DNA from: Bacteroidota bacterium
GTDB lineage: Bacteria; Bacteroidota; Bacteroidia; NS11-12g; UBA955
Direction of reading: 5' to 3'
DNA length: 56,701 bases
NCBI GenBank assembly: GCA_018333525.1
Contig: JAGXTF010000060.1
Coordinates: 1-56,701 of the forward strand
Shown piece after piece: positions 1-56,701 of this stretch. Made by a program: the position numbers and the translations under genes. Each line of letters begins with the position of its first letter. Within the stretch, counting starts at the first letter, position 1. The notes under the pieces were generated by a model. It was not told the DNA's origin, did no database searches, and saw only the letters and a list, made by a program, of their open reading frames with translations.

Positions 1-194
1 TAAAAAACAACTACTTAAGATTCTGCGATACAAGCAATCCAAACAAACTACTTAAAGCTGTTGACCGTTCGGTATACCTGTATAACCAAGACAAACCACA
101 TAAAGCCCTTAAATACAAAACACCTAATACAATAGAAAATGAACATCTATCTTTGTTATCCTTATCAGCTAAGAATAAACAACCCACATCTTAA
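1..194 (+). mobile_element. 3' end of an IS3-type transposase gene (cut by the window edge)
   Basis: An open frame enters from the left edge (first full codon at base 3) and stops at TAA 192-194, leaving about 63 residues. It contains the pattern YNQDKPHKALKYKTP, typical of the extreme C-terminus of DDE integrase-core transposases of the IS3/IS481 type (tyrosine-asparagine, then R/K-P-H-x-x-L, then T-P). No catalytic residues are visible because only the tail is present. Bases 195-250 hold no gene and probably include the end of the element, but I could not define the terminal inverted repeat. Confidence 0.75.
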
Positions 195-250
195 CAATAA
201 GAAATAACGAGATACAAAACGGTCAACGTTATTCAGGCATCAACAACAAA

Positions 251-282
251 GCTCGTGGCTCGCAGCCCGGGGCTCGAGGCTG
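251..282. repeat. Degenerate 7-bp tandem repeat (GCTCGNG type)
   Basis: Four and a half units of seven bases (GCTCGTG, GCTCGCA, GCCCGGG, GCTCGAG, GCTG) lie immediately downstream of the minus-strand ZIP gene, whose stop codon is at 286. The block is GC-rich in an AT-rich setting. Similar short-period repeats occur at two other gene 3' ends in the window (15782-15812 and 15943-15961). Confidence 0.6.
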
Positions 283-285
283 TTT

Positions 286-1113
286 TCACCCCAACCCAAC
301 ATCCAATGCCATCATTAAAACAAAACCAAATATGAGCCCTAAAGTTGCTCTGTCCGTATTTTTTTCGGATTGTGCTTCGGGAATTACTTCTTCCACTACT
401 ACGTAAATCATGGCACCTGCTGCAAAGGCCAATGCATATGGCAACAATGGCTGCGCCAACAATACCAGCGCTACGCCCAATACACCGGCAATGGGTTCCA
501 CCACTCCGGATAATTGCCCCCACCAAAATGCCTTGGCCCTGCTAAGTCCATATCTGCGCAAAGGAACTGCCACTGCAAGTCCCTCTGGAAAATCCTGAAT
601 TCCAATACCTATTGCAAGTGCAATGGCACCACCTAAATCGGCACCAGGCAAACCTTCCGCCACAGCGCCAAAAGCTACTCCAACTGCAAGTCCTTCCGGA
701 ATGTTATGTAAGGTAATTGCCAATATCAATAAAATGGTGCGATTCCAATCCGTTTTCACTCCTTCCCTCTTTTCCATAGGTGCATTCAAATGCAAATGCG
801 GCAAATATTGGTCAAGGGCGAAAATGAATAATGCGCCCAGAATAAATCCAATTCCTACGGGTACCCATTGCCAACCGGCTTTCCAGGTTACCCCTGCCAT
901 TTCCAGCGCCGGATTCAACAAACTCCAGAAACTGGCAGCGAGCATTACACCACCGGTAAATCCAAGCAAGGTATCCAACAGCCTTCTGTTTAAATCGCGA
1001 AATAGAAATACAACTGCTGCCCCGGCGGCGGTAACTGCCCAGGTAAAAATGGTGGCAATTAAGCCCTGTATAATGGGATGCTGGCCTTCGAAAAATTTGA
1101 TAATTACATCCAT
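286..1113 (-). CDS. ZIP family metal transporter (GufA/ZIP11-like)
   Basis: A 275-residue polytopic membrane protein that would import divalent metal, probably zinc or another first-row transition metal, across the inner membrane. The two signature helices of ZIP carriers are visible: HNIPEG at residues 136-141 and QDFPEG at 173-178. The second has Asp where most GufA-type proteins have Asn. A His-containing loop (HLHLN, near 106-110) sits between helices. The gene is monocistronic with its own promoter. A palindrome of the DtxR/MntR-operator type covers the expected transcription start, so metal-dependent repression is likely. Metal specificity cannot be read from the sequence. Confidence 0.88.
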   Translation of the reverse strand: MDVIIKFFEGQHPIIQGLIATIFTWAVTAAGAAVVFLFRDLNRRLLDTLLGFTGGVMLAASFWSLLNPALEMAGVTWKAGWQWVPVGIGFILGALFIFALDQYLPHLHLNAPMEKREGVKTDWNRTILLILAITLHNIPEGLAVGVAFGAVAEGLPGADLGGAIALAIGIGIQDFPEGLAVAVPLRRYGLSRAKAFWWGQLSGVVEPIAGVLGVALVLLAQPLLPYALAFAAGAMIYVVVEEVIPEAQSEKNTDRATLGLIFGFVLMMALDVGLG

Positions 1114-1135
1114 TTATTGCTTAACTAATTTAATT

Positions 1136-1151
1136 TTTAGGCTTACCTAAA
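1136..1151. promoter_or_regulatory. Palindromic operator overlapping the ZIP transcription start
   Basis: TTTAGG and CCTAAA form a perfect 6+6 inverted repeat around a 4-base centre (CTTA). It starts 2-3 bp downstream of the -7 element of the ZIP promoter, so it should cover the transcription start. The arms resemble the TTAGG/CCTAA half-sites of DtxR/IdeR/MntR-family operators. The assignment to that family is inference. Confidence 0.6.
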
Positions 1152-1153
1152 TG

Positions 1154-1183
1154 CAAAGATATGGCAAATCTCAAATTTGTCAA
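1154..1183 (-). promoter_or_regulatory. Bacteroidota promoter of the ZIP gene
   Basis: On the minus strand TTG (1181-1183) is followed after exactly 19 bases by TATCTTTG (1154-1161). This matches the phylum's -33 / -7 consensus TTG-N19-21-TAnnTTTG. The start codon lies about 40 bases downstream. Confidence 0.75.
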
Positions 1184-1192
1184 CTAAAAAAA

Positions 1193-1804
1193 TTAATGCA
1201 TGCGATCGCCGCGGTATTCTAACCCTTTTAGAATTTGGGCCTCATTTTCAAGCACCTCATTCCAGCGCTCTTTTACATATTCCGGATTGGAATATTCCCT
1301 TGCAAGCTCAATAAACATATGATAATGCCCGGCCTCACTCACCATAAACTCATAATAAAATTCACGCAAATCCGGATCTGCACAATATAAATTCAGCAAT
1401 CGAAATCGTTCACAGCTCCTGGCCTCAATCATGGCACAGAGCAAAAGCTCCTCCACCAATTGCATTTCACGGCTGCCACCTTTTTTCATGCTATTGGTGA
1501 GTTGCACCACGTATTCATCTTTTCTCTTTTCACCCAAATGCATCCCGCGTTTTTGGAGTTCTTTAAGCACTTTGCGAAAATGGCCCCATTCTTCAGCCAC
1601 CAATGGTGTTACTTCATCTACCATTTTGGTTTTATCGGGGTAACGCACAATCATGCTGATGCCATTGCTTGCTGCTTTTTGTTCGCAATAGGCATGATCA
1701 ATCAAAATTTCCTCAATAGATTTTTCAGCAATACCTACCCAACGCGGATCGGTCGGCAATTTTAAGCCGAGCATTTGCAAACTGTCTTTAGGTGTTTCAG
1801 ACAT
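1193..1804 (-). CDS. miaE: tRNA-(ms2io6A)-hydroxylase-like di-iron protein (MiaE-like)
   Basis: A 203-residue helical protein of the ferritin-like superfamily that matches MiaE, the non-haem di-iron monooxygenase that hydroxylates the isopentenyl group of ms2i6A37 in tRNA. Carboxylate/histidine ligand patterns are visible: EEWGH at 71-75, IEARSCERF near 126-134 and SEAGHYH at 156-162. It follows rpiB by 6 bases on the same strand, so the two are probably co-transcribed, with tatC further upstream. Function rests on family resemblance. MiaE in Bacteroidota is not well tested. Confidence 0.8.
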   Translation of the reverse strand: MSETPKDSLQMLGLKLPTDPRWVGIAEKSIEEILIDHAYCEQKAASNGISMIVRYPDKTKMVDEVTPLVAEEWGHFRKVLKELQKRGMHLGEKRKDEYVVQLTNSMKKGGSREMQLVEELLLCAMIEARSCERFRLLNLYCADPDLREFYYEFMVSEAGHYHMFIELAREYSNPEYVKERWNEVLENEAQILKGLEYRGDRMH

Positions 1805-1810
1805 ATGCGT

Positions 1811-2239
1811 TTACATTTCCATTTTTTCCACCCTGCGTTCGTGGCGGCCACCTTCAAATTCGGCTTCTAAAAAAGCATCTGCAATTTTCATTGCTTTGGC
1901 TTTGGTAACAAAACGGGCAGGAATGCAAATGACATTGGCATTGTTATGCTGTTTTGCCAAAGCGGCAACTTCATCTTCCCAGGCCAATGCAGCACGAATA
2001 GCTTTGTGTTTGTTTGCGGTAATACAAACGCCATTTCCACTACCGCAAATCAAAATACCCAATTGGTTTTCACCAGAAGCCACGCTTTCCGCAACGGGAT
2101 GGGCATAATCGGGATAATCCACGCTATCTCCGTTATCAGGTCCAAAGTCCTGCAGTTCGTAACCTTTGTCCAGAAGATAAACTACCAATTCATTTTTTAA
2201 TTTAAATCCGGCATGGTCTGAGCCAATAGCAATATTCAT
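1811..2239 (-). CDS. rpiB: Ribose-5-phosphate isomerase B
   Basis: A 142-residue RpiB/LacAB-family isomerase that interconverts ribose-5-phosphate and ribulose-5-phosphate in the non-oxidative pentose phosphate pathway. The N-terminal SDHAG (7-11), the active-site Cys65 in ICGSGNG, and His98 in KQHNNANV are all present. Length is normal for the family. It lies 50 bases downstream of tatC and 6 bases upstream of the MiaE-like gene on the same strand. Confidence 0.93.
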   Translation of the reverse strand: MNIAIGSDHAGFKLKNELVVYLLDKGYELQDFGPDNGDSVDYPDYAHPVAESVASGENQLGILICGSGNGVCITANKHKAIRAALAWEDEVAALAKQHNNANVICIPARFVTKAKAMKIADAFLEAEFEGGRHERRVEKMEM

Positions 2240-2289
2240 AGGGCAAAATTAAAATAGATATGGTGGAATGTTAGAAAGGTTTTGGAAAT

Positions 2290-3135
2290 CTATTCACTTT
2301 TCTCTTCCAGTTCGCGTCGTTTCTCCACGCGCTTAGCCACTGAAATCCCCACCACATATAATCCCATCAACGGAAGTCCCAATAATAACTGGCTGAAAAT
2401 ATCGGGCGATGGAGTTGCAATTCCGGCGATAATAAAAATAATAATAGCCGCATATCTCCAGTATTTTTTGAGAAATGCCGAAGAAATCAAGCCAATTCTC
2501 GCCAGGATATAGATCAATACCGGCAATTCAAAAACCAGACCGGTTGTGAGACTCATAAAGGTAACGAAACTTGTAATACTGCTTATTGTAATTATATTTT
2601 TAATATCGGGACTCAACTGAAATCCAAGCAAAAAATTGGATGCCAGGGGAACCAATAAGTAATATGCGAAAAACACCCCGGTAAAAAACAACAAACTAAC
2701 AACACCAAGAGATCTTCGGGTTTTGCGGATTTCTTTCTGACTTAATGCCGGTCTCACAAATGCCCAAAGTTGTCCGATGATTAGTGGAAAACAACCCACA
2801 AATGCAACCACGGTTGAGATTTTAAAAGCACTCACAAACTGTCCCTGAATCTGCTGGTTCTGCTTGTCAAATGCTGGGGGTGTCCAGCAAAGAGAATCGG
2901 AACCGGTAAAAAATTTACCAATAGCGCAGAAGAAACGATAACCCGGGAAATCGGGTTTGAAAGGCGACATAATTACCGCATCGAATATCTCACTTACATA
3001 AAAAAACGCTACGATCATTCCAACGAACAGCACGATGGCAATACGAAAGAAGCGCTTGCGCAATTCGTCTACATGGTCAAAAAAGCCCATGTTCTTTTCA
3101 TATGGATAAACATCTTCCTGTTGGTCGAGGGGCAT
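2290..3135 (-). CDS. tatC: Sec-independent protein translocase TatC
   Basis: A 281-residue inner-membrane protein, the substrate-receptor subunit of the twin-arginine translocase for folded proteins. The N-terminal FFDHVDELRKRFF segment (the TatC signature region around a conserved Glu) is followed by six hydrophobic segments. The periplasmic loop after the first helix carries an insertion of roughly 40 residues (around 65-105) containing two Cys, a variation seen in Bacteroidota TatC. It heads the run tatC-rpiB-miaE-like. No tatA/B gene is in the window. Confidence 0.92.
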   Translation of the reverse strand: MPLDQQEDVYPYEKNMGFFDHVDELRKRFFRIAIVLFVGMIVAFFYVSEIFDAVIMSPFKPDFPGYRFFCAIGKFFTGSDSLCWTPPAFDKQNQQIQGQFVSAFKISTVVAFVGCFPLIIGQLWAFVRPALSQKEIRKTRRSLGVVSLLFFTGVFFAYYLLVPLASNFLLGFQLSPDIKNIITISSITSFVTFMSLTTGLVFELPVLIYILARIGLISSAFLKKYWRYAAIIIFIIAGIATPSPDIFSQLLLGLPLMGLYVVGISVAKRVEKRRELEEKSE

Positions 3136-3211
3136 CTGGGAGGCAAAGTTAATGCAATTCGATAGTGTGAAATTGCCAAATGATTATATTTGCTCATACA
3201 CATCTTTATTT

Positions 3212-4675
3212 ATGAAATACTTTATCGTGCTATTTGTTTGGGTTTTTCTAAAAATTGACTATATCCAGTGTCAAGATATTCAAACCACTATTTCTATTCA
3301 AAAGAATGAAAATATTTTGGGCTACACCCAATACCGGAATAGCGGATGTCTGATACTCACACAGCAAAAAACCTTAATGCTTTATATGACTAATCAGGAA
3401 TATAAGCAAACCATTAATGTGGACTTTGGTGAGGCAGCACAAACCTATGTGGATAAGCCAAGCCTTACAACCGGTTTGAATCTTTCTTGCGCATATGTCA
3501 CTTACACTCCGCATGATTTCTCGAACAACAGACAGGGAATCATGCAAATGTTATACAGAATAGATTCCAATGGAAATAAAACAAAAATTGGAGAATTCCG
3601 AACTCAATCCACACAATCATCCTCTCATGCTGCAAACTTTTGTACCCCGAAATATTTTTATCTTATTAAGTCGTATCTGACCACTGAAAATGACAAAGGA
3701 GAAAAAGGATTCTTCAGTGCATTCGAAATATTTTCTGTTGCCCATAACAGCAATCAGCTCGAGAGAAAATTAATTTATTTTGATACAAAAAATAAAGGAA
3801 TTATCATTAACAATAAAACCAAAAACGTGGCATTTGATGGATTTCGGGGAGAGGAGTTATTTTTTCATTTAATTGATGAGGATGATAAAATTCCATTTAC
3901 GTTATGGTCTTATCAACCTGAGGAAGGTGTAAAAGAGGTATTTCGAACCGCCATTGCCAATCTGGATCAAATTGCGCCACACAAAAGCATCAAAGAAACA
4001 TATGGAGGTTTTTACAGCGCCAATCCGAACTTTACAGATGGCGTCCAATCCGCCGGCAAAACACTCACGAGCAACAAGATAAATGTTACACCAGATCCTT
4101 TTGGCGATGGATTTTACCTATTTTATTTGTACGATAAAACATCTCGCCCTGATGTAGTTTTAATGAAATCAGAAGGTTATAAAATGGAATACTATTCCAA
4201 TGGAGGTACAAAAAAATGGTCGGAGAATTGTGAATTTTCCGATGAATTAAAAAGTAAAAAATTTGGTACACAGATGTATGGACAACGTATTGTGCATTTA
4301 ACACCGCTTGATGCCAATCGCGTTAGAATACTTTTCAATGGCGACGATTACGTTTTTTACGGATTATTATCCAATAAAAAATGTCCTGCAATTATGGATG
4401 AAGTTAAAATTAGCAAAATGCGTTTCTCCATTTACGGATTAAATGACCGAACATTAATTACCGAGGTTTTTCAACCAAACGTAGATCAAATGAATAATTA
4501 TAACAATTACATAGATGAGCTTAAACCGTCCGAATATGACGCAAGTTCTTATATCGTTTTTGGTGCAAATGGCATCACATACCAACATGTTCTTGTAGTC
4601 AAAAGAAAAACTGGTGAGATGATTTTAAGTGCTTACCGCACCCCTTATAAGGACGGACTTTTTTCTGAAGAGTAA
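3212..4675 (+). CDS. Exported protein of unknown function
   Basis: I do not recognise the family. I place the start at ATG 3212 because residues 1-21 then form a signal peptide (MKYFIVLFVWVFLKIDYIQC followed by Q). An upstream in-frame ATG at 3152 would bury that signal. The mature protein is about 465 residues, mostly polar, with alternating hydrophobic/charged stretches suggesting a beta-rich fold. There is no lipobox in the usual place and no type IX sorting domain. TATATTTG at 3185-3192 could be a -7 element, but no -33 TTG lies at proper spacing. It is divergent from tatC and convergent with fabG. Confidence 0.7.
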   Translation: MKYFIVLFVWVFLKIDYIQCQDIQTTISIQKNENILGYTQYRNSGCLILTQQKTLMLYMTNQEYKQTINVDFGEAAQTYVDKPSLTTGLNLSCAYVTYTPHDFSNNRQGIMQMLYRIDSNGNKTKIGEFRTQSTQSSSHAANFCTPKYFYLIKSYLTTENDKGEKGFFSAFEIFSVAHNSNQLERKLIYFDTKNKGIIINNKTKNVAFDGFRGEELFFHLIDEDDKIPFTLWSYQPEEGVKEVFRTAIANLDQIAPHKSIKETYGGFYSANPNFTDGVQSAGKTLTSNKINVTPDPFGDGFYLFYLYDKTSRPDVVLMKSEGYKMEYYSNGGTKKWSENCEFSDELKSKKFGTQMYGQRIVHLTPLDANRVRILFNGDDYVFYGLLSNKKCPAIMDEVKISKMRFSIYGLNDRTLITEVFQPNVDQMNNYNNYIDELKPSEYDASSYIVFGANGITYQHVLVVKRKTGEMILSAYRTPYKDGLFSEE

Positions 4676-4681
4676 ATATCT

Positions 4682-5422
4682 TTACATCACCATACCACCA
4701 CAAACATTTATGGTTTGTCCAGTAATGTAAGTGCTTAAATCACTGGCTAAAAACAGGCAGGCATTGGCCACATCCTCGGGTGTTCCACCGCGTTTTAATG
4801 GAATTCCATTGATCCAGGTATTTCGAATTTCTTCGTTTAATGCATGTGTCATTTCGGTTTCAATAAAACCCGGTGCAATAGCATTGCAGCGAATATTTCT
4901 GCTACCCAGTTCCTTTGCTACAGATTTAGTAAAACCAATCATTCCCGCTTTGGAAGCGGCATAATTGGCCTGTCCGGCATTCCCTGTAATTCCTACCACA
5001 CTGGTCATATTGATTATGCTGCCTGCTTTGTTTCCCAAAAAGTGCCTTAAAAAAGCTTTGGTGAGGTTGAAGGTACTTTTTAAATTGGTTTGAATGACAT
5101 CATCCCATTGTTCTTCTGTCATACGCATCAGCAAGGTATCTCTGGTAATTCCGGCATTGTTCACCAGAATATCAATTTTGCCAAAATCGGCAATAACTGC
5201 ATTTGCCATTTCTTCACTGGCCTTAAAATCGGCCGCATTACTTTGATAACCTTTGGCTTTAACACCCATTGCGCTGAGTTCTTTCTCAAACGCCACAGCC
5301 TTATCTACAGAAGAAGCATAAGTAAACGCAATATTGCATCCATTTTTAGCGAAGATCTCCGCAATCCCTTTTCCAATACCGCGTGAAGCGCCTGTAATTA
5401 ATGCATTTTTTCCTTGAAGCAT
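4682..5422 (-). CDS. fabG: 3-oxoacyl-[acyl-carrier-protein] reductase
   Basis: A 246-residue SDR enzyme that reduces 3-oxoacyl-ACP with NADPH in the fatty-acid elongation cycle. Visible features: the nucleotide-binding TGASRGIG (10-17), NNAGITRD (88-95), and the catalytic Ser141, Tyr154 and Lys158 (YAASK). The C-terminus GQTINVCGGMVM matches FabG proteins rather than general SDRs. The gene is alone, convergent with the unknown gene at 3212 (6-base gap). Other fatty-acid genes are at 29-31 kb. Confidence 0.9.
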   Translation of the reverse strand: MLQGKNALITGASRGIGKGIAEIFAKNGCNIAFTYASSVDKAVAFEKELSAMGVKAKGYQSNAADFKASEEMANAVIADFGKIDILVNNAGITRDTLLMRMTEEQWDDVIQTNLKSTFNLTKAFLRHFLGNKAGSIINMTSVVGITGNAGQANYAASKAGMIGFTKSVAKELGSRNIRCNAIAPGFIETEMTHALNEEIRNTWINGIPLKRGGTPEDVANACLFLASDLSTYITGQTINVCGGMVM

Positions 5423-5565
5423 GAAGCAAATAAAGCAGGCAAATTTGAAACCAGCAAAAGGATAAAGCTTTATTGAAGGTTTCTATGGCTTTCACTATGT
5501 TATGGGAATTCACTTTCTTTGCAGCCCCATAAATGTAGGACGCATTTGCGCCTTACACCTCTAAA

Positions 5566-6345
5566 ATGCAGAAAAAAGTAATTCTTATTACTGGTGCCAG
5601 TTCTGGAATTGGCAAACAACTGGCACTGGATTATGCAAGCAAAGGATTCAATCTGGTTCTGGCTGCGCGTCGAACGGATTTATTGGTGCAGGTGAAATCG
5701 GAATGCGAAATATGGGGAGTGAAATGTAAAGTCTTTGCTATAGACCTGGAACAAGCCCATTCTATTCCGGATTTTGCAACACAAGCACTGGCTGCATTTG
5801 GAAGAATAGACATTTTAATCAATAATGCAGGGATCAGCCAACGCGGATCAGCGGCACAAACTGAAATATCGGTGGTGCGAAAAATGATGGAAATAAATTT
5901 CTTTCCCGCTATAACCCTAAGTCACACCTTACTGGATGAAATCCGTAAAAACAAAGGTAGTATTGTTGTAATCAGCAGTATGTCAGGGCTGTTTGGTTTC
6001 CATGACAGGTCTGCTTATTCCGCATCTAAATTTGCATTGCATGGCTATTTTGAAACTTTAAATATTGAAGAACCAGGGGTACATGTACTACTAGTTTGTC
6101 CTGGAAGGGTGAAAACCGATATATCACTCAGCGCTTTATCCGCAGATGGCAGCAAACATGGAATAATGGACAAAGCACATATAAATGGCATTTCAGTTGA
6201 AAAATGTTCCGAAAAAATTATCCGCGCTGTTGACAACAAAAAATCCCTGATTCTTATCGCCAAAGAAGAAAAAATTCTATATTGGCTTAAGAAAATTTCA
6301 TATTCTTTATTTATAAAAATCGCCCGAAAAGCAAAATCCAATTGA
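5566..6345 (+). CDS. SDR family oxidoreductase (DltE/DHRS7-like)
   Basis: A 259-residue short-chain dehydrogenase/reductase. It has TGASSGIG (9-16), NNAGIS (86-91), a Ser-Ser pair near 137-138, and the YSASK catalytic pair Tyr151/Lys155. The C-terminal 40 residues are basic and hydrophobic (LYWLKKISYSLFIKIARKAK), as in membrane-attached SDRs of this type. Substrate unknown. It overlaps or abuts the VOC gene by 3 bases if the latter starts at TTG 6342, so the two are co-transcribed. Confidence 0.8.
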   Translation: MQKKVILITGASSGIGKQLALDYASKGFNLVLAARRTDLLVQVKSECEIWGVKCKVFAIDLEQAHSIPDFATQALAAFGRIDILINNAGISQRGSAAQTEISVVRKMMEINFFPAITLSHTLLDEIRKNKGSIVVISSMSGLFGFHDRSAYSASKFALHGYFETLNIEEPGVHVLLVCPGRVKTDISLSALSADGSKHGIMDKAHINGISVEKCSEKIIRAVDNKKSLILIAKEEKILYWLKKISYSLFIKIARKAKSN

Positions 6346-6353
6346 CAAAAAAA

Positions 6354-7394
6354 ATGCAATTAATTACTGGAATTCAACAAGTGGGAATTGGCATTCCCGA
6401 TGTTCATACAGCTAAAAACTGGTACCGAGATCATTTTGGTATGACTACCAAAGTATTTGGAGATGAGGCAGAGGCCAAACTGATGACCAAATACACGGGA
6501 GGCATTGTGCATAGCAGGCATGCGGTTTTATCCTTAAATATGTCGGGTGGCGGAGGCATGGAAATCTGGCAGTATACCAGTAAAGTGCCGGTAAAACCAC
6601 ATGCGGCTCCCCAATTTGGAGACCTTGGAATTTATGCTGTAAAAATGAAAAGTCATAATGTTACCCATGCACATAAGAAATTCTATAAAGAAGCGGGTCC
6701 GTTATATAATTATATTGGGGGTGGACAACATTTTTGGTTGAATGATCCCTGGGGCAATCGTTTTGAGATTGTTGCGGGACATGATTGGTTCAATGAGAAA
6801 AAGATTCTTACAACAGGTGGTGTTTATGGCGTTGTAATTGGCGTTTCCGACATAGATAAAGCCTTAAAATTATACGCGTCAGTTATGGGGGTAAATCAAA
6901 TTATTTCAGACCAATCCGGAGTTTTTAAAGACATTCCCGATGCGGAAGTTTCCGGCGAAAATTACCGCAGGGTAGTTATTCGCAAACAGGCACGTGCAGT
7001 TGGTGCATTTAGCAAATTGCTAGGAGGAATTGAAATAGAACTGGTACAGGCGCTGGATAGAAAACCAAATAAAATATTTGAAGGCCGCCATTGGGGAGAT
7101 GCCGGTTTTATTCACCTCTGTTTCGATGTTTTAAACATGAAAGAACTGCGCAGAAAATGTGAAGAACACGGATTTCCCTTTACTGTGGACAGCGGTGATA
7201 CATTTGATATGGGGGAAAGCGGGGGCCATTTTACTTATTGCGAAGATCCGGATGGCACTCTCATTGAAATGGTAGAAACACATAAGGTTCCGGTGCTTAA
7301 AAAACTGGGTTGGTACATCAATTTGAAAAAGCGGGGAACCGAAAAAACTTTGCCGGATTGGATGGTTCGAATGCTCAGTTTGAGTAAGGTTTAA
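6354..7394 (+). CDS. Two-domain VOC (glyoxalase/bleomycin-resistance fold) protein
   Basis: About 346 residues containing two vicinal-oxygen-chelate domains, one at roughly 10-145 and one at 160-315, each with the GIGIPDVHTAKNWY or GVSDIDKALKLY type opening and a DPWGN or EDPDGT ending. Such proteins bind a metal ion and act as dioxygenases, isomerases or lyases. No substrate can be assigned. I favour ATG 6354. TTG at 6342 overlaps the preceding stop codon and is an alternative. It follows the SDR gene directly. Confidence 0.75.
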   Translation: MQLITGIQQVGIGIPDVHTAKNWYRDHFGMTTKVFGDEAEAKLMTKYTGGIVHSRHAVLSLNMSGGGGMEIWQYTSKVPVKPHAAPQFGDLGIYAVKMKSHNVTHAHKKFYKEAGPLYNYIGGGQHFWLNDPWGNRFEIVAGHDWFNEKKILTTGGVYGVVIGVSDIDKALKLYASVMGVNQIISDQSGVFKDIPDAEVSGENYRRVVIRKQARAVGAFSKLLGGIEIELVQALDRKPNKIFEGRHWGDAGFIHLCFDVLNMKELRRKCEEHGFPFTVDSGDTFDMGESGGHFTYCEDPDGTLIEMVETHKVPVLKKLGWYINLKKRGTEKTLPDWMVRMLSLSKV

Positions 7395-7451
7395 TGAATT
7401 TACCGGGAATGACGGGTCATTTCCGGATGTACATGCTTATTTTCGCCGGGA

Positions 7452-9554
7452 TTGTCTGTCGAATATTTCAGCACTCCAATTGAATTTGTTCGCGGTGTGG
7501 GACCACAACGCGCTGAGATTCTACAGAAAGAACTCTCTGTTTTTTCTATTGGAGATTTGCTCAGCCATTTTCCTTTTCGCTATGAAGATCGATCCGAAAT
7601 TAAAACCATTCGCGAATTAAAAGAAACAGATGTCTACGTTCAGGTATGCGGCAAATTAGGCAGATTGGAAATCAATGGTACCGGGCAGGCGAGGCGCATC
7701 ACCGCGAATATTACAGATAGTACCGGAAGATTGGAATTGATTTGGTTTAAGGGAATATCCTATTTGGAAAAATCATTAAAACCTGGAAACAATTATTTGG
7801 TTTTTGGACGAATTTCCGAATTTAAGGGCAGATTGAATATGGCGCATCCGGAAATGGATTTGGTAGATGGGCCATTAAAAATTAATGGAAAAGGTCTGGT
7901 TCCAGTTTATCCATTAACAGATGGCATGCGCAAGAGATTTCTGGATAACAAATTCATGAATCAAATTGTACGCAATGCAATTACATCCAAAGATTTTCAG
8001 CCCAAAGAAACATTGCCGGAACCTCTAATTAAAGAATTAAAATTTCCCGATCGTAAATGGGCACTGCAAACCATTCATATGCCTGACAACGAGGCGAATT
8101 TAAACCTCGCGGAAAACCGGTTTAAATTTGAAGAATTTTTTTATTTGCAGCTTAGATATTTACAATTAAAAAATAATAGAAATAAAAATATCCGAGGTCC
8201 GGTATTTGAAATTGTTGGCGATTTTTTTCATCGGTTTTATGAAAAGCATCTTCCTTTTGAATTGACAGATGCGCAAAAAAAGGTATTAAAAGAAATTCGA
8301 AAAGACATGGGTACCGGCCGGCAAATGAATCGTTTGTTACAGGGAGATGTGGGGAGCGGCAAAACCATAGTTGCCCTTCTTTCCATGTTAATCGCAGCGG
8401 ATAATGGGTTCCAGAGTTGTCTGATGGCACCAACTGAAATTCTCGCTGCACAACATTTTTATGTGCTGCGCGAATTGTTGGAACATATGAATATTTCTGT
8501 GGTGCTATTAACCGGTAGTACTACAAAAAAAATACGTAATGCCATATTGGAAAATTTAAAATCCGGCGAAATACAAATATTAATTGGCACCCATGCGTTG
8601 TTGGAATCCGACGTGGAATTTCAAAATCTGGGGTTCGTTGTAATAGACGAACAACACCGTTTTGGTGTGGCGCAACGGGCGCGACTGTGGCAAAAAGGAC
8701 AAATAACCCCACATGTTTTGGTAATGACTGCAACCCCCATTCCGCGTACTCTTGCACTCACCGTTTATGGGGATTTGGATGTAAGCACTATTGACAAATT
8801 ACCTGCGGGAAGAAAGCCAATTACCACGGTACTTCGACATGAAAATACACGCCCTTTAATTATGCAATTTCTAAAAGAAGAAATTCATAAAGGCAGGCAG
8901 ATTTATATCGTATTTCCTTTGATTGAAGATAGTGCCAAATTGGAATTAAAAAGCCTGATGACGGGTTATGATATTATTGCGGAATATTTACCACCACCCC
9001 AATACAAGTATTCTATGTTACATGGCAGACTTAAATCGGATGAAAAAGATTCTGAAATGCAGAAATTTAAAAATCACCAAACCGATATTATGGTGGCCAC
9101 TACTGTAATTGAAGTGGGTGTAAATGTTCCGAATGCAACGGTAATGGTAATCGAAAATGCAGAAAGATTTGGCCTGTCTCAATTGCACCAATTGCGTGGC
9201 AGGGTTGGGCGCGGTGGTGAGCAAAGTTATTGTGTTCTGGTAAGTGGAAATAAATTATCGGCACCTGCCAGAAAGCGTTTAAAAACCATGACAGAAACTA
9301 CCGATGGATTTAAAATTGCTCAGGTGGATTTGGAATTGCGTGGACCCGGAGATATGGATGGAACCAGACAGAGCGGTTTGCTGGATCTGAAAATTGCCGA
9401 TATCCGAAGGGATGAAAAATGGCTGGTGCTTGCAAGAAAATTTGCGGAAGCAACTTTGGAATCTGATCCACTTTTTATGAAGGCGGAAAATGAACTGATA
9501 CGCATGGAAATGGCAAAGATTCCCCACCGAACAGTTTGGAGTAAAATATCATAA
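7452..9554 (+). CDS. recG: ATP-dependent DNA helicase RecG
   Basis: A 700-residue branch-migration helicase that remodels stalled replication forks and Holliday junctions. The N-terminal wedge domain (OB fold) is followed by superfamily 2 motifs: Walker A GDVGSGKT near 300, DEQH near 400, TATPIPRTL, and GRVGRG in motif VI. Length is close to the E. coli protein. The start is TTG at 7452. The frame is closed upstream by TGA 7410 and contains no ATG or GTG between, so the non-ATG start is forced. A clear terminator follows. Confidence 0.95.
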   Translation: MSVEYFSTPIEFVRGVGPQRAEILQKELSVFSIGDLLSHFPFRYEDRSEIKTIRELKETDVYVQVCGKLGRLEINGTGQARRITANITDSTGRLELIWFKGISYLEKSLKPGNNYLVFGRISEFKGRLNMAHPEMDLVDGPLKINGKGLVPVYPLTDGMRKRFLDNKFMNQIVRNAITSKDFQPKETLPEPLIKELKFPDRKWALQTIHMPDNEANLNLAENRFKFEEFFYLQLRYLQLKNNRNKNIRGPVFEIVGDFFHRFYEKHLPFELTDAQKKVLKEIRKDMGTGRQMNRLLQGDVGSGKTIVALLSMLIAADNGFQSCLMAPTEILAAQHFYVLRELLEHMNISVVLLTGSTTKKIRNAILENLKSGEIQILIGTHALLESDVEFQNLGFVVIDEQHRFGVAQRARLWQKGQITPHVLVMTATPIPRTLALTVYGDLDVSTIDKLPAGRKPITTVLRHENTRPLIMQFLKEEIHKGRQIYIVFPLIEDSAKLELKSLMTGYDIIAEYLPPPQYKYSMLHGRLKSDEKDSEMQKFKNHQTDIMVATTVIEVGVNVPNATVMVIENAERFGLSQLHQLRGRVGRGGEQSYCVLVSGNKLSAPARKRLKTMTETTDGFKIAQVDLELRGPGDMDGTRQSGLLDLKIADIRRDEKWLVLARKFAEATLESDPLFMKAENELIRMEMAKIPHRTVWSKIS

Positions 9555-9583
9555 AAAAAAGCCCCGTTTCCGAGGCTTTTTTA
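9553..9583. terminator. Bidirectional intrinsic terminator
   Basis: Inverted repeat AAAAAAGCC / GGCTTTTTT with an inner CG/CG pair and a short loop, immediately after recG and before the stop of the convergent surface-protein gene. A-tract on one side and T-tract on the other allow use from both strands. Confidence 0.85.
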
Positions 9584-9598
9584 ATTGCAATTTTCGTT

Positions 9599-11938
9599 TT
9601 ATTTTTTTACTGCCACGTCTTTATCATTCACATAATGAATGCCTTTTTCAACAGGCTGGCCATACAATTCAGGATGTAAGTATTTGCCTTTGGCTGTTGG
9701 TTCCTTTTCTTTTTCAGCAATAATTTTGTTGGCATTTGCCCACTTATCATTACGAACACCAGTTACCTGCCAACTTACTTTTACATTCGGCTTGTCAGTT
9801 TTTATGGTGAATTTATTATCGCTAATTTCCGTTGCAACAATTGCCTGAGCAAATTGTCCGATTACAGTTAATTGATATTTAAAATCCACATTTTCCGCTT
9901 CAAAATATGTGGGAAGTGCAACAATAGCATTTCCTTCAGCATCCGTTGTTGTGTTTCCATTGTATACATTCATCATGTCAGGACTTTCAACAAAACTGTG
10001 AATCAGGTATTTGTTTTCCGGATCCTGCGGGTGATCAATTTGGAAACTTCCACCACCTTTAGATAATGTACCAGAAACATACACGTTACCTGAAAAGTAA
10101 CCCGCATAATTGGTAGCTCCACTGGAAGCAGTACCATAAACGGCATAGTTAGTGGAAGTATTTGACGCTCCTGCACTGAAATAACCACCATATACACTTG
10201 CCGCTGCGCTTCCTGTGACTGATGTGTAATGTCCGTATACGCCATTGGTAGAATTGGTTGACGCCCCAACACTCATATAACTGCCAATCGTGAAAACATA
10301 GCCCGCAGTAACTTCAGAATAAATACCATAGTTTCTTCTTCCGCTAACTGCAGCTCCTTTGGCCTCAAACAATCCGCCAAAGTTAAATGATGCAGAATTG
10401 CCACTGTATCCATGAATTCCTGTATTTAAAAAAGAGGATCCCTTACCTATCCCCAGAACGGCAGCCGAAACCGGAGATCCACCACTGGTGTCAGGAGTTG
10501 CATAAATCGTCGGAACTACGGTATAACCGGAATTGGAGTTGGTTATGGAGGTTCCCGAAGAACCATTTACGTGAAATCTGGCTTGAGGAGTAGAAGTATT
10601 CACACCTATTTCTCCATCTTTCTTAATATACATACGTGGCGTAGCATCAGAAGCAAATCTCAAATCGCCGTTAAAAGAGGTCATGGTGAGTGTAGTACTG
10701 CTTTGTTGCAGGTATCCATTGATGGTAGTTCCATTTTTGAAACCAAACCATGCACCATCACCATTCAATTCCATTGCAGGCTTCAAGGAATTATAGGTGG
10801 GATAATTCACCGTTAAATATCCACTATTGCTATTTGCATTAGAACCATTTACATGAACTTCTCCGGTATTCATAACCACCAATCTGGGAGTTGCCTGGGT
10901 TACCAGGTTTACATTTCCACCGCCTCCGGATGTTCCAAAGTCAATTGCATTACTGTCATTCCACAAACCCATATAACCGATATACGTATTTCTTCTGTAA
11001 AAAGACAACCAGTTGCCATTGGTCCATTCCAATCTTCCCATGGAATTACCGGTTCCTTTTAAGTGAAATTTCTCCTGTGGACTGGTAGTATTAATTCCAA
11101 TATTGCCGGAATTGTTGTTATAAATATTATTTCCACTTGCAGTCCAGACACTGTTAAGGGTTGTTCCGGAAAGAGAAAGACCGGTTCCTGCAGTATAAGT
11201 AGTATTATCATCAGAAGCCGCAGCCCAGTTGGTACCGTTGAATTTAAGTACATATCCATTGGTAGCACCAGCTGTAACATTGATGCCCTGAATTTTATTG
11301 GCATTCCAAAGTGCATTAGCATTGTCTGCATTTAATGTAACCGATCCTGAGGTGCCACCACCTGTCATGCCTGTTCCGGCATTTACATCGGTGATATCTC
11401 CACCTCCGCCACTACTAACAGTTGCTGCAACCCAGTTTGTTCCGTTCCACTGCAAAACCTGACCGGTGCCAGCTCCACCCTGGTTGATCTGAGAAAGATT
11501 GATATTGCCATTAAAAGTGTTGGCGCTTCCCGCAGAATTTGCATATTGAGCATATGGAACACTCATCAGCTGAACAGCTCCCAAATCGGTATAAGAAGAA
11601 CCTCCTGCAGGGTCAATTTCAATTTGCAAAAATTTTGCACCTGACGCCCATTGGGTTGCAGTTGGAAATGCGCCTTGCTGCACTGAACCTGAGCCGATAA
11701 AATAAGCAACCTGACCGAAATTGTTATTTACTGTTTGTGTTGTGGTTTCCTGATAAATTACGGTACCTCCGGAAGAACCATCATGGATGGTAAAACGCAT
11801 GCCTACGTTTGTTCCGGAAGCGACAATAACTCCACTGCTGTTGCGAACAACAGCCTGGTAAGAAAGCCTGTTTGGTGCCTGAGACAACAATGCCCCGACA
11901 ACCATAAAAACGAAAGAAAAAGAGAGTAGTTTTTTCAT
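9599..11938 (-). CDS. Large repetitive exported surface protein (tail-fibre-like)
   Basis: A 779-residue protein with a signal peptide (MKKLLSFSFVFMVVGALLSQ). After it comes the segment APNRLSYQAVVRNSSG, typical of a large Bacteroidota family of repetitive surface proteins. The central part is rich in Gly, Asn, Ser and Thr and has repeats such as GTGQVLQWNGTNWVAA and GYVLKFNGTNWAAA, which resemble phage tail-fibre and collar repeats. The last 130 residues form a distinct domain (HPQDPENKYLIHSFVES) ending in a charged tail. I see no canonical type IX sorting domain. It lies 7 bases downstream of the sorting-domain gene on the same strand. The likely role is an adhesin or extracellular fibre, which is inference. 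Confidence 0.75.
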   Translation of the reverse strand: MKKLLSFSFVFMVVGALLSQAPNRLSYQAVVRNSSGVIVASGTNVGMRFTIHDGSSGGTVIYQETTTQTVNNNFGQVAYFIGSGSVQQGAFPTATQWASGAKFLQIEIDPAGGSSYTDLGAVQLMSVPYAQYANSAGSANTFNGNINLSQINQGGAGTGQVLQWNGTNWVAATVSSGGGGDITDVNAGTGMTGGGTSGSVTLNADNANALWNANKIQGINVTAGATNGYVLKFNGTNWAAASDDNTTYTAGTGLSLSGTTLNSVWTASGNNIYNNNSGNIGINTTSPQEKFHLKGTGNSMGRLEWTNGNWLSFYRRNTYIGYMGLWNDSNAIDFGTSGGGGNVNLVTQATPRLVVMNTGEVHVNGSNANSNSGYLTVNYPTYNSLKPAMELNGDGAWFGFKNGTTINGYLQQSSTTLTMTSFNGDLRFASDATPRMYIKKDGEIGVNTSTPQARFHVNGSSGTSITNSNSGYTVVPTIYATPDTSGGSPVSAAVLGIGKGSSFLNTGIHGYSGNSASFNFGGLFEAKGAAVSGRRNYGIYSEVTAGYVFTIGSYMSVGASTNSTNGVYGHYTSVTGSAAASVYGGYFSAGASNTSTNYAVYGTASSGATNYAGYFSGNVYVSGTLSKGGGSFQIDHPQDPENKYLIHSFVESPDMMNVYNGNTTTDAEGNAIVALPTYFEAENVDFKYQLTVIGQFAQAIVATEISDNKFTIKTDKPNVKVSWQVTGVRNDKWANANKIIAEKEKEPTAKGKYLHPELYGQPVEKGIHYVNDKDVAVKK

Positions 11939-11945
11939 AGTATTT

Positions 11946-12437
11946 TTATTTGATTATGGTTAGTTTAAATGTGTTAGTTAATTGATTGGCATCTGCTACT
12001 TTTAACAGATAAATGCCACCTGGCAAATTACTCAGATCAATGGAATTTGTAAGTGAATTTCCTGAAATACCACTCTGGTATGCCAATTTCCCGGAAGCAT
12101 CTGTTACCGAAATACTCAAATTTCCTATGGTAGCACTTTGCGCTTCAAGCTGAAAAACCCCATTGGATGGGTTTGGATAAACCTTCAGTCCATTCAGCGT
12201 GTTCATGGATTTTACGCTGGTGGTTGTTTGCTCGGGTTGTTGGTACCCTTGGGTTAGAATTACGCTTCCACCGGAAGCCGTTTGAATTACGGTTTCCCCA
12301 ACTGTCCAGGTAACAATAGACCCGGATGCATTAACGACACCACCGGCAGAGCCAATAACCGATCTTTCCACGGATTGGGCCTGCGAAAAATGGGCAATAA
12401 TAAATAGGGAGAATAGAGTAAAAGAATTTTTCATCAT
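11946..12437 (-). CDS. Small secreted protein with a type IX (type A) sorting domain
   Basis: A 163-residue protein: signal peptide (about 1-20, ending AQAQ-like FSQAQ), a short N-terminal domain (VIGSAGGVVNASGSIVTWTVGE) ending in LTQGYQQPE, and a C-terminal domain from about residue 80. The latter carries the hallmarks of type IX cargo: LKVYPNPSNGVFQLE, ISVTDASGKLAY, LSNLPGGIYLLKV and a terminal TFKLTIIK. It should be exported by the PorP-GldKLMN system encoded at 32-40 kb. It sits 7 bases upstream of the large surface protein, suggesting joint expression. Confidence 0.85.
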   Translation of the reverse strand: MMKNSFTLFSLFIIAHFSQAQSVERSVIGSAGGVVNASGSIVTWTVGETVIQTASGGSVILTQGYQQPEQTTTSVKSMNTLNGLKVYPNPSNGVFQLEAQSATIGNLSISVTDASGKLAYQSGISGNSLTNSIDLSNLPGGIYLLKVADANQLTNTFKLTIIK

Positions 12438-12634
12438 AGCATTAAGTTTTACTCGAAATAACTCATTTCAATTGAAAACACAAATCTTCTAACTTTAATA
12501 TTGGCATCAATGAAGCTGAATGAATGCATATGCTATTCGGATTTCGCATTCAATCAGCTGAAATTCAAATACATAAGATCAGGCAATCCCTATTGCCATT
12601 TTAATAATTTTTAATTATTGTAACCATTCATTCA

Positions 12635-13540
12635 TCAGCGAGGAAAGGAATCCCAGAAGTCATAATTCCGGATATTTCCTCTGGAACTCATGTCCAGCAC
12701 TACCACATCGGAAAAAATGGCAGACATCATTCTTTTCTGGTAATTGTTGTAGGTAAAATTCTGTTCACTATTCAAGCCAACCCTTTTAATTTCGGAAACA
12801 GGTTCTCCGGCCGGTACGGTTTTTTTCAAATAAGCCTGCGCTTCTTCCATTAATAATGGCTTTTCCTTCGGCCCGGCTTCATTTTTTGCCTGAAAAACAT
12901 AGGAGTATTTACTGCCGGCAAGTTTTTCTATCTTTAAGTTACCCTGAAAATAATAATCGAATCCTGAAAAAGGAGAGCGTATTGCCTTGAGCCTCAGGTA
13001 TTCAATCGCAGTATTAAAAGTGTCGCCATATTGCAAAAACAAATAATTGATATCCTCCATTACCAGGCGTCGCACATTGCCTTCCTGATTTAGCTTTTCT
13101 TTTAGATCATTAAAATCACTATTGGAAATAAGCCCATTTCTGGCTTGTGCTGAGGCGCTGCTCATGAAAATATCACGAAATAATTTCCAGTTGCGCAATT
13201 CTTTCACCTTACCGCTCGGAAAAAATTCAATTTCCAAAGGCATTTTTTTTGTAGTATCTGTGCTGGTTATTGGCACATATGACCTGTCTTTTTTGCTGCG
13301 CAACATTCTAAAGGTATTTGCACTTTCCATTCTGGTGAACTGTAGGTAAGAAGTGTCCACAATGGCTCCGAGAATATATCCATTTTCATTAGACAGATAT
13401 TCCTGTGAAATAAGACGATAAGTAAAAGATTTGAGGTCTTTATATCGAAATTCCGGCATCAGAATTTCAGAGGAATCTTCCTGTGCCCATAACCCAGTAA
13501 TGGAAGTTATAAATATTAATGCAGATAAAATGCGCTTCAT
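12635..13540 (-). CDS. Exported protein of unknown function
   Basis: A 301-residue protein with a signal peptide (MKRILSALIFITSITGLWAQ). I do not recognise the family. The mature part is charged and contains no obvious enzymatic motif, lipobox or sorting domain. The 197 bases between it and the sorting-domain gene hold only an AT-rich dyad (AATAATT/AATTATT) just past its stop, a weak terminator candidate. The outer-membrane protein gene downstream is in the opposite order (13585-14562, upstream on this strand), so the two could be one operon. Confidence 0.65.
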   Translation of the reverse strand: MKRILSALIFITSITGLWAQEDSSEILMPEFRYKDLKSFTYRLISQEYLSNENGYILGAIVDTSYLQFTRMESANTFRMLRSKKDRSYVPITSTDTTKKMPLEIEFFPSGKVKELRNWKLFRDIFMSSASAQARNGLISNSDFNDLKEKLNQEGNVRRLVMEDINYLFLQYGDTFNTAIEYLRLKAIRSPFSGFDYYFQGNLKIEKLAGSKYSYVFQAKNEAGPKEKPLLMEEAQAYLKKTVPAGEPVSEIKRVGLNSEQNFTYNNYQKRMMSAIFSDVVVLDMSSRGNIRNYDFWDSFPR

Positions 13541-13584
13541 TTTGCCTTTAAGACGACTAATACAGGCAAAATGTTTACCAAATT

Positions 13585-14526
13585 TTACATCCAGCCAAAA
13601 CCGAGTCCCAATTGCAGATAGGAACGGTCCATTAAAAGGTTCTTTTCATTACCGGCAAAACGATAATATACCCCGGGCTTTACACCGGCTTCCACTTTAA
13701 ATCCTATCCATTTGCGGCGGAACACACCCTGCATTTTAAATCCCCAATTGTTGATTTTTCCAACCTGCACATCGTAATGGGAATAGGTTTCAGCCCATTT
13801 ATCCACTTTTCTGTCTATGGTTGGTGCCATGTTCATACTGGTGGCATAAATACCTTCGACACGGAATTCGGTGTAGGTTTTCATTCTGCGCATTTTTTTC
13901 ATTCCCGTAGTTGGCAAATGCGCCTGTAACTTCATATTGGTAGAGGTACTCACCACAAAACCTCCGCTTACCTCTGAAAAGGAATATGGCACCGCTGCGC
14001 GTTCCAAAAATTCCTCATTCAGTGTTTCGGTATTTTTAAAACGAATAGCTGTATTTGGATCTGTGCCCGTATTAAACACACCGGTTCCAAACCTGTAGCT
14101 ACCACTCAATCCCACATTCCACAAAACTTTTACAGGAAAAAGGAAATCGTAGTTCCACATTTTGTTTCCGGCCGTAAAGGTTTTGGTTTTGTCGATAAAG
14201 TGCTGCTTCAGCATAATTCTTCCACCGGCTTCTATATTGCTGGTGTTTTGAACGGTTTGATACTGCCAGCCAATTTGAAACTGGTGCGTATAAGCCCCGT
14301 GTAATGTGAACCACTTACTGGGCCTGATGTGAATGTCGGCAAATGCAACAGGAAGCATTACCCCCCCGTCCATACTTTGTGTTTCGAAAGCGCCGCCTGC
14401 CAGAACAGAAACTTTCATTTTGTAAGGATTATTGTAATTCACTGTAATCCTTCCTTTAATGGTATCCGCATATTGGCCAAAACACAAAACTGGCCACATG
14501 AGTATGATACCCAATACCCTCCGCAT
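13585..14526 (-). CDS. Putative outer-membrane beta-barrel protein
   Basis: About 313 residues if started at MRRVLGIILMWPVLCFGQ. That start gives a normal signal peptide, whereas an upstream ATG (14562) adds 12 residues. The mature chain shows alternating polar/aromatic strands (WFTLHGAYTHQFQIGW, WNVGLSGSYRFGTGVF) and ends LQLGLGFGWM, a pattern usual for outer-membrane barrels. Family not recognised. It lies just upstream of the unknown exported gene at 12635 on the same strand. Confidence 0.6.
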   Translation of the reverse strand: MRRVLGIILMWPVLCFGQYADTIKGRITVNYNNPYKMKVSVLAGGAFETQSMDGGVMLPVAFADIHIRPSKWFTLHGAYTHQFQIGWQYQTVQNTSNIEAGGRIMLKQHFIDKTKTFTAGNKMWNYDFLFPVKVLWNVGLSGSYRFGTGVFNTGTDPNTAIRFKNTETLNEEFLERAAVPYSFSEVSGGFVVSTSTNMKLQAHLPTTGMKKMRRMKTYTEFRVEGIYATSMNMAPTIDRKVDKWAETYSHYDVQVGKINNWGFKMQGVFRRKWIGFKVEAGVKPGVYYRFAGNEKNLLMDRSYLQLGLGFGWM

Positions 14527-14649
14527 AACTCGCAATATCGATAGAAATTTTTTAAAATGCAAATTTTACAGCCACCTAAACCTATACCGGTTCTCGCAAA
14601 ACGCTGGTTTTAAGGCTAAAAGTTACACCGGCTTTTAATCTCTTTTTCT

Positions 14650-14679
14650 TTGACCTCTCCTTATCCGGCAATATCTTTG
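14650..14679 (+). promoter_or_regulatory. Promoter of prfB
   Basis: TTG at 14650-14652, exactly 19 bases, then TATCTTTG at 14672-14679: a full match to the Bacteroidota -33/-7 consensus. The GTG start codon of prfB begins only 5 bases after the -7 element, so the transcript should be leaderless or nearly so. Confidence 0.75.
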
Positions 14680-14683
14680 CAGG

Positions 14684-15785
14684 GTGAATACCGAGCATTT
14701 TAAAGATTTAAAGGGACGTGCAGAAGCCCTGAGGAGGTATCTTTGACATCGATAGAAAACTGGCTGAAATAGCCGACGAAGAAGAACAGACACTGGATCC
14801 GTCTTTTTGGAATGATCCTAAAAAAGCGGAACAACATCTCAAAAAAATTAAGGAAAAAAAAGTTTGGACGGATGCTTATAAAAGCATCACCAATAATATT
14901 TCCGACCTGGAAGTTCTGATTGAATTTGCGGAAGCCGGGGAAGGAAGTTGGGATGATGTAGACAACCATTATAGTTCGCTAGAAACTGAGGTCGAAAACC
15001 TGGAATTTAAAAACATGTTGCAGGATGAAGAAGACCACCTGGGATGTGTGTTGGAAATCAACGCTGGTGCTGGTGGTACGGAGAGTTGTGACTGGGCGCA
15101 AATGCTTATGCGCATGTATATAATGTGGGGCGAAAAGAACGGGTTTCGCGTTAATGAACTCGACAGAACAGATGGTGAGGTTGCCGGAATTAAAAGCGTT
15201 TCCCTAGAATTTGTCGGTGATTTCGCATTCGGATATTTAAAAGGGGAAAACGGTGTGCATCGCATGGTGCGTATTTCGCCATTCGACAGCAATGCGCGGA
15301 GACACACTTCTTTTGTTTCGGTATATGTTTACCCATTAGTAGATGATACTATAGAAATTGAAATCAAACCCGGAGATGTGGAATTGCAAACTTCCCGAAG
15401 TGGTGGAGCAGGCGGACAGAATGTAAACAAGGTAGAAACCAAGGTACAGCTGACCCACGTTCCTTCCGGAATTGTTGTGGTATGCCAAATAGAAAGATCG
15501 CAATTGGCTAATAGAGAACATGCCATGCAAATGTTAAAAAGCCGGTTATACGAATTGGAGATTCAAAAAAGAAATGCTGCCCGTGCTGAAATTGAAGACA
15601 GTAAGATGAAAATTGAATGGGGATCTCAAATTCGCAACTATGTTTTTCATCCTTATAAATTGGTGAAGGATGTGCGAACCGGGGTGGAAACCAGCAATGT
15701 ACAAAACGTAATGGATGGCGATTTGTGGCCTTTTATTAAGAGTTATTTGCTGGAGACTGCGGGAAAATCTGCGTTGAAGAATTAG
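14684..15785 (+). CDS. prfB: Peptide chain release factor 2, expressed through a programmed +1 frameshift
   Basis: The coding region is join(14684..14743, 14745..15785), 366 residues. The first 20 codons run from GTG 14684 to CTT 14741-14743 and are followed by in-frame TGA 14744-14746. A shift of +1 continues the protein as [17 protein letters not shown]2 recognises UAA/UGA and triggers peptidyl-tRNA hydrolysis. The GGQ motif ([13 protein letters not shown]) and the SPF recognition tripeptide (RISPFDSNA) are both present. Automatic ORF calling would begin only at the internal ATG 15015 and lose 110 residues. GTG is the only usable initiator between the upstream stop at 14651 and the frameshift site. 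Confidence 0.94.
14732..14747 (+). promoter_or_regulatory. RF2 programmed frameshift site
   Basis: AGG AGG TAT CTT TGA C: a Shine-Dalgarno-like AGGAGG three bases before the slippery CTT, then UGA followed by C. This is the classical autoregulatory site, in which scarce RF2 allows +1 slippage and abundant RF2 terminates. Confidence 0.95.
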
Positions 15786-15812
15786 AGCGTTGGAGCGTTA
15801 GAGCGTTAGAAG
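15782..15812. repeat. 8-bp tandem repeat (TTAGAGCG) over the prfB stop codon
   Basis: Three full units (TTAGAGCG, TTGGAGCG, TTAGAGCG) and a partial fourth. The first unit contains the prfB stop codon TAG (15783-15785). Confidence 0.7.
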
Positions 15813-15942
15813 TGATATTAAATATTATTTTGGTTTGTGAATTCCTCTTGCATCTGAATTATTTCAATAAATTAATTCGCTTTTGAAAAAATTCAACCGG
15901 AATTAATGCAGCTATTTTCTCGTCATGTCTTTCCCAATCTTT

Positions 15943-15961
15943 CCCCTACTCCCTACTCCCC
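15943..15961. repeat. 7-bp tandem repeat (CCCTACT) over the 3' end of the omega-amidase gene
   Basis: Two full CCCTACT units plus flanking partial units. They overlap the stop codon of the minus-strand gene (15953-15955). The rest of the 15786-15952 intergenic stretch shows nothing else I can name. Confidence 0.55.
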
Positions 15962-16720
15962 AATTTCAAATCTATCCGCATCTTCCAGTACCGGAAAATT
16001 GCGTCGGAATTCCATGAGTTTTTCGGGATTTAATTCCATGTGAATTACCTCTTCATTGTCATGTTTGTTTACTAAAATTTCACCCCATGCATCGCAAACC
16101 ATGCTGCTGCCATTGTGGTAAATTCCGTTGCCGTCTTCCCCTACCCTGTTCACTCCTACTACAAAACACTGGTTTTCAATAGCCCTTGCCTGCAATAATT
16201 TTTCCCATGCTTTAATGCGAACTTGTGGCCAGTTGGCAACAAACAACATTAATTCTGCCTGTTCCGTATTTCTGCACCAGGCTGGAAAACGCAAATCATA
16301 ACAGACAAATGGAAGTATTTTCCAACCCTGATATTCCACTGTAATTTTTACTGTTCCGGCTGTATAATGTTTCATTTCACTGCCATGGGTAAAGAGATGC
16401 CGCTTGTCATAACCGGCTTTAATTTCGCCATTTTCTGCCCATAAAAAACGATTGAAATAGCTGTTATTTTCTGAAATGGAAAGGCTTCCACAAATTGCTT
16501 TATTTGTTGAATTTTCGCACATCCATTTCACTGCTTCACCGTCCATTTTTTGTGCATATTTTTCCGGTTTCATGGTAAAACCGGTGGCAAACATTTCGGG
16601 TAAAATTATCAAAGAATTTTCTGGGATCCCGGAAATCAAATGTCCCAAATGGCGCAAATTTTCAGTAGAATTTTCCCAAGTCAGATTGGCTTGTACCAAA
16701 TAAAGTTTTAAATGCTGCAT
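15953..16720 (-). CDS. Nitrilase-superfamily omega-amidase (YafV-like)
   Basis: A 255-residue carbon-nitrogen hydrolase. The catalytic triad is visible: Glu in LPEMFATGF (near 42), Lys in YDKRHLF (near 106) and Cys in VCYDLRFP (near 140). Length and the CYDLRFP/ANWPQVR motifs fit YafV/Nit2 omega-amidases, which hydrolyse 2-oxoglutaramate or 2-oxosuccinamate to the 2-oxoacid and ammonia. Its start overlaps the 3' end of the aminotransferase gene by 13 bases, so the two are one operon. The pair matches the glutamine transaminase / omega-amidase pathway. Confidence 0.87.
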   Translation of the reverse strand: MQHLKLYLVQANLTWENSTENLRHLGHLISGIPENSLIILPEMFATGFTMKPEKYAQKMDGEAVKWMCENSTNKAICGSLSISENNSYFNRFLWAENGEIKAGYDKRHLFTHGSEMKHYTAGTVKITVEYQGWKILPFVCYDLRFPAWCRNTEQAELMLFVANWPQVRIKAWEKLLQARAIENQCFVVGVNRVGEDGNGIYHNGSSMVCDAWGEILVNKHDNEEVIHMELNPEKLMEFRRNFPVLEDADRFEIGE

Positions 16721-17862
16721 AATATTTCTGCTGCTTTTTTCAATGTTTCACCACTTTTTGCAAAACAAAAACGCAAAACTTTATTGTCTGTTTTGTCGTG
16801 ATAAAAAGTGGAAATTGGAATGGAAGCTATTCCGCTGTTATGAGTGAGTTCCACTGCCAGATTTAAATCACTTTTGCTGCTTATTTTGTCATATCCCAGC
16901 AATTGAAAATAAGTACCCTGACATGGCAATATTTTAAACTTCGAATGCTTCACCAAATTTCGAAACAAATCTCTTTTTTCCTGATAAAAATCGGGCAGAG
17001 ATAAATAATGTTTGGTGTCTTCCAAAAAATCTGCAAGCGCATATTGAATGGGCGTATTGGCAGAGAAAGCGGCGTATTGGTAAATCTTTCTGAATTCCGC
17101 AGTTAGTTTTTCAGGAGCTAAAACATATCCCATTTTCCAACCGGTATTATGGTAAGTTTTTCCAAAAGAAGATACAACAAAACTCCGCATTGCAAGTTTT
17201 GGGTAACGCGCTACACTCTGATGTTCGAGACCGTCGAATAATATATGTTCATAAACTTCATCGCTGATAATAAGTATATCTGTATCCTCAACAAGTTTTT
17301 CCAACTGTTGCATATCCTGCGCGCTAAATGCCATTCCGGTTGGGTTGTGCGGCGAATTAATAATGATGGCCCTGGTTTTAAAATTAATCAATTTTTTTAC
17401 CTCTCCCCAATCTACCTGAAAACCGGGAAATTTTAATTTTGCAAAAACGGCTTTTCCTCCATTGAGTTCAATTGCCGGTATATAACTGTCATAAGCCGGT
17501 TCAATTACGATAACCTCATCATTTTCCCGCACAATGGCACATATGGCACAAAAAAGTGCAAGTGTGGCACCACCTACTACTGTAACTTCGGAATCCGGAT
17601 CATACTCAGCAGAATAAAGGGAGCTGGTTTTGGCAGATATCATTCTTCGCAGTTCTGGAACACCCGGCATTGGTGCATATTGGTTCTTGCCTTCCTTCAT
17701 ATAATGGTTTACCAGTTTTACCAGCCCCGGAGGACATTGGAAATCCGGAAACCCCTGAGCCATATTTAATGCCCCGGCTTGTGCGGCGTGGGCAGACATC
17801 ACAGTAAAAATGGTTGTGCCGGTGGCGGGAAATTTGGAATTGATGGAGATAGTGCTCCTCAT
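16708..17862 (-). CDS. Class I/II aminotransferase (YbdL / glutamine transaminase K-like)
   Basis: A 384-residue PLP enzyme of fold type I. It has NSPHNPTG, SDEVYEHI, and the PLP-binding Lys in SFGKTYHNTGWKMGY. This last sequence and the length resemble YbdL methionine aminotransferase and kynurenine/glutamine transaminase, which use methionine or glutamine to aminate 2-oxo acids. It overlaps the omega-amidase gene, its usual metabolic partner, by 13 bases. Probable role: methionine salvage or repair of 2-oxo acids with the amide product removed by the hydrolase. It diverges from the YceI-like gene. Confidence 0.87.
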   Translation of the reverse strand: MRSTISINSKFPATGTTIFTVMSAHAAQAGALNMAQGFPDFQCPPGLVKLVNHYMKEGKNQYAPMPGVPELRRMISAKTSSLYSAEYDPDSEVTVVGGATLALFCAICAIVRENDEVIVIEPAYDSYIPAIELNGGKAVFAKLKFPGFQVDWGEVKKLINFKTRAIIINSPHNPTGMAFSAQDMQQLEKLVEDTDILIISDEVYEHILFDGLEHQSVARYPKLAMRSFVVSSFGKTYHNTGWKMGYVLAPEKLTAEFRKIYQYAAFSANTPIQYALADFLEDTKHYLSLPDFYQEKRDLFRNLVKHSKFKILPCQGTYFQLLGYDKISSKSDLNLAVELTHNSGIASIPISTFYHDKTDNKVLRFCFAKSGETLKKAAEILCSI

Positions 17863-17937
17863 AGCTTCTGCAATAAAACCAATTTCATACCAAAACCGAA
17901 AATATCCAAGGAAAATTACGAATTGTTTACACGATAT

Positions 17938-17967
17938 TTGTTTAAACGACTATTTATTGTATCTTTG
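17938..17967 (+). promoter_or_regulatory. Promoter of the YceI-like gene
   Basis: TTG (17938-17940), 19 bases, TATCTTTG (17960-17967). A perfect fit to the phylum consensus. The ATG follows 22 bases later. Confidence 0.75.
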
Positions 17968-17988
17968 AACCTCCAAATCATAAAAAAC

Positions 17989-18537
17989 ATGAACACTTCA
18001 ACAGCATCAACTACAAAATGGGCGCTGGATGCCTCCCATTCCGAGATACATTTTAAAGTTAGGCATCTAATGATTTCTACCGTTACAGGTACCATCGGCA
18101 CCTTTGAAGGCAGCGCGGAAGGACTTGAAGGCAATTTTGAAGATGCAAAAGTGCAATTCAGTGCAGACATGGCGAGTATCACCACCGGCGATGCTAACCG
18201 CGACGGGCATTTAAACAGTGCTGACTTCTTTGATATCGCCAACCATCCAAAGATGACCTTTGAAAGCACCGGTTTTGAAAAACTGGATGAAAACGAATAC
18301 AAAATGATCGGATTGTTGAACATCCGCGGCATTGCGAATGAAGTAGCGCTGCATGTAACCAACAACGGCATTGCAAAAGATCCCTGGGGAAATATCAAGG
18401 CAGGTTTCAGCATTGACGGAAAAATCAATCGCAAAGACTGGGACCTGAACTGGAATGCAGCTTTAGAAACCGGTGGATTTTTATTGAACGACGAGGTTCG
18501 TATCCTCTGTGAGGTTCAATTGAACCAGGCAGGATAA
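17989..18537 (+). CDS. YceI-family lipid-binding-like protein
   Basis: A 182-residue protein matching the YceI family (a lipocalin-like barrel that binds polyisoprenoids). Typical pieces are visible: WALDASHSEIHFKVRHLMISTVTGTI in two halves, GDANRDGHLNSADFFDIANHPKMTF and GFSIDGKINRKDWDLNW. There is no signal peptide, unlike E. coli YceI, so it may be cytoplasmic. I chose ATG 17989, not the upstream ATG at 17779, because the promoter lies between the two and homology begins at 17989. A terminator follows. Confidence 0.88.
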   Translation: MNTSTASTTKWALDASHSEIHFKVRHLMISTVTGTIGTFEGSAEGLEGNFEDAKVQFSADMASITTGDANRDGHLNSADFFDIANHPKMTFESTGFEKLDENEYKMIGLLNIRGIANEVALHVTNNGIAKDPWGNIKAGFSIDGKINRKDWDLNWNAALETGGFLLNDEVRILCEVQLNQAG

Positions 18538-18561
18538 GTATATAAGCCTATATGATAAGGG

Positions 18562-18589
18562 ACCCGGAGTAAAACCTCCGGGTTTTTTT
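18562..18589 (+). terminator. Intrinsic terminator after the YceI-like gene
   Basis: ACCCGGAG and CTCCGGGT pair around a short A-rich loop and are followed by a run of seven T. Confidence 0.88.
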
Positions 18590-18617
18590 ATGGCATGAAT
18601 CTACTTTATTTGCAGTA

Positions 18618-19361
18618 ATGTTGCCCTTTTCACTGGTGATCATTACTTTTAATGAATCTAAAAATATTGAAGACTGTATTCAATCGGTGAAAAATATTTG
18701 CAGTGAAATATTGGTGTTGGATTCATTTTCTACCGACAATACCAGAGAACTGGCAGAAGCAGCAGGGGCCAAAGTTTTCACGCACGTATTTGACGGACAT
18801 ATTCAACAGAAAAACAGGGCCAAAGACCTTGCAAAAAATAATTGGGTTTTATCTCTGGATGCCGATGAGAGGTTATCTGAGGAACTGGTGCATTCTATTG
18901 AAGAAGTGCTGAAGAATCCGAAGGCAGATGGTTACTTCATGAATCGCCTGAACCATTACAAAGGAAAACCCATTCGCGGTTGCGGCTGGTATCCGGATGC
19001 AAAATTGCGCTTATGGAAGAAAGATGCCGGTAAATGGGGCGGGCAAAATCCGCATGACCGCTTTGAATTGTTTGCAGGTAATACCGGTTTTTTAGATGGA
19101 GATATTTTGCACTTTACCTATGCCAATAAAGCAGCAATGCTCAAACAAATAGAAAAGTTTGCCAATATTTCTGCGGAACAAAATAAAAATAGATCCATTT
19201 TTTATCTGACAGGTAAAATGGTATTCAGCAGCTTTTTCAAGTTTATCAAAACCTATTTTTTTCAGTCCGGTATTGCATATGGGAAAGATGGTTTTGACGT
19301 TTGTTACCAGCAGGCGCGAGAAGTATATTTGAAATATTTCAGGGCAATAAAATTGAAATAA
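18618..19361 (+). CDS. Family 2 glycosyltransferase (WaaE/KdtX-like)
   Basis: A 247-residue GT-A enzyme. The N-terminal SLVIITFNESKNIEDCI, the LDSFSTDNT segment and the metal-binding DADE (in LSLDADERLS) fit GT2 proteins of the lipopolysaccharide-core WaaE/KdtX type. The CGWYPDAKLRLWKK segment is also typical of that subgroup. Likely role: adding a sugar to a cell-surface glycolipid. The C-terminal region has amphipathic segments that may attach to the membrane. rnhB follows after 4 bases. Confidence 0.82.
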   Translation: MLPFSLVIITFNESKNIEDCIQSVKNICSEILVLDSFSTDNTRELAEAAGAKVFTHVFDGHIQQKNRAKDLAKNNWVLSLDADERLSEELVHSIEEVLKNPKADGYFMNRLNHYKGKPIRGCGWYPDAKLRLWKKDAGKWGGQNPHDRFELFAGNTGFLDGDILHFTYANKAAMLKQIEKFANISAEQNKNRSIFYLTGKMVFSSFFKFIKTYFFQSGIAYGKDGFDVCYQQAREVYLKYFRAIKLK

Positions 19362-19365
19362 TACA

Positions 19366-19965
19366 GTGGCTCTGCAAAATTTTTTGCATAGGGATTTAAT
19401 TGAAGCTGGATGCGATGAAGCCGGCAGGGGCTGCCTGGCCGGGCCTGTAGTTGCTGCAGCAGTTATATTGCCAAAAGACTTTTACCACCCGTTGTTAAAC
19501 GACAGCAAACAGGTAAGCGAAAAAAACAGGGAGCTTTTGCGCCCGATTATTGAAAAGGAAAGTATGCATTGGGCAGTAGCAATTTGCACGCCGGAAGAAA
19601 TCGATCAGATCAATATTTTGAATGCCTCTTTTTTGGCCATGCACCGCGCATTGGATCAAATAACAGTTATTCCGGAAATGATTTTGGTGGATGGAAACCG
19701 ATTTAAAAAATATAAAAACATTGCCCATACCTGCGTAGTAAAAGGCGATGGAAAATTCACCGCCATAGCGGCGGCCAGCATATTGGCCAAAACCCATAGG
19801 GATGAAATAATGCAACAACTGGATTTGAAATTTCCTATTTACCATTGGAAAAAAAACAAAGGATATCCCACCCAAATGCACAGACAAGCAATACTCGAAC
19901 ACGGTTCCTGCGAATACCACAGACAGAGTTTTCAGTTGTTAAAACGGCAGTTGGAGATGTTTTGA
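19366..19965 (+). CDS. rnhB: Ribonuclease HII
   Basis: A 199-residue RNase HII that removes ribonucleotides from DNA-RNA hybrids. The catalytic Asp-Glu is in GCDEAGRGCLAGPVVAAAV, and further family motifs are LNDSKQVSEKNRE, VDGN, and IAAASILAKTHRD. The start is GTG 19366, four bases after the glycosyltransferase stop, so the two are translationally coupled or at least co-transcribed. Normal length. Confidence 0.93.
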   Translation: MALQNFLHRDLIEAGCDEAGRGCLAGPVVAAAVILPKDFYHPLLNDSKQVSEKNRELLRPIIEKESMHWAVAICTPEEIDQINILNASFLAMHRALDQITVIPEMILVDGNRFKKYKNIAHTCVVKGDGKFTAIAAASILAKTHRDEIMQQLDLKFPIYHWKKNKGYPTQMHRQAILEHGSCEYHRQSFQLLKRQLEMF

Positions 19966-19970
19966 AAAAC

Positions 19971-20102
19971 GGCTGTTTCGGCTTCGCTCTGTAGCCGGCG
20001 GTTTCGGCTTCGCTCAACCGCCTGCGCCGCCCAATTGACCGTTGAGCGGAGCCGAAACGGCCCTCGTTCTGTTGTCGGCCGTTTCGACTTCGCTCAACGG
20101 CC
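19971..20102. repeat. Cluster of four palindromes with a constant core and variable arms
   Basis: Four 22-26 bp inverted repeats share the 12-base core TCGRCTYCGCTC but have different, mutually complementary arms: GGCT/AGCC at 19971-19996 (weak), GGCGGTT/AACCGCC at 19997-20022, CCGTT/AACGG at 20039-20060 (opposite orientation), and GGCCGTT/AACGGCC at 20077-20102. A fifth copy lies inside the adjacent GIY-YIG gene at 20334-20361. The remaining intergenic sequence to 20249 contains an 8-bp hairpin (ATTATTTG/CAAATAAT, 20146-20174). Confidence 0.85.
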
Positions 20103-20249
20103 TGGGATTTGGAATTCTATTGAAGATAGTTGTTTAGTTATTTAAATTATTTGGCGATAATAGCCTCAAATAATTGCTTCAGGTTTCACAGATTTTTTTG
20201 TGAATTAAATAGATCAGATTTCCTTAGTTTATTTAGAAGAGCATATTTC

Positions 20250-20660
20250 TTAATTTGAATCTGTTTCCTTTCCAGTTTCTATTTCCTTAACAGATCTTGT
20301 TTCCTCAGAGGAGCTTGTTTCCTTGGCGGAGCCTGTTTCCTGAGCGGAGCCGAAGGAAACATTCCTAAAATGTGTTTCATTTTTACACGCCGCCAATTCA
20401 TGTAACAGATTTTTATTCCCGTAAATCAGGGCTTCTTTTTTTCTTCTGCTCCAACCTTGTACTTGTTTCTCGCGATAAAATGCCTTGTCTATTCTATCAA
20501 ATATCTCGAGATATACCAATTTTACCGGAAGATGCTTTCTGGTGAAATTTGCGCCTTCCCTGCTTTGATGTTGCTTCAAACGCAATTCCATATATTTGGT
20601 ACTTACAGTATAATAGGCACCATTTGAACACTCCAGAATATACATATATCCAATACCCAT
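20250..20660 (-). CDS. GIY-YIG nuclease-domain protein with a repeat-derived tail
   Basis: A 136-residue protein. Residues 1-85 match the small stand-alone GIY-YIG domain family (YhbQ-like): GYMYILECSNGAYYT, an Arg in the MELRLKQH helix, and a Glu in FYREKQVQGWSRRKKEALI. The YIG-half glycine is replaced (YYTVST, where relatives have YYTGST), so activity is uncertain. Residues from about 102 are not part of the domain. They start with VSFGSAQET, encoded by a palindrome, and continue in degenerate 6-residue repeats. The gene lies 148 bp from a cluster of the same palindrome. Such proteins are nicking-type endonucleases, but a role in moving these palindromes is speculation. Confidence 0.75.
   Translation of the reverse strand: MGIGYMYILECSNGAYYTVSTKYMELRLKQHQSREGANFTRKHLPVKLVYLEIFDRIDKAFYREKQVQGWSRRKKEALIYGNKNLLHELAACKNETHFRNVSFGSAQETGSAKETSSSEETRSVKEIETGKETDSN
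20262..20351 (-). repeat. 18-bp minisatellite (5 units) encoding the tail of the GIY-YIG protein
   Basis: On the minus strand five 18-base units follow each other exactly: the first is GGCTCCGCTCAGGAAACA (20334-20351), and later units (20316, 20298, 20280, 20262) diverge stepwise while keeping AAGGAAACA-like ends. They encode GSAQET, GSAKET, SSSEET, RSVKEI, ETGKET. The first unit is the 3' half of the palindrome at 20334-20361. Confidence 0.88.
20334..20361. repeat. Fifth palindrome copy, inside the GIY-YIG coding sequence
   Basis: Arms TGTTTCCT and AGGAAACA (8 bp, perfect) flank the core GAGCGGAGCCGA, the reverse complement of TCGGCTCCGCTC found in the intergenic cluster. Confidence 0.88.
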
Positions 20661-20816
20661 TTAAATTTAGGTAAAAATAAACAAGCAAAATAGGATTCAC
20701 TAAAATCTAAATAAAATAAGCGTTTAATTTAAATACTACAAAATCGTTTATAAAAAGTAGTGTCAAAATGAAAGGAAAACTCTTAAGAATTTAAATAGAT
20801 TTAAGCAATTTGGGTG

Positions 20817-21257
20817 CTACTTCAATCGATTTTCCAAATTCCTCATATACAGAGTCCATGCATCCGTACATTGGCTGTAGCATTCAATCTGCGGTTGTAA
20901 ACCGAAATGGGTGAACCTCACTTTTATATTTCCAGGCACTCCGCTGATCTCAAAACCAATGCGGGTATTTGCCCATTCATTAGGATTCTCCAAAAAATTC
21001 AAATTGCTTTCAGTTACCAGCCAGGTAATCTTTTCATTGGGTACAAGTTCAATTAATTTTTGAACAGATTCATGCACTCCCCCACCCGCACAAAATGTAA
21101 ATACATCATTAATTTTCTCCGAGCTGCCTTCAATTTCTTCGCCAAACAAGCCGGACCACCACTGTCTAACATTAAGCAACGATCCATAAACCAATTCCCG
21201 GTTTTGTGAAGATGTAAATTCAAAACTGTAATCTTTATTTGCTGTATTCATTTTCAT
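20817..21257 (-). CDS. SRPBCC-domain protein (AHSA1/START-like)
   Basis: A 146-residue cytoplasmic protein of the SRPBCC/START fold family. The patterns VYGSLLNVRQWWSG, KITWLVTESNLNFLENPNEWANTRIGFEI and VRFTHFGLQPQIECYSQCTDAWTLYM match Bacteroidota relatives of activators of Hsp90 ATPase-like domains. It is a close paralogue of the next gene (2-base spacing), which carries a signal peptide. The ligand is unknown. Both genes diverge from an AraC/GlxA regulator that probably controls them. Confidence 0.78.
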   Translation of the reverse strand: MKMNTANKDYSFEFTSSQNRELVYGSLLNVRQWWSGLFGEEIEGSSEKINDVFTFCAGGGVHESVQKLIELVPNEKITWLVTESNLNFLENPNEWANTRIGFEISGVPGNIKVRFTHFGLQPQIECYSQCTDAWTLYMRNLENRLK

Positions 21258-21259
21258 TT

Positions 21260-21889
21260 TTATTTATTTGGCAAACCCCATTTTTCAACCAACTCCGCAT
21301 TTAAACCACCTTCACTTGAATTTGGATTCCCTTTGCCATGGATGATCAAATTCTTTAAACTTCCTTGTATATAGCTGGTCCAGGCATCCTCGCAAACGTT
21401 GTAACATTCGTATTCAGGCACGAGGCCTTCCTGGGTGAAATGCAACTCCGTCATTCCATCTTTTTCTGCAATATCAAAAACGATCCTGTTCCCCTTCCAC
21501 TCATTTTTATCTTTGGTAAAATTGAATTGGTTTTCCAATACCAGCCAAACTACTTTTTTGTTGGGTATGAGTTCTACAATTTTCATTTTGGCCACATGAA
21601 CATCTTTGTATCCGTACATGAATTCGGAATTTAACACATCTGTGCTGCCCTGAATATTTTCGCTCCACCAGCCACGAACATTGATGATAGCTTCAAAAAC
21701 CGTTTGCGGACTCTGTGTTACAGAAATACTGGTTGTATAATTATTTTGATTATTCATAGTTTTATTTGAATGGATATTTGATTCAGAATTGGATGCAATT
21801 GGATGCAGCGCTGTATTTTGGTGGCAGGAAGTAAAAATAGCAAATAGTAACACACATGCAGGGGCCATTTCTTTCCAATTCTTTTTCAT
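21260..21889 (-). CDS. SRPBCC-domain protein with N-terminal export or lipoprotein signal
   Basis: About 209 residues if started at MKKNWKEM (ATG 21889). An upstream ATG (21904) adds five residues. The N-terminus is a hydrophobic signal ending LLFAIFTSC, a weak lipobox followed by HQN, so it may be a lipoprotein. The SRPBCC domain (from about 55) repeats the motifs of its downstream neighbour: INVRGWWSENIQGS, KKVVWLVLENQFNFTKDKNEW, ECYNVCEDAWTSYI. The C-terminus has an extra 25 residues. An exported START-like paralogue next to a cytoplasmic one is unusual. Confidence 0.72.
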   Translation of the reverse strand: MKKNWKEMAPACVLLFAIFTSCHQNTALHPIASNSESNIHSNKTMNNQNNYTTSISVTQSPQTVFEAIINVRGWWSENIQGSTDVLNSEFMYGYKDVHVAKMKIVELIPNKKVVWLVLENQFNFTKDKNEWKGNRIVFDIAEKDGMTELHFTQEGLVPEYECYNVCEDAWTSYIQGSLKNLIIHGKGNPNSSEGGLNAELVEKWGLPNK

Positions 21890-21910
21890 AAAAGTCAAGA
21901 GCAAATCTAC

Positions 21911-21969
21911 TGTCTATATCCACCTTTCAAAAGGTGTCATTTAGACATCCTTGCGGGTTGATTTAGACA
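21911..21969. promoter_or_regulatory. Repeated boxes between araC-type gene and SRPBCC operon
   Basis: ATTTAGACA occurs at 21939-21947 and again at 21961-21969 (22-bp period, two helical turns). A reversed TGTCTA is at 21911-21916, and a 7-bp dyad CACCTTT/AAAGGTG is at 21921-21936. The second box lies between the -33 and -7 elements of the regulator's promoter. Direct repeats at this spacing are typical of AraC-family operators. Confidence 0.55.
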
Positions 21970-21988
21970 ATAGCTTTAGCTAACTTTG
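21958..21988 (+). promoter_or_regulatory. Promoter of the AraC/GlxA-type regulator
   Basis: TTG (21958-21960), 20 bases, TAACTTTG (21981-21988). The ATG of the gene follows after 7 bases, so the leader should be very short. Confidence 0.72.
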
Positions 21989-21995
21989 AATTCTG

Positions 21996-22970
21996 ATGAA
22001 GCATATTTCAATTCTGGTTCCGGAAGGGGAGAACAATTTAAGCAGTATCGCAGGCACTTATAAAATACTTTCCAGAGCCAATGAAATATGGATAAAAAGA
22101 AATGGGAAATCACTATACCAAATTCAATTGGCGGGTGCCTCCAAAAAGGTGGGCTTTCTAGATGGATTATTTGAGGTGAAACCGCATATCACTATTTCCA
22201 ACCTGAAAAAAACGGATTTTATCATTATACCCTCTTTAAATCACCAGTATGAAGATTCCATAAAGCGCAACCGCACCATGATCGATTGGATCAGAAATCA
22301 ATACAAAAATGGTGCAGAGATAGCGAGTATTTGCACGGGTGCTTTTATGCTGGCAGAAACGGGAATCATTGATGGGAAGCATTGCTCCACCCATTGGTCT
22401 GCGGCGGATGCTTTTCGCATTAAATATCCGTTGGTGAAATTACAGTCGGATAAATTAATTACAGATGAAAACGGAATTTACACCAACGGCGGTGCGTTTT
22501 CTTTTCTCAATTTGATTATTTATTTAACAGAAAAATTATTTAACCGGGAGATTGCAATCCATTGTGCAAAGGTATTTCAGATTGATATGGACCGAAATAT
22601 GCAATCGGAATTTTCCATATTTAATGGACATAAAACACATTCAGATGAAGAGATATTGCAGGCGCAACTTTTCATTGAAAAACATTTTAAAGATAAAATA
22701 TCCATGGAAGAACTCTCCAATCGTTATCATGTGGGCAGAAGAAATTTCGATCGTCGTTTTATTAAAGTAACCGGGCTTACCCCGTTGGACTATCTGCAGC
22801 GTGTAAAAGTGGAGGCCGCAAAAAAATCATTGGAAAGCACACGCAAAACAGTGAACGAAGTGATGTATGAAGTTGGGTATAATGATACAAAAGCATTTCG
22901 GGAAGTTTTTACACGTGTTACAGGGATTTCACCGGTGGAATATAGAACCAGATATAATAAAGGGAACTGA
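21996..22970 (+). CDS. GlxA-type transcriptional regulator (DJ-1/PfpI domain plus AraC HTH)
   Basis: A 324-residue regulator. Residues 1-190 form a DJ-1/PfpI class I glutamine-amidotransferase-like domain (SICTGAFMLAETGIIDGK, THWSAADAF). The C-terminal 100 residues are an AraC double HTH (MEELSNRYHVGRRNFDRRFIK, then VNEVMYEVGYNDTKAFREVFTRVTG). GlxA-type proteins sense small molecules, and the conserved Cys is present here. It is transcribed divergently from the two SRPBCC genes, and direct repeats in the shared promoter region suggest it controls itself and them. Confidence 0.85.
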   Translation: MKHISILVPEGENNLSSIAGTYKILSRANEIWIKRNGKSLYQIQLAGASKKVGFLDGLFEVKPHITISNLKKTDFIIIPSLNHQYEDSIKRNRTMIDWIRNQYKNGAEIASICTGAFMLAETGIIDGKHCSTHWSAADAFRIKYPLVKLQSDKLITDENGIYTNGGAFSFLNLIIYLTEKLFNREIAIHCAKVFQIDMDRNMQSEFSIFNGHKTHSDEEILQAQLFIEKHFKDKISMEELSNRYHVGRRNFDRRFIKVTGLTPLDYLQRVKVEAAKKSLESTRKTVNEVMYEVGYNDTKAFREVFTRVTGISPVEYRTRYNKGN

Positions 22971-22973
22971 AAT

Positions 22974-23963
22974 TTATTTATTTTTGTCGAAATTGTAGAA
23001 TAACAAATGCAAACCCATTTCCACTTTATTCCCATAAAGTGTCATAGCAAATTCCGGGTCAAAATAATAGATGGTATAGTTCAGAATTTCGTTGTCTCCA
23101 TTTTTATTATTACAAATCTTCTCATATTTCTCCCATGCGATTTCTTTGCCATCCAACACAACCGATGGGTTCTTTTTTGTGCGCAAGATTGAAATTCCAC
23201 CCATAACAATTTGGATTGGTTCGGCCCTCACTAAAAAAACAGTATCTAGTGCTTTTTTTGTAAAAATATAATCATGAGTTTCGTATCCAAGAAAACGTGT
23301 TTTCGTAAGATTAGTGATTTCTTTTTTCTCAATACTACTGTCCATGTTCACAGGAAAACTCACATTATCGTAGGAGACACGAAACACATTTTTCTCCAAT
23401 ATTAGGTCTTCCGGAATTTCCAAAGAAAAAGTACCATCTTTTTGAGTTAATGTGCTTATGGTCTTGTGGATGGTGAAGAAGGTGACTTTTGCGTTTTCTA
23501 TTGGCTCCCTATCTTCTGCCCCTTGAACCATACCATGAAGGGTAACTATTGTTGGCTCAGTTGCCTTCAGCAACTCCTTTTGGATCTCTTTCACTTGGTT
23601 AGTCGATAATTCAGCTGTTTGAACCATTTCTGTTTTGGGTTTTTGTCGGACAGAATCTGTGCCATTTGCCAATGTAATTGTAGATGCCAAAGCAAAACCT
23701 GCCGCAAGACCTGCATTGGGGAAATTGAATTTCCAGGATTTATTTATGTCAAACAATTGCAAGTTCAATTGTTGTTTGTTAATTCTCGCACAAACTTCTC
23801 CTTTGGATTTTTTCATCACTTCTGAAATTTCGAATGTATCTAACCGGGTGAAATCGATTACATTTTTAGAACATTTTTCACAAAAGCGACCTTTTTCACT
23901 TGGGCTCATGAGGTCCCAGTTTTCGCTGCATGGATTGGTAAGTTGAATGTATTTGGATTTCAT
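22974..23963 (-). CDS. Membrane protein with a Cys-rich N-terminus and a carboxypeptidase-regulatory-like domain
   Basis: A 329-residue protein of a type common in Bacteroidota. The N-terminus has LTNPCSENWDLMSPSEKGRFCEKCSKNVIDFT, here split into halves: the pattern C-x2-x-W-x2-M-x6-RFCxxC-x-K-x-V-x-DFT looks like a small metal-binding module. A hydrophobic segment follows near 83-98 (AGLAAGFALASTITLA). Next comes a carboxypeptidase-D-regulatory-like beta domain (VTLHGMVQGAEDREPIENAKVTF). Near 265 PSVVLDGKEI resembles the plug-like VLDGK element of TonB-linked proteins. Function unknown. It is convergent with the regulator (3-base gap). Confidence 0.65.
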   Translation of the reverse strand: MKSKYIQLTNPCSENWDLMSPSEKGRFCEKCSKNVIDFTRLDTFEISEVMKKSKGEVCARINKQQLNLQLFDINKSWKFNFPNAGLAAGFALASTITLANGTDSVRQKPKTEMVQTAELSTNQVKEIQKELLKATEPTIVTLHGMVQGAEDREPIENAKVTFFTIHKTISTLTQKDGTFSLEIPEDLILEKNVFRVSYDNVSFPVNMDSSIEKKEITNLTKTRFLGYETHDYIFTKKALDTVFLVRAEPIQIVMGGISILRTKKNPSVVLDGKEIAWEKYEKICNNKNGDNEILNYTIYYFDPEFAMTLYGNKVEMGLHLLFYNFDKNK

Positions 23964-24044
23964 GGCAGTTTTTAATTGATGGTTAAAGTTTAAATGACAA
24001 TTTTAATATGTGGTATATAATCAAACGATGGATGTCTTCGAAAC

Positions 24045-24069
24045 CTATCGAAAGTTATACTTTCGATAG
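24045..24069. repeat. Perfect 10-bp inverted repeat upstream of the Cys-rich protein gene
   Basis: CTATCGAAAG, five-base spacer TTATA, CTTTCGATAG. It lies about 82 bp upstream of the start codon of the minus-strand gene at 22974-23963. It may be an operator or an isolated hairpin. Confidence 0.75.
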
Positions 24070-24203
24070 ATACCATGGAAAAGAAAAAGGTAAATGCAGT
24101 TTGATTTCCTTTTATTAATGGCCGCAATTAAGAGATATGGTGAGTGTTTTTAGTCTCGAGCAATCAAACGGCAAAGATTTGATTTCACCTGTCAGAAACA
24201 GAA

Positions 24204-24829
24204 ATACGACCCCTTCAGGGTCGTATAACTATATCGATTGTTTTTTAAGAACATATAATCCCTTCGGGATTAAGAAATAGGAACCATTTACAAACATTTC
24301 TACCATAGAAACGAATCCGAAGGATTCGAATATTCTTAATAAGTCTACACGTCGATAATGGCGACCTTGATGGGGTCGTATATCGATTTCGCTTGTTTTT
24401 TAAGAACATATAATCCCTTCGGGATTAAGAAATAGGAATCATATACAAACGCTATAGCAATGGAAAAGATACCAAAGGATTCGGAAATACTTAAAACAAA
24501 AAAAGAATTGGAAGGCATCCAATGAGATTAAAAATGTGGTGTGTGTTTTTTTGTAAACTTAAAAAATTTTTGGTATTAGAATATTGTAAACATTAGCAAA
24601 CTTCTAAACCTTAAGTGTGAATCTATAGGATTCGATCACACATAGAAATAAAGAGAAAGAAAGCTACAACAGCAGCCCAATTGCGTAGTGTTTTTAAAAT
24701 GAACATAAAATCCTAGCAGGATAATGATCAAATTACCATTGGCAATCATCTATACTCTGGAAACGAATCCGAAGGATTCGAATGTTCTTAAAACTCTACA
24801 CTGCAAAGCTGGCGACCCTGAAGGGGTCG
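24204..24829. repeat. Hairpin array (REP-like) downstream of the Y1 transposase gene
   Basis: This gene-free stretch (23964-24850) contains at least nine short hairpins with a CCTTCRGG-type centre and different arms. A type (GACCC/GGGTC): 24204-24226, 24362-24378, 24813-24829. B type (TAATCCC/GGGATTA): 24256-24272, 24411-24427. C type (CGAATCC/GGATTCG): 24312-24328, a decayed copy near 24467-24483, and 24764-24780. Others: an imperfect one at 24615-24641 and ATCCT/AGGAT at 24710-24722. Loops are three to six bases, mostly TTC or GAA. No gene is visible in the stretch. Confidence 0.88.
24239..24438. repeat. 155-bp direct duplication inside the hairpin array
   Basis: A 45-base sequence at 24239-24283, starting TGTTTTTTAAGAAC and spanning hairpin B, recurs without mismatch at 24394-24438. 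Hairpins A and C are displaced by about the same 155 bp, so a whole A-B-C module was duplicated in tandem. Confidence 0.85.
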
Positions 24830-24850
24830 TATAAATTCGATTATACATTT

Positions 24851-25348
24851 TTATATGGTATCAGAGTTTTCAGAGTCAAACCACTCAAATAAATACGCAT
24901 CCTTATATTCAATTTCAAAATCATTAAGAAATTCCACAAATTCCTGTCGAAACGATCTCTTTTCGTGATGCTTTTTTTGATCCCAGATATACCTGCACAC
25001 AGATTCAATTGAAGCATTACTGTAAGAAAATGCTCCAAAACCTTCCTGCCAGTTGAACTGATATTTTGAAAATTTCTTTTCCTTAATAAACTCAGTTGAT
25101 GATTTTTTAACCTCCCGCACCAAATCAGACAAGCAGCATGATGGCCTTATTCCAATAAAAATATGAATGTGGTCTGGCATACCATTTATTGCCAAAACTT
25201 TCTGCCCTTTGTTTTTAATGATTCCTGTAATATACCGATACAATTCCTCCTCCCACCATGGCTGAATCAAATATTGTCTGTTGCGAACCGCAAATACTAC
25301 CTGAATATTGATTTGTGAAAATGTTCCTGCCATAACATTATTTTTCAC
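24851..25348 (-). CDS. REP-associated tyrosine (Y1, HUH) transposase, IS200-like
   Basis: A 165-residue single-domain transposase of the IS200/IS605 TnpA superfamily. The HUH motif is HIH in PDHIHIFIG. The probable nucleophilic Tyr is in the SVCRYIWDQKKHH helix, and a second Tyr-rich segment (GFGAFSYS) precedes it. The C-terminus ends FLNDFEIEYKDAYLFEW, a form found in many stand-alone RAYT proteins. There is no accompanying tnpB. A hairpin of the array starts 22 bp downstream of the stop. Such enzymes cleave single-stranded hairpin DNA through a 5'-phosphotyrosine link, so the array is its likely substrate. An ATG inside at 25333 (MAGTFSQ) is an alternative start. Confidence 0.85.
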   Translation of the reverse strand: MKNNVMAGTFSQINIQVVFAVRNRQYLIQPWWEEELYRYITGIIKNKGQKVLAINGMPDHIHIFIGIRPSCCLSDLVREVKKSSTEFIKEKKFSKYQFNWQEGFGAFSYSNASIESVCRYIWDQKKHHEKRSFRQEFVEFLNDFEIEYKDAYLFEWFDSENSDTI

Positions 25349-25507
25349 AATTATATTTCAATAACCACATTCGATCAAGTATTCTAATAAATAAAACCAA
25401 CACCGGTTTATATTGAAAAAATTGGCTATTCTGAAAGAAATGCGATTTTCTTCTTTAATTTCATTCACGAAAAACCAGAAGTCCACCCTATCTTCGCGGG
25501 GGAAATC

Positions 25508-27040
25508 ATGCACGAGAAAATCCTCATCCTCGATTTTGGTTCCCAATACACACAGCTTATTGCCCGCCGAATTCGTGAACACAATGTTTATTGTGAAATT
25601 CACCCCTATAACCATTATCCGCAACCAGATGCATCCATTAAAGGTATAATCCTCTCAGGGAGTCCGTGCTCTGTGAACGATACCGATGCCCCCGATGTGG
25701 AATTGGAGGCGTTTATGGCCAAATTTCCCGTTTTGGGAGTTTGCTATGGCGCACAACTCATGGCCAAAAAACTGGGAGGTGAAGTTGCTAAAAGCACACA
25801 ACGCGAATACGGCCGCGCTATGATGACCCAAAATGGGGAACATAACAAATTACTGGATGGGGTAAATTATGAAACCCAGGTTTGGATGAGCCATGCCGAT
25901 ACCATTACACGCATGCCTGAAGGCACTACTGTAATTGCAACTACTACCGCCATTCCTGTTGCCGCATTTCGTTTTGAAGATTTTGAAAATGTTTATGGAA
26001 TCCAATTTCACCCTGAAGTGTACCATACCCTGGAAGGGAAAGAGATATTGGGGAATTTTCTCTTTAAAATTTGTGGTTGTAAAGCCGATTGGACTCCCGG
26101 ACATTTTATTGATGAAAGCGTAGCAGCATTAAAACAAAAAATTGGGAATGATACTGTAATACTTGGTCTTTCAGGTGGTGTTGACAGCTCAGTAGCCGCG
26201 CTTTTGCTGAACAAAGCAATTGGCAAAAAACTGCATTGTATTTTCATCAACAATGGTCTTTTGCGTAAAGATGAATTTACGCAGGTTCAGGAGGCATACA
26301 AACAACTGGATTTGAATGTTCATGGTATAGATGCATCAGACAAATTCTATAGCCAGCTTGCAGGAGTGAGCGATCCGGAGCAAAAGCGAAAAATCATTGG
26401 CAGGGTGTTTGTAGAAGTGTTTCAGGAAGAGGCCAAAAGCATCCCGGATGCGAAATGGCTGGCTCAGGGCACCATATACCCAGACGTAATTGAAAGCGTA
26501 AGCGTGAAAGGACCATCACAAACCATCAAAAGCCACCATAACGTAGGTGGACTGCCGGAATCTCTGCATCTCGGCATTGTGGAACCATTGCGCAGTTTGT
26601 TTAAAGATGAAGTGCGACGCGTTGGAAAACAACTGGAACTTCCGGAAGAAATATTAAATCGCCACCCCTTCCCTGGTCCGGGTTTGGGAATACGAATCAT
26701 TGGAGATATAACACCAGAAAAAGTACAATTGCTGCAAAATGCAGACGCCGTTTATATCAACAAACTCAAAGAAACAGGCTGGTATGATAAGATCTGGCAG
26801 GCGGGAGCAATATTGCTACCTGTGCAATCTGTAGGTGTTATGGGCGATGAAAGAACCTATGAAAATGTACTTGCATTGCGCGCTGTTTCCAGTACGGATG
26901 GCATGACAGCAGACTGGGTGCATATTCCTTATGAACTACTCGCTGACATCAGCAATTCCATCATAAACAGCGTTCGCGGAATTAACCGTGTTGTTTATGA
27001 TATCAGCTCCAAGCCACCGGCAACTATAGAATGGGAATAA
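25508..27040 (+). CDS. guaA: GMP synthase (glutamine-hydrolysing)
   Basis: A 510-residue enzyme converting XMP to GMP with ATP and glutamine. The N-terminal class I amidotransferase has Cys79 (GVCYGAQ), His168 and Glu170 (FHPEV). The ATP pyrophosphatase domain has the PP-loop SGGVDSS (222-228). The C-terminal dimerisation domain ends KPPATIEWE, as usual. Normal length. The downstream gene overlaps it by 10 bases. I see no purine riboswitch upstream. TATCTTCG at 25489-25496 is a one-mismatch -7 element without a -33 TTG. Confidence 0.96.
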
Positions 27041-28119
27041 AATTCAAATATCTTTTTTTCTCCATTTTTCTGTTTGGTGGAATGTTATCGGCACAACCGG
27101 TAAATAAACAATATCGCGTTGGTCTGGTATTGCCATTTCATTCCTCCGGTACCCAAAGTACCTTATCTGAAGCGATGCTCGATTATTACGAGGGTTTTAA
27201 AATGGCTGCGCAATATTTGGAGGCTGAAGGTTTGAATTTGAAATTATATGTTTTTGATTCTGAAAAAGATTCCTTTGAATTTAACAGAATATTAAAACAT
27301 CCGGATTTGAAAACCATGGACATAATTGTAGGTCCGGTATATGCGGAAAGCATGAGTGCCATGGAAGATTTCTGTAATAAATATAACATTTTACTGGTAA
27401 GTCCATTAAAATATTTTGTTCCAAAAACAGATTTTAAAAATGTTATAAATTTTTTCGCGCCGGATTCACTCAGGCTCTCTTCCATTGCAGAAAAATGCGC
27501 AAAGAAATATCCAAAACACAAGATTTATATTGTGCAGGATAAAAGCAAAAACTCCATCGCTGAGGCTTTAATTATTCGCAAAAAATTAAAAGCCATGCAA
27601 ATGCCATTTGTTCGTACAACCACACTTACCGATGGCAAATTAAATCCAATACCTTCGCACCTGGACAGCGTAATTCTTATTTCTACAATCAGCAATAAAG
27701 AAACAAAATCTGCATTGCTTACGGCAATAAAAAAGAAAAACGAATCCTATTTATTTGCACATTTAGATTGGAATGAAAAAATTGGAAGCACCTTTGAAAT
27801 GGATGAACCGCAAACCATTTATCCGGAAGTGAATTTTGTTTCCTATCACGATTCTTTTGCCATCCATTTCAGGGAGCAATTTTTTGAACTTTATTCCGGA
27901 GAACCTTCCAAATATGCTTACATAGGATATGATCAGGCAACTTATTTGTGTTACGGGATGATGACTTTTGGCAGGGGATTTTATACGCATTTACCTGATG
28001 CCGAATTTCGAGGTTTGATCAATGTAATCAAGTTGTACCCCTCCAGCAATAGCATGGTGAATCTCGGTTTGAATTATTTACAGATTATAGAAGAAGAAAG
28101 AGTGGAGCTGGAACGCTGA
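27031..28119 (+). CDS. Exported periplasmic-binding-protein-like protein (type 1 fold)
   Basis: A 362-residue protein with a signal peptide ([22 protein letters not shown]). The remainder resembles the type 1 periplasmic binding / branched-chain amino acid receptor fold: [70 protein letters not shown] in overlapping blocks. Relatives in Bacteroidota often carry LysM repeats before this domain, and none is present here. No transporter gene is next to it, so a ligand-uptake role is unsupported. Its ATG overlaps the guaA stop by 10 bases. Confidence 0.78.
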
Positions 28120-28154
28120 AAAAGTTCATTCGCCAGATTGCAATTGCTGCAGAA

Positions 28155-29234
28155 ATGCTGAACGAATATTCCGGCAAGGAAGCATTTCATATTTATCTGG
28201 CACAATATTTCAGAAAACACAAACATTTTGGCTCTGCAGACCGGCGTTTTTATAAAACAGTTGCTTATAATCACTGGAGATTTGGTCAACCCGGACCAAC
28301 AAATTCTAACCAACTATGTCTGGAATTATTCGCCCAAAATTTATTTAAGGAAGAGATTTTAGAATCCATACCTGAATTCCAACCTGAGAATTTTAATCCA
28401 ATAATCTCACCGGCTTTAACTTTCATGGAATCCTTTCTGGACAAGAGAATTCCGATGAATGAATATCAGGAATGGTACGGTACACCTGCTCCCGTTTATA
28501 TAATTCCGAGTGAGCATAAACACGATGCTTTGGTTGCTTTTTTAAATACAAATCAAATTGCATTTGAAGATGGATTTTGTATTAAAACTGCACAATCCCC
28601 CGAGATTTCTAATTTGATTCAAAAGGGCCTTGGTCGCATTCAGGATAAAGGAACTGCCCGAAGTTTAATGGATATTTCTCTGGAAGGCAATGTTTGGGAT
28701 TGCTGCTGTGGTGCTGGCGGCAAATCACTATATATTTCTCAGTTTTACAAAAATGCAAATTTGTTTTGTACAGATAAAAGAAATAATATTCTTGAAAATT
28801 TAAAACTGAGATATCAGGAATGTGAACTTCCATTGCCACAAATTCATACCATGGATTTGGAATCCGAACATATGATTTTGCAATTCAATGATATGGATAT
28901 TTCACCTGAATTTTTTGATTGTATTGTTGCCGATGTTCCGTGTAGTGGAAGCGGAACCTGGCGTCACACGCCGGAAATGGCACATTTTTTTGATTCGGAA
29001 AAAATAAATTATTACGCCGAAAAACAACAAAATATAGTAAAACATGCGTTGCCCTATTTAAAGCCCGGAGGTCAGTTGATTTACATTACATGCTCTGTAT
29101 TTGATGCAGAAAATGATTCCAATATTCAAAGAATTGCGAAGGAAAATAATTTGGAAATCAGTGCAAGAGAATATACCGGAGGCCTGCATTCAGACTGCGA
29201 TTACATCTATCGCGCCATATTAAAAAAACGATAA
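28155..29234 (+). CDS. RsmB/NOP2-type RNA cytosine-5 methyltransferase
   Basis: At least 359 residues. The SAM-binding motif is WDCCCGAGGKS near 181-191. The two Cys of the m5C-methyltransferase mechanism are in DVPCSGSGTW (near 260) and ITCSVFD (near 312). The N-terminal helical part starts abruptly at ATG 28155. Homologues usually have a dozen more residues, and the frame continues upstream as [13 protein letters not shown] from CTG 28116, which overlaps the TGA of the preceding gene. Target RNA (16S rRNA most likely) is inferred from the family. Confidence 0.82.
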   Translation: MLNEYSGKEAFHIYLAQYFRKHKHFGSADRRFYKTVAYNHWRFGQPGPTNSNQLCLELFAQNLFKEEILESIPEFQPENFNPIISPALTFMESFLDKRIPMNEYQEWYGTPAPVYIIPSEHKHDALVAFLNTNQIAFEDGFCIKTAQSPEISNLIQKGLGRIQDKGTARSLMDISLEGNVWDCCCGAGGKSLYISQFYKNANLFCTDKRNNILENLKLRYQECELPLPQIHTMDLESEHMILQFNDMDISPEFFDCIVADVPCSGSGTWRHTPEMAHFFDSEKINYYAEKQQNIVKHALPYLKPGGQLIYITCSVFDAENDSNIQRIAKENNLEISAREYTGGLHSDCDYIYRAILKKR

Positions 29235-29235
29235 T

Positions 29236-30234
29236 TTATTTGGGATCGTAAGCCCATTTTACATAAATGGAGCCCCAGGTAAAACCACCACCAAAGGTGC
29301 TGAAAATAAGATTGTCTCCTTTTTTGAATTTCGATTCAAAATCGGACATCAATAAAGGCAAAGTACCAGAAGTTGTATTTCCATATCGGTTGATATTTAC
29401 CAATACTTTTTCTTTGTCGAGCCCCATTCGTTCAGCAGTTGCGTCAATAATTCGCAGGTTCGCCTGGTGTGCAAGCAGCCAGTTAACATCATCGGATTGC
29501 AAACCATTGCGCTCCATAATCTGGTAACTAACATCGGCCATATTGGTAACAGCAAATTTGAAAACCGTTTTACCTTCCTGATACACATAATGTTCTCTGT
29601 TGGTTACGGTTTCAATGGTTGGAGGATTCATGGATCCGCCTGCTTTTTGGTACAGGAATTCTCTTCCTGAGCCATCCATATGTAAAATGGAATCCAACAT
29701 TCCATAGCCTTCTGCATTGGGCTCCAGCATTACACATCCGGCCCCATCACCAAATATAATGCAGGTATTCCTGTCTGTATAATCGACGATGGTACTCATT
29801 TTATCCATACCACAAACCAATACTTTTTTATATCTGCCGGATTCTACAAGTCTTGCTCCTGTTTCAAATGCATAGAGAAATCCGGAACATGCTGCAGCAA
29901 GGTCGAATCCCCATGCATTTTTTGCTCCGATTTTATCTGCAATTAAATTCGCAGTTGCCGGGAAAATATAATCACCGGTTATAGTACCGCAAATGATAAC
30001 TTCAATATCCAACGGGTCGATATTGTTTTTCTCCAGCATGGGTAAAATAGCCCTAACCGCCATATCACTGGTAGATTTACCAGGTTCGCGAAGAATATGT
30101 CTTTCTTTAATTCCGGTTCTGGTGGTGATCCATTCATCTGAGGTATCCACCATTTTCTCCAGGTCCTGGTTGGTTAAAACCGTTTCCGGCACATAGCCAC
30201 CTACTGCTGTTATTGCTGCTGTGATTCTGTTCAT
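29236..30234 (-). CDS. fabH: 3-oxoacyl-ACP synthase III
   Basis: A 332-residue KAS III that condenses acetyl-CoA or a branched primer with malonyl-ACP to start fatty-acid synthesis. The catalytic triad is Cys116 (AAACSGF), His256 (LAHQANLRI) and Asn286 (NRYGNTTSG). It is the last gene of yceD-rpmF-plsX-fabH, starting 3 bases after plsX. Its stop is 1 base from that of the convergent methyltransferase gene, with no room for a terminator. Confidence 0.95.
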   Translation of the reverse strand: MNRITAAITAVGGYVPETVLTNQDLEKMVDTSDEWITTRTGIKERHILREPGKSTSDMAVRAILPMLEKNNIDPLDIEVIICGTITGDYIFPATANLIADKIGAKNAWGFDLAAACSGFLYAFETGARLVESGRYKKVLVCGMDKMSTIVDYTDRNTCIIFGDGAGCVMLEPNAEGYGMLDSILHMDGSGREFLYQKAGGSMNPPTIETVTNREHYVYQEGKTVFKFAVTNMADVSYQIMERNGLQSDDVNWLLAHQANLRIIDATAERMGLDKEKVLVNINRYGNTTSGTLPLLMSDFESKFKKGDNLIFSTFGGGFTWGSIYVKWAYDPK

Positions 30235-30237
30235 TTT

Positions 30238-31197
30238 TTACTGCTCGCTGATCTGTGATGTTCCGGCAAAAGATTGCTGCATTTCGCTGATCAGATTGCT
30301 TTCTACCAATTCAGCTGCCATTTCTATCATCTTCACAAATGTATCTTTTTTGGAAATTCCATGTCCGACAATTGCCGGTGCATTCACACCCAAAATTGCA
30401 CTTCCTCCGTAATGTTTGAAATTAAATTTATCCAGAAATTCGTCCTGAACGCCGCGTTTGGCGAGTTTATAATAAATTCCTTCACAAAGTTTGATTATCA
30501 CATTTCCGGTAAATCCATCGGTAACGATCACATCGGCATTTGCATTAAACAAGTCTCGTCCTTCCACATTGCCTTCAAACTGTATGCCCGGGGTATCTTT
30601 TAAAAGTGCATGTGCAGCTTTGGTAAGTAAACTTCCCTTTTCCGCTTCTTCCCCAATATTGAGCAATCCAACTTTTGGATGTGACACTTTGAACAATGCT
30701 TTGTAATAAAGAGAACCCAGCAATGCAAATTGCTGCAAATGTTCCGGTTTTACATCGCTATTGGCTCCTACATCCATCAACAAACCGGGTCGCATATTCT
30801 CACGTGGCAAGATGGTGGTAAGGCAAGGTCGGATTACACCTTCTATAGCTTTCACGGATTGCATGGTACCTACTAACATAGCACCAGTGTTTCCGGCACT
30901 GATAAAGGCGTCGATTTTTCTTGCAGCTAACCAGCCAAAGCCAACATTCAAACTGGAATCCGGTTTTGATGCAAAAGCCTTTACAGGATGCTCGCTCATG
31001 CCAATAACTTCGGTACAATGAACCACTTCGAAGAGATCTTTGGAGATATTCTCTTCCCTGCAAACTTCATCAATGAGATGCTTGTCGCCAAATAATACAA
31101 TGGAATACCCGGGGTGCAGGCTTGCGGCCGTAGCAGCCCCCTTAACGGCTTCTAACGGGGCAAAATCCCCGCCCATGGCATCTAAGCCCAGCTTCAT
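30238..31197 (-). CDS. plsX: Phosphate acyltransferase PlsX
   Basis: A 319-residue enzyme that makes acyl-phosphate from acyl-ACP for phosphatidic-acid synthesis. Family landmarks are LDAMGGDFAP at the N-terminus, SAGNTGAMLVG, MDVGAN, LLNIGEE and VTDGFTGNV. It sits between rpmF and fabH in the arrangement common to many bacteria, coupling phospholipid and fatty-acid initiation. It starts 1 base after the rpmF stop. Confidence 0.95.
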   Translation of the reverse strand: MKLGLDAMGGDFAPLEAVKGAATAASLHPGYSIVLFGDKHLIDEVCREENISKDLFEVVHCTEVIGMSEHPVKAFASKPDSSLNVGFGWLAARKIDAFISAGNTGAMLVGTMQSVKAIEGVIRPCLTTILPRENMRPGLLMDVGANSDVKPEHLQQFALLGSLYYKALFKVSHPKVGLLNIGEEAEKGSLLTKAAHALLKDTPGIQFEGNVEGRDLFNANADVIVTDGFTGNVIIKLCEGIYYKLAKRGVQDEFLDKFNFKHYGGSAILGVNAPAIVGHGISKKDTFVKMIEMAAELVESNLISEMQQSFAGTSQISEQ

Positions 31198-31198
31198 T

Positions 31199-31384
31199 TT
31201 AAGCTTCGTTTCTGCCCTTCATGACCTTCTGCCCGCGGTACATGCCGGTTTCCAGGTTCACTCTGTGATAAAGTGAAACATCACCGGTTACGGGATCAGC
31301 AATCATGGGACGCACTTCTAATTTGTCGTGCGTACGACGTTTGTCGCGGCGTGTCTTGGATATTTTTCGCTTAGGATGTGCCAT
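31199..31384 (-). CDS. rpmF: 50S ribosomal protein L32
   Basis: A 61-residue basic protein beginning MAHPKRKISKTRRDKRRTHD, as in other Bacteroidota L32. The central zinc-ribbon cysteines of the C+ form are absent (the segment reads ADPVTGDVSLYHRVNLETGMYRG in two overlapping parts), so this is the zinc-independent C- type. It is in the conserved position between the YceD-like gene and plsX, 6 bases from the former. Confidence 0.94.
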   Translation of the reverse strand: MAHPKRKISKTRRDKRRTHDKLEVRPMIADPVTGDVSLYHRVNLETGMYRGQKVMKGRNEA

Positions 31385-31390
31385 TTGTCT

Positions 31391-31936
31391 TTATTTTAAT
31401 AGTTCTTTTAATTTATCCCATCGCGGGTCGGTACCTTCCTCCCCGTTTTGATTCAGTTTTTCCAGTTTTTCAAGCATTTCCCTGTTGCAGGGTTTTTGAT
31501 CCAATCCATCGCAATTGCGCAGCATGGGAACTGCAAGCAACACCGATTCGTAAATTGGCTGTGCAACATTGAACGAAAAAGCGGTGTGCGGTACAACTAC
31601 CAACTCCACATTTGGATCTTCAGTCAATTCCCTGGACTGGTGTTCATCCTGAAGTTTGTAAATCACTTTATATTTACAATCCACTGGCCAGTTTAAGGTT
31701 TCCAAACAGCGGTCACATGACATTCCCAGAGTACCTTTCATAATAAGGTCTGCCTGCACCATGTGATGTTGTTTGTCTAATTGGAGTTCCACGCGGACAT
31801 CCGCCGATGCAACTTCTTCGTTTTCAAATGCTTCAAAGAACTGTTTGTCAATCTCATATTGAAAATCATGCCTGCCGTCTTTTAACTTAACAAACTCAAT
31901 ATCGAATTCTGCCAAAAGTTCAGAGGCGTTTTTCAA
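31391..31936 (-). CDS. yceD: DUF177 / YceD-like protein
   Basis: About 181 residues, the DUF177 (YceD) family encoded next to rpmF and thought to affect 23S rRNA or L32 metabolism. GMSCDRCLETLNWPVDC and the later NCDGLDQKPCNREML carry conserved Cys. The longest frame begins at TTG 31948, but that codon lies inside the -7 element of the only good promoter, so I place the start at TTG 31936 (KNASELLAEFDIEF). This also fits the family's N-terminus. No ATG is available nearby. It is first in the operon with rpmF, plsX and fabH. Confidence 0.78.
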   Translation of the reverse strand: MKNASELLAEFDIEFVKLKDGRHDFQYEIDKQFFEAFENEEVASADVRVELQLDKQHHMVQADLIMKGTLGMSCDRCLETLNWPVDCKYKVIYKLQDEHQSRELTEDPNVELVVVPHTAFSFNVAQPIYESVLLAVPMLRNCDGLDQKPCNREMLEKLEKLNQNGEEGTDPRWDKLKELLK

Positions 31937-31945
31937 AACGAAGCG

Positions 31946-31975
31946 CAAAAATAGTGAGAATCAATGGAATTTCAA
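31946..31975 (-). promoter_or_regulatory. Promoter of the yceD-rpmF-plsX-fabH operon
   Basis: On the minus strand TTG (31973-31975), 19 bases, TATTTTTG (31946-31953). The element overlaps the first TTG codon of the longest yceD frame. Confidence 0.72.
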
Positions 31976-32033
31976 ACAGAAGTTGACATGGAAACTTCCG
32001 AATCAGGTAGTATTGTTACCCACTTTTGTCCAA

Positions 32034-32897
32034 TCAGTATTCCCACAGGTCGTGTTCAAAGATGAACAGGTCTTGTTTCAAATTCTCACTTTGAATCAAA
32101 GATTGTAATGCGGAAGCTGATTTATCTGCCATGCGCATGTCCTCACTCACGGATTTCACAACATAAGTATCAAAATACTGCAATTCGCCGATCATGCGAT
32201 CCCAAAACAATCCAACAGCCGGATTCAAAGGATCCTTAAATGGCAGCGTATGTAAAAAAGGTAAAATAGCATCCGCGGAAAGCCAAAACAATGGTGCCTC
32301 TTTAGATGGGCCTTCTTTCGATCCTTGCTCCTGAAATGCAAATACCGGTGCAATAGCCACCAAACGTGTTCGCATTTTCCCTGCAGTATTGTCAAAATAA
32401 AACGCTTCTGAAAAGTACCAGCGGCGTATATCCTTCGCAGTAATGGACTTTGCGTACGAAGTGTCTTTTAAATCAGCAACCTGATTGGAACCTCCGCCAT
32501 AAACCTGAGTATGCACGGTATATAAAAGGCGTTTTTTAATTTCTGATACAGCTAAAATCGAATCCAGATCTGCATTTTCGTAAGTAATTAGTTTGGTGGT
32601 TGCAAGGTTGAACATGTAGGACAAAACGGCCGGGCTGCCCGTTATGAACGCTTTATTCCCAATTTGCCGGGTATCCAGGCAGCGCCAAATATTCTTTTGA
32701 AATTTAACTGCGGATTCCCGAATTGCCGGTTGTACAGGCATACCTCGGAAATTGGTAACAGTATCCATGGCTGCCCCAGGAACATATCGCGTGCGAAATC
32801 CGGTGGTATCCGATGCAATTCCAACCTGTGCCTGCATTTTTACCGGTACCAAAACCGATAAACAGACAGTGAACACCATATTTGTTATTCGCAGCAT
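32034..32897 (-). CDS. GldN/GldO-like paralogue
   Basis: A 287-residue exported protein (signal about 1-24, ending VKMQAQ) of the GldN family. It aligns with the gene upstream through RGMPVQPAIRESAVKFQKNIWRCLDTRQIGNKAF and shares the C-terminal FIFEHDLWEY. It lacks the Gly/Ser linker. F. johnsoniae has a similar GldN/GldO pair with partly overlapping function. It is separated from gldN by a terminator, so it is probably expressed at a lower level or from its own start. A GGCAATTGCC palindrome at 32915-32924 lies just upstream. Confidence 0.82.
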   Translation of the reverse strand: MLRITNMVFTVCLSVLVPVKMQAQVGIASDTTGFRTRYVPGAAMDTVTNFRGMPVQPAIRESAVKFQKNIWRCLDTRQIGNKAFITGSPAVLSYMFNLATTKLITYENADLDSILAVSEIKKRLLYTVHTQVYGGGSNQVADLKDTSYAKSITAKDIRRWYFSEAFYFDNTAGKMRTRLVAIAPVFAFQEQGSKEGPSKEAPLFWLSADAILPFLHTLPFKDPLNPAVGLFWDRMIGELQYFDTYVVKSVSEDMRMADKSASALQSLIQSENLKQDLFIFEHDLWEY

Positions 32898-32947
32898 TCG
32901 AATGGATAAAATTAGGCAATTGCCCTAAAATCCGGACTTTTTGTAAC

Positions 32948-32977
32948 AAAAAAAGGCTGCCCAATGGACAGCCTTTT
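32948..32977 (-). terminator. Intrinsic terminator between gldN and its paralogue
   Basis: AAAGGCTGCCC and GGACAGCCTTT pair with one mismatch around AAT. A T-tract in the direction of the minus-strand operon makes this a plausible end for the gldK-gldN transcript. Confidence 0.8.
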
Positions 32978-32991
32978 TCATTTTTACTTTT

Positions 32992-34023
32992 TTAATATTC
33001 CCAAAGATCATGTTCGAAGATGAAGAGATCATTTTTAATGTTCTCTCCTTCTATCAGGGCAGCAAGACCGTCCTGCATAAACTCGGGTTTGAATGAAATG
33101 TACAAATCATCCCAATCTGTTTGTTTCACAATATAACTGTCAAACAAACGGTAATGGTTAAACAAATCATCCCAACTGATACGCAATGCGTCATTGTATC
33201 TGTTGTAAACTTCACTTTTGGCCAGGGTTGGGCGAATATCGTCCATCCTCATCCAGAAAAGCGGAAGGTCATAAGTAATACCGTTAGGGTATTTCTCCTG
33301 ATACATTGGAGCAATTGCAATGATGCGAGGGCGCAATTCTGAATGTTTGTAATCAAAAATCCAGTCTTCCATTACCTCAAACTTCTGTATCGCATCATAT
33401 TTCCAGATATCGTAGTAAGCGGTATCTATCATATCATCCGGATCATCCGGGTTTAAAGGATTCTGAATCTGGGTTACAACCAGCTTTGCGCCTTGTTTAA
33501 AGCCATCTTCAGCGGTCATAATCCGGTTCAGGGAGTCGGTCCAGTAAATTGGAACCTGCCCTTTTACACCCAATTCATAAATTATCTGGGTTACCGGGTT
33601 TCTTGGCCAGGTAAAGGATTTGTTCATTTTCTGGCGCACATCAATTCTTCTCCAAACCCTGCGACGGAATTTTACATCTGCCTCACGCAAGTAAGGATAG
33701 GGAACTATCACAGCTTCATCCATGCCGGGTCTTCCGTCATTGGGAACGTGTGGTGGTTCATAGTGTGCTACCGGATCGTCATCGTAGTGCGTACCAATGG
33801 TTGGTACCGCGATAGTAGGTGTTTTTGCAGCAGCAGGTGCGGCACCTGAAGTTGAGCCTGAGCCCGAACCGGAACCACTTCCACTACCCGATCCACTACC
33901 GGAACTACTTCCTGAGCCTGAGCCGGAACCCGAACCTGATCCACCTCCGCCACCCCAATCCCATTGGGCTGTAGCAGAGAGACTCAGGAGCCCGATGCTA
34001 AAAATGAACAATAACCTCTTCAT
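32992..34023 (-). CDS. gldN: Type IX secretion / gliding protein GldN with a Gly-Ser linker
   Basis: A 343-residue exported protein (signal MKRLLFIFSIGLLSLSATAQ). Residues 24-60 are almost only Gly and Ser and link the signal to the GldN domain. The domain carries DEAVIVPYPYLREADVKFRRRVWRRIDVRQKMN and ends FIFEHDLWEY. GldN (PorN) forms a periplasmic ring with GldK below the outer membrane. It is last of the porP-gldK-gldL-gldM-gldN run. The Gly/Ser run is encoded by an imperfect hexanucleotide repeat (33844-33954). Confidence 0.92.
   Translation of the reverse strand: MKRLLFIFSIGLLSLSATAQWDWGGGGGSGSGSGSGSGSSSGSGSGSGSGSGSGSGSTSGAAPAAAKTPTIAVPTIGTHYDDDPVAHYEPPHVPNDGRPGMDEAVIVPYPYLREADVKFRRRVWRRIDVRQKMNKSFTWPRNPVTQIIYELGVKGQVPIYWTDSLNRIMTAEDGFKQGAKLVVTQIQNPLNPDDPDDMIDTAYYDIWKYDAIQKFEVMEDWIFDYKHSELRPRIIAIAPMYQEKYPNGITYDLPLFWMRMDDIRPTLAKSEVYNRYNDALRISWDDLFNHYRLFDSYIVKQTDWDDLYISFKPEFMQDGLAALIEGENIKNDLFIFEHDLWEY
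33844..33954 (-). repeat. Imperfect 6-bp coding repeat (Gly-Ser)
   Basis: About 18 alternating Gly-Ser codon pairs with variable third positions form a low-complexity tract in the 5' part of gldN. Confidence 0.85.
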
Positions 34024-34050
34024 ATCCTAGATAACTTGTTTTTTCTCTGT

Positions 34051-35724
34051 TTATTGTATAGTTGTAGCGGCATTTTCAAGGTATACCACCTGACCTCCGG
34101 GACCAACAGCTCTGATATCGGTGAACATAATGAACTCACCGCTTCTCATATTTGTCAGGATTGACTGCGCAGGAGCCATGGAAGGCCCGTTACAAACTAC
34201 CTGTTTTGGTCCTGTTCTTCCAATTCCAATGAATTTGAAGCCTTGTATGGTGAATTTTACACCCTCATATACAAAGTTCTCTAAAACTGCATTGGCTCTG
34301 GATTGAATTTTAAGGCTGGACAATGGCACCGGTTTATCCAATGCAATTGCACCCACGCGGAACACAGGTTTCGGCACGTTACGAATACGGAATCTCTTAT
34401 TTCCCATAGGGATAAAGCGATCTCCAATTTGAGCCTGTACAGCTATGTTACATTCGTTGCCCTGTCTTACCGGAATTCTCACCTGGTATTTTCCTTTTCC
34501 CACCATAACCAGATTTCCTGCAGAAGCAGCAACTCTTACTTTGGATGGATCCACACCTGCTACAGCAACTGAAATTGGGTTATCCAAACCAACGTAAAAT
34601 ACGTTGAGTTCGTCCGCGGAAATCGCAGCAATAGAAGGGAATACGGTATACTTACCTTCGGCTTCTTTCAACTCGGTTCCGCCACCTGGTTTAGGTACAG
34701 CGATTTGAACCTTATAATTGAATTCACCAGGGGTTCCACCAGTTACTTTGTATTTACCAACACCGTCTTTAACCTCAACAGCAGAGCCGCCGGCGGTCAT
34801 TTTCAAATCGGATTTGGAGTCATATGCAGCAAGAATCAAATCTGCCTCGTAAACCTGGCCCTGCAATACCGCACTGGAAGGTGTGGAAATCACAGCCATG
34901 GTTTTATCAAATTTGATTTTGGAAGCATTTACAGATTCCGCCAATTTGGCTGTAATCTCTGATTCCAGTGCACGCGCATCATTCTCGTATTTGCTCAGAA
35001 GAGCAAATACACCAGCCAATGGGCTGTGCTCCAGATACATGCTCACCCACTCTGTGGTTTTGCCGTCGGTATTCTTTTGGTCTTCGGCAATCAGAGAGGT
35101 TTTCTTGGTCAGGTCAGATGCTGCTTTATTCAGAAGGTTCTTGGTATAGCCGGCATCGTCTTTTCCTCCAAGATATGGATTTTTCATTGCTTCATCCAAA
35201 ACCTTGAGCAGATCGATACGTGTATTGTTAATCAGATCTTTTACCGCATCACCACGCATTTTACTGGGGTTAAATGCATAAGGTTTACCATCTCTGCGCG
35301 TTGGTTTCTTCTCGAGCAGGAAGTAGTTAGAATGCACCTCCATATTGTCGCCCATGGTAAGCTCTGCAACACCACCTTTTACCAGCATGTGTTCAGGGCC
35401 TTCCATACGGCCTTCGGAATTCGCTTCCAAATCGGCCTTTACGTCTTCAATATTTTTGATGAATTTATCTGAAATAGCTTTTGCTTTTTTAGCAAACTGT
35501 GCCGCTGCCTGAGCATCGGGTTTATCAGCTGCCTCAGAAACAATTGCCTTTAAAGTCAGATCATTTTTTGCTTCCAGATTTTTGGTTGAAGTATTCAGTG
35601 AATTCTCCATCAAATTGAAAGCTTTAATAATTTCTTTGGACACGTTCAACGCCAGCAATGCAATTAACACAAGATACATCATGTTAATCATTTTCTGACG
35701 TGGAGACAATTTACCACCAGACAT
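34051..35724 (-). CDS. gldM: Type IX secretion motor-stator protein GldM
   Basis: A 557-residue inner-membrane protein with one N-terminal transmembrane segment (MINMMYLVLIALLALNVSKE) and a long periplasmic region of successive beta domains ending VYLENAATTIQ. GldM (PorM) pairs with GldL to form the proton-driven motor that powers type IX secretion and gliding and reaches the GldKN ring. Normal length and order (GldL upstream by 38 bases, GldN downstream by 27). Confidence 0.94.
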   Translation of the reverse strand: MSGGKLSPRQKMINMMYLVLIALLALNVSKEIIKAFNLMENSLNTSTKNLEAKNDLTLKAIVSEAADKPDAQAAAQFAKKAKAISDKFIKNIEDVKADLEANSEGRMEGPEHMLVKGGVAELTMGDNMEVHSNYFLLEKKPTRRDGKPYAFNPSKMRGDAVKDLINNTRIDLLKVLDEAMKNPYLGGKDDAGYTKNLLNKAASDLTKKTSLIAEDQKNTDGKTTEWVSMYLEHSPLAGVFALLSKYENDARALESEITAKLAESVNASKIKFDKTMAVISTPSSAVLQGQVYEADLILAAYDSKSDLKMTAGGSAVEVKDGVGKYKVTGGTPGEFNYKVQIAVPKPGGGTELKEAEGKYTVFPSIAAISADELNVFYVGLDNPISVAVAGVDPSKVRVAASAGNLVMVGKGKYQVRIPVRQGNECNIAVQAQIGDRFIPMGNKRFRIRNVPKPVFRVGAIALDKPVPLSSLKIQSRANAVLENFVYEGVKFTIQGFKFIGIGRTGPKQVVCNGPSMAPAQSILTNMRSGEFIMFTDIRAVGPGGQVVYLENAATTIQ

Positions 35725-35762
35725 TTTCTGTTCTCCTTATATTATTTGGTACAGAAAACTTC

Positions 35763-36419
35763 TTAGCGGCTTCCACCCATTGCGCTAAGCATATTGCCGT
35801 AAATCTGGTTCAAGTTGCCCAGGTTACGGTTCAATTTACCCATTTCTTCCTTGAAGTCGCTGGTAGCGCTTTCGGAAGCATTCAGGTTATTGAGTACACT
35901 GCTGAGACCACCGGTGAAGGAGCTCAACGAGTCTGACACCATAGCAGTACTTTTGGAAATTTCTTCCATATTTCTTGCAGCTTTGGTAGCGCTACTTGCA
36001 TACTCATTGGTAGCAATTGCAGCGGTAGAAATTTCAGCCATGTCTTTTACATTGGTACTTAATGACTGCAGCCCTGTTCCAAGGCTTTGGATCAAATCAG
36101 GACCAATTTTGGCTTCAGCAAGCATTGCATCCAGTTGTTGGGAGATGCTTCCGCCTTTTTTCTCTTTTTTAGTTGTGGGTTCCCCACCTGCTAACTCCGG
36201 ATAAACAAGAGACCAGTCTGGGTCCATGTGTACCGGCTCGAACGCCGAAATACAGAAAATGCCTGCTTCCGTCGCCATCCCGATGATCAACATCAAGTCA
36301 GCACCTTTCCAGTGCATAATTTTAAACAAAGCACCGGCAATTACAATTGCAGCACCGAAACCATAAATCATGTTCATGGTCTGCTTCCACCTTTTTGATT
36401 CAAAGAAACTTTTGCTCAT
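35763..36419 (-). CDS. gldL: Type IX secretion motor protein GldL
   Basis: A 218-residue inner-membrane protein. Two transmembrane helices near the N-terminus (MIYGFGAAIVIAGALFKI and ADLMLIIGMATEAGIFCISA) contain the glutamate expected for proton transfer (TEAG). The rest is a cytoplasmic coiled-coil-like region rich in Ser, Asn and Met (LNASESATSDFKEEMGKLNRNLGNL in two blocks). It lies between gldK and gldM. Confidence 0.92.
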   Translation of the reverse strand: MSKSFFESKRWKQTMNMIYGFGAAIVIAGALFKIMHWKGADLMLIIGMATEAGIFCISAFEPVHMDPDWSLVYPELAGGEPTTKKEKKGGSISQQLDAMLAEAKIGPDLIQSLGTGLQSLSTNVKDMAEISTAAIATNEYASSATKAARNMEEISKSTAMVSDSLSSFTGGLSSVLNNLNASESATSDFKEEMGKLNRNLGNLNQIYGNMLSAMGGSR

Positions 36420-36502
36420 TTTGATATTTGGTTTTTTATAGGTTTAACATATTTATATTAACTATGGCAATATTGATTCATTACAGAAAAGAATGAATAA
36501 TA

Positions 36503-37861
36503 TTATTTTTTATCTTTATTCGAACGGCCTATGTAAGTCTGCACGCAGCGGAATCCAACGTAGGATTTACTGGTGTCCGAATATTCATAGGTTCTCGCAC
36601 CGTTTTCGATAAAGTACGCCACATCTTTCCAGGAGCCCCCGCGAATTACTTTGCGTTTTAGGGAAATAGGTGCAGCCTGAGCTTCAGGTCCTCTTTCGGG
36701 TATGCGGCGATAGTGTTCACCGTTCAAATCATGAACGATGGCATTATTTGCTACTTCCCAGGTTGAAGAAGTCCATTCAGAAACGTTACCGGACATATTA
36801 TAAAGACCCCAGTCATTCGGGAAGTAAGAATCCGCCCGTACCGGATAAACACCACCATCTACGCCATAGTTACCGCGCAAAGGTTTAAAGTTCGCCAACA
36901 TACATCCTTTGCTATTGCGGGCATAAGGTCCACCCCAAGGATATTTATTTCCAATTCTGCCGCCACGTGCGGCATATTCCCATTCGTATTCCGTTGGTAA
37001 TCTGAATTCCTCCGTATTAGGCAAATGTCCTGCCTGTTCCCAATAACTCTGTTTGCGGGTAGTTCTCCACGCGCAGAATGCATTGGCCTGGTGCCAATTG
37101 ACACCCACAACCGGATAATCATCGTATTTTGGATGCCAGAAATAAACTCTGGCCATAGGCTCATTATAAGAATAGGTAAAATCCCTAACCCAGCATAGAG
37201 TATCCGGATAAATCAAGGTTTCTTCATTGTGAATGAAACGGCTTCTGTCCATAGGATTGTATTTATCCCTGTCCAGATTAGCAGCTGCAACATAATCAAA
37301 CCATTGATATTTGAACATCAGTTTGCGGGTATCCAGCTGGTGTTTGCCACGGAAACGCTCACTAGGCTGATAGAACATATCTTCCAATTCTTCTTTGTAT
37401 CTCTCCCAATCCACTTCTTTGGTGTAATCGATGTAACGGTTTCCGTCATCATCTTCGGGGAAAAACAGCTCATCTTCATCGATCATAAATCTGGCGATGG
37501 AGTCCACTACGTTATCTACAAACTGGCGGTATTCGTTATTGGTGATTTCGGTCTCATCCATCCAGAATGCAACTATGGTCATCTGCCTGTTAGGCTCGAT
37601 ATAGGACTGAAAAATGTCCTGATCGGATTGACCTGTGTGAAAAGTACCGGAGGGTACATAAATAGTCCCGGGAGGCTGAGGGTGAAACCATGGTCTTCTG
37701 CCAGGGACTCCGGTGAGATCACCTGTATCTGCCGGACCACAGGCCAGTAGTACGATCACAGCCACAATAGAAAAATTGCGCACCTGCTTGTTCGCAAAGG
37801 CCCCAATGAATCCTTTCACAATGCCGTTTCCTGAGAAATAACTCATCAACTTTCTTTTCAT
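36503..37861 (-). CDS. gldK: Type IX secretion lipoprotein GldK
   Basis: About 452 residues from MKRKLMSYFSG (ATG 37861). The longest frame starts at 37921 and adds a poorly plausible leader. A lipobox (VIVLLAC) near residue 40 suggests a lipoprotein. The body is a formylglycine-generating-enzyme-like domain: PVVGVNWHQANAFCAWR, RLPTEYEWEYAARGG, SGNVSEWTSS, IRGGSWKD and GFRCVQTY. GldK (PorK) forms the periplasmic ring with GldN and contacts PorP-like proteins. Confidence 0.92.
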   Translation of the reverse strand: MKRKLMSYFSGNGIVKGFIGAFANKQVRNFSIVAVIVLLACGPADTGDLTGVPGRRPWFHPQPPGTIYVPSGTFHTGQSDQDIFQSYIEPNRQMTIVAFWMDETEITNNEYRQFVDNVVDSIARFMIDEDELFFPEDDDGNRYIDYTKEVDWERYKEELEDMFYQPSERFRGKHQLDTRKLMFKYQWFDYVAAANLDRDKYNPMDRSRFIHNEETLIYPDTLCWVRDFTYSYNEPMARVYFWHPKYDDYPVVGVNWHQANAFCAWRTTRKQSYWEQAGHLPNTEEFRLPTEYEWEYAARGGRIGNKYPWGGPYARNSKGCMLANFKPLRGNYGVDGGVYPVRADSYFPNDWGLYNMSGNVSEWTSSTWEVANNAIVHDLNGEHYRRIPERGPEAQAAPISLKRKVIRGGSWKDVAYFIENGARTYEYSDTSKSYVGFRCVQTYIGRSNKDKK

Positions 37862-37994
37862 TTGGTAATTTCGAATATGTGTAAATTCTGTGAAGTTGCA
37901 AAAATATACGAATCGAACCAAAGTTCCATCTTTTTTTGCAAATGCACAGTATATAAACGCAGTCTTATTGTAATTATTGTGTCAGGTGGTTAAA

Positions 37995-39128
37995 TTATTC
38001 AATGTTTTCGGGACGTTGCATATACCTTGGATGCCTGTATACAGGTTCTATTCTCTCAGGCAAAGTAATTCTGAAACAATAGTTTACCTGCAGTTCGTGC
38101 GTGCCATTGCTGGCGCGACGCAGGGATTGAAGGGTGATATCATAACTGTATCCAACACGCAATAAATTTTTGCCATTTGGTCCCGGATCGTTCCCTTTAA
38201 TTGGAGGATAATATCCCAACATTAATGAGAGTGCATCTACACCAAAGGCATTGAATCTGAAATTTGCACCACCTGCATATAATTGATTCCAGGTAACCAT
38301 GCCCTGCAAATCAACCTGAGGTTTAACAAATCCACCTTTTTCGTTTACTGTTTTGATCAAAATTGCAGGATCTAAAGTTAGCGAAGGGTTGGCCAGGAAA
38401 TTTTCCCAACGACCACCTGCCATCAGATAAAAATGGCGGGCTGTGCTGATATTAATGGCGCCACTGGTACCATATGAAAATGTCTGGGGTTTAAGATGTG
38501 AAGTGGATAATCCTACGTAAAGTTCGTGAAAATTGGGATTGTGATAAAAAAGACCTGCTCCAAATGTTGTTTTGGTATCTCCAGGTTTTCCGGTTGGAAT
38601 TTTAGGATCATTTGGATCATGTGCGCGAAGTTTATCTCCATCCAGTTGTTTGGTGAGGCTCACAAAATCAACACCAAGGCGGATATCGGATCCATCTGAA
38701 AGTGTATATGCCCCCGCAACACCACCTCGTAAATATGTATTTGTTTCATAAGCCACCACATCACTTACGAATCCGATATATGCACCACCGTAGTTTTTAA
38801 TTTCTTCGGTAGTTTTATTTTTTATGTTGATTGGAGCGTAAAACGCAAATCCGCTGGTTTTCGGAGCAATATTGGCAGGCAGATTATCCGAAAGTAAGGA
38901 TGTACCCTGACTTTGTGTTTTATAAGCGTGGGTCTGATCCTCGAAGCTACGCCACTGCTGGTGGGTAATTGCATTGATGCAAAAACTACCCGATGCACCC
39001 GCGTAAGCCGGATTCAGCAATACTTTATTGTAAGTAAAATGGGTGTAATAAGGATCTTGCTGTGCACTGGCTGCTAGCGGGGCTAATACCGCGGCTGCGG
39101 CCAGTACTCTGGTAAGCGTTCTAATCAT
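37995..39128 (-). CDS. PorP/SprF-family type IX secretion membrane protein
   Basis: About 377 residues. I place the start at ATG 39128 (MIRTLTRVLAAAAVLAPLAASAQ), since this gives a clean signal peptide and a promoter-like element lies in the upstream extension. The mature protein opens QQDPYYTHFTYNKVLLNPAYAG, the PorP/SprF signature, and repeats barrel strands ending YDITLQSLRRASNGTHELQVNYCF. PorP-type proteins anchor or cap the type IX machine and help attach cargo. It is close to gldK (134 bases) and next to a second copy. Confidence 0.88.
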   Translation of the reverse strand: MIRTLTRVLAAAAVLAPLAASAQQDPYYTHFTYNKVLLNPAYAGASGSFCINAITHQQWRSFEDQTHAYKTQSQGTSLLSDNLPANIAPKTSGFAFYAPINIKNKTTEEIKNYGGAYIGFVSDVVAYETNTYLRGGVAGAYTLSDGSDIRLGVDFVSLTKQLDGDKLRAHDPNDPKIPTGKPGDTKTTFGAGLFYHNPNFHELYVGLSTSHLKPQTFSYGTSGAINISTARHFYLMAGGRWENFLANPSLTLDPAILIKTVNEKGGFVKPQVDLQGMVTWNQLYAGGANFRFNAFGVDALSLMLGYYPPIKGNDPGPNGKNLLRVGYSYDITLQSLRRASNGTHELQVNYCFRITLPERIEPVYRHPRYMQRPENIE

Positions 39129-39153
39129 TCTCCGTTGATAAACAGTTAAACGA

Positions 39154-39184
39154 CAAATTTGCGGATTCCTTAGTGATTGAACAA
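39154..39184 (-). promoter_or_regulatory. Promoter candidate of the second PorP/SprF gene
   Basis: On the minus strand TTG (39182-39184), 20 bases, CAAATTTG (39154-39161), one mismatch from TAnnTTTG. The start codon at 39128 lies 25 bases downstream. Confidence 0.5.
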
Positions 39185-39254
39185 ATTTTTTTATCAAATA
39201 CATGAAATTAAAGGTGAATGATGTGGTTATGTAATGTTTTTGGCGGTTTCAAAT

Positions 39255-40400
39255 TCATCTTTTGTGGTGCCTCACCAATTTGGTTTTTTGCGACTTTCCT
39301 TTGGCTTTTTCATGAAACTCCAAATCACGTGGATGGCGAATTTTATAGTTTACATAGGGAATTGCGAAACAATAATTGACCTGAATTTCATGACTATTTC
39401 GGCTGTTTAACCGCAAAGACTGTAATGTTATATCATAACTATATCCGATGCGGAACGACCCTTCATTGGGTTGCAGGGATGGCCAAATTGAGCCCGGATA
39501 AAAGCCCAATAAAAAATCACACGCATCCACTCCTGCTACCTGTGCGCGGATTCCGGTTCCGATTGAAAATAATTCGCGAAAAACCACATTGCATTGTGCA
39601 TCCAATTGTGGCTTCACCCAACCTTTATTTTCGTTCACTGATTTAAGCAACATCACCGGCTGAATTTTATATCCACGTCGTTGCAAACTCAAACCCGACA
39701 CCCAGTATACATGCTTTGCAGCTGCAATATCCGTAATTGTTCCACCTAAATTTAAATACGAAAAATTTGGTTGGTTCCAGGAAGAAATACTGATTCCCGA
39801 AAAAAGTGAATTCCATTTGGTATGAAAATAAATGGCCGAACCCAGTAACCATTTGGAATCTGCAGGACTTAACCCTGCAGGCACCATTGGATCCGGGTTA
39901 TGTAAAGCCCTTAATTTCATGGCATCAAATCTCTTGGTCATATAATTCACATCCATTCCCAACCTGATATAGGCATGATTGGTTATTCTCAAATTAAATG
40001 CAAGTCCGATTTTCATGCTGGTATTTTTTTCATAACCAATTACATCATCTATGAATCCAAGCATAACACCACCCAAATTTATTTTATCTCCACCAACACG
40101 ATAATTAACCGGAATTGAAATTCCCAAACCCTGGGTTACCGGAGCAATGTTGGTTGGAAATTCCGGGTTAGGTGGCAAGTGATCCTCCGTTGGAAACCTG
40201 CCTGTATAATCCTTCAATCCCAGCCATTGTCGGTGATGTACAGCATTCGCACAGTAATTTCCATCGAAACCGGCATATGCGGAATTATACAGCAGTTTAT
40301 TAAAAGCAAAATGAGTGAGATAGGTTTCCTGCTGGGCGCATAATTCAGAAATTCCGCCAAATCCCAGAATTAAAAAAATAAATGGTTTGATATAATTCAT
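39255..40400 (-). CDS. PorP/SprF-family type IX secretion membrane protein (first copy)
   Basis: A 381-residue paralogue of the next gene. A signal peptide (MNYIKPFIFLILGFGGISELCAQ, in two parts) is followed by QETYLTHFAFNKLLYNSAYAGFDGNYC, the PorP/SprF opening, and the same C-terminal strand SYDITLQSLRLNSRNSHEIQVNYCF in two overlapping parts. The C-terminal 25 residues are basic and extend past the barrel. It stands first in the run porP-porP-gldK-gldL-gldM-gldN. Confidence 0.86.
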   Translation of the reverse strand: MNYIKPFIFLILGFGGISELCAQQETYLTHFAFNKLLYNSAYAGFDGNYCANAVHHRQWLGLKDYTGRFPTEDHLPPNPEFPTNIAPVTQGLGISIPVNYRVGGDKINLGGVMLGFIDDVIGYEKNTSMKIGLAFNLRITNHAYIRLGMDVNYMTKRFDAMKLRALHNPDPMVPAGLSPADSKWLLGSAIYFHTKWNSLFSGISISSWNQPNFSYLNLGGTITDIAAAKHVYWVSGLSLQRRGYKIQPVMLLKSVNENKGWVKPQLDAQCNVVFRELFSIGTGIRAQVAGVDACDFLLGFYPGSIWPSLQPNEGSFRIGYSYDITLQSLRLNSRNSHEIQVNYCFAIPYVNYKIRHPRDLEFHEKAKGKSQKTKLVRHHKR

Positions 40401-40569
40401 AACATTTCAGGAGTGTTGCATTGTAACGTGGGATTTGAATTTTGTTACATTCGGATAGAAAGACAAGTACCTGAATGAATTAAAATAAAATTCCGTGGAT
40501 AACAAGAGGAAAACTGAGTGTCTATGTCCAAATTTTATAACATAAAATTGTAAACTAATTTATACATGC

Positions 40570-41925
40570 ATGCCTGAAATACTCGTAGTAGATGACGAAG
40601 CAGCGATTCGAGAAACCCTAAAGGATATTCTGGAATATGAAAACTTTGGGGTAACACTTGCCGAAGACGGAAATAAAGCTTTGCAATTGCTTCAAAAGAA
40701 GGAATTTGATGCCGTTTTATGCGATGTAAAAATGCCGGGGATTGATGGTATGGAACTTTTGGACAGAGCAATGGCTCTTTCTCCTGATGTTCCGTTCATT
40801 ATGATTTCCGGACATGGCACTGTAGATATGGCAATTGAAGCTACTAAAAAAGGAGCCTACGATTTTATTACCAAACCACCGGATTTAAATCGCCTTCTTA
40901 TCACTCTGCGAAATGCAGTTGATAGAAATAATCTGGTTGCAGAAACCAAAGTATTGAAGCGCAAAGTCACCAAAACATTCGACATTATTGGTGAAACTCC
41001 AGCGATTCAAAAAATTAAAGAGACCATAGAAAAAGTGGCACCCACCGAAGCACGGGTTTTAATTACCGGGGAAAATGGTACCGGAAAAGAATTGGTGGCG
41101 CGATGGATACACGAAAAGAGCCCACGTGCCGGAATGCCCCTGGTGGAAGTAAACTGTGCCAGTATTCCAACAGAGCTGATAGAAAGCGAACTTTTTGGCC
41201 ATGAAAAAGGAAGTTTTACTTCGGCGATTAAGCAAAGAATTGGAAAATTTGAACAGGCACATGGTGGTACTTTATTTCTGGATGAAATTGGAGATATGAG
41301 TCTTGCGGCGCAGGCAAAAGTTTTGCGTGCTATACAGGAAGGAAGAATTTCCAGAGTTGGCGGAGATAAAGAAATAAAAGTTGATGTGCGCATAGTTGCT
41401 GCAACTAATAAGGATTTACACACAGAAATAGACAAGGGTAATTTTCGTATGGACCTTTACCATCGGTTATCTGTAATTCTCATTCATGTTCCAACGCTGA
41501 ATGAACGCGCAGATGACATTACCCTGATTGCTGATAATTTTCTGCAGGATGCGTGCGATGAAAATGGCATGCCATTGAAGAAATTTTCTGTGGATGGATA
41601 TGATGCTTTGAAAGAAGTGAATTGGACCGGAAATATTCGCGAATTGCGCAATGTGGTTGAAAGGCTTGTAATACTTTGCGGGGATGTGATTACCGGAGAA
41701 GATGTATACATTTATTCCAATCCGGCTCAACGCGGTTCTGATCCATTTGGTGTGGTCGACAAATACCAGACCCTGCAAGACTTCAGAGATTGGGCGGAGA
41801 AAATTTTTATTGAGCGAAAGTTGATACAAAATGGCTGGAATGTGGCAAAAACAGCACAGGAGATAGATATTCAGCGCAGCCATTTGTATAACAAAATCGA
41901 AAAATATGTTTTGAAACGCCGCTAA
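40570..41925 (+). CDS. NtrC-like response regulator with a GSFTSA loop
   Basis: A 451-residue regulator: receiver domain (Asp8/Asp9, phospho-acceptor Asp52, Lys102), AAA+ domain with Walker A GENGTGKE (167-174), Walker B LFLDEIGD (235-242), and a C-terminal Fis-type HTH (QNGWNVAKTAQEIDIQRSHLYNKI in two parts). The sigma-54 contact loop, usually GAFTGA, reads GSFTSA (214-219), so sigma-54 activation is uncertain. No histidine kinase gene is adjacent. The Sua5-type gene follows after 3 bases. Confidence 0.9.
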   Translation: MPEILVVDDEAAIRETLKDILEYENFGVTLAEDGNKALQLLQKKEFDAVLCDVKMPGIDGMELLDRAMALSPDVPFIMISGHGTVDMAIEATKKGAYDFITKPPDLNRLLITLRNAVDRNNLVAETKVLKRKVTKTFDIIGETPAIQKIKETIEKVAPTEARVLITGENGTGKELVARWIHEKSPRAGMPLVEVNCASIPTELIESELFGHEKGSFTSAIKQRIGKFEQAHGGTLFLDEIGDMSLAAQAKVLRAIQEGRISRVGGDKEIKVDVRIVAATNKDLHTEIDKGNFRMDLYHRLSVILIHVPTLNERADDITLIADNFLQDACDENGMPLKKFSVDGYDALKEVNWTGNIRELRNVVERLVILCGDVITGEDVYIYSNPAQRGSDPFGVVDKYQTLQDFRDWAEKIFIERKLIQNGWNVAKTAQEIDIQRSHLYNKIEKYVLKRR

Positions 41926-41928
41926 AAA

Positions 41929-42888
41929 ATGGCGGAAATTGGAACGGATATAATTAAGGCTGCGGCTATTTTAAGAAGCGGCGGATTGGTTGCCATTCCT
42001 ACCGAAACGGTTTATGGCCTTGCGGCAAATGCTTTAAATTCTGATGCAGTTGCAGGAATTTTTAAAGCAAAAAACCGCCCTTTTTTTGATCCATTAATTG
42101 TACATATTCATTCGATTTCTGAATGTGAAAAATACGCAGAACCAATTCCGGAATCGGCTGTAAAACTCGCTGAAAAATTATGGCCGGGTCCTCTCACCAT
42201 TGTATTACCCAAAAAGGAAATTGTACCAGATTTGGTTACTGCCGGGAATGATTCCGTAGGATTAAGAGTTCCGGATCATACCCTGACTTTGGAATTACTT
42301 AGAGAATTAGATTTCCCGTTAGCAGCACCCAGCGCAAATCCATTTGGATACATCAGTCCGACCAGTGCCATGCATGTACAGCAGCAATTGGGCAATGAAA
42401 TTGATTATATTTTGGATGGCGGGCCATGCAAAGTTGGTTTGGAAAGCACGATTGTAAGATTTACGGAAGAAATTCCGGAGGTATTGCGATTGGGAGGAAC
42501 GGCACCAGAAGTAATAAAAAATTTGTTGGGAAACTATAAAGAAAATCTGAATCAAAATAGTGATCCAACGGCGCCTGGTCAATTAGACAAGCATTATTCA
42601 CCCCACACCAAAATTTATTTAATTGAGTACGGAGCTGAAATTCCGAAGCATTTCGAAAATAGTAATATAGCTTTATTGCGATTTCATCAATACGCAAAAG
42701 GATTTCCAAAGGAGCATCAATATATTTTGTCTGAAAAGGAAGATACAAAAGCTGCAGCAATTCATTTATTTGAATTTTTGCGCATATTAGATCAGAAAAA
42801 ATATTCGGGAATTGTAGCTGAACTGGTACCTGAAACCGGCCTTGGAAGGGCGATTAACGATAGGTTAAAGCGCGCAGCCGCTAAATGA
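41929..42888 (+). CDS. L-threonylcarbamoyladenylate synthase (Sua5 type)
   Basis: A 319-residue enzyme that makes threonylcarbamoyl-AMP for t6A modification of tRNA. The N-terminal YrdC domain has the KxR...SxN elements (AIPTETVYGLAANA, KAKNRPFFDPLIVHI, GLRVPDHTLTL, APSANPFG). The C-terminal Sua5 domain has DKHYSPHT near 220. The two-domain form distinguishes it from short TsaC. Co-transcription with the upstream response regulator is likely from the spacing. A functional link is not evident. Confidence 0.92.
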   Translation: MAEIGTDIIKAAAILRSGGLVAIPTETVYGLAANALNSDAVAGIFKAKNRPFFDPLIVHIHSISECEKYAEPIPESAVKLAEKLWPGPLTIVLPKKEIVPDLVTAGNDSVGLRVPDHTLTLELLRELDFPLAAPSANPFGYISPTSAMHVQQQLGNEIDYILDGGPCKVGLESTIVRFTEEIPEVLRLGGTAPEVIKNLLGNYKENLNQNSDPTAPGQLDKHYSPHTKIYLIEYGAEIPKHFENSNIALLRFHQYAKGFPKEHQYILSEKEDTKAAAIHLFEFLRILDQKKYSGIVAELVPETGLGRAINDRLKRAAAK

Positions 42889-42902
42889 ATTCAAGTATAT
42901 CA

Positions 42903-43739
42903 TTACCCTTTAATAAAATCAACCGTATTGTCTAAAACCTGAATAAATTCCCTTGGGAATTTTGCATTTTCGGCCCATGGGTGTTTTAGGCCAAAAACAT
43001 GATTGGCATTTTCAATTTCTACCAATATGGAATGCAGGCAATTTTCATAAATATTTTTACTGCATTGTATGGATACAGAATCATCCTTGTTGCCATGAAT
43101 AAGCAATAACGGATTGGTTATAATGGATGCGGCTTTTAGAATATTGAATTCAGGTTGGTTTTTTTCAACATCGGTGAGGAAAGTATAATTGACCGGTAAT
43201 TCTTGTCCGGTGCGCTGGTTTTTAATAATTACCGCACCATCTTCTTTCCATTTTTCGCGATCAAAATCTCGAAATACATGCAAAAAATTATCGATGGTAG
43301 CCCAGGTTATCACTTTATCAATTCTCTGATCTCTGCAGGCATAAATCAGAACCTCCCCTCCTGCCCTGCTATGTCCAATCAAATGAAATAATCCGCTTAA
43401 TTTCCACTCTTCAGACTTTTGTTCCAACCAATCAATTACCATTTTCATTTCGGCCAATTCCAGTGAAATGGTATTTGAGGCATAAGCTGCGGGATCGTCA
43501 AAAGTATCAGCGTCTGGTGCAGCCAGTCCGTTATGGGAAAAACCAACCGTGACCAAAGCAATGTTCTCATGATTGAAAAATGGAGCCATAAATGGCCAGG
43601 CACCCCAGTTTTTAAATCCTTTGGTGCCATGAAAAAAAACGGCCGTGTCAAAATCTCCGCCTGATTCTGGCAAATATGCATCGATATACAGGGTTTTGGA
43701 TTTGCTCTGACCAACGGCAATATTGCGATATACGGTCAT
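42903..43739 (-). CDS. Alpha/beta-fold hydrolase
   Basis: A 278-residue cytoplasmic hydrolase. The oxyanion region FFHGTKGF, nucleophile elbow GHSRAGG (Ser in HSRAG), Asp in LLIHGNKDDSVS and His in NANHVFG complete a Ser-Asp-His triad. Substrate unknown. It is the first gene after the tRNA-Leu on the minus strand, convergent with the Sua5-type gene (14-base gap). Confidence 0.85.
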   Translation of the reverse strand: MTVYRNIAVGQSKSKTLYIDAYLPESGGDFDTAVFFHGTKGFKNWGAWPFMAPFFNHENIALVTVGFSHNGLAAPDADTFDDPAAYASNTISLELAEMKMVIDWLEQKSEEWKLSGLFHLIGHSRAGGEVLIYACRDQRIDKVITWATIDNFLHVFRDFDREKWKEDGAVIIKNQRTGQELPVNYTFLTDVEKNQPEFNILKAASIITNPLLLIHGNKDDSVSIQCSKNIYENCLHSILVEIENANHVFGLKHPWAENAKFPREFIQVLDNTVDFIKG

Positions 43740-43750
43740 CGAAAAAGAGG

Positions 43751-43834
43751 TGCCCAGGACCGGAGTCGAACCGGTACGGGGGTTAGCCCACTGGTGTTTG
43801 AGACCAGCGCGTCTACCGATTCCGCCACCTGGGC
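43751..43834 (-). tRNA. tRNA-Leu (anticodon CAA)
   Basis: On the minus strand an 84-base cloverleaf: acceptor GCCCAGG pairs with CCTGGGC, discriminator A, a D-arm with GGTAGACGC, an anticodon stem CTGGT/ACCAG around loop CTCAAAC (anticodon CAA), a short type II variable arm (TGGGCTAACCCCCG) and the T-loop GGTTCGACTCC. CCA is not encoded. The CAA anticodon reads UUG. Confidence 0.95.
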
Positions 43835-43908
43835 ATAATCAACATTCTCTTTTAAGAGAATTGGAAACGGGGCTGCAAAAATAAAAAAATAATCGGGATT
43901 CAAATCAT

Positions 43909-44418
43909 TCAAATGGAATTTCTTGTACCAAATTCTATAAAAGCCATTTCAGAAATTTTACCATTTTCCATTTGAAAGCGCAAAGCAGTTCGTACTTTGT
44001 GAAAACCCTGTTTCCCACAGGCACCCGGATTTACGCTCAACAAATTGCCGTTTGCCGGGTCTCTGATTACACGTAAAATATGCGAATGTCCACACACAAA
44101 AAGATCCGGCTTTGCTTCCTTAATGCGGATTTTGGCAGCAGGACTATAATGTCCGGGATATCCACCAATGTGGGTCATATACACCTTAACTCCTTCCACT
44201 TGGAAATACAAATGCTCTTTAAAAATTCTGCGAAGTTCCTGACCATCGGCATTTCCCCAAACTGCTCGTATGGGCTTATTTAATTTTTCAAATTCTAAAA
44301 GTAGATCCATATTTAGCCAATCACCGGCATGCCATATTTCATCCGCCTGTTTGGCATGGTGCAGAATCGCTTCATCAACGAATCCATGGTTATCGCTGCA
44401 GAGAAATATTTTTTTCAC
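43909..44418 (-). CDS. YfcE/MJ0936-type metallophosphoesterase
   Basis: A 169-residue phosphodiesterase. The metal-binding motifs are SDNHG (8-12), AGDW (31-34), WGNADG (55-60), THIGGYPG and CGHSHI, in the normal order and spacing. Substrate unknown; members hydrolyse model phosphodiesters. Its 5' end overlaps the 3' end of the membrane GT gene by 29 bases, so the two are transcribed together. Confidence 0.88.
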   Translation of the reverse strand: MKKIFLCSDNHGFVDEAILHHAKQADEIWHAGDWLNMDLLLEFEKLNKPIRAVWGNADGQELRRIFKEHLYFQVEGVKVYMTHIGGYPGHYSPAAKIRIKEAKPDLFVCGHSHILRVIRDPANGNLLSVNPGACGKQGFHKVRTALRFQMENGKISEMAFIEFGTRNSI

Positions 44419-45649
44419 GGTGAGGTATGGAATTCAAACCGGTGGCAGCAATAATACAAATTACCGGCATCAGAGGAACGAGATATCTGGCACTTCCAAC
44501 AGGCCCGGGGATAAAGACAAAAATGGCAATAATCAAACAAGGAACGATCCATTTTCCAGGTGCGCGAAACAAAGCGATGCAAACCAGAATCCATCGAAAA
44601 ATCTGCATCAGCAAAAATAGGATAATGTACATCAGCACCGGCCAGGGTTGGGACAAAATAGCATTTTGCGTCCTGGATTTTATATTGGAAAGTCCTGGTG
44701 TTTCTTTGATATCAAAAAAGGCTATCAAATCATACCTGCCAGGATCTATGCTGCCTAGAACTGCACCTTTGATGTGAATCCAAACATATTCCGGCCAGTG
44801 TTTTATTATTTCAAGTTTCGTATTTTTGCGCAAATAATTATATTTATTTTTAAATGTATTTTCTTCAATTTCTTTAGATGCATTTTTTCTAAAATCAATA
44901 ATTTCAGATTCTGTCAGAGTTCGGTTGTGCAAGGCTACCAGATTATATTCCCAGGCATTTTCTACAGAGATGGAACTATAGTGAAATTTATCATACCGGG
45001 AATAGTTGACGAATGAAATGGAACCAACAATTGCAATTGGAAAAAATAACATCCACCTTTTTTTAAATTGAAAACAGGCATAAACTACCAGGAGCAATGC
45101 CAAAATAACAAAAACAGGTTTTAATAACACTAAAGCGGCAACTGAAAAGGCCAGCATTCTTATGTTTTTCTGCAGCAAAGAAAGCCATCCGAATAGCAAC
45201 AAATACTGGCACCATATTTCAGGCATAGGGAATGCGCTGTAAAAAAACTGAAGTGGAAACAGCAATAAAAAAATCAGAAATCTATTAAAAACTTTGTCGT
45301 CCAAATTTAATAGCAGCAAAATTCTTTTGGCAATTACGGGAACCAAAATAGCGGGGATAATTTGTGCGGCAATTAACAAATATTTGGAATAGAAAGTAAT
45401 GATGATAATTAATGGAAATCCGGGTGTACGCCTGGTTTCATGAAGAATATGGTCGCAATTTCCCCGACCAATAACACATGAATCCCAAGTAAATTTGTCA
45501 AATAAATTCACAGCTGATGCATGGTATTCATTCCAATCCACCAATGAAGAAAAACTGATGCATTGTTTTATTAATGCCAAAAAAACCAACAGAAAATAAA
45601 TTCTGTAACTTATATTTTTCCTTAGCAATAAATAAATTTGCGCAAACAT
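44390..45649 (-). CDS. Polytopic membrane protein, GT-C glycosyltransferase-like (ArnT/GT39 type)
   Basis: About 419 residues from MFAQIYLLL, with around 10 hydrophobic segments. RRTPGFPLIIII after the first periplasmic loop and the C-terminal GSARYLVPLMPVICIIAATGL are patterns of ArnT/GT39-like polyprenyl-sugar transferases. I saw no complete catalytic Asp-Glu pair. It follows the 163-residue membrane gene by 2 bases and overlaps the phosphoesterase. Likely modifies a cell-surface glycan or lipid. Confidence 0.68.
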   Translation of the reverse strand: MFAQIYLLLRKNISYRIYFLLVFLALIKQCISFSSLVDWNEYHASAVNLFDKFTWDSCVIGRGNCDHILHETRRTPGFPLIIIITFYSKYLLIAAQIIPAILVPVIAKRILLLLNLDDKVFNRFLIFLLLFPLQFFYSAFPMPEIWCQYLLLFGWLSLLQKNIRMLAFSVAALVLLKPVFVILALLLVVYACFQFKKRWMLFFPIAIVGSISFVNYSRYDKFHYSSISVENAWEYNLVALHNRTLTESEIIDFRKNASKEIEENTFKNKYNYLRKNTKLEIIKHWPEYVWIHIKGAVLGSIDPGRYDLIAFFDIKETPGLSNIKSRTQNAILSQPWPVLMYIILFLLMQIFRWILVCIALFRAPGKWIVPCLIIAIFVFIPGPVGSARYLVPLMPVICIIAATGLNSIPHREKNISLQR

Positions 45650-45651
45650 TT

Positions 45652-46143
45652 TTATAAGCCGATAAACCACCAACGAACAGCGGTGGTAACAATGGTAAGA
45701 AAAGCAAGAGCAACTTTTAGCTCGAATCTCTTAATTACGAATACAGAAACTAAGCCCAAAATCATTGCAACTATTCCAGCAATAAACGGCAATTCCCTGG
45801 GCAAATCCGGATTCCCTTTTCTGGTAATATCCCTATTACTTTTACTGGTGCTTTCAAATGATTTTAATTGGTTAAATACTGGAGTCAAATACAAACTGAG
45901 ATAGTCTCCAGATTGAATTGCAGCATAGATTTCGATTGGAACTTCAATATCACGCAATTGATTCGTTTCTATATGGTAATCGATATAAAGCGATGTGCCT
46001 TCTGTAGTTCTGTTTTCGTATCTGCGTAAAACTGTCTCCCCCACTTCTCTCGTTGGCAAAAGTTCATCCACAGTCAGAAGCAGGCAGAATGCTGCCGCTG
46101 CAAAAGCCATAAAATTAGAGAGTAATCTGATTCTGGTTTCCAT
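45652..46143 (-). CDS. Small membrane protein of unknown function
   Basis: A 163-residue protein with an N-terminal hydrophobic segment (FMAFAAAAFCLLLTVDELL), a polar periplasmic loop of about 80 residues and two C-terminal hydrophobic segments (LPFIAGIVAMILGLVSVFV; VALAFLTIVTTAVRWWFIGL, in parts). Family not recognised. It is followed immediately by the GT-C-like gene and lies 54 bases downstream of the E2 gene. A perfect dyad abuts its start codon. Confidence 0.68.
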   Translation of the reverse strand: METRIRLLSNFMAFAAAAFCLLLTVDELLPTREVGETVLRRYENRTTEGTSLYIDYHIETNQLRDIEVPIEIYAAIQSGDYLSLYLTPVFNQLKSFESTSKSNRDITRKGNPDLPRELPFIAGIVAMILGLVSVFVIKRFELKVALAFLTIVTTAVRWWFIGL

Positions 46144-46160
46144 GCAGAAAGCCTTTCTGC
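46144..46160. promoter_or_regulatory. Perfect 8-bp dyad at the start codon of the small membrane protein gene
   Basis: GCAGAAAG, one central C, CTTTCTGC, directly before the ATG (46143, minus strand). With only one base between arms it is more likely an operator-type dyad than a hairpin. Confidence 0.5.
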
Positions 46161-46197
46161 AATGATAACCAGAAATTAAGTCAAAAATTACAGGTAG

Positions 46198-47523
46198 TTA
46201 GATTTCGCGATTCAAATCCCACTGTTCCAGATAATCTGCAACACGACGCACAAACTGGCCGCCCAAAGCTCCGTCAACCACCCTGTGGTCGTAGCTGTGG
46301 CTTAGAAACATCATGTGGCGAATTGCAATAACATCTCCATATTCAGTTTCCAAAACCGCCGGTTTTTTGCGAATGGCACCAACGGCCATAATAGCAACTT
46401 GTGGCTGGTTGATAATTGGCGTTCCCATCACATTTCCAAAAGAACCAACGTTAGTAAGCGTATAAGTTCCACCCTGAATTTCATCCGGAGTTAATTTGTT
46501 TGATCTTGCCCGATTTGCAAGGTCGTTCACCGTTCTGGCCAAGCCCAGCAGGTTCATGGAATCTGCATTTTTTATTACCGGAACAATCAGATTTCCGCTT
46601 GGTTGCGCTGCTGCCATACCAATATTAATATTCTTGCGTTTCACAATTTTATCCCCGTCCACCGAAATATTAATCATCGGAAAATCCTTGATGGCCTTGG
46701 CTATGGCCTCTATAAAAATTGGAGTAAACGTAATATTTTCTCCCTCGCGTTTTTTGAAATTATTTTTAACTTTTTCGCGCCACATCACCAAATTGGTAAC
46801 ATCCGCTTCTACAAAACTGGTTACATGCGGGCTAACGCTTTTACTCATCACCATATGATCCGCAATCAGTTTGCGAACCCTGTCCATTTCCATAATTTCA
46901 TCCCCTGCATTTAAGCTCACAACAGGAGCTTTAATTTCAACTTTTTGTACCGATTTAGATTCGGTAACTACAGGTGCAGATGCAGGAATAGCGGTTGGCG
47001 CAATGGAATTATTCCCGCGATTATTTACATATTCCAGGATGTCACTTTTAGTAACTCTGCCTTCTTTTCCTGTGCCGGGGATATTATCCAGTTCCGCCAT
47101 CGAAATGCCTTCTGTTCTGGCAATGTTCATTACCAATGGAGAATAAAAACGATCCGAATGGTTGGTTGCCTGGGCAGGCTGGGCTGTCGGAGAAATTGCT
47201 TTTTCCAAAACTTGCGCGGCAACTTCAGGTGCGGGAGCAGAAACTACAGGAATTTCAGCCGGTTTTACAACGGCCGCAGAATCGCTGCTTTCAATCATGG
47301 CTACGGGTTCTCCCACTTTCACCACAGCACCATCCGCATAGAGTTTTTTTACCAGAATTCCGGCCTCAGTGCTCGGTATCTCACTATCCACCTTGTCTGT
47401 TGCAATCTCCACCAGTGGCTCATCTTTCTCCACTCTTTCACCTTCATTCTTCAACCACCGGATGATAGTGGCTTCTGCGATACTCTCACCCATTTTGGGC
47501 ATCAGAATTGGTTTTTCAGCCAT
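46198..47523 (-). CDS. 2-oxo acid dehydrogenase E2 subunit (dihydrolipoamide acyltransferase)
   Basis: About 441 residues from MAEKPILMPK (ATG 47523; a further in-frame ATG at 47538 adds five). One lipoyl domain with the modified Lys44 (IATDKVDSE), an Ala/Pro linker, a peripheral subunit-binding domain (SPLVMNIARTEGISMAEL...GRVTKSDILEYV), and the catalytic acyltransferase domain with SHSYDHRVVDGALGG (His and Asp of HxxxDG). Single lipoyl domain and sequence fit a branched-chain or 2-oxoglutarate-type E2, but subtype cannot be settled. E1 and E3 genes are not in the window. Confidence 0.9.
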   Translation of the reverse strand: MAEKPILMPKMGESIAEATIIRWLKNEGERVEKDEPLVEIATDKVDSEIPSTEAGILVKKLYADGAVVKVGEPVAMIESSDSAAVVKPAEIPVVSAPAPEVAAQVLEKAISPTAQPAQATNHSDRFYSPLVMNIARTEGISMAELDNIPGTGKEGRVTKSDILEYVNNRGNNSIAPTAIPASAPVVTESKSVQKVEIKAPVVSLNAGDEIMEMDRVRKLIADHMVMSKSVSPHVTSFVEADVTNLVMWREKVKNNFKKREGENITFTPIFIEAIAKAIKDFPMINISVDGDKIVKRKNINIGMAAAQPSGNLIVPVIKNADSMNLLGLARTVNDLANRARSNKLTPDEIQGGTYTLTNVGSFGNVMGTPIINQPQVAIMAVGAIRKKPAVLETEYGDVIAIRHMMFLSHSYDHRVVDGALGGQFVRRVADYLEQWDLNREI

Positions 47524-47586
47524 AAATTTAGTCTGCAAAAATCGTGTTTTTTTACGGGCCTACCAAACGAATTAACGCAAAGGATA

Positions 47587-48513
47587 CTATCTGATAAATG
47601 AATCCGAATCTCCGGTCATGCCGAGCAATTTCATATAATTCTGTACCAAAGTTTGCTTTTCAATGGATTGTAATTCCGAATATGAAAAATGTAAATTGCG
47701 CAACATACGTCTTACAATTTCGAGATTATCACAGGGTTCATAAAAGCTTTCCTGTGGCTCTACTTTTATTGCAGTAAGAAATTCATCAATGTTTTTTTGC
47801 AGGAACACCTGACCCTTCGAATAAGGATTTACATAAAACAAACCCCTGCCATAATCGCTTCGATTTAACTGTCCTTTGGAATTGAAAGGTATATTTTGTT
47901 CCGGATTGAGTTCTTCGCAATATGCGAGCACAAAATGTTGCGGTAAATTCACTCCGAACACCGGAATACCCATTCTTTGCGCAATAATGCAATACAAATT
48001 ACACAAGCTTATCGGGTTACCTCTTCTGGTATCAATTACTTTATTCAAAAAAGAATTTTCAGGTGAGTGATAATTCTCTGTATTGCCGCTTATACCATGC
48101 CTTTCAAACAAAATATGATTGAGTATCTGGATTTTGTCTATTGGATTTTGAGCGCTGTACATGGCCATCCAGGCATCTAATCGCACTTTTTCCAGGTAGG
48201 CATCCATGGATGCCTGATTGAGCCCCGGATAATGGATTCTGCAAACCAATGTACATCCCAAAAACAAATCCCGATCAGGTGAATTCAACCAGGCCAGAAA
48301 ATCCTGTTCCAGTTGTTGTTTCTGAATATTGTGAATGATGGTTTCTATGCGAAAAGCCCTCAGTGGATCTTTATTCAGGGTCCAGTAATCTTCCAAAACC
48401 GGTACAATTTCCGGACCTTCGGAAAACAGCCTCTGCTCTACCATTTGGATAATATCTTCATCAGAATCATCCAAAAGATACAATATCGCTTCAATCTCAG
48501 ACTTACTGAGCAT
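47587..48513 (-). CDS. SirB1-family transglutaminase-like protein
   Basis: A 308-residue protein with the transglutaminase-like core of the SirB1 family: VIDTRRGNPISLCNLYCIIAQRMGIPVFGVNLPQHFVLAY in blocks carries a Cys, and NLPQHF supplies the conserved His. An N-terminal helical part precedes it. Molecular function of the family is poorly defined. It lies between topA (upstream) and the E2 gene on the same strand, with 55-63 base gaps. Confidence 0.82.
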   Translation of the reverse strand: MLSKSEIEAILYLLDDSDEDIIQMVEQRLFSEGPEIVPVLEDYWTLNKDPLRAFRIETIIHNIQKQQLEQDFLAWLNSPDRDLFLGCTLVCRIHYPGLNQASMDAYLEKVRLDAWMAMYSAQNPIDKIQILNHILFERHGISGNTENYHSPENSFLNKVIDTRRGNPISLCNLYCIIAQRMGIPVFGVNLPQHFVLAYCEELNPEQNIPFNSKGQLNRSDYGRGLFYVNPYSKGQVFLQKNIDEFLTAIKVEPQESFYEPCDNLEIVRRMLRNLHFSYSELQSIEKQTLVQNYMKLLGMTGDSDSFIR

Positions 48514-48568
48514 GTATTTTCAAATTAAGTTGATAAGAGATAAAAAGTCAATCCGGAAGCCGGAAATC

Positions 48569-51082
48569 TCATTTTTTTCTGGTGCCCGGTTTTTTCGCTG
48601 CCGCCTTCTTTGCGGGTGCAGCTTTGTCTCCGGCCTTTTCAATAATGCTCAAAATTTCAGCCAAAGTAAGTTTCTCCGGGTCTGCATCTTTGGGTAAGGC
48701 TATATTTTTCTTTTTGTAAGAAACATATGGGCCATATCTGCCTTTCAAAATCTGGACATCTGCATTGTCATCAAAGGTTCTCAGAATTGCATTTTTATCA
48801 CTTTCCTGCTTGGCTTTTATCAGATCTATTGCCTGAGCCAAGGTAAGCGAAGCTGCATCCGTACCACGGGGAATGGATACGAAAGCCGCACCAAACTTGA
48901 TATATGGTCCAAAACGACCTTTGTTTACAGATAATGTTTCACCTTCAAATGTGCCAAGTTCGATTGGGAACTGTGGCGCATTCAGTGCTGTTTTCAGCAT
49001 TTCCAAAGCTTCTGCCTCGCTTAGAGAAAGCAAGTCTGTACCTTTTGGAACTGAGAAGTACTTACCATTGTATTTTAAATATGGTCCAAAACGACCGGCT
49101 CCGGCAACAACTGGTTCACCTTCATGCACGGCTACTTCTTTCGGGAGTCCAAAAAGTTTAAGTGCTTCTTCCAAAGAAATGGTTTCAATGCTTTGTCCAC
49201 GCTGCAAACTTGCAAACTGGGTTTCATCGCCCTCTTCTTTGGAACCTATCTGCACCAACGGACCAAATCGTCCAATGCGCACACTTACTGTTTTACCTGT
49301 TTTGGGATCTTTGCCCAAAATGCGCTCACCTGTCACGCGGGTTGCAGTTTCCGTGGTTTGCTCCACCATTTTATGAAATGGCTTGTAAAAACCTTCGAGC
49401 ATTTTCTGCCAACTCTTATGTCCTTCTGCGATTTCGTCGAATTCCTTTTCTACACTAGCCGTAAAACCATAATCCATGATATCCGTAAAGTTCTGCGTCA
49501 GAAAATCCGTTACCAGCATTCCGATATCGGTTGGAAATAGTTTATTCTTTTCGTAACCGTAATTTTCTTCTTTAGTCTGGGATTGAATTTGGTTTTTTTC
49601 CAGCGTTAATACTTCAAAACTTCGCTTTTTCCCATCCCTGGATTCATTAACCACATAACCACGTTTTTGAACAGTGCTGATTGTTGGTGCATATGTGGAT
49701 GGACGGCCTATTCCCAGTTCTTCCAACTGTTTTACCAAACTTGCTTCGGTGTAACGGGCAGCGGGCCTGCTATATTTTTGAGTTGCCTGAATCTGCTGCA
49801 TTTTAAGCGATTCCCCTAAAGCCACCCGTGGCAATAATCCTGAGTTTTCCTCTTCGTCATCATCATCCCGGCTTTCCATATAGAGTTTTAGAAACCCATC
49901 AAATTTCACCACTTCACCCTGTGCCTCAAAGAGTTCTTTATTCTTATCATTTCCAATGGCAATAGTGGTTTTCTCCAGTTCAGCGCGGCTCATTTGAGAA
50001 GCCATCGCACGCTTCCAGATCAATTCGTACAGTTTCTTTTGTGCCGCGTCATCACCGGCTTCCAGATTTTCAAAGTAGGTAGGACGAATGGCTTCGTGCG
50101 CTTCCTGCGCTGATTCGGATTTTGTATTGTAATTGCGTGGGGAAGAGTAATTCGCACCAAACATACGTGTGATTTCATTTTTGGCGGAACCGATTGCCAA
50201 TTGGCTCAGGTTCACAGAATCGGTACGCATGTAGGTGATATGTCCATTTTCATACAGTCTCTGTGCGAGTTGCATGGTTCTGCTCACATCATATCCCAGT
50301 TTGCGGCTAGCTTCCTGTTGTAGGGTGCTGGTTGTAAATGGTGGAGAAGGATTGCGAAAGGTTGGTTTTACTTCTATGTTACCCACTGTGAAGTTGGCGC
50401 CAATCAAAGCTTCCAGAAAAGAACGTGCGCCATCTCCATTATCCGGGCGCGACTTTGCTTCTGCTTTCAGGGTTTTACCTTCCAAAGTCTGAAAAGCACC
50501 ATGAATACGATAATCAGATTTGGATTGGAAATCATTGATTTCCCTTTCTCTATCCACAACAAGTCTAACAGCTACACTTTGAACGCGACCCGCAGATAGC
50601 TGTGGTTTCACTTTTTTCCATAAAACTGGAGAAAGTTCATATCCCACAAGCCTGTCCAAAATTCTTCTGGCCTGCTGTGCATCCACCAGAAAATTATCAA
50701 TTTTTCTGGGATTTTGAATGGCATTCAGAATTGCAGGTTTGGTAATTTCATTAAAAACGATACGGTGGGTAAGGGTATTTTTCAAGTCCAGAACATCCGC
50801 AAGGTGCCAACTGATGGCCTCTCCCTCGCGGTCTTCGTCCGTTGCTAACCACACTACCTCTGCCTGAGCAGCAAGTTTTTTTAATTCCTTTACCAGTTCC
50901 TTTTTATCGGAAGCTATTTCATATTTCGGAATAAATCCTTTTTCGATGTCAATAGCTCCATCGCCTTTGCTCAGGTCACGTATGTGACCCATGCTGGATT
51001 TAACAGTGAATCCGGCGCCGAGATATTTCTCTATGGTTTTTGCTTTGGCAGGCGACTCTACGATTACCAGGTTTTTAATCAT
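48569..51082 (-). CDS. topA: DNA topoisomerase I
   Basis: An 837-residue type IA enzyme that relaxes negative supercoils. The Toprim domain starts NLVIVESPAKAKTIEKYLG and contains TDEDREGEAI. The catalytic Tyr is in HITYMRTDSVNLS (near 283). Instead of zinc fingers the C-terminus carries three to four Toprim-C repeats (GRFGPYLKYNGKYFSVPKGTD type) and a Lys/Ala-rich tail (APAKKAAAKKPGTRKK). TACCTTTG, a -7-like element, lies just upstream but lacks a -33. Confidence 0.95.
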   Translation of the reverse strand: MIKNLVIVESPAKAKTIEKYLGAGFTVKSSMGHIRDLSKGDGAIDIEKGFIPKYEIASDKKELVKELKKLAAQAEVVWLATDEDREGEAISWHLADVLDLKNTLTHRIVFNEITKPAILNAIQNPRKIDNFLVDAQQARRILDRLVGYELSPVLWKKVKPQLSAGRVQSVAVRLVVDREREINDFQSKSDYRIHGAFQTLEGKTLKAEAKSRPDNGDGARSFLEALIGANFTVGNIEVKPTFRNPSPPFTTSTLQQEASRKLGYDVSRTMQLAQRLYENGHITYMRTDSVNLSQLAIGSAKNEITRMFGANYSSPRNYNTKSESAQEAHEAIRPTYFENLEAGDDAAQKKLYELIWKRAMASQMSRAELEKTTIAIGNDKNKELFEAQGEVVKFDGFLKLYMESRDDDDEEENSGLLPRVALGESLKMQQIQATQKYSRPAARYTEASLVKQLEELGIGRPSTYAPTISTVQKRGYVVNESRDGKKRSFEVLTLEKNQIQSQTKEENYGYEKNKLFPTDIGMLVTDFLTQNFTDIMDYGFTASVEKEFDEIAEGHKSWQKMLEGFYKPFHKMVEQTTETATRVTGERILGKDPKTGKTVSVRIGRFGPLVQIGSKEEGDETQFASLQRGQSIETISLEEALKLFGLPKEVAVHEGEPVVAGAGRFGPYLKYNGKYFSVPKGTDLLSLSEAEALEMLKTALNAPQFPIELGTFEGETLSVNKGRFGPYIKFGAAFVSIPRGTDAASLTLAQAIDLIKAKQESDKNAILRTFDDNADVQILKGRYGPYVSYKKKNIALPKDADPEKLTLAEILSIIEKAGDKAAPAKKAAAKKPGTRKK

Positions 51083-51091
51083 TTATAAAAA

Positions 51092-53170
51092 TCAGGGTGC
51101 AAAGGTAATCGGTTTGGTTATTTGACCTTCGGCTGTCTGAATTTTCACAAAATACAGAGCAGATACTGCCTGTTCCGGCCTGTGGATATCCATGGTTTGA
51201 ATGCCGGCTGAAAGTGTACCCGAATGAATATTCGCCACTTTTCTCCCTGCCATATCATAAAGGTCAATTTCCACGTTGCCGGGCAATGCCAAATCCATTT
51301 CCAATGTTGCCTTTTCACCAGCAGGATTGGGGTATATTTCCGCGTTCAGCCTGGAATTCAGGTCTTTTACGCCGGCCATAAATGGGCTGATATTAATATT
51401 GTCAACGTATACCGGGTTGCCTTGTCCGCTAATTACATCTATTCGGAAAATAGCATTGGCGGAATTCGTAATTCCAAGGCTGCTTAGCGATGTAATTCCG
51501 AGTAATTTCCACTGGGTACTTCCAGATGGCACAAAATTGGAAGTTGCAGATGCACCCGAATAAGCCAAACCAGTTCCAGAACGCTCCAGAATTTGTGTAA
51601 AAGAATTTCCGCAATCTGTAGAAACGAATGCCCTTAGTATTTCACCGGATCCGGTGGATGAAGGCGCGTATGCCGCATAAAATGTAAACTTCAATCCGGC
51701 ATTTGCCATGGCTGCAAGGTTTACCGGTGGCAATACAAACGAATAATTGGTGCCTATAGCATCTGCAATTGAAACCGGTGCTTTAAAGGAGCTAGTTCCG
51801 GTTCTCGCTGCAAGCTCGGTTACTACCCACGTTTTAGGGGAGACTGAGATAAATCCGCGCGCTGCCGGATCTGAAACTTCAAAACCCTCTTCAAAATTTG
51901 GATATAAGGTGGCATTGGGTGCAATTACTTCGATATATTCATCTACAGACTTGGTATTGGAGCCTGTGCCGTTCTGCACCAATAAAGAAACTTTGTACTT
52001 ACCGGGTGTTTGATAAACTACTACCGGATTTGCATCTGTGCTGCTTGGAATAGAAGCACCTGTTAAAGTCCAACTCCTTGCTGTTACAGCAGCTTTACAA
52101 CTAATATCATAAAATGTTACGGGAATTCCGGCACATACTATTTTGTGGCTGGACGAAAAGTTGGCAATTGGAGCTGTGCTGCTCAGTGTAACCCCAGTTG
52201 CAAGCAGGTTGGACGCAGATACATTTCCATTTCTTGGGAATTGTGCCAAAAAGCCATGCATTCTGGTTTTTTGGTTTAAAGAAAACATGGCCATACAATT
52301 TCCATCGGAATAATCCATGTAATCTTCCCACATATCCGCCAAATCCGGACCATCGTTATGGCAGGAATTTCCGTTTGCGGGACAATTGGCATTGGTAAAA
52401 GCACCATCTACCGGGGGGGTATCATCACATAAATCACCGCCGTTGCAACCATCCTGAAAGGTATGGTAGAGACCTAGCCAGTGACCAATTTCATGGGTAA
52501 GCGTGCGACCGCTATCGGATTGTGAAGCTGTACCAATTGTACCCACGCGATCGTGGCGAATTACAATGCCATCTGTGGAGGTTTGCCCCATCCACGGAAA
52601 TTGGGCATATCCAAGGATAGTGCCGTTTCCCGAACTTTTAATAGATGAAACCACCCATATATTCAGGTATTTTCTGTAATTCCATTGAATAAGTGCTTTC
52701 ACTTCCTGGGAACTCTGATCTACTTCCACTCCCAAAGGAGAGTAAACTCTGTTGATTCCTTCTGTGCAATTCCCGTTCGGGTCGATGGATGCGAGTACAA
52801 ATTGTATTTGGCAATCTGCAGCTATCGATGTGAAGGCTGCGCGAATTTTAGATTTATTGCTGTTTTGAAGGCTAAAATCCGCATTGAGCACACGAATTTG
52901 ATCGAGCAACTGCTCCCTGCTAATATTTTCCGCGCCATTGGTATGGATTACGTGAAATACAACAGGAATGTTATAAACTGCGGCTCTGGACTGAGGGGTT
53001 GTAGCAAATTGTTTTGCCCTTTCGTTAAATTCCTTTTCGTTTTGTGCATACTCAGGGTGTTTTTTAAGCTGATCTGCATAATAAGAGTCTGTTCCGCAGG
53101 AATGCTGCGAAAACAACCTGACTTGAAACAGGAATACTGTGGCGAAAACGGCTATTTTGGCTAATTTCAT
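51092..53170 (-). CDS. Secreted M43-type metalloprotease with type IX sorting domain
   Basis: A 692-residue exported protein. A signal (MKLAKIAVFATVFLFQVRLFSQ, in two parts) and a short propeptide are followed by a pappalysin-type zinc protease: HEIGHWLGLYH (from His226), CDDTPPV, and a Met-turn MDYSDGNCMAMFS. A PKD-like beta domain comes next (TDANPVVVYQTPGKYKVSLLV), then a region resembling MAM/jelly-roll, and a C-terminal type A sorting domain (AEIYPNPAGEKATLEMDL, VEIDLYDMAGRKVANI, ALYFVKIQT). Probably secreted by the type IX system and involved in extracellular protein degradation. Confidence 0.92.
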   Translation of the reverse strand: MKLAKIAVFATVFLFQVRLFSQHSCGTDSYYADQLKKHPEYAQNEKEFNERAKQFATTPQSRAAVYNIPVVFHVIHTNGAENISREQLLDQIRVLNADFSLQNSNKSKIRAAFTSIAADCQIQFVLASIDPNGNCTEGINRVYSPLGVEVDQSSQEVKALIQWNYRKYLNIWVVSSIKSSGNGTILGYAQFPWMGQTSTDGIVIRHDRVGTIGTASQSDSGRTLTHEIGHWLGLYHTFQDGCNGGDLCDDTPPVDGAFTNANCPANGNSCHNDGPDLADMWEDYMDYSDGNCMAMFSLNQKTRMHGFLAQFPRNGNVSASNLLATGVTLSSTAPIANFSSSHKIVCAGIPVTFYDISCKAAVTARSWTLTGASIPSSTDANPVVVYQTPGKYKVSLLVQNGTGSNTKSVDEYIEVIAPNATLYPNFEEGFEVSDPAARGFISVSPKTWVVTELAARTGTSSFKAPVSIADAIGTNYSFVLPPVNLAAMANAGLKFTFYAAYAPSSTGSGEILRAFVSTDCGNSFTQILERSGTGLAYSGASATSNFVPSGSTQWKLLGITSLSSLGITNSANAIFRIDVISGQGNPVYVDNINISPFMAGVKDLNSRLNAEIYPNPAGEKATLEMDLALPGNVEIDLYDMAGRKVANIHSGTLSAGIQTMDIHRPEQAVSALYFVKIQTAEGQITKPITFAP

Positions 53171-53243
53171 TATTTCTGCAAAGTTCGTGATTTTTCATTA
53201 TTAGATGGAGTGACTTAAGTCTTGTTTACACGAATATGATATT

Positions 53244-53657
53244 CTAAAGCGCTGAATTCGGGAAAAACGCATCGCGGATGTGAATAAGTTTCCGAAGATG
53301 GGGCTGCATCATAATAGCAATAACATCAAATCTAAATGGTCTGTCGATTTGCATTTTTTCCATATATGCGCTGGCAGCGGTCAGCATAAACCTTTGTTTG
53401 CGTTGGTCTACAGCCAGTTCGGGGTAAGCATAACCTTCGTTACTTCTGGTTTTCACTTCAACAAAAATTAACCTGTGGTTTATTGTAGCAATGATGTCTA
53501 TTTCCAGGCGATGGTGGCGCCAATTGACTTCAAGAATTTCATATCCCTGCAACTTCAACCATTGAAGCGCATAATTTTCTCCTGCTATTCCGGTTTCCCG
53601 TTTACCCACCGCTACAAAGTTGCCAATATTTCTGTCAATATTACACCAGAATAGCAC
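53244..53657 (-). CDS. yraN: YraN / UPF0102 family nuclease-fold protein
   Basis: About 121-137 residues. Motifs GIAGENYALQWLKLQGY, RHHRLEIDIIATINHRLIFVEVKTR (in parts) and QRKQRFMLTA match the UPF0102 family with an Endonuclease-like fold (E...D...ExK). GTG at 53609 (GKRETGIAGE) is a start alternative and removes 16 unlike residues. It is divergent from lipB, with 18 bases between start codons if the long start is used, which argues for the later start. Confidence 0.8.
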   Translation of the reverse strand: MLFWCNIDRNIGNFVAVGKRETGIAGENYALQWLKLQGYEILEVNWRHHRLEIDIIATINHRLIFVEVKTRSNEGYAYPELAVDQRKQRFMLTAASAYMEKMQIDRPFRFDVIAIMMQPHLRKLIHIRDAFFPNSAL

Positions 53658-53675
53658 CTAATTTTGCACCTTTAA

Positions 53676-54347
53676 ATGCAGGATTGCAAGTTGCAGGATT
53701 TAGGGTCCATGCCTTACAGGGAAGCCTGGGACAGGCAGTTGAAACTCTTTCATCAAAAAATAGAAAACAAGAAAAATGGAGTTCCCGTTACGCATGATCT
53801 CCTTTTTGTGGAACATCCCCATGTTTACACTTTTGGCAAGAGTGCTGAAAAAAACAATATGCTTGCAACCCCGGAAATGTTGCGAAACATTGGTGCCGAA
53901 GTTTATGAAATTGAGCGCGGAGGAGATATCACTTATCATGGACCGGGGCAATTGGTTGTTTACCCCATATTTGACCTGGAACAGCTGCAAATGGGCGTAA
54001 AATCGTTTGTGCAGGCTGTAGAAATGAGCATTATTCAAACTTTAAAAACGTTTGAAATAGATGCGGTAGCCCTCGATGACCGTATTGGGGTATGGATGGA
54101 TGTTGGCGGAAAAAGAGAACGAAAAATTGCAGCGATCGGAATTAAATGCAGCAGGTTTGTAACCATGCACGGGTTGGCCATGAACGTAAATACGGATCTT
54201 TCCATGTTTGGAAATATTGTGCCTTGTGGCATACCGGATAAAGAAGTTACGAGCATGAAAAAAGAGTTAAACCGACAAATTGACATGGAAGTGGTGAAAA
54301 ATGAAATGGGCAAACAATTTGCACATATATTTGGACTAAAATATTAA
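53676..54347 (+). CDS. lipB: Octanoyltransferase LipB
   Basis: A 223-residue enzyme that moves octanoate from ACP to lipoyl domains. The active-site blocks are RGGDITYHGPGQLVVYP (in two), RKIAAIGIKCSRFVTMHGLAMNV (in two), and the thioester Cys in NIVPCGIPDKEV. Normal length. TAATTTTG at 53659-53666 is a -7 candidate without a -33. Starts an operon-like run lipB-lemA-TPM-TPM. The E2 gene at 46 kb encodes one of its protein substrates. Confidence 0.93.
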   Translation: MQDCKLQDLGSMPYREAWDRQLKLFHQKIENKKNGVPVTHDLLFVEHPHVYTFGKSAEKNNMLATPEMLRNIGAEVYEIERGGDITYHGPGQLVVYPIFDLEQLQMGVKSFVQAVEMSIIQTLKTFEIDAVALDDRIGVWMDVGGKRERKIAAIGIKCSRFVTMHGLAMNVNTDLSMFGNIVPCGIPDKEVTSMKKELNRQIDMEVVKNEMGKQFAHIFGLKY

Positions 54348-54349
54348 AT

Positions 54350-54946
54350 ATGAATCGCAACAATATCATTCTGATCGTGATCGCCGGGCTCATTGCAATT
54401 TTGTTTTTCGTGGGCTGTGGCAGTTATAACGGGCTGGTTTCAAAAGATGAAAATGTAAAACAGGCATTTGGGAATGTGCAGGCTGCATACCAGCGCCGGG
54501 CTGATCTGATTCCCGGATTAATACGCACCGTACAGGAAGCTGCTAAAAACGAAAGAGGCATTTTGGAAGCCGTGACCAAAGCGCGCGCCGGAATTGTAGA
54601 CGCAAAAAAAGACATTGAAAACGCAACTACTCCTCAGCAAATAGAAGCTGCAAATCAAAAAATAAATAGTGCTTTAACCATTGCAGTAGAAGCATATCCA
54701 CAAGTGAGAAGTACGGAAGCATTTCTGAGTTTTCAGGGTTCATTAACAGAAACTGAAAATATTATTTACACCAAACGTGGCGACTATAACCTTGCAGTGA
54801 AAGAATTGAACGTAGCTGTACGCAAATTCCCGGGCAATATTTTCGCCGGAATGTTTGGATTCAAAGTAAAAGACGAATTCAAAGCAAAAGAAGGTTCAGA
54901 AAATGCACCGAATTATGACAACCTTTGGGATAAAGGTAAAAACTGA
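54350..54946 (+). CDS. LemA family protein
   Basis: A 198-residue protein with an N-terminal hydrophobic signal or anchor ending FFVGCG, possibly a lipoprotein. The body is the long helical hairpin of LemA proteins: YNGLVSKDENVKQAFGNVQAAYQRRADLIPGLI in parts, and AVKELNVAVRKFPGNIFAG. LemA proteins are commonly encoded with TPM-domain proteins, as here, and their role is unclear. Two bases separate it from lipB. Confidence 0.88.
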   Translation: MNRNNIILIVIAGLIAILFFVGCGSYNGLVSKDENVKQAFGNVQAAYQRRADLIPGLIRTVQEAAKNERGILEAVTKARAGIVDAKKDIENATTPQQIEAANQKINSALTIAVEAYPQVRSTEAFLSFQGSLTETENIIYTKRGDYNLAVKELNVAVRKFPGNIFAGMFGFKVKDEFKAKEGSENAPNYDNLWDKGKN

Positions 54947-54953
54947 TTAAACC

Positions 54954-55400
54954 ATGTTTGGTTTCTTTAGAAAACCGCAACTTCCCAGGGATGTAGAACA
55001 AAAGATCATTCAACAGATCCGTGAAGCCGAAAGTGGCACCAGTGCAGAGATTCGTGTACATTTAAACGGGCCTCTGAAAGGTAAAACTCCGCTAGAGATG
55101 GCGCAGTTAACCTTTAAAAAACAAGGGATGCATCTTACTGAATTGCGCAATGGCGTATTAATATTTGTCTCACTTAAAGACCGGCAATTTGCAATTGTTG
55201 GAGACAGTGGCATTCACCAATGTGTTACAGATGCGTTTTGGAATGAAGTTAAAAGTGAGATGGAACAATTATTCCGAAATCAAGGCCCGGGCGAGGCTAT
55301 TTGCCATGGAGTGAAACGTGCAGGGGAGAAATTAAAGCAATATTTTCCTGCGGGAAATGTAAATCCAAATGAATTATCAGATGAAATTTCGCGCAGTTAA
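54954..55400 (+). CDS. TPM-domain protein (cytoplasmic or peripheral)
   Basis: A 148-residue protein with a TPM (YgcG/MOLO1-like) domain: EAESGTSAEIRVHLNGPL, TPLEMAQLTFKKQGMHLTELRNGVLIFVSLKDRQFAIVGDSGI in parts. There is no signal peptide or transmembrane segment. Its last 20 bases overlap the start of the next TPM gene. Confidence 0.82.
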   Translation: MFGFFRKPQLPRDVEQKIIQQIREAESGTSAEIRVHLNGPLKGKTPLEMAQLTFKKQGMHLTELRNGVLIFVSLKDRQFAIVGDSGIHQCVTDAFWNEVKSEMEQLFRNQGPGEAICHGVKRAGEKLKQYFPAGNVNPNELSDEISRS

Positions 55401-56160
55401 TTTTTTATTATTCTTATTATTTTTCACTTGTGGACTCCAAGCCCAGAATGTAGAACAGGAAGACAAGGTATCGCGACGCGAGGTACCAAATTATGTGGGT
55501 TTGGTAAATGATTTTGCGGAAGTTTTGGATAATTCCTCCCGCCAAAATCTGGAACAAAAACTGCGAAATTATGAGGACAGCACGAGCACCCAAATTGTAA
55601 TTGTAATTGAAAAAAGTTTGGAAGGACGTGCGCAGTTTGAACGCAGTATGGACTTTGCCCGAGGTTGGAAAATGGGCAGCAAGGAGAACAACAACGGTGT
55701 GCTTATTTATCTGGCCATGGATGAAAGAAAGATCAGCATACGCAATTCCAATGAGGTAATGGGAAGATTAACCGGTTCAGAAACGGAAGCGATTATTCGC
55801 GAAATAATGGCGCCGGAAATGCGCAATGGAAATATTTACGGGGCATTGGACAAAGCAACGGATGCAGTAATCTTAGCCATTGCAGGACAATTTCATCCAG
55901 GGAAGAAAAAAGGAAAAGATTTAGTACCAGGTTGGGTATTTTTTCTCATAGTTTTTCTGGTGATTTCTATCATCGGATTTATAAATAATAGAAGATTCGG
56001 ACGCGGTTACCGTGGTGGAGGCGCCTTTTGGTTCCCCGGTTCCTGGGGCGGTGGTAGCTGGGGTGGCGGAGGATTTGGTGGCGGCGGCGGTGGCTCGGGC
56101 TGGGGTGGTATGGGCGGCGGTGGCGGTTTTGACGGCGGCGGCGCAGATGGTGGATGGTAA
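55381..56160 (+). CDS. Exported TPM-domain protein with a C-terminal membrane segment and Gly-rich tail (YgcG-like)
   Basis: About 259 residues from MKFRAVNFLLFLLFF (ATG 55381). The longest frame begins four codons earlier and gives a poorer signal. A signal peptide, a TPM domain (VNDFAEVLDNSSRQNLEQKLRNYEDSTSTQIVIVIEKSLEG in parts), a transmembrane helix near 180-200 (GWVFFLIVFLVISIIGFI) and a Gly/Trp-rich tail follow. Family members are membrane-anchored. Its start overlaps the previous stop by 20 bases. Confidence 0.84.
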   Translation: MKFRAVNFLLFLLFFTCGLQAQNVEQEDKVSRREVPNYVGLVNDFAEVLDNSSRQNLEQKLRNYEDSTSTQIVIVIEKSLEGRAQFERSMDFARGWKMGSKENNNGVLIYLAMDERKISIRNSNEVMGRLTGSETEAIIREIMAPEMRNGNIYGALDKATDAVILAIAGQFHPGKKKGKDLVPGWVFFLIVFLVISIIGFINNRRFGRGYRGGGAFWFPGSWGGGSWGGGGFGGGGGGSGWGGMGGGGGFDGGGADGGW

Positions 56161-56297
56161 TTCAATCCACGTTGGTTACCGATTATTTATTTGATTTTCA
56201 TTTCTGAATTCTTATTCTAATAATTCATTTAGAATCTCAATTTTAATTTATTTCATTTCTGAATTTCAATATTTGATGTTCTAAATTTTATTCATTT

Positions 56298-56394
56298 CGG
56301 TTTGTCATTTATTTTGCGCGCAGACGCCGCAAAATAATCGCCAAACCGTTCGCGCGCTATTGCGCGCTATTGAAATTCAACCCCTTCGGGGTTG
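56298..56394. repeat. Hairpin island downstream of the TPM gene
   Basis: This is the notable part of the gene-free 56161-56514 stretch. It holds a large palindrome at 56298-56348 (outer arms CGGTTTG/CAAACCG, inner arms TTATTTTGCG/CGCAAAATAA, 4-base symmetric internal loop, 9-base loop). It also holds a direct repeat GCGCGCTATT twice at 56352-56371 and a hairpin CAACCCC-TTC-GGGGTTG at 56378-56394, of the same kind as the 24-kb array. The remaining stretch is AT-rich without visible genes. Confidence 0.85.
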
Positions 56395-56514
56395 TAACAG
56401 CCACATTGCCAACATTTTTATTGAAATTGCAAATAAAGTGGTGCAAAGTATAAATTGAAATTTGTGGTGGGGATCAAATAGCCTGTTATTTTTATTCGTA
56501 ATAAACGATGGATT

Positions 56515-56701
56515 TTATTTGTGCTCAAATACAAATATTCCATTCAAATTCCTCTTCCCATCCTTTTGATTCAACTGTATTTGATTGATTTCATGTCCGC
56601 ATTCGGTGTGCTTTGGTTCATTGAATCGTATTTTATAATTTACAAGAAGTGAATCTGTTTTTCCTGCGGGCCATCGTATAAAATAATTCTGAATTCCTTT
56701 G
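56515..56701 (-). CDS. 3' end of an unidentified gene (cut by the window edge)
   Basis: On the minus strand the frame enters from the right edge (last full codon at 56698-56700) and stops at TAA 56515-56517. The 61 visible residues include QNYFIRWPAGKTDSLLVNYK and IQLNQKDGKRNLNGIFVFEHK. They look like ordinary coding sequence but match no family I can name. Confidence 0.5.
   Translation of the reverse strand, partial: KGIQNYFIRWPAGKTDSLLVNYKIRFNEPKHTECGHEINQIQLNQKDGKRNLNGIFVFEHK

Follow-up and report, generated by a model that had tools for sequence, protein, structure and literature searches.

The window, that is, the whole analysed stretch of 56,701 nucleotides, contained a gene for a Y1 (HUH) transposase on the minus strand (24851-25333, 160 aa, the stop codon being counted in the coordinates), which was followed by an array of short hairpins at 24204-24829. 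The longest form of the open reading frame (24851-25348, minus strand) began with a GTG; the conserved start was the ATG at 25333. The encoded protein, named P0001 here, matched Pfam Y1_Tnp at 4.4e-25 and had the features that define the Y1/HUH superfamily. Namely, it possessed an HUH motif (H55-I-H57) and a single catalytic tyrosine (Y115) in the Y1_Tnp domain, the latter within the motif YIWDQKKHH that also included Q119. As the preliminary description of this DNA had stated, the gene stood alone. No tnpB-like open reading frame was adjacent to it, and its neighbours in the window were a 329-aa open reading frame and a second, GMP synthase-like one, which from its translation we take to be GMP synthase. 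In a structure search, the predicted fold of P0001 resembled the ISDra2 and IS608 transposases as well as the REP-bound enzyme 4er8. The model used for this search was built from 4 sequences (pLDDT 80), and a model from 34 sequences had the same structural elements (pLDDT 85).

Six perfect hairpins (stem of at least 6, loop of 3-5, at least 3 G/C per arm) were found in 24204-24829; in 1000 dinucleotide shuffles, the average was 0.094 and no shuffle had more than 2. Four imperfect copies brought the number to about ten, so that the earlier count of at least nine was fair. The array started with hairpin A1 (24204-24226, plus strand; ATACGACCC-CTTCA-GGGTCGTAT). Then came hairpin B1 (24256-24272, plus strand; TAATCCC-TTC-GGGATTA) with the tag TTAAGAACAT in front of it (24245-24254, plus strand), and hairpin C1 (24312-24328, minus strand; CGAATCC-TTC-GGATTCG) with the tag TAAGAATAT (24330-24338, read on the minus strand). 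They were followed by the imperfect hairpin A' with CGACC arms (24362-24378, minus strand) and by hairpin B2 (24411-24427, plus strand) behind another TTAAGAACAT tag (24400-24409, plus strand). Two decayed copies of hairpin C lay on the minus strand, one recognised by repeat comparison at about 24467-24483 and the other at 24619-24633 (GAATC-TATAG-GATTC), and a decayed copy of hairpin B was located on the plus strand at 24710-24722 (ATCCT-AGC-AGGAT). Hairpin C2 (24764-24780, minus strand), its tag TAAGAACAT (24782-24790, read on the minus strand) and hairpin A3 (24813-24829, minus strand) completed the array. The distance from A3 to the Y1 stop was 21 nt, not 22 bp as initially given.

The three independent arm families that had been proposed for these hairpins were reduced to two kinds of module, the tagged X/Z and the untagged Y. 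B and C turned out to be one tagged module in opposite orientations, with the tag TTAAGAACAT and the TTC loop in common and with different stems; in the own genome, both sides differed at 4 of the 7 stem pairs. On the gene strand, Y was hairpin A (CGACCC), Z was hairpin C (CGAATCC-TTC-GGATTCG) and X was hairpin B (TAATCCC-GAA-GGGATTA), the tag TTAAGAACAT preceded Z, and its complement ATGTTCTTAA came after X. The order on this strand was Y-Z-(decayed)-X-Y-Z-X-Y, with ordered X-Y-Z triads in which the hairpins were about 50 bp apart, and the array was a partly decayed tandem of A-B-C units of about 155 bp. For the complete triad at 24312-24427 (minus strand; B2, A' and C1 on the gene strand), the predicted fold had X and Z as small hairpins flanking a longer stem of paired tags that ended in Y. 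The TTC loop of B and C was not a general rule; other species had TCC, GCT, GAC and other loops. Just outside the array, an 11-bp perfect hairpin at 24045-24069 (CTATCGAAAGT-TAT-ACTTTCGATAG) was unlike the array modules.

The enzyme had previously been called a RAYT, and this name had to be given up. P0001 scored 29 bits with the NCBIfam model REP_Tyr_transpos (cut-off 80) and 67.7 with transpos_IS200 (cut-off 55), and its Y-motif was the Y---Q--HH of class 1 rather than the Y---NP of RAYT. Identity as a class 2 TnpA(REP) was rejected on these grounds. Subclass 1.2 of TnpA(Y1) has been defined by DH[IV]H, WQ and Y---Q--HH, a length of about 148 aa, low copy number and occurrence in Bacteroidetes or Cyanobacteria (Quentin et al. 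2018, PMC6006769). By its motifs (DHIH, WQ and YIWDQKKHH), P0001 fits this subclass of class 1, and our comparison was confined to non-cyanobacterial members. The likeness also included the length (160 aa in P0001 and, more generally, about 150-160 aa including a C-terminal extension), the few copies with diverged paralogues and the origin from Bacteroidetes. Quentin et al. (2018, PMC6006769), who surveyed the Y1 family, listed the IS200-like subclass 1.2 as lacking both IS properties and REPs, and its role was thus left undecided. In contrast, here arrays adjoined most of one clade of these enzymes, and short tagged hairpins adjoined the genes of its sister clade.

P0001 shared with IS200/IS605 elements (IS608, ISDra2; subclass 1.1) the HUH/Y1 fold and motifs, the match to the NCBIfam IS200 model and, presumably, hairpin substrates. 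However, there were no identical mobile copies, since the best P0001 paralogue was 49% identical and three species from the same genus had the locus in a syntenic position. Moreover, no tnpB adjoined the gene, which was under purifying selection at this syntenic locus, and many hairpin copies were located away from it. Atypical hairpins that flank the gene and recur at other places in the genome are also known from class 3 Y1 enzymes and from subclass 2.6 (RAYT group 5) of Bacteroidetes, but these enzymes are set apart by their motifs, NHVH for the former and NH[LIV]H and YIH[QN]NP for the latter (PMC6006769).

The own genome (G000) encoded five diverged paralogues of the P0001 family, the window copy included, with 30-49% identity to P0001. 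Pattern searches, which were the source of all genome-wide hairpin counts, revealed nine separate intergenic arrays of like build, and three of them adjoined Y1 paralogues. The array of the window copy had CGACCC/TAATCCC/CGAATCC modules, the one by the copy on contig C101 consisted of about eleven 49-bp units with CGACCC-CTACT, and the one by the copy on C33 had CAACCCC/GAATCCC and appeared to go on at the start of C89. The remaining arrays had no Y1 gene within the stretches examined and had mixed modules. The end of C31 and the start of C117 (L040, L041) were the same DNA over several kb, one array included, and therefore the copy counts for the own genome were slightly inflated. Arrays at L040, L042, L043 and L044 also contained the palindromes CAATGCTGTTCCAGCATTG and CCCCGGGTTTCAACCCGGGG, located 1-10 nt ahead of CGACCC hairpins whose loop was CTACA, and these palindromes were possibly part of the element of paralogue P0002. 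The more distant paralogue P0005 (L051:3988-4509; G000:C118, about 379.5-380.0 kb) had a near-identical hairpin, CCCAGAACTTMAGTTCTGGG, on each side. The two flanking copies were the only ones in the own genome, and thus P0005 looked like a single-copy IS200-like unit. Paralogue P0003 was located between the short tagged hairpins GCTCCGTAGGAGC and GCACCGTAGGTGC (L050, about 4147 and 4995; G000:C118:286644 and 287496), which were one compensated base pair apart. Neither the P0003 nor the P0005 hairpins were dispersed in the own genome, where each had two copies flanking its own gene.

A scan of named genomes identified 80 loci of P0001 relatives, and many of the compared genomes were MAGs. Hairpins with a CC-loop-GG centre occurred at 4.0/kb in the first 250 bp downstream of the gene, compared with 0-0.2/kb beyond 2 kb. 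When the loci were placed on a tree, at least two such hairpins were present within 700 bp at 49 of 55 loci of the clade of P0001 (the array clade) versus 3 of 29 loci of the sister clade (Fisher 7e-13, not a literal p-value because the relatedness of the tree rows was ignored). The exceptions in the array clade were L121 and L059 with no array, L085 and L141 with a single hairpin, and L082 and L083 at a contig edge. This clade covered many Bacteroidota families. Spacing of 44-58 bp was observed for 113 of 200 neighbouring hairpins, the X and Z loops were often complementary (GAA/TTC, GGA/TCC), and the usual tag in most of the other species was CTATANACAT, as compared with TTAAGAACAT in the own genome. 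Sister-clade loci had a shorter type of hairpin, many with a ATATNATTATAG tail.

The catalytic residues were conserved in the 55 array-clade proteins (H55 in 55/55, H57 in 54/55, Y115 in 55/55), and the Q residue was likewise present in nearly all of them. With dN/dS of 0.045-0.13 for close pairs of Y1 genes, the array-clade enzyme was, as judged from its sequences, under purifying selection. The pairing of the hairpin arms was analysed at sites picked by the tag alone, which avoided the circular covariation of hairpins picked as palindromes. A 7-bp hairpin with at most 1 mismatch followed the tag at 65 of 83 such sites, with about 40 different stems, and followed 4.5% of random positions in the same regions. 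Thus, base pairing was kept while the sequence drifted.

We searched the own genome and 56 relatives for the palindrome CGACYC-N5-GRGTCG with a reversed control. It was present in all 10 genomes with an array-clade enzyme (25, 19, 9, 6, 4, 4, 4, 4, 2 and 1 copies) and in 5 of 47 genomes without it, where the 1 or 2 copies equalled the level of the reversed control. Genus-mates without the enzyme, namely one g8 species and two g16 species, had zero copies. Thus, the hairpins were not equally abundant without the enzyme, and the REP-like association between the two, as put forward in the preliminary description, was upheld. Eight further genomes whose enzyme locus bore an array were searched for the tag together with a hairpin. 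Seven of them had 4-14 copies, Cytophaga aurantiaca, for instance, having 14 distributed over six contigs, and the reversed control had 0. Carboxylicivirga was missed by this search because its 4-nt loops fell outside the pattern. The same combination was absent from six genomes sampled via loci outside the array clade or via L121, an array-clade gene without hairpins. In Candidatus Parvibacillus calidus, tandem tagged hairpins with 387-bp spacing were located about 400 kb from the Y1 gene (G062:C1:3311989-3314069).

The Y1 locus was syntenic in three g8 species, and the adjoining array differed in length among them. At two intergenic orthologous sites, the element was present in one species and absent or truncated in close relatives. 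When exact empty sites were sought that would show the clean junction of a single element, the outcome was only presence or absence with messy edges. Viral contigs searched for the Y1 protein yielded five distant matches only (26-32% identity), and therefore the enzyme was not mainly a phage feature.

Taken together, the hairpins are an ordered, tagged and repeated element that adjoins most of one enzyme clade, is scattered in the same genomes and does not exceed background in those searched relatives that lack the enzyme. It was most likely that the enzyme and the hairpins belonged to a single system similar to the REP/RAYT systems known from other bacteria, because close relatives across Bacteroidota adjoined similar, genome-dispersed arrays. 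Our preferred explanation, with a probability of about 0.75, was that an IS200-like Y1 transposase of class 1 (subclass 1.2-type) had been domesticated and had a REP/BIME-like hairpin family of its own.

Alternatively, the hairpins could be RNA elements, such as terminators, attenuators or 3' mRNA stabilisers, of the Y1 and other genes, with the enzyme not acting on them. Many arrays were indeed directly downstream of the gene, at a median of 47 bp past the stop, and the hairpins could fold as RNA too. However, no T-run followed them on either strand, so that the terminator version was rejected, and an Rfam scan of the locus gave no match. Moreover, the hairpins occurred in both orientations, within one array as well as at other intergenic sites, arrays were located upstream of the Y1 gene at several loci, and genomes without the enzyme lacked the hairpins. 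We therefore regarded RNA elements as an unlikely explanation.

It was similarly improbable that the arrays were passive tandem satellites, grown by slippage and recombination, with the enzyme gene merely sitting among them. The constant period of the tandem units within an array, such as 173 bp in L186 and 387 bp in G062, would be expected from such growth, but solitary elements at many scattered sites, the co-occurrence with one enzyme clade across Bacteroidota and the conserved design of tag plus hairpin with drifting stems would not. Dyad symmetry and covarying arms would also suit a dimeric regulator or nucleoid protein bound to double-stranded DNA. We considered such duplex sites very improbable, since the stem sequence was free to vary while the stem length, the CC-loop-GG centre and the tag were constant, unlike the sites of a dimer that reads sequence. 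Additionally, the adjacent conserved protein belonged to a superfamily that binds single-stranded hairpins, and the sister clade of the enzyme had a different type of hairpin.

If the domesticated transposase acted on its own hairpin family, the process might begin once an intergenic region is exposed as a single strand, as at the replication fork, for instance. The enzyme would then recognise the CC-loop-GG hairpin together with the tag (TTAAGAACAT in this genome and CTATANACAT in the majority of the other species) and cut beside the hairpin through a 5'-phosphotyrosine link of Tyr115 on single-stranded DNA. Joining of the cut ends elsewhere by strand transfer would disperse the triads and alter the length of the array beside the own gene. 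We consider such cutting and strand transfer likely by analogy with IS608 and with TnpA(REP), which cuts single-stranded REP hairpins in vitro (PMC8266576). Which enzyme serves which hairpin was inferred from proximity, because several genomes carried more than one Y1 gene. A further proposal, to which we gave slightly less than even odds, was that subclass 1.2-type enzymes run a separately evolved REP-like system. Its ordered three-hairpin unit (X, inverted tags closing on an apex Y, and Z) would have drifting stems and a fixed CC-loop-GG centre, the enzyme would recognise shape, centre and tag, not the stem sequence, and several enzyme-hairpin pairs per genome would share arrays.

Similar to the REP/BIME/REPIN elements of class 2 TnpA(REP)/RAYT enzymes (E. 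coli, Stenotrophomonas, Pseudomonas), the hairpins were dispersed intergenic palindromes, often in inverted pairs or clusters, with a short conserved tag at one foot. A low-copy, conserved Y1 gene was likewise flanked by palindromes that were also dispersed in the genome, and the REP of S. maltophilia also has an 8-bp stem with a 3-nt loop (PMC8266576). On the other hand, the enzyme belonged to class 1 (Y---Q--HH, not Y---NP) and failed the REP_Tyr model, and the 5' foot of the hairpins lacked GTAG, having instead the tag CTATANACAT or TTAAGAACAT at about 1 nt from the hairpin. The ordered three-hairpin units, the spacing of about 50 bp and the widely drifting stems were further differences, and gammaproteobacterial REPs have hundreds of copies, compared with 1-25 here. 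We found no description of these arrays in open-licence papers, and an earlier account in a subscription journal is possible. RepRanger counts palindromes in three Bacteroidota genomes with no mention of RAYTs (PMC12306157), and a 2013 survey of REPs reported repeats with a CGTC tag in Bacteroidetes that had no dedicated transposase (PMC3733652), whereas the tags described here were not CGTC.

If the arrays are the cognate repeats of these enzymes, domestication of the REP type was not confined to class 2 but arose in class 1 too. Bacteroidota would then offer numerous natural pairs of enzyme and hairpin, differing in their stems and useful for understanding how Y1 enzymes read hairpins, and the intergenic hairpin arrays in many Bacteroidota genomes would be explained. 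Finally, genes of the sister clade and related ones, again with short tagged hairpins, were also present in MAGs or genomes that carried the labels Chloroflexota, Planctomycetota (Brocadia) and Thermodesulfobacteriota (Desulfonema) (L106, L108, L117, L136), which suggested either horizontal transfer or misbinned contigs.
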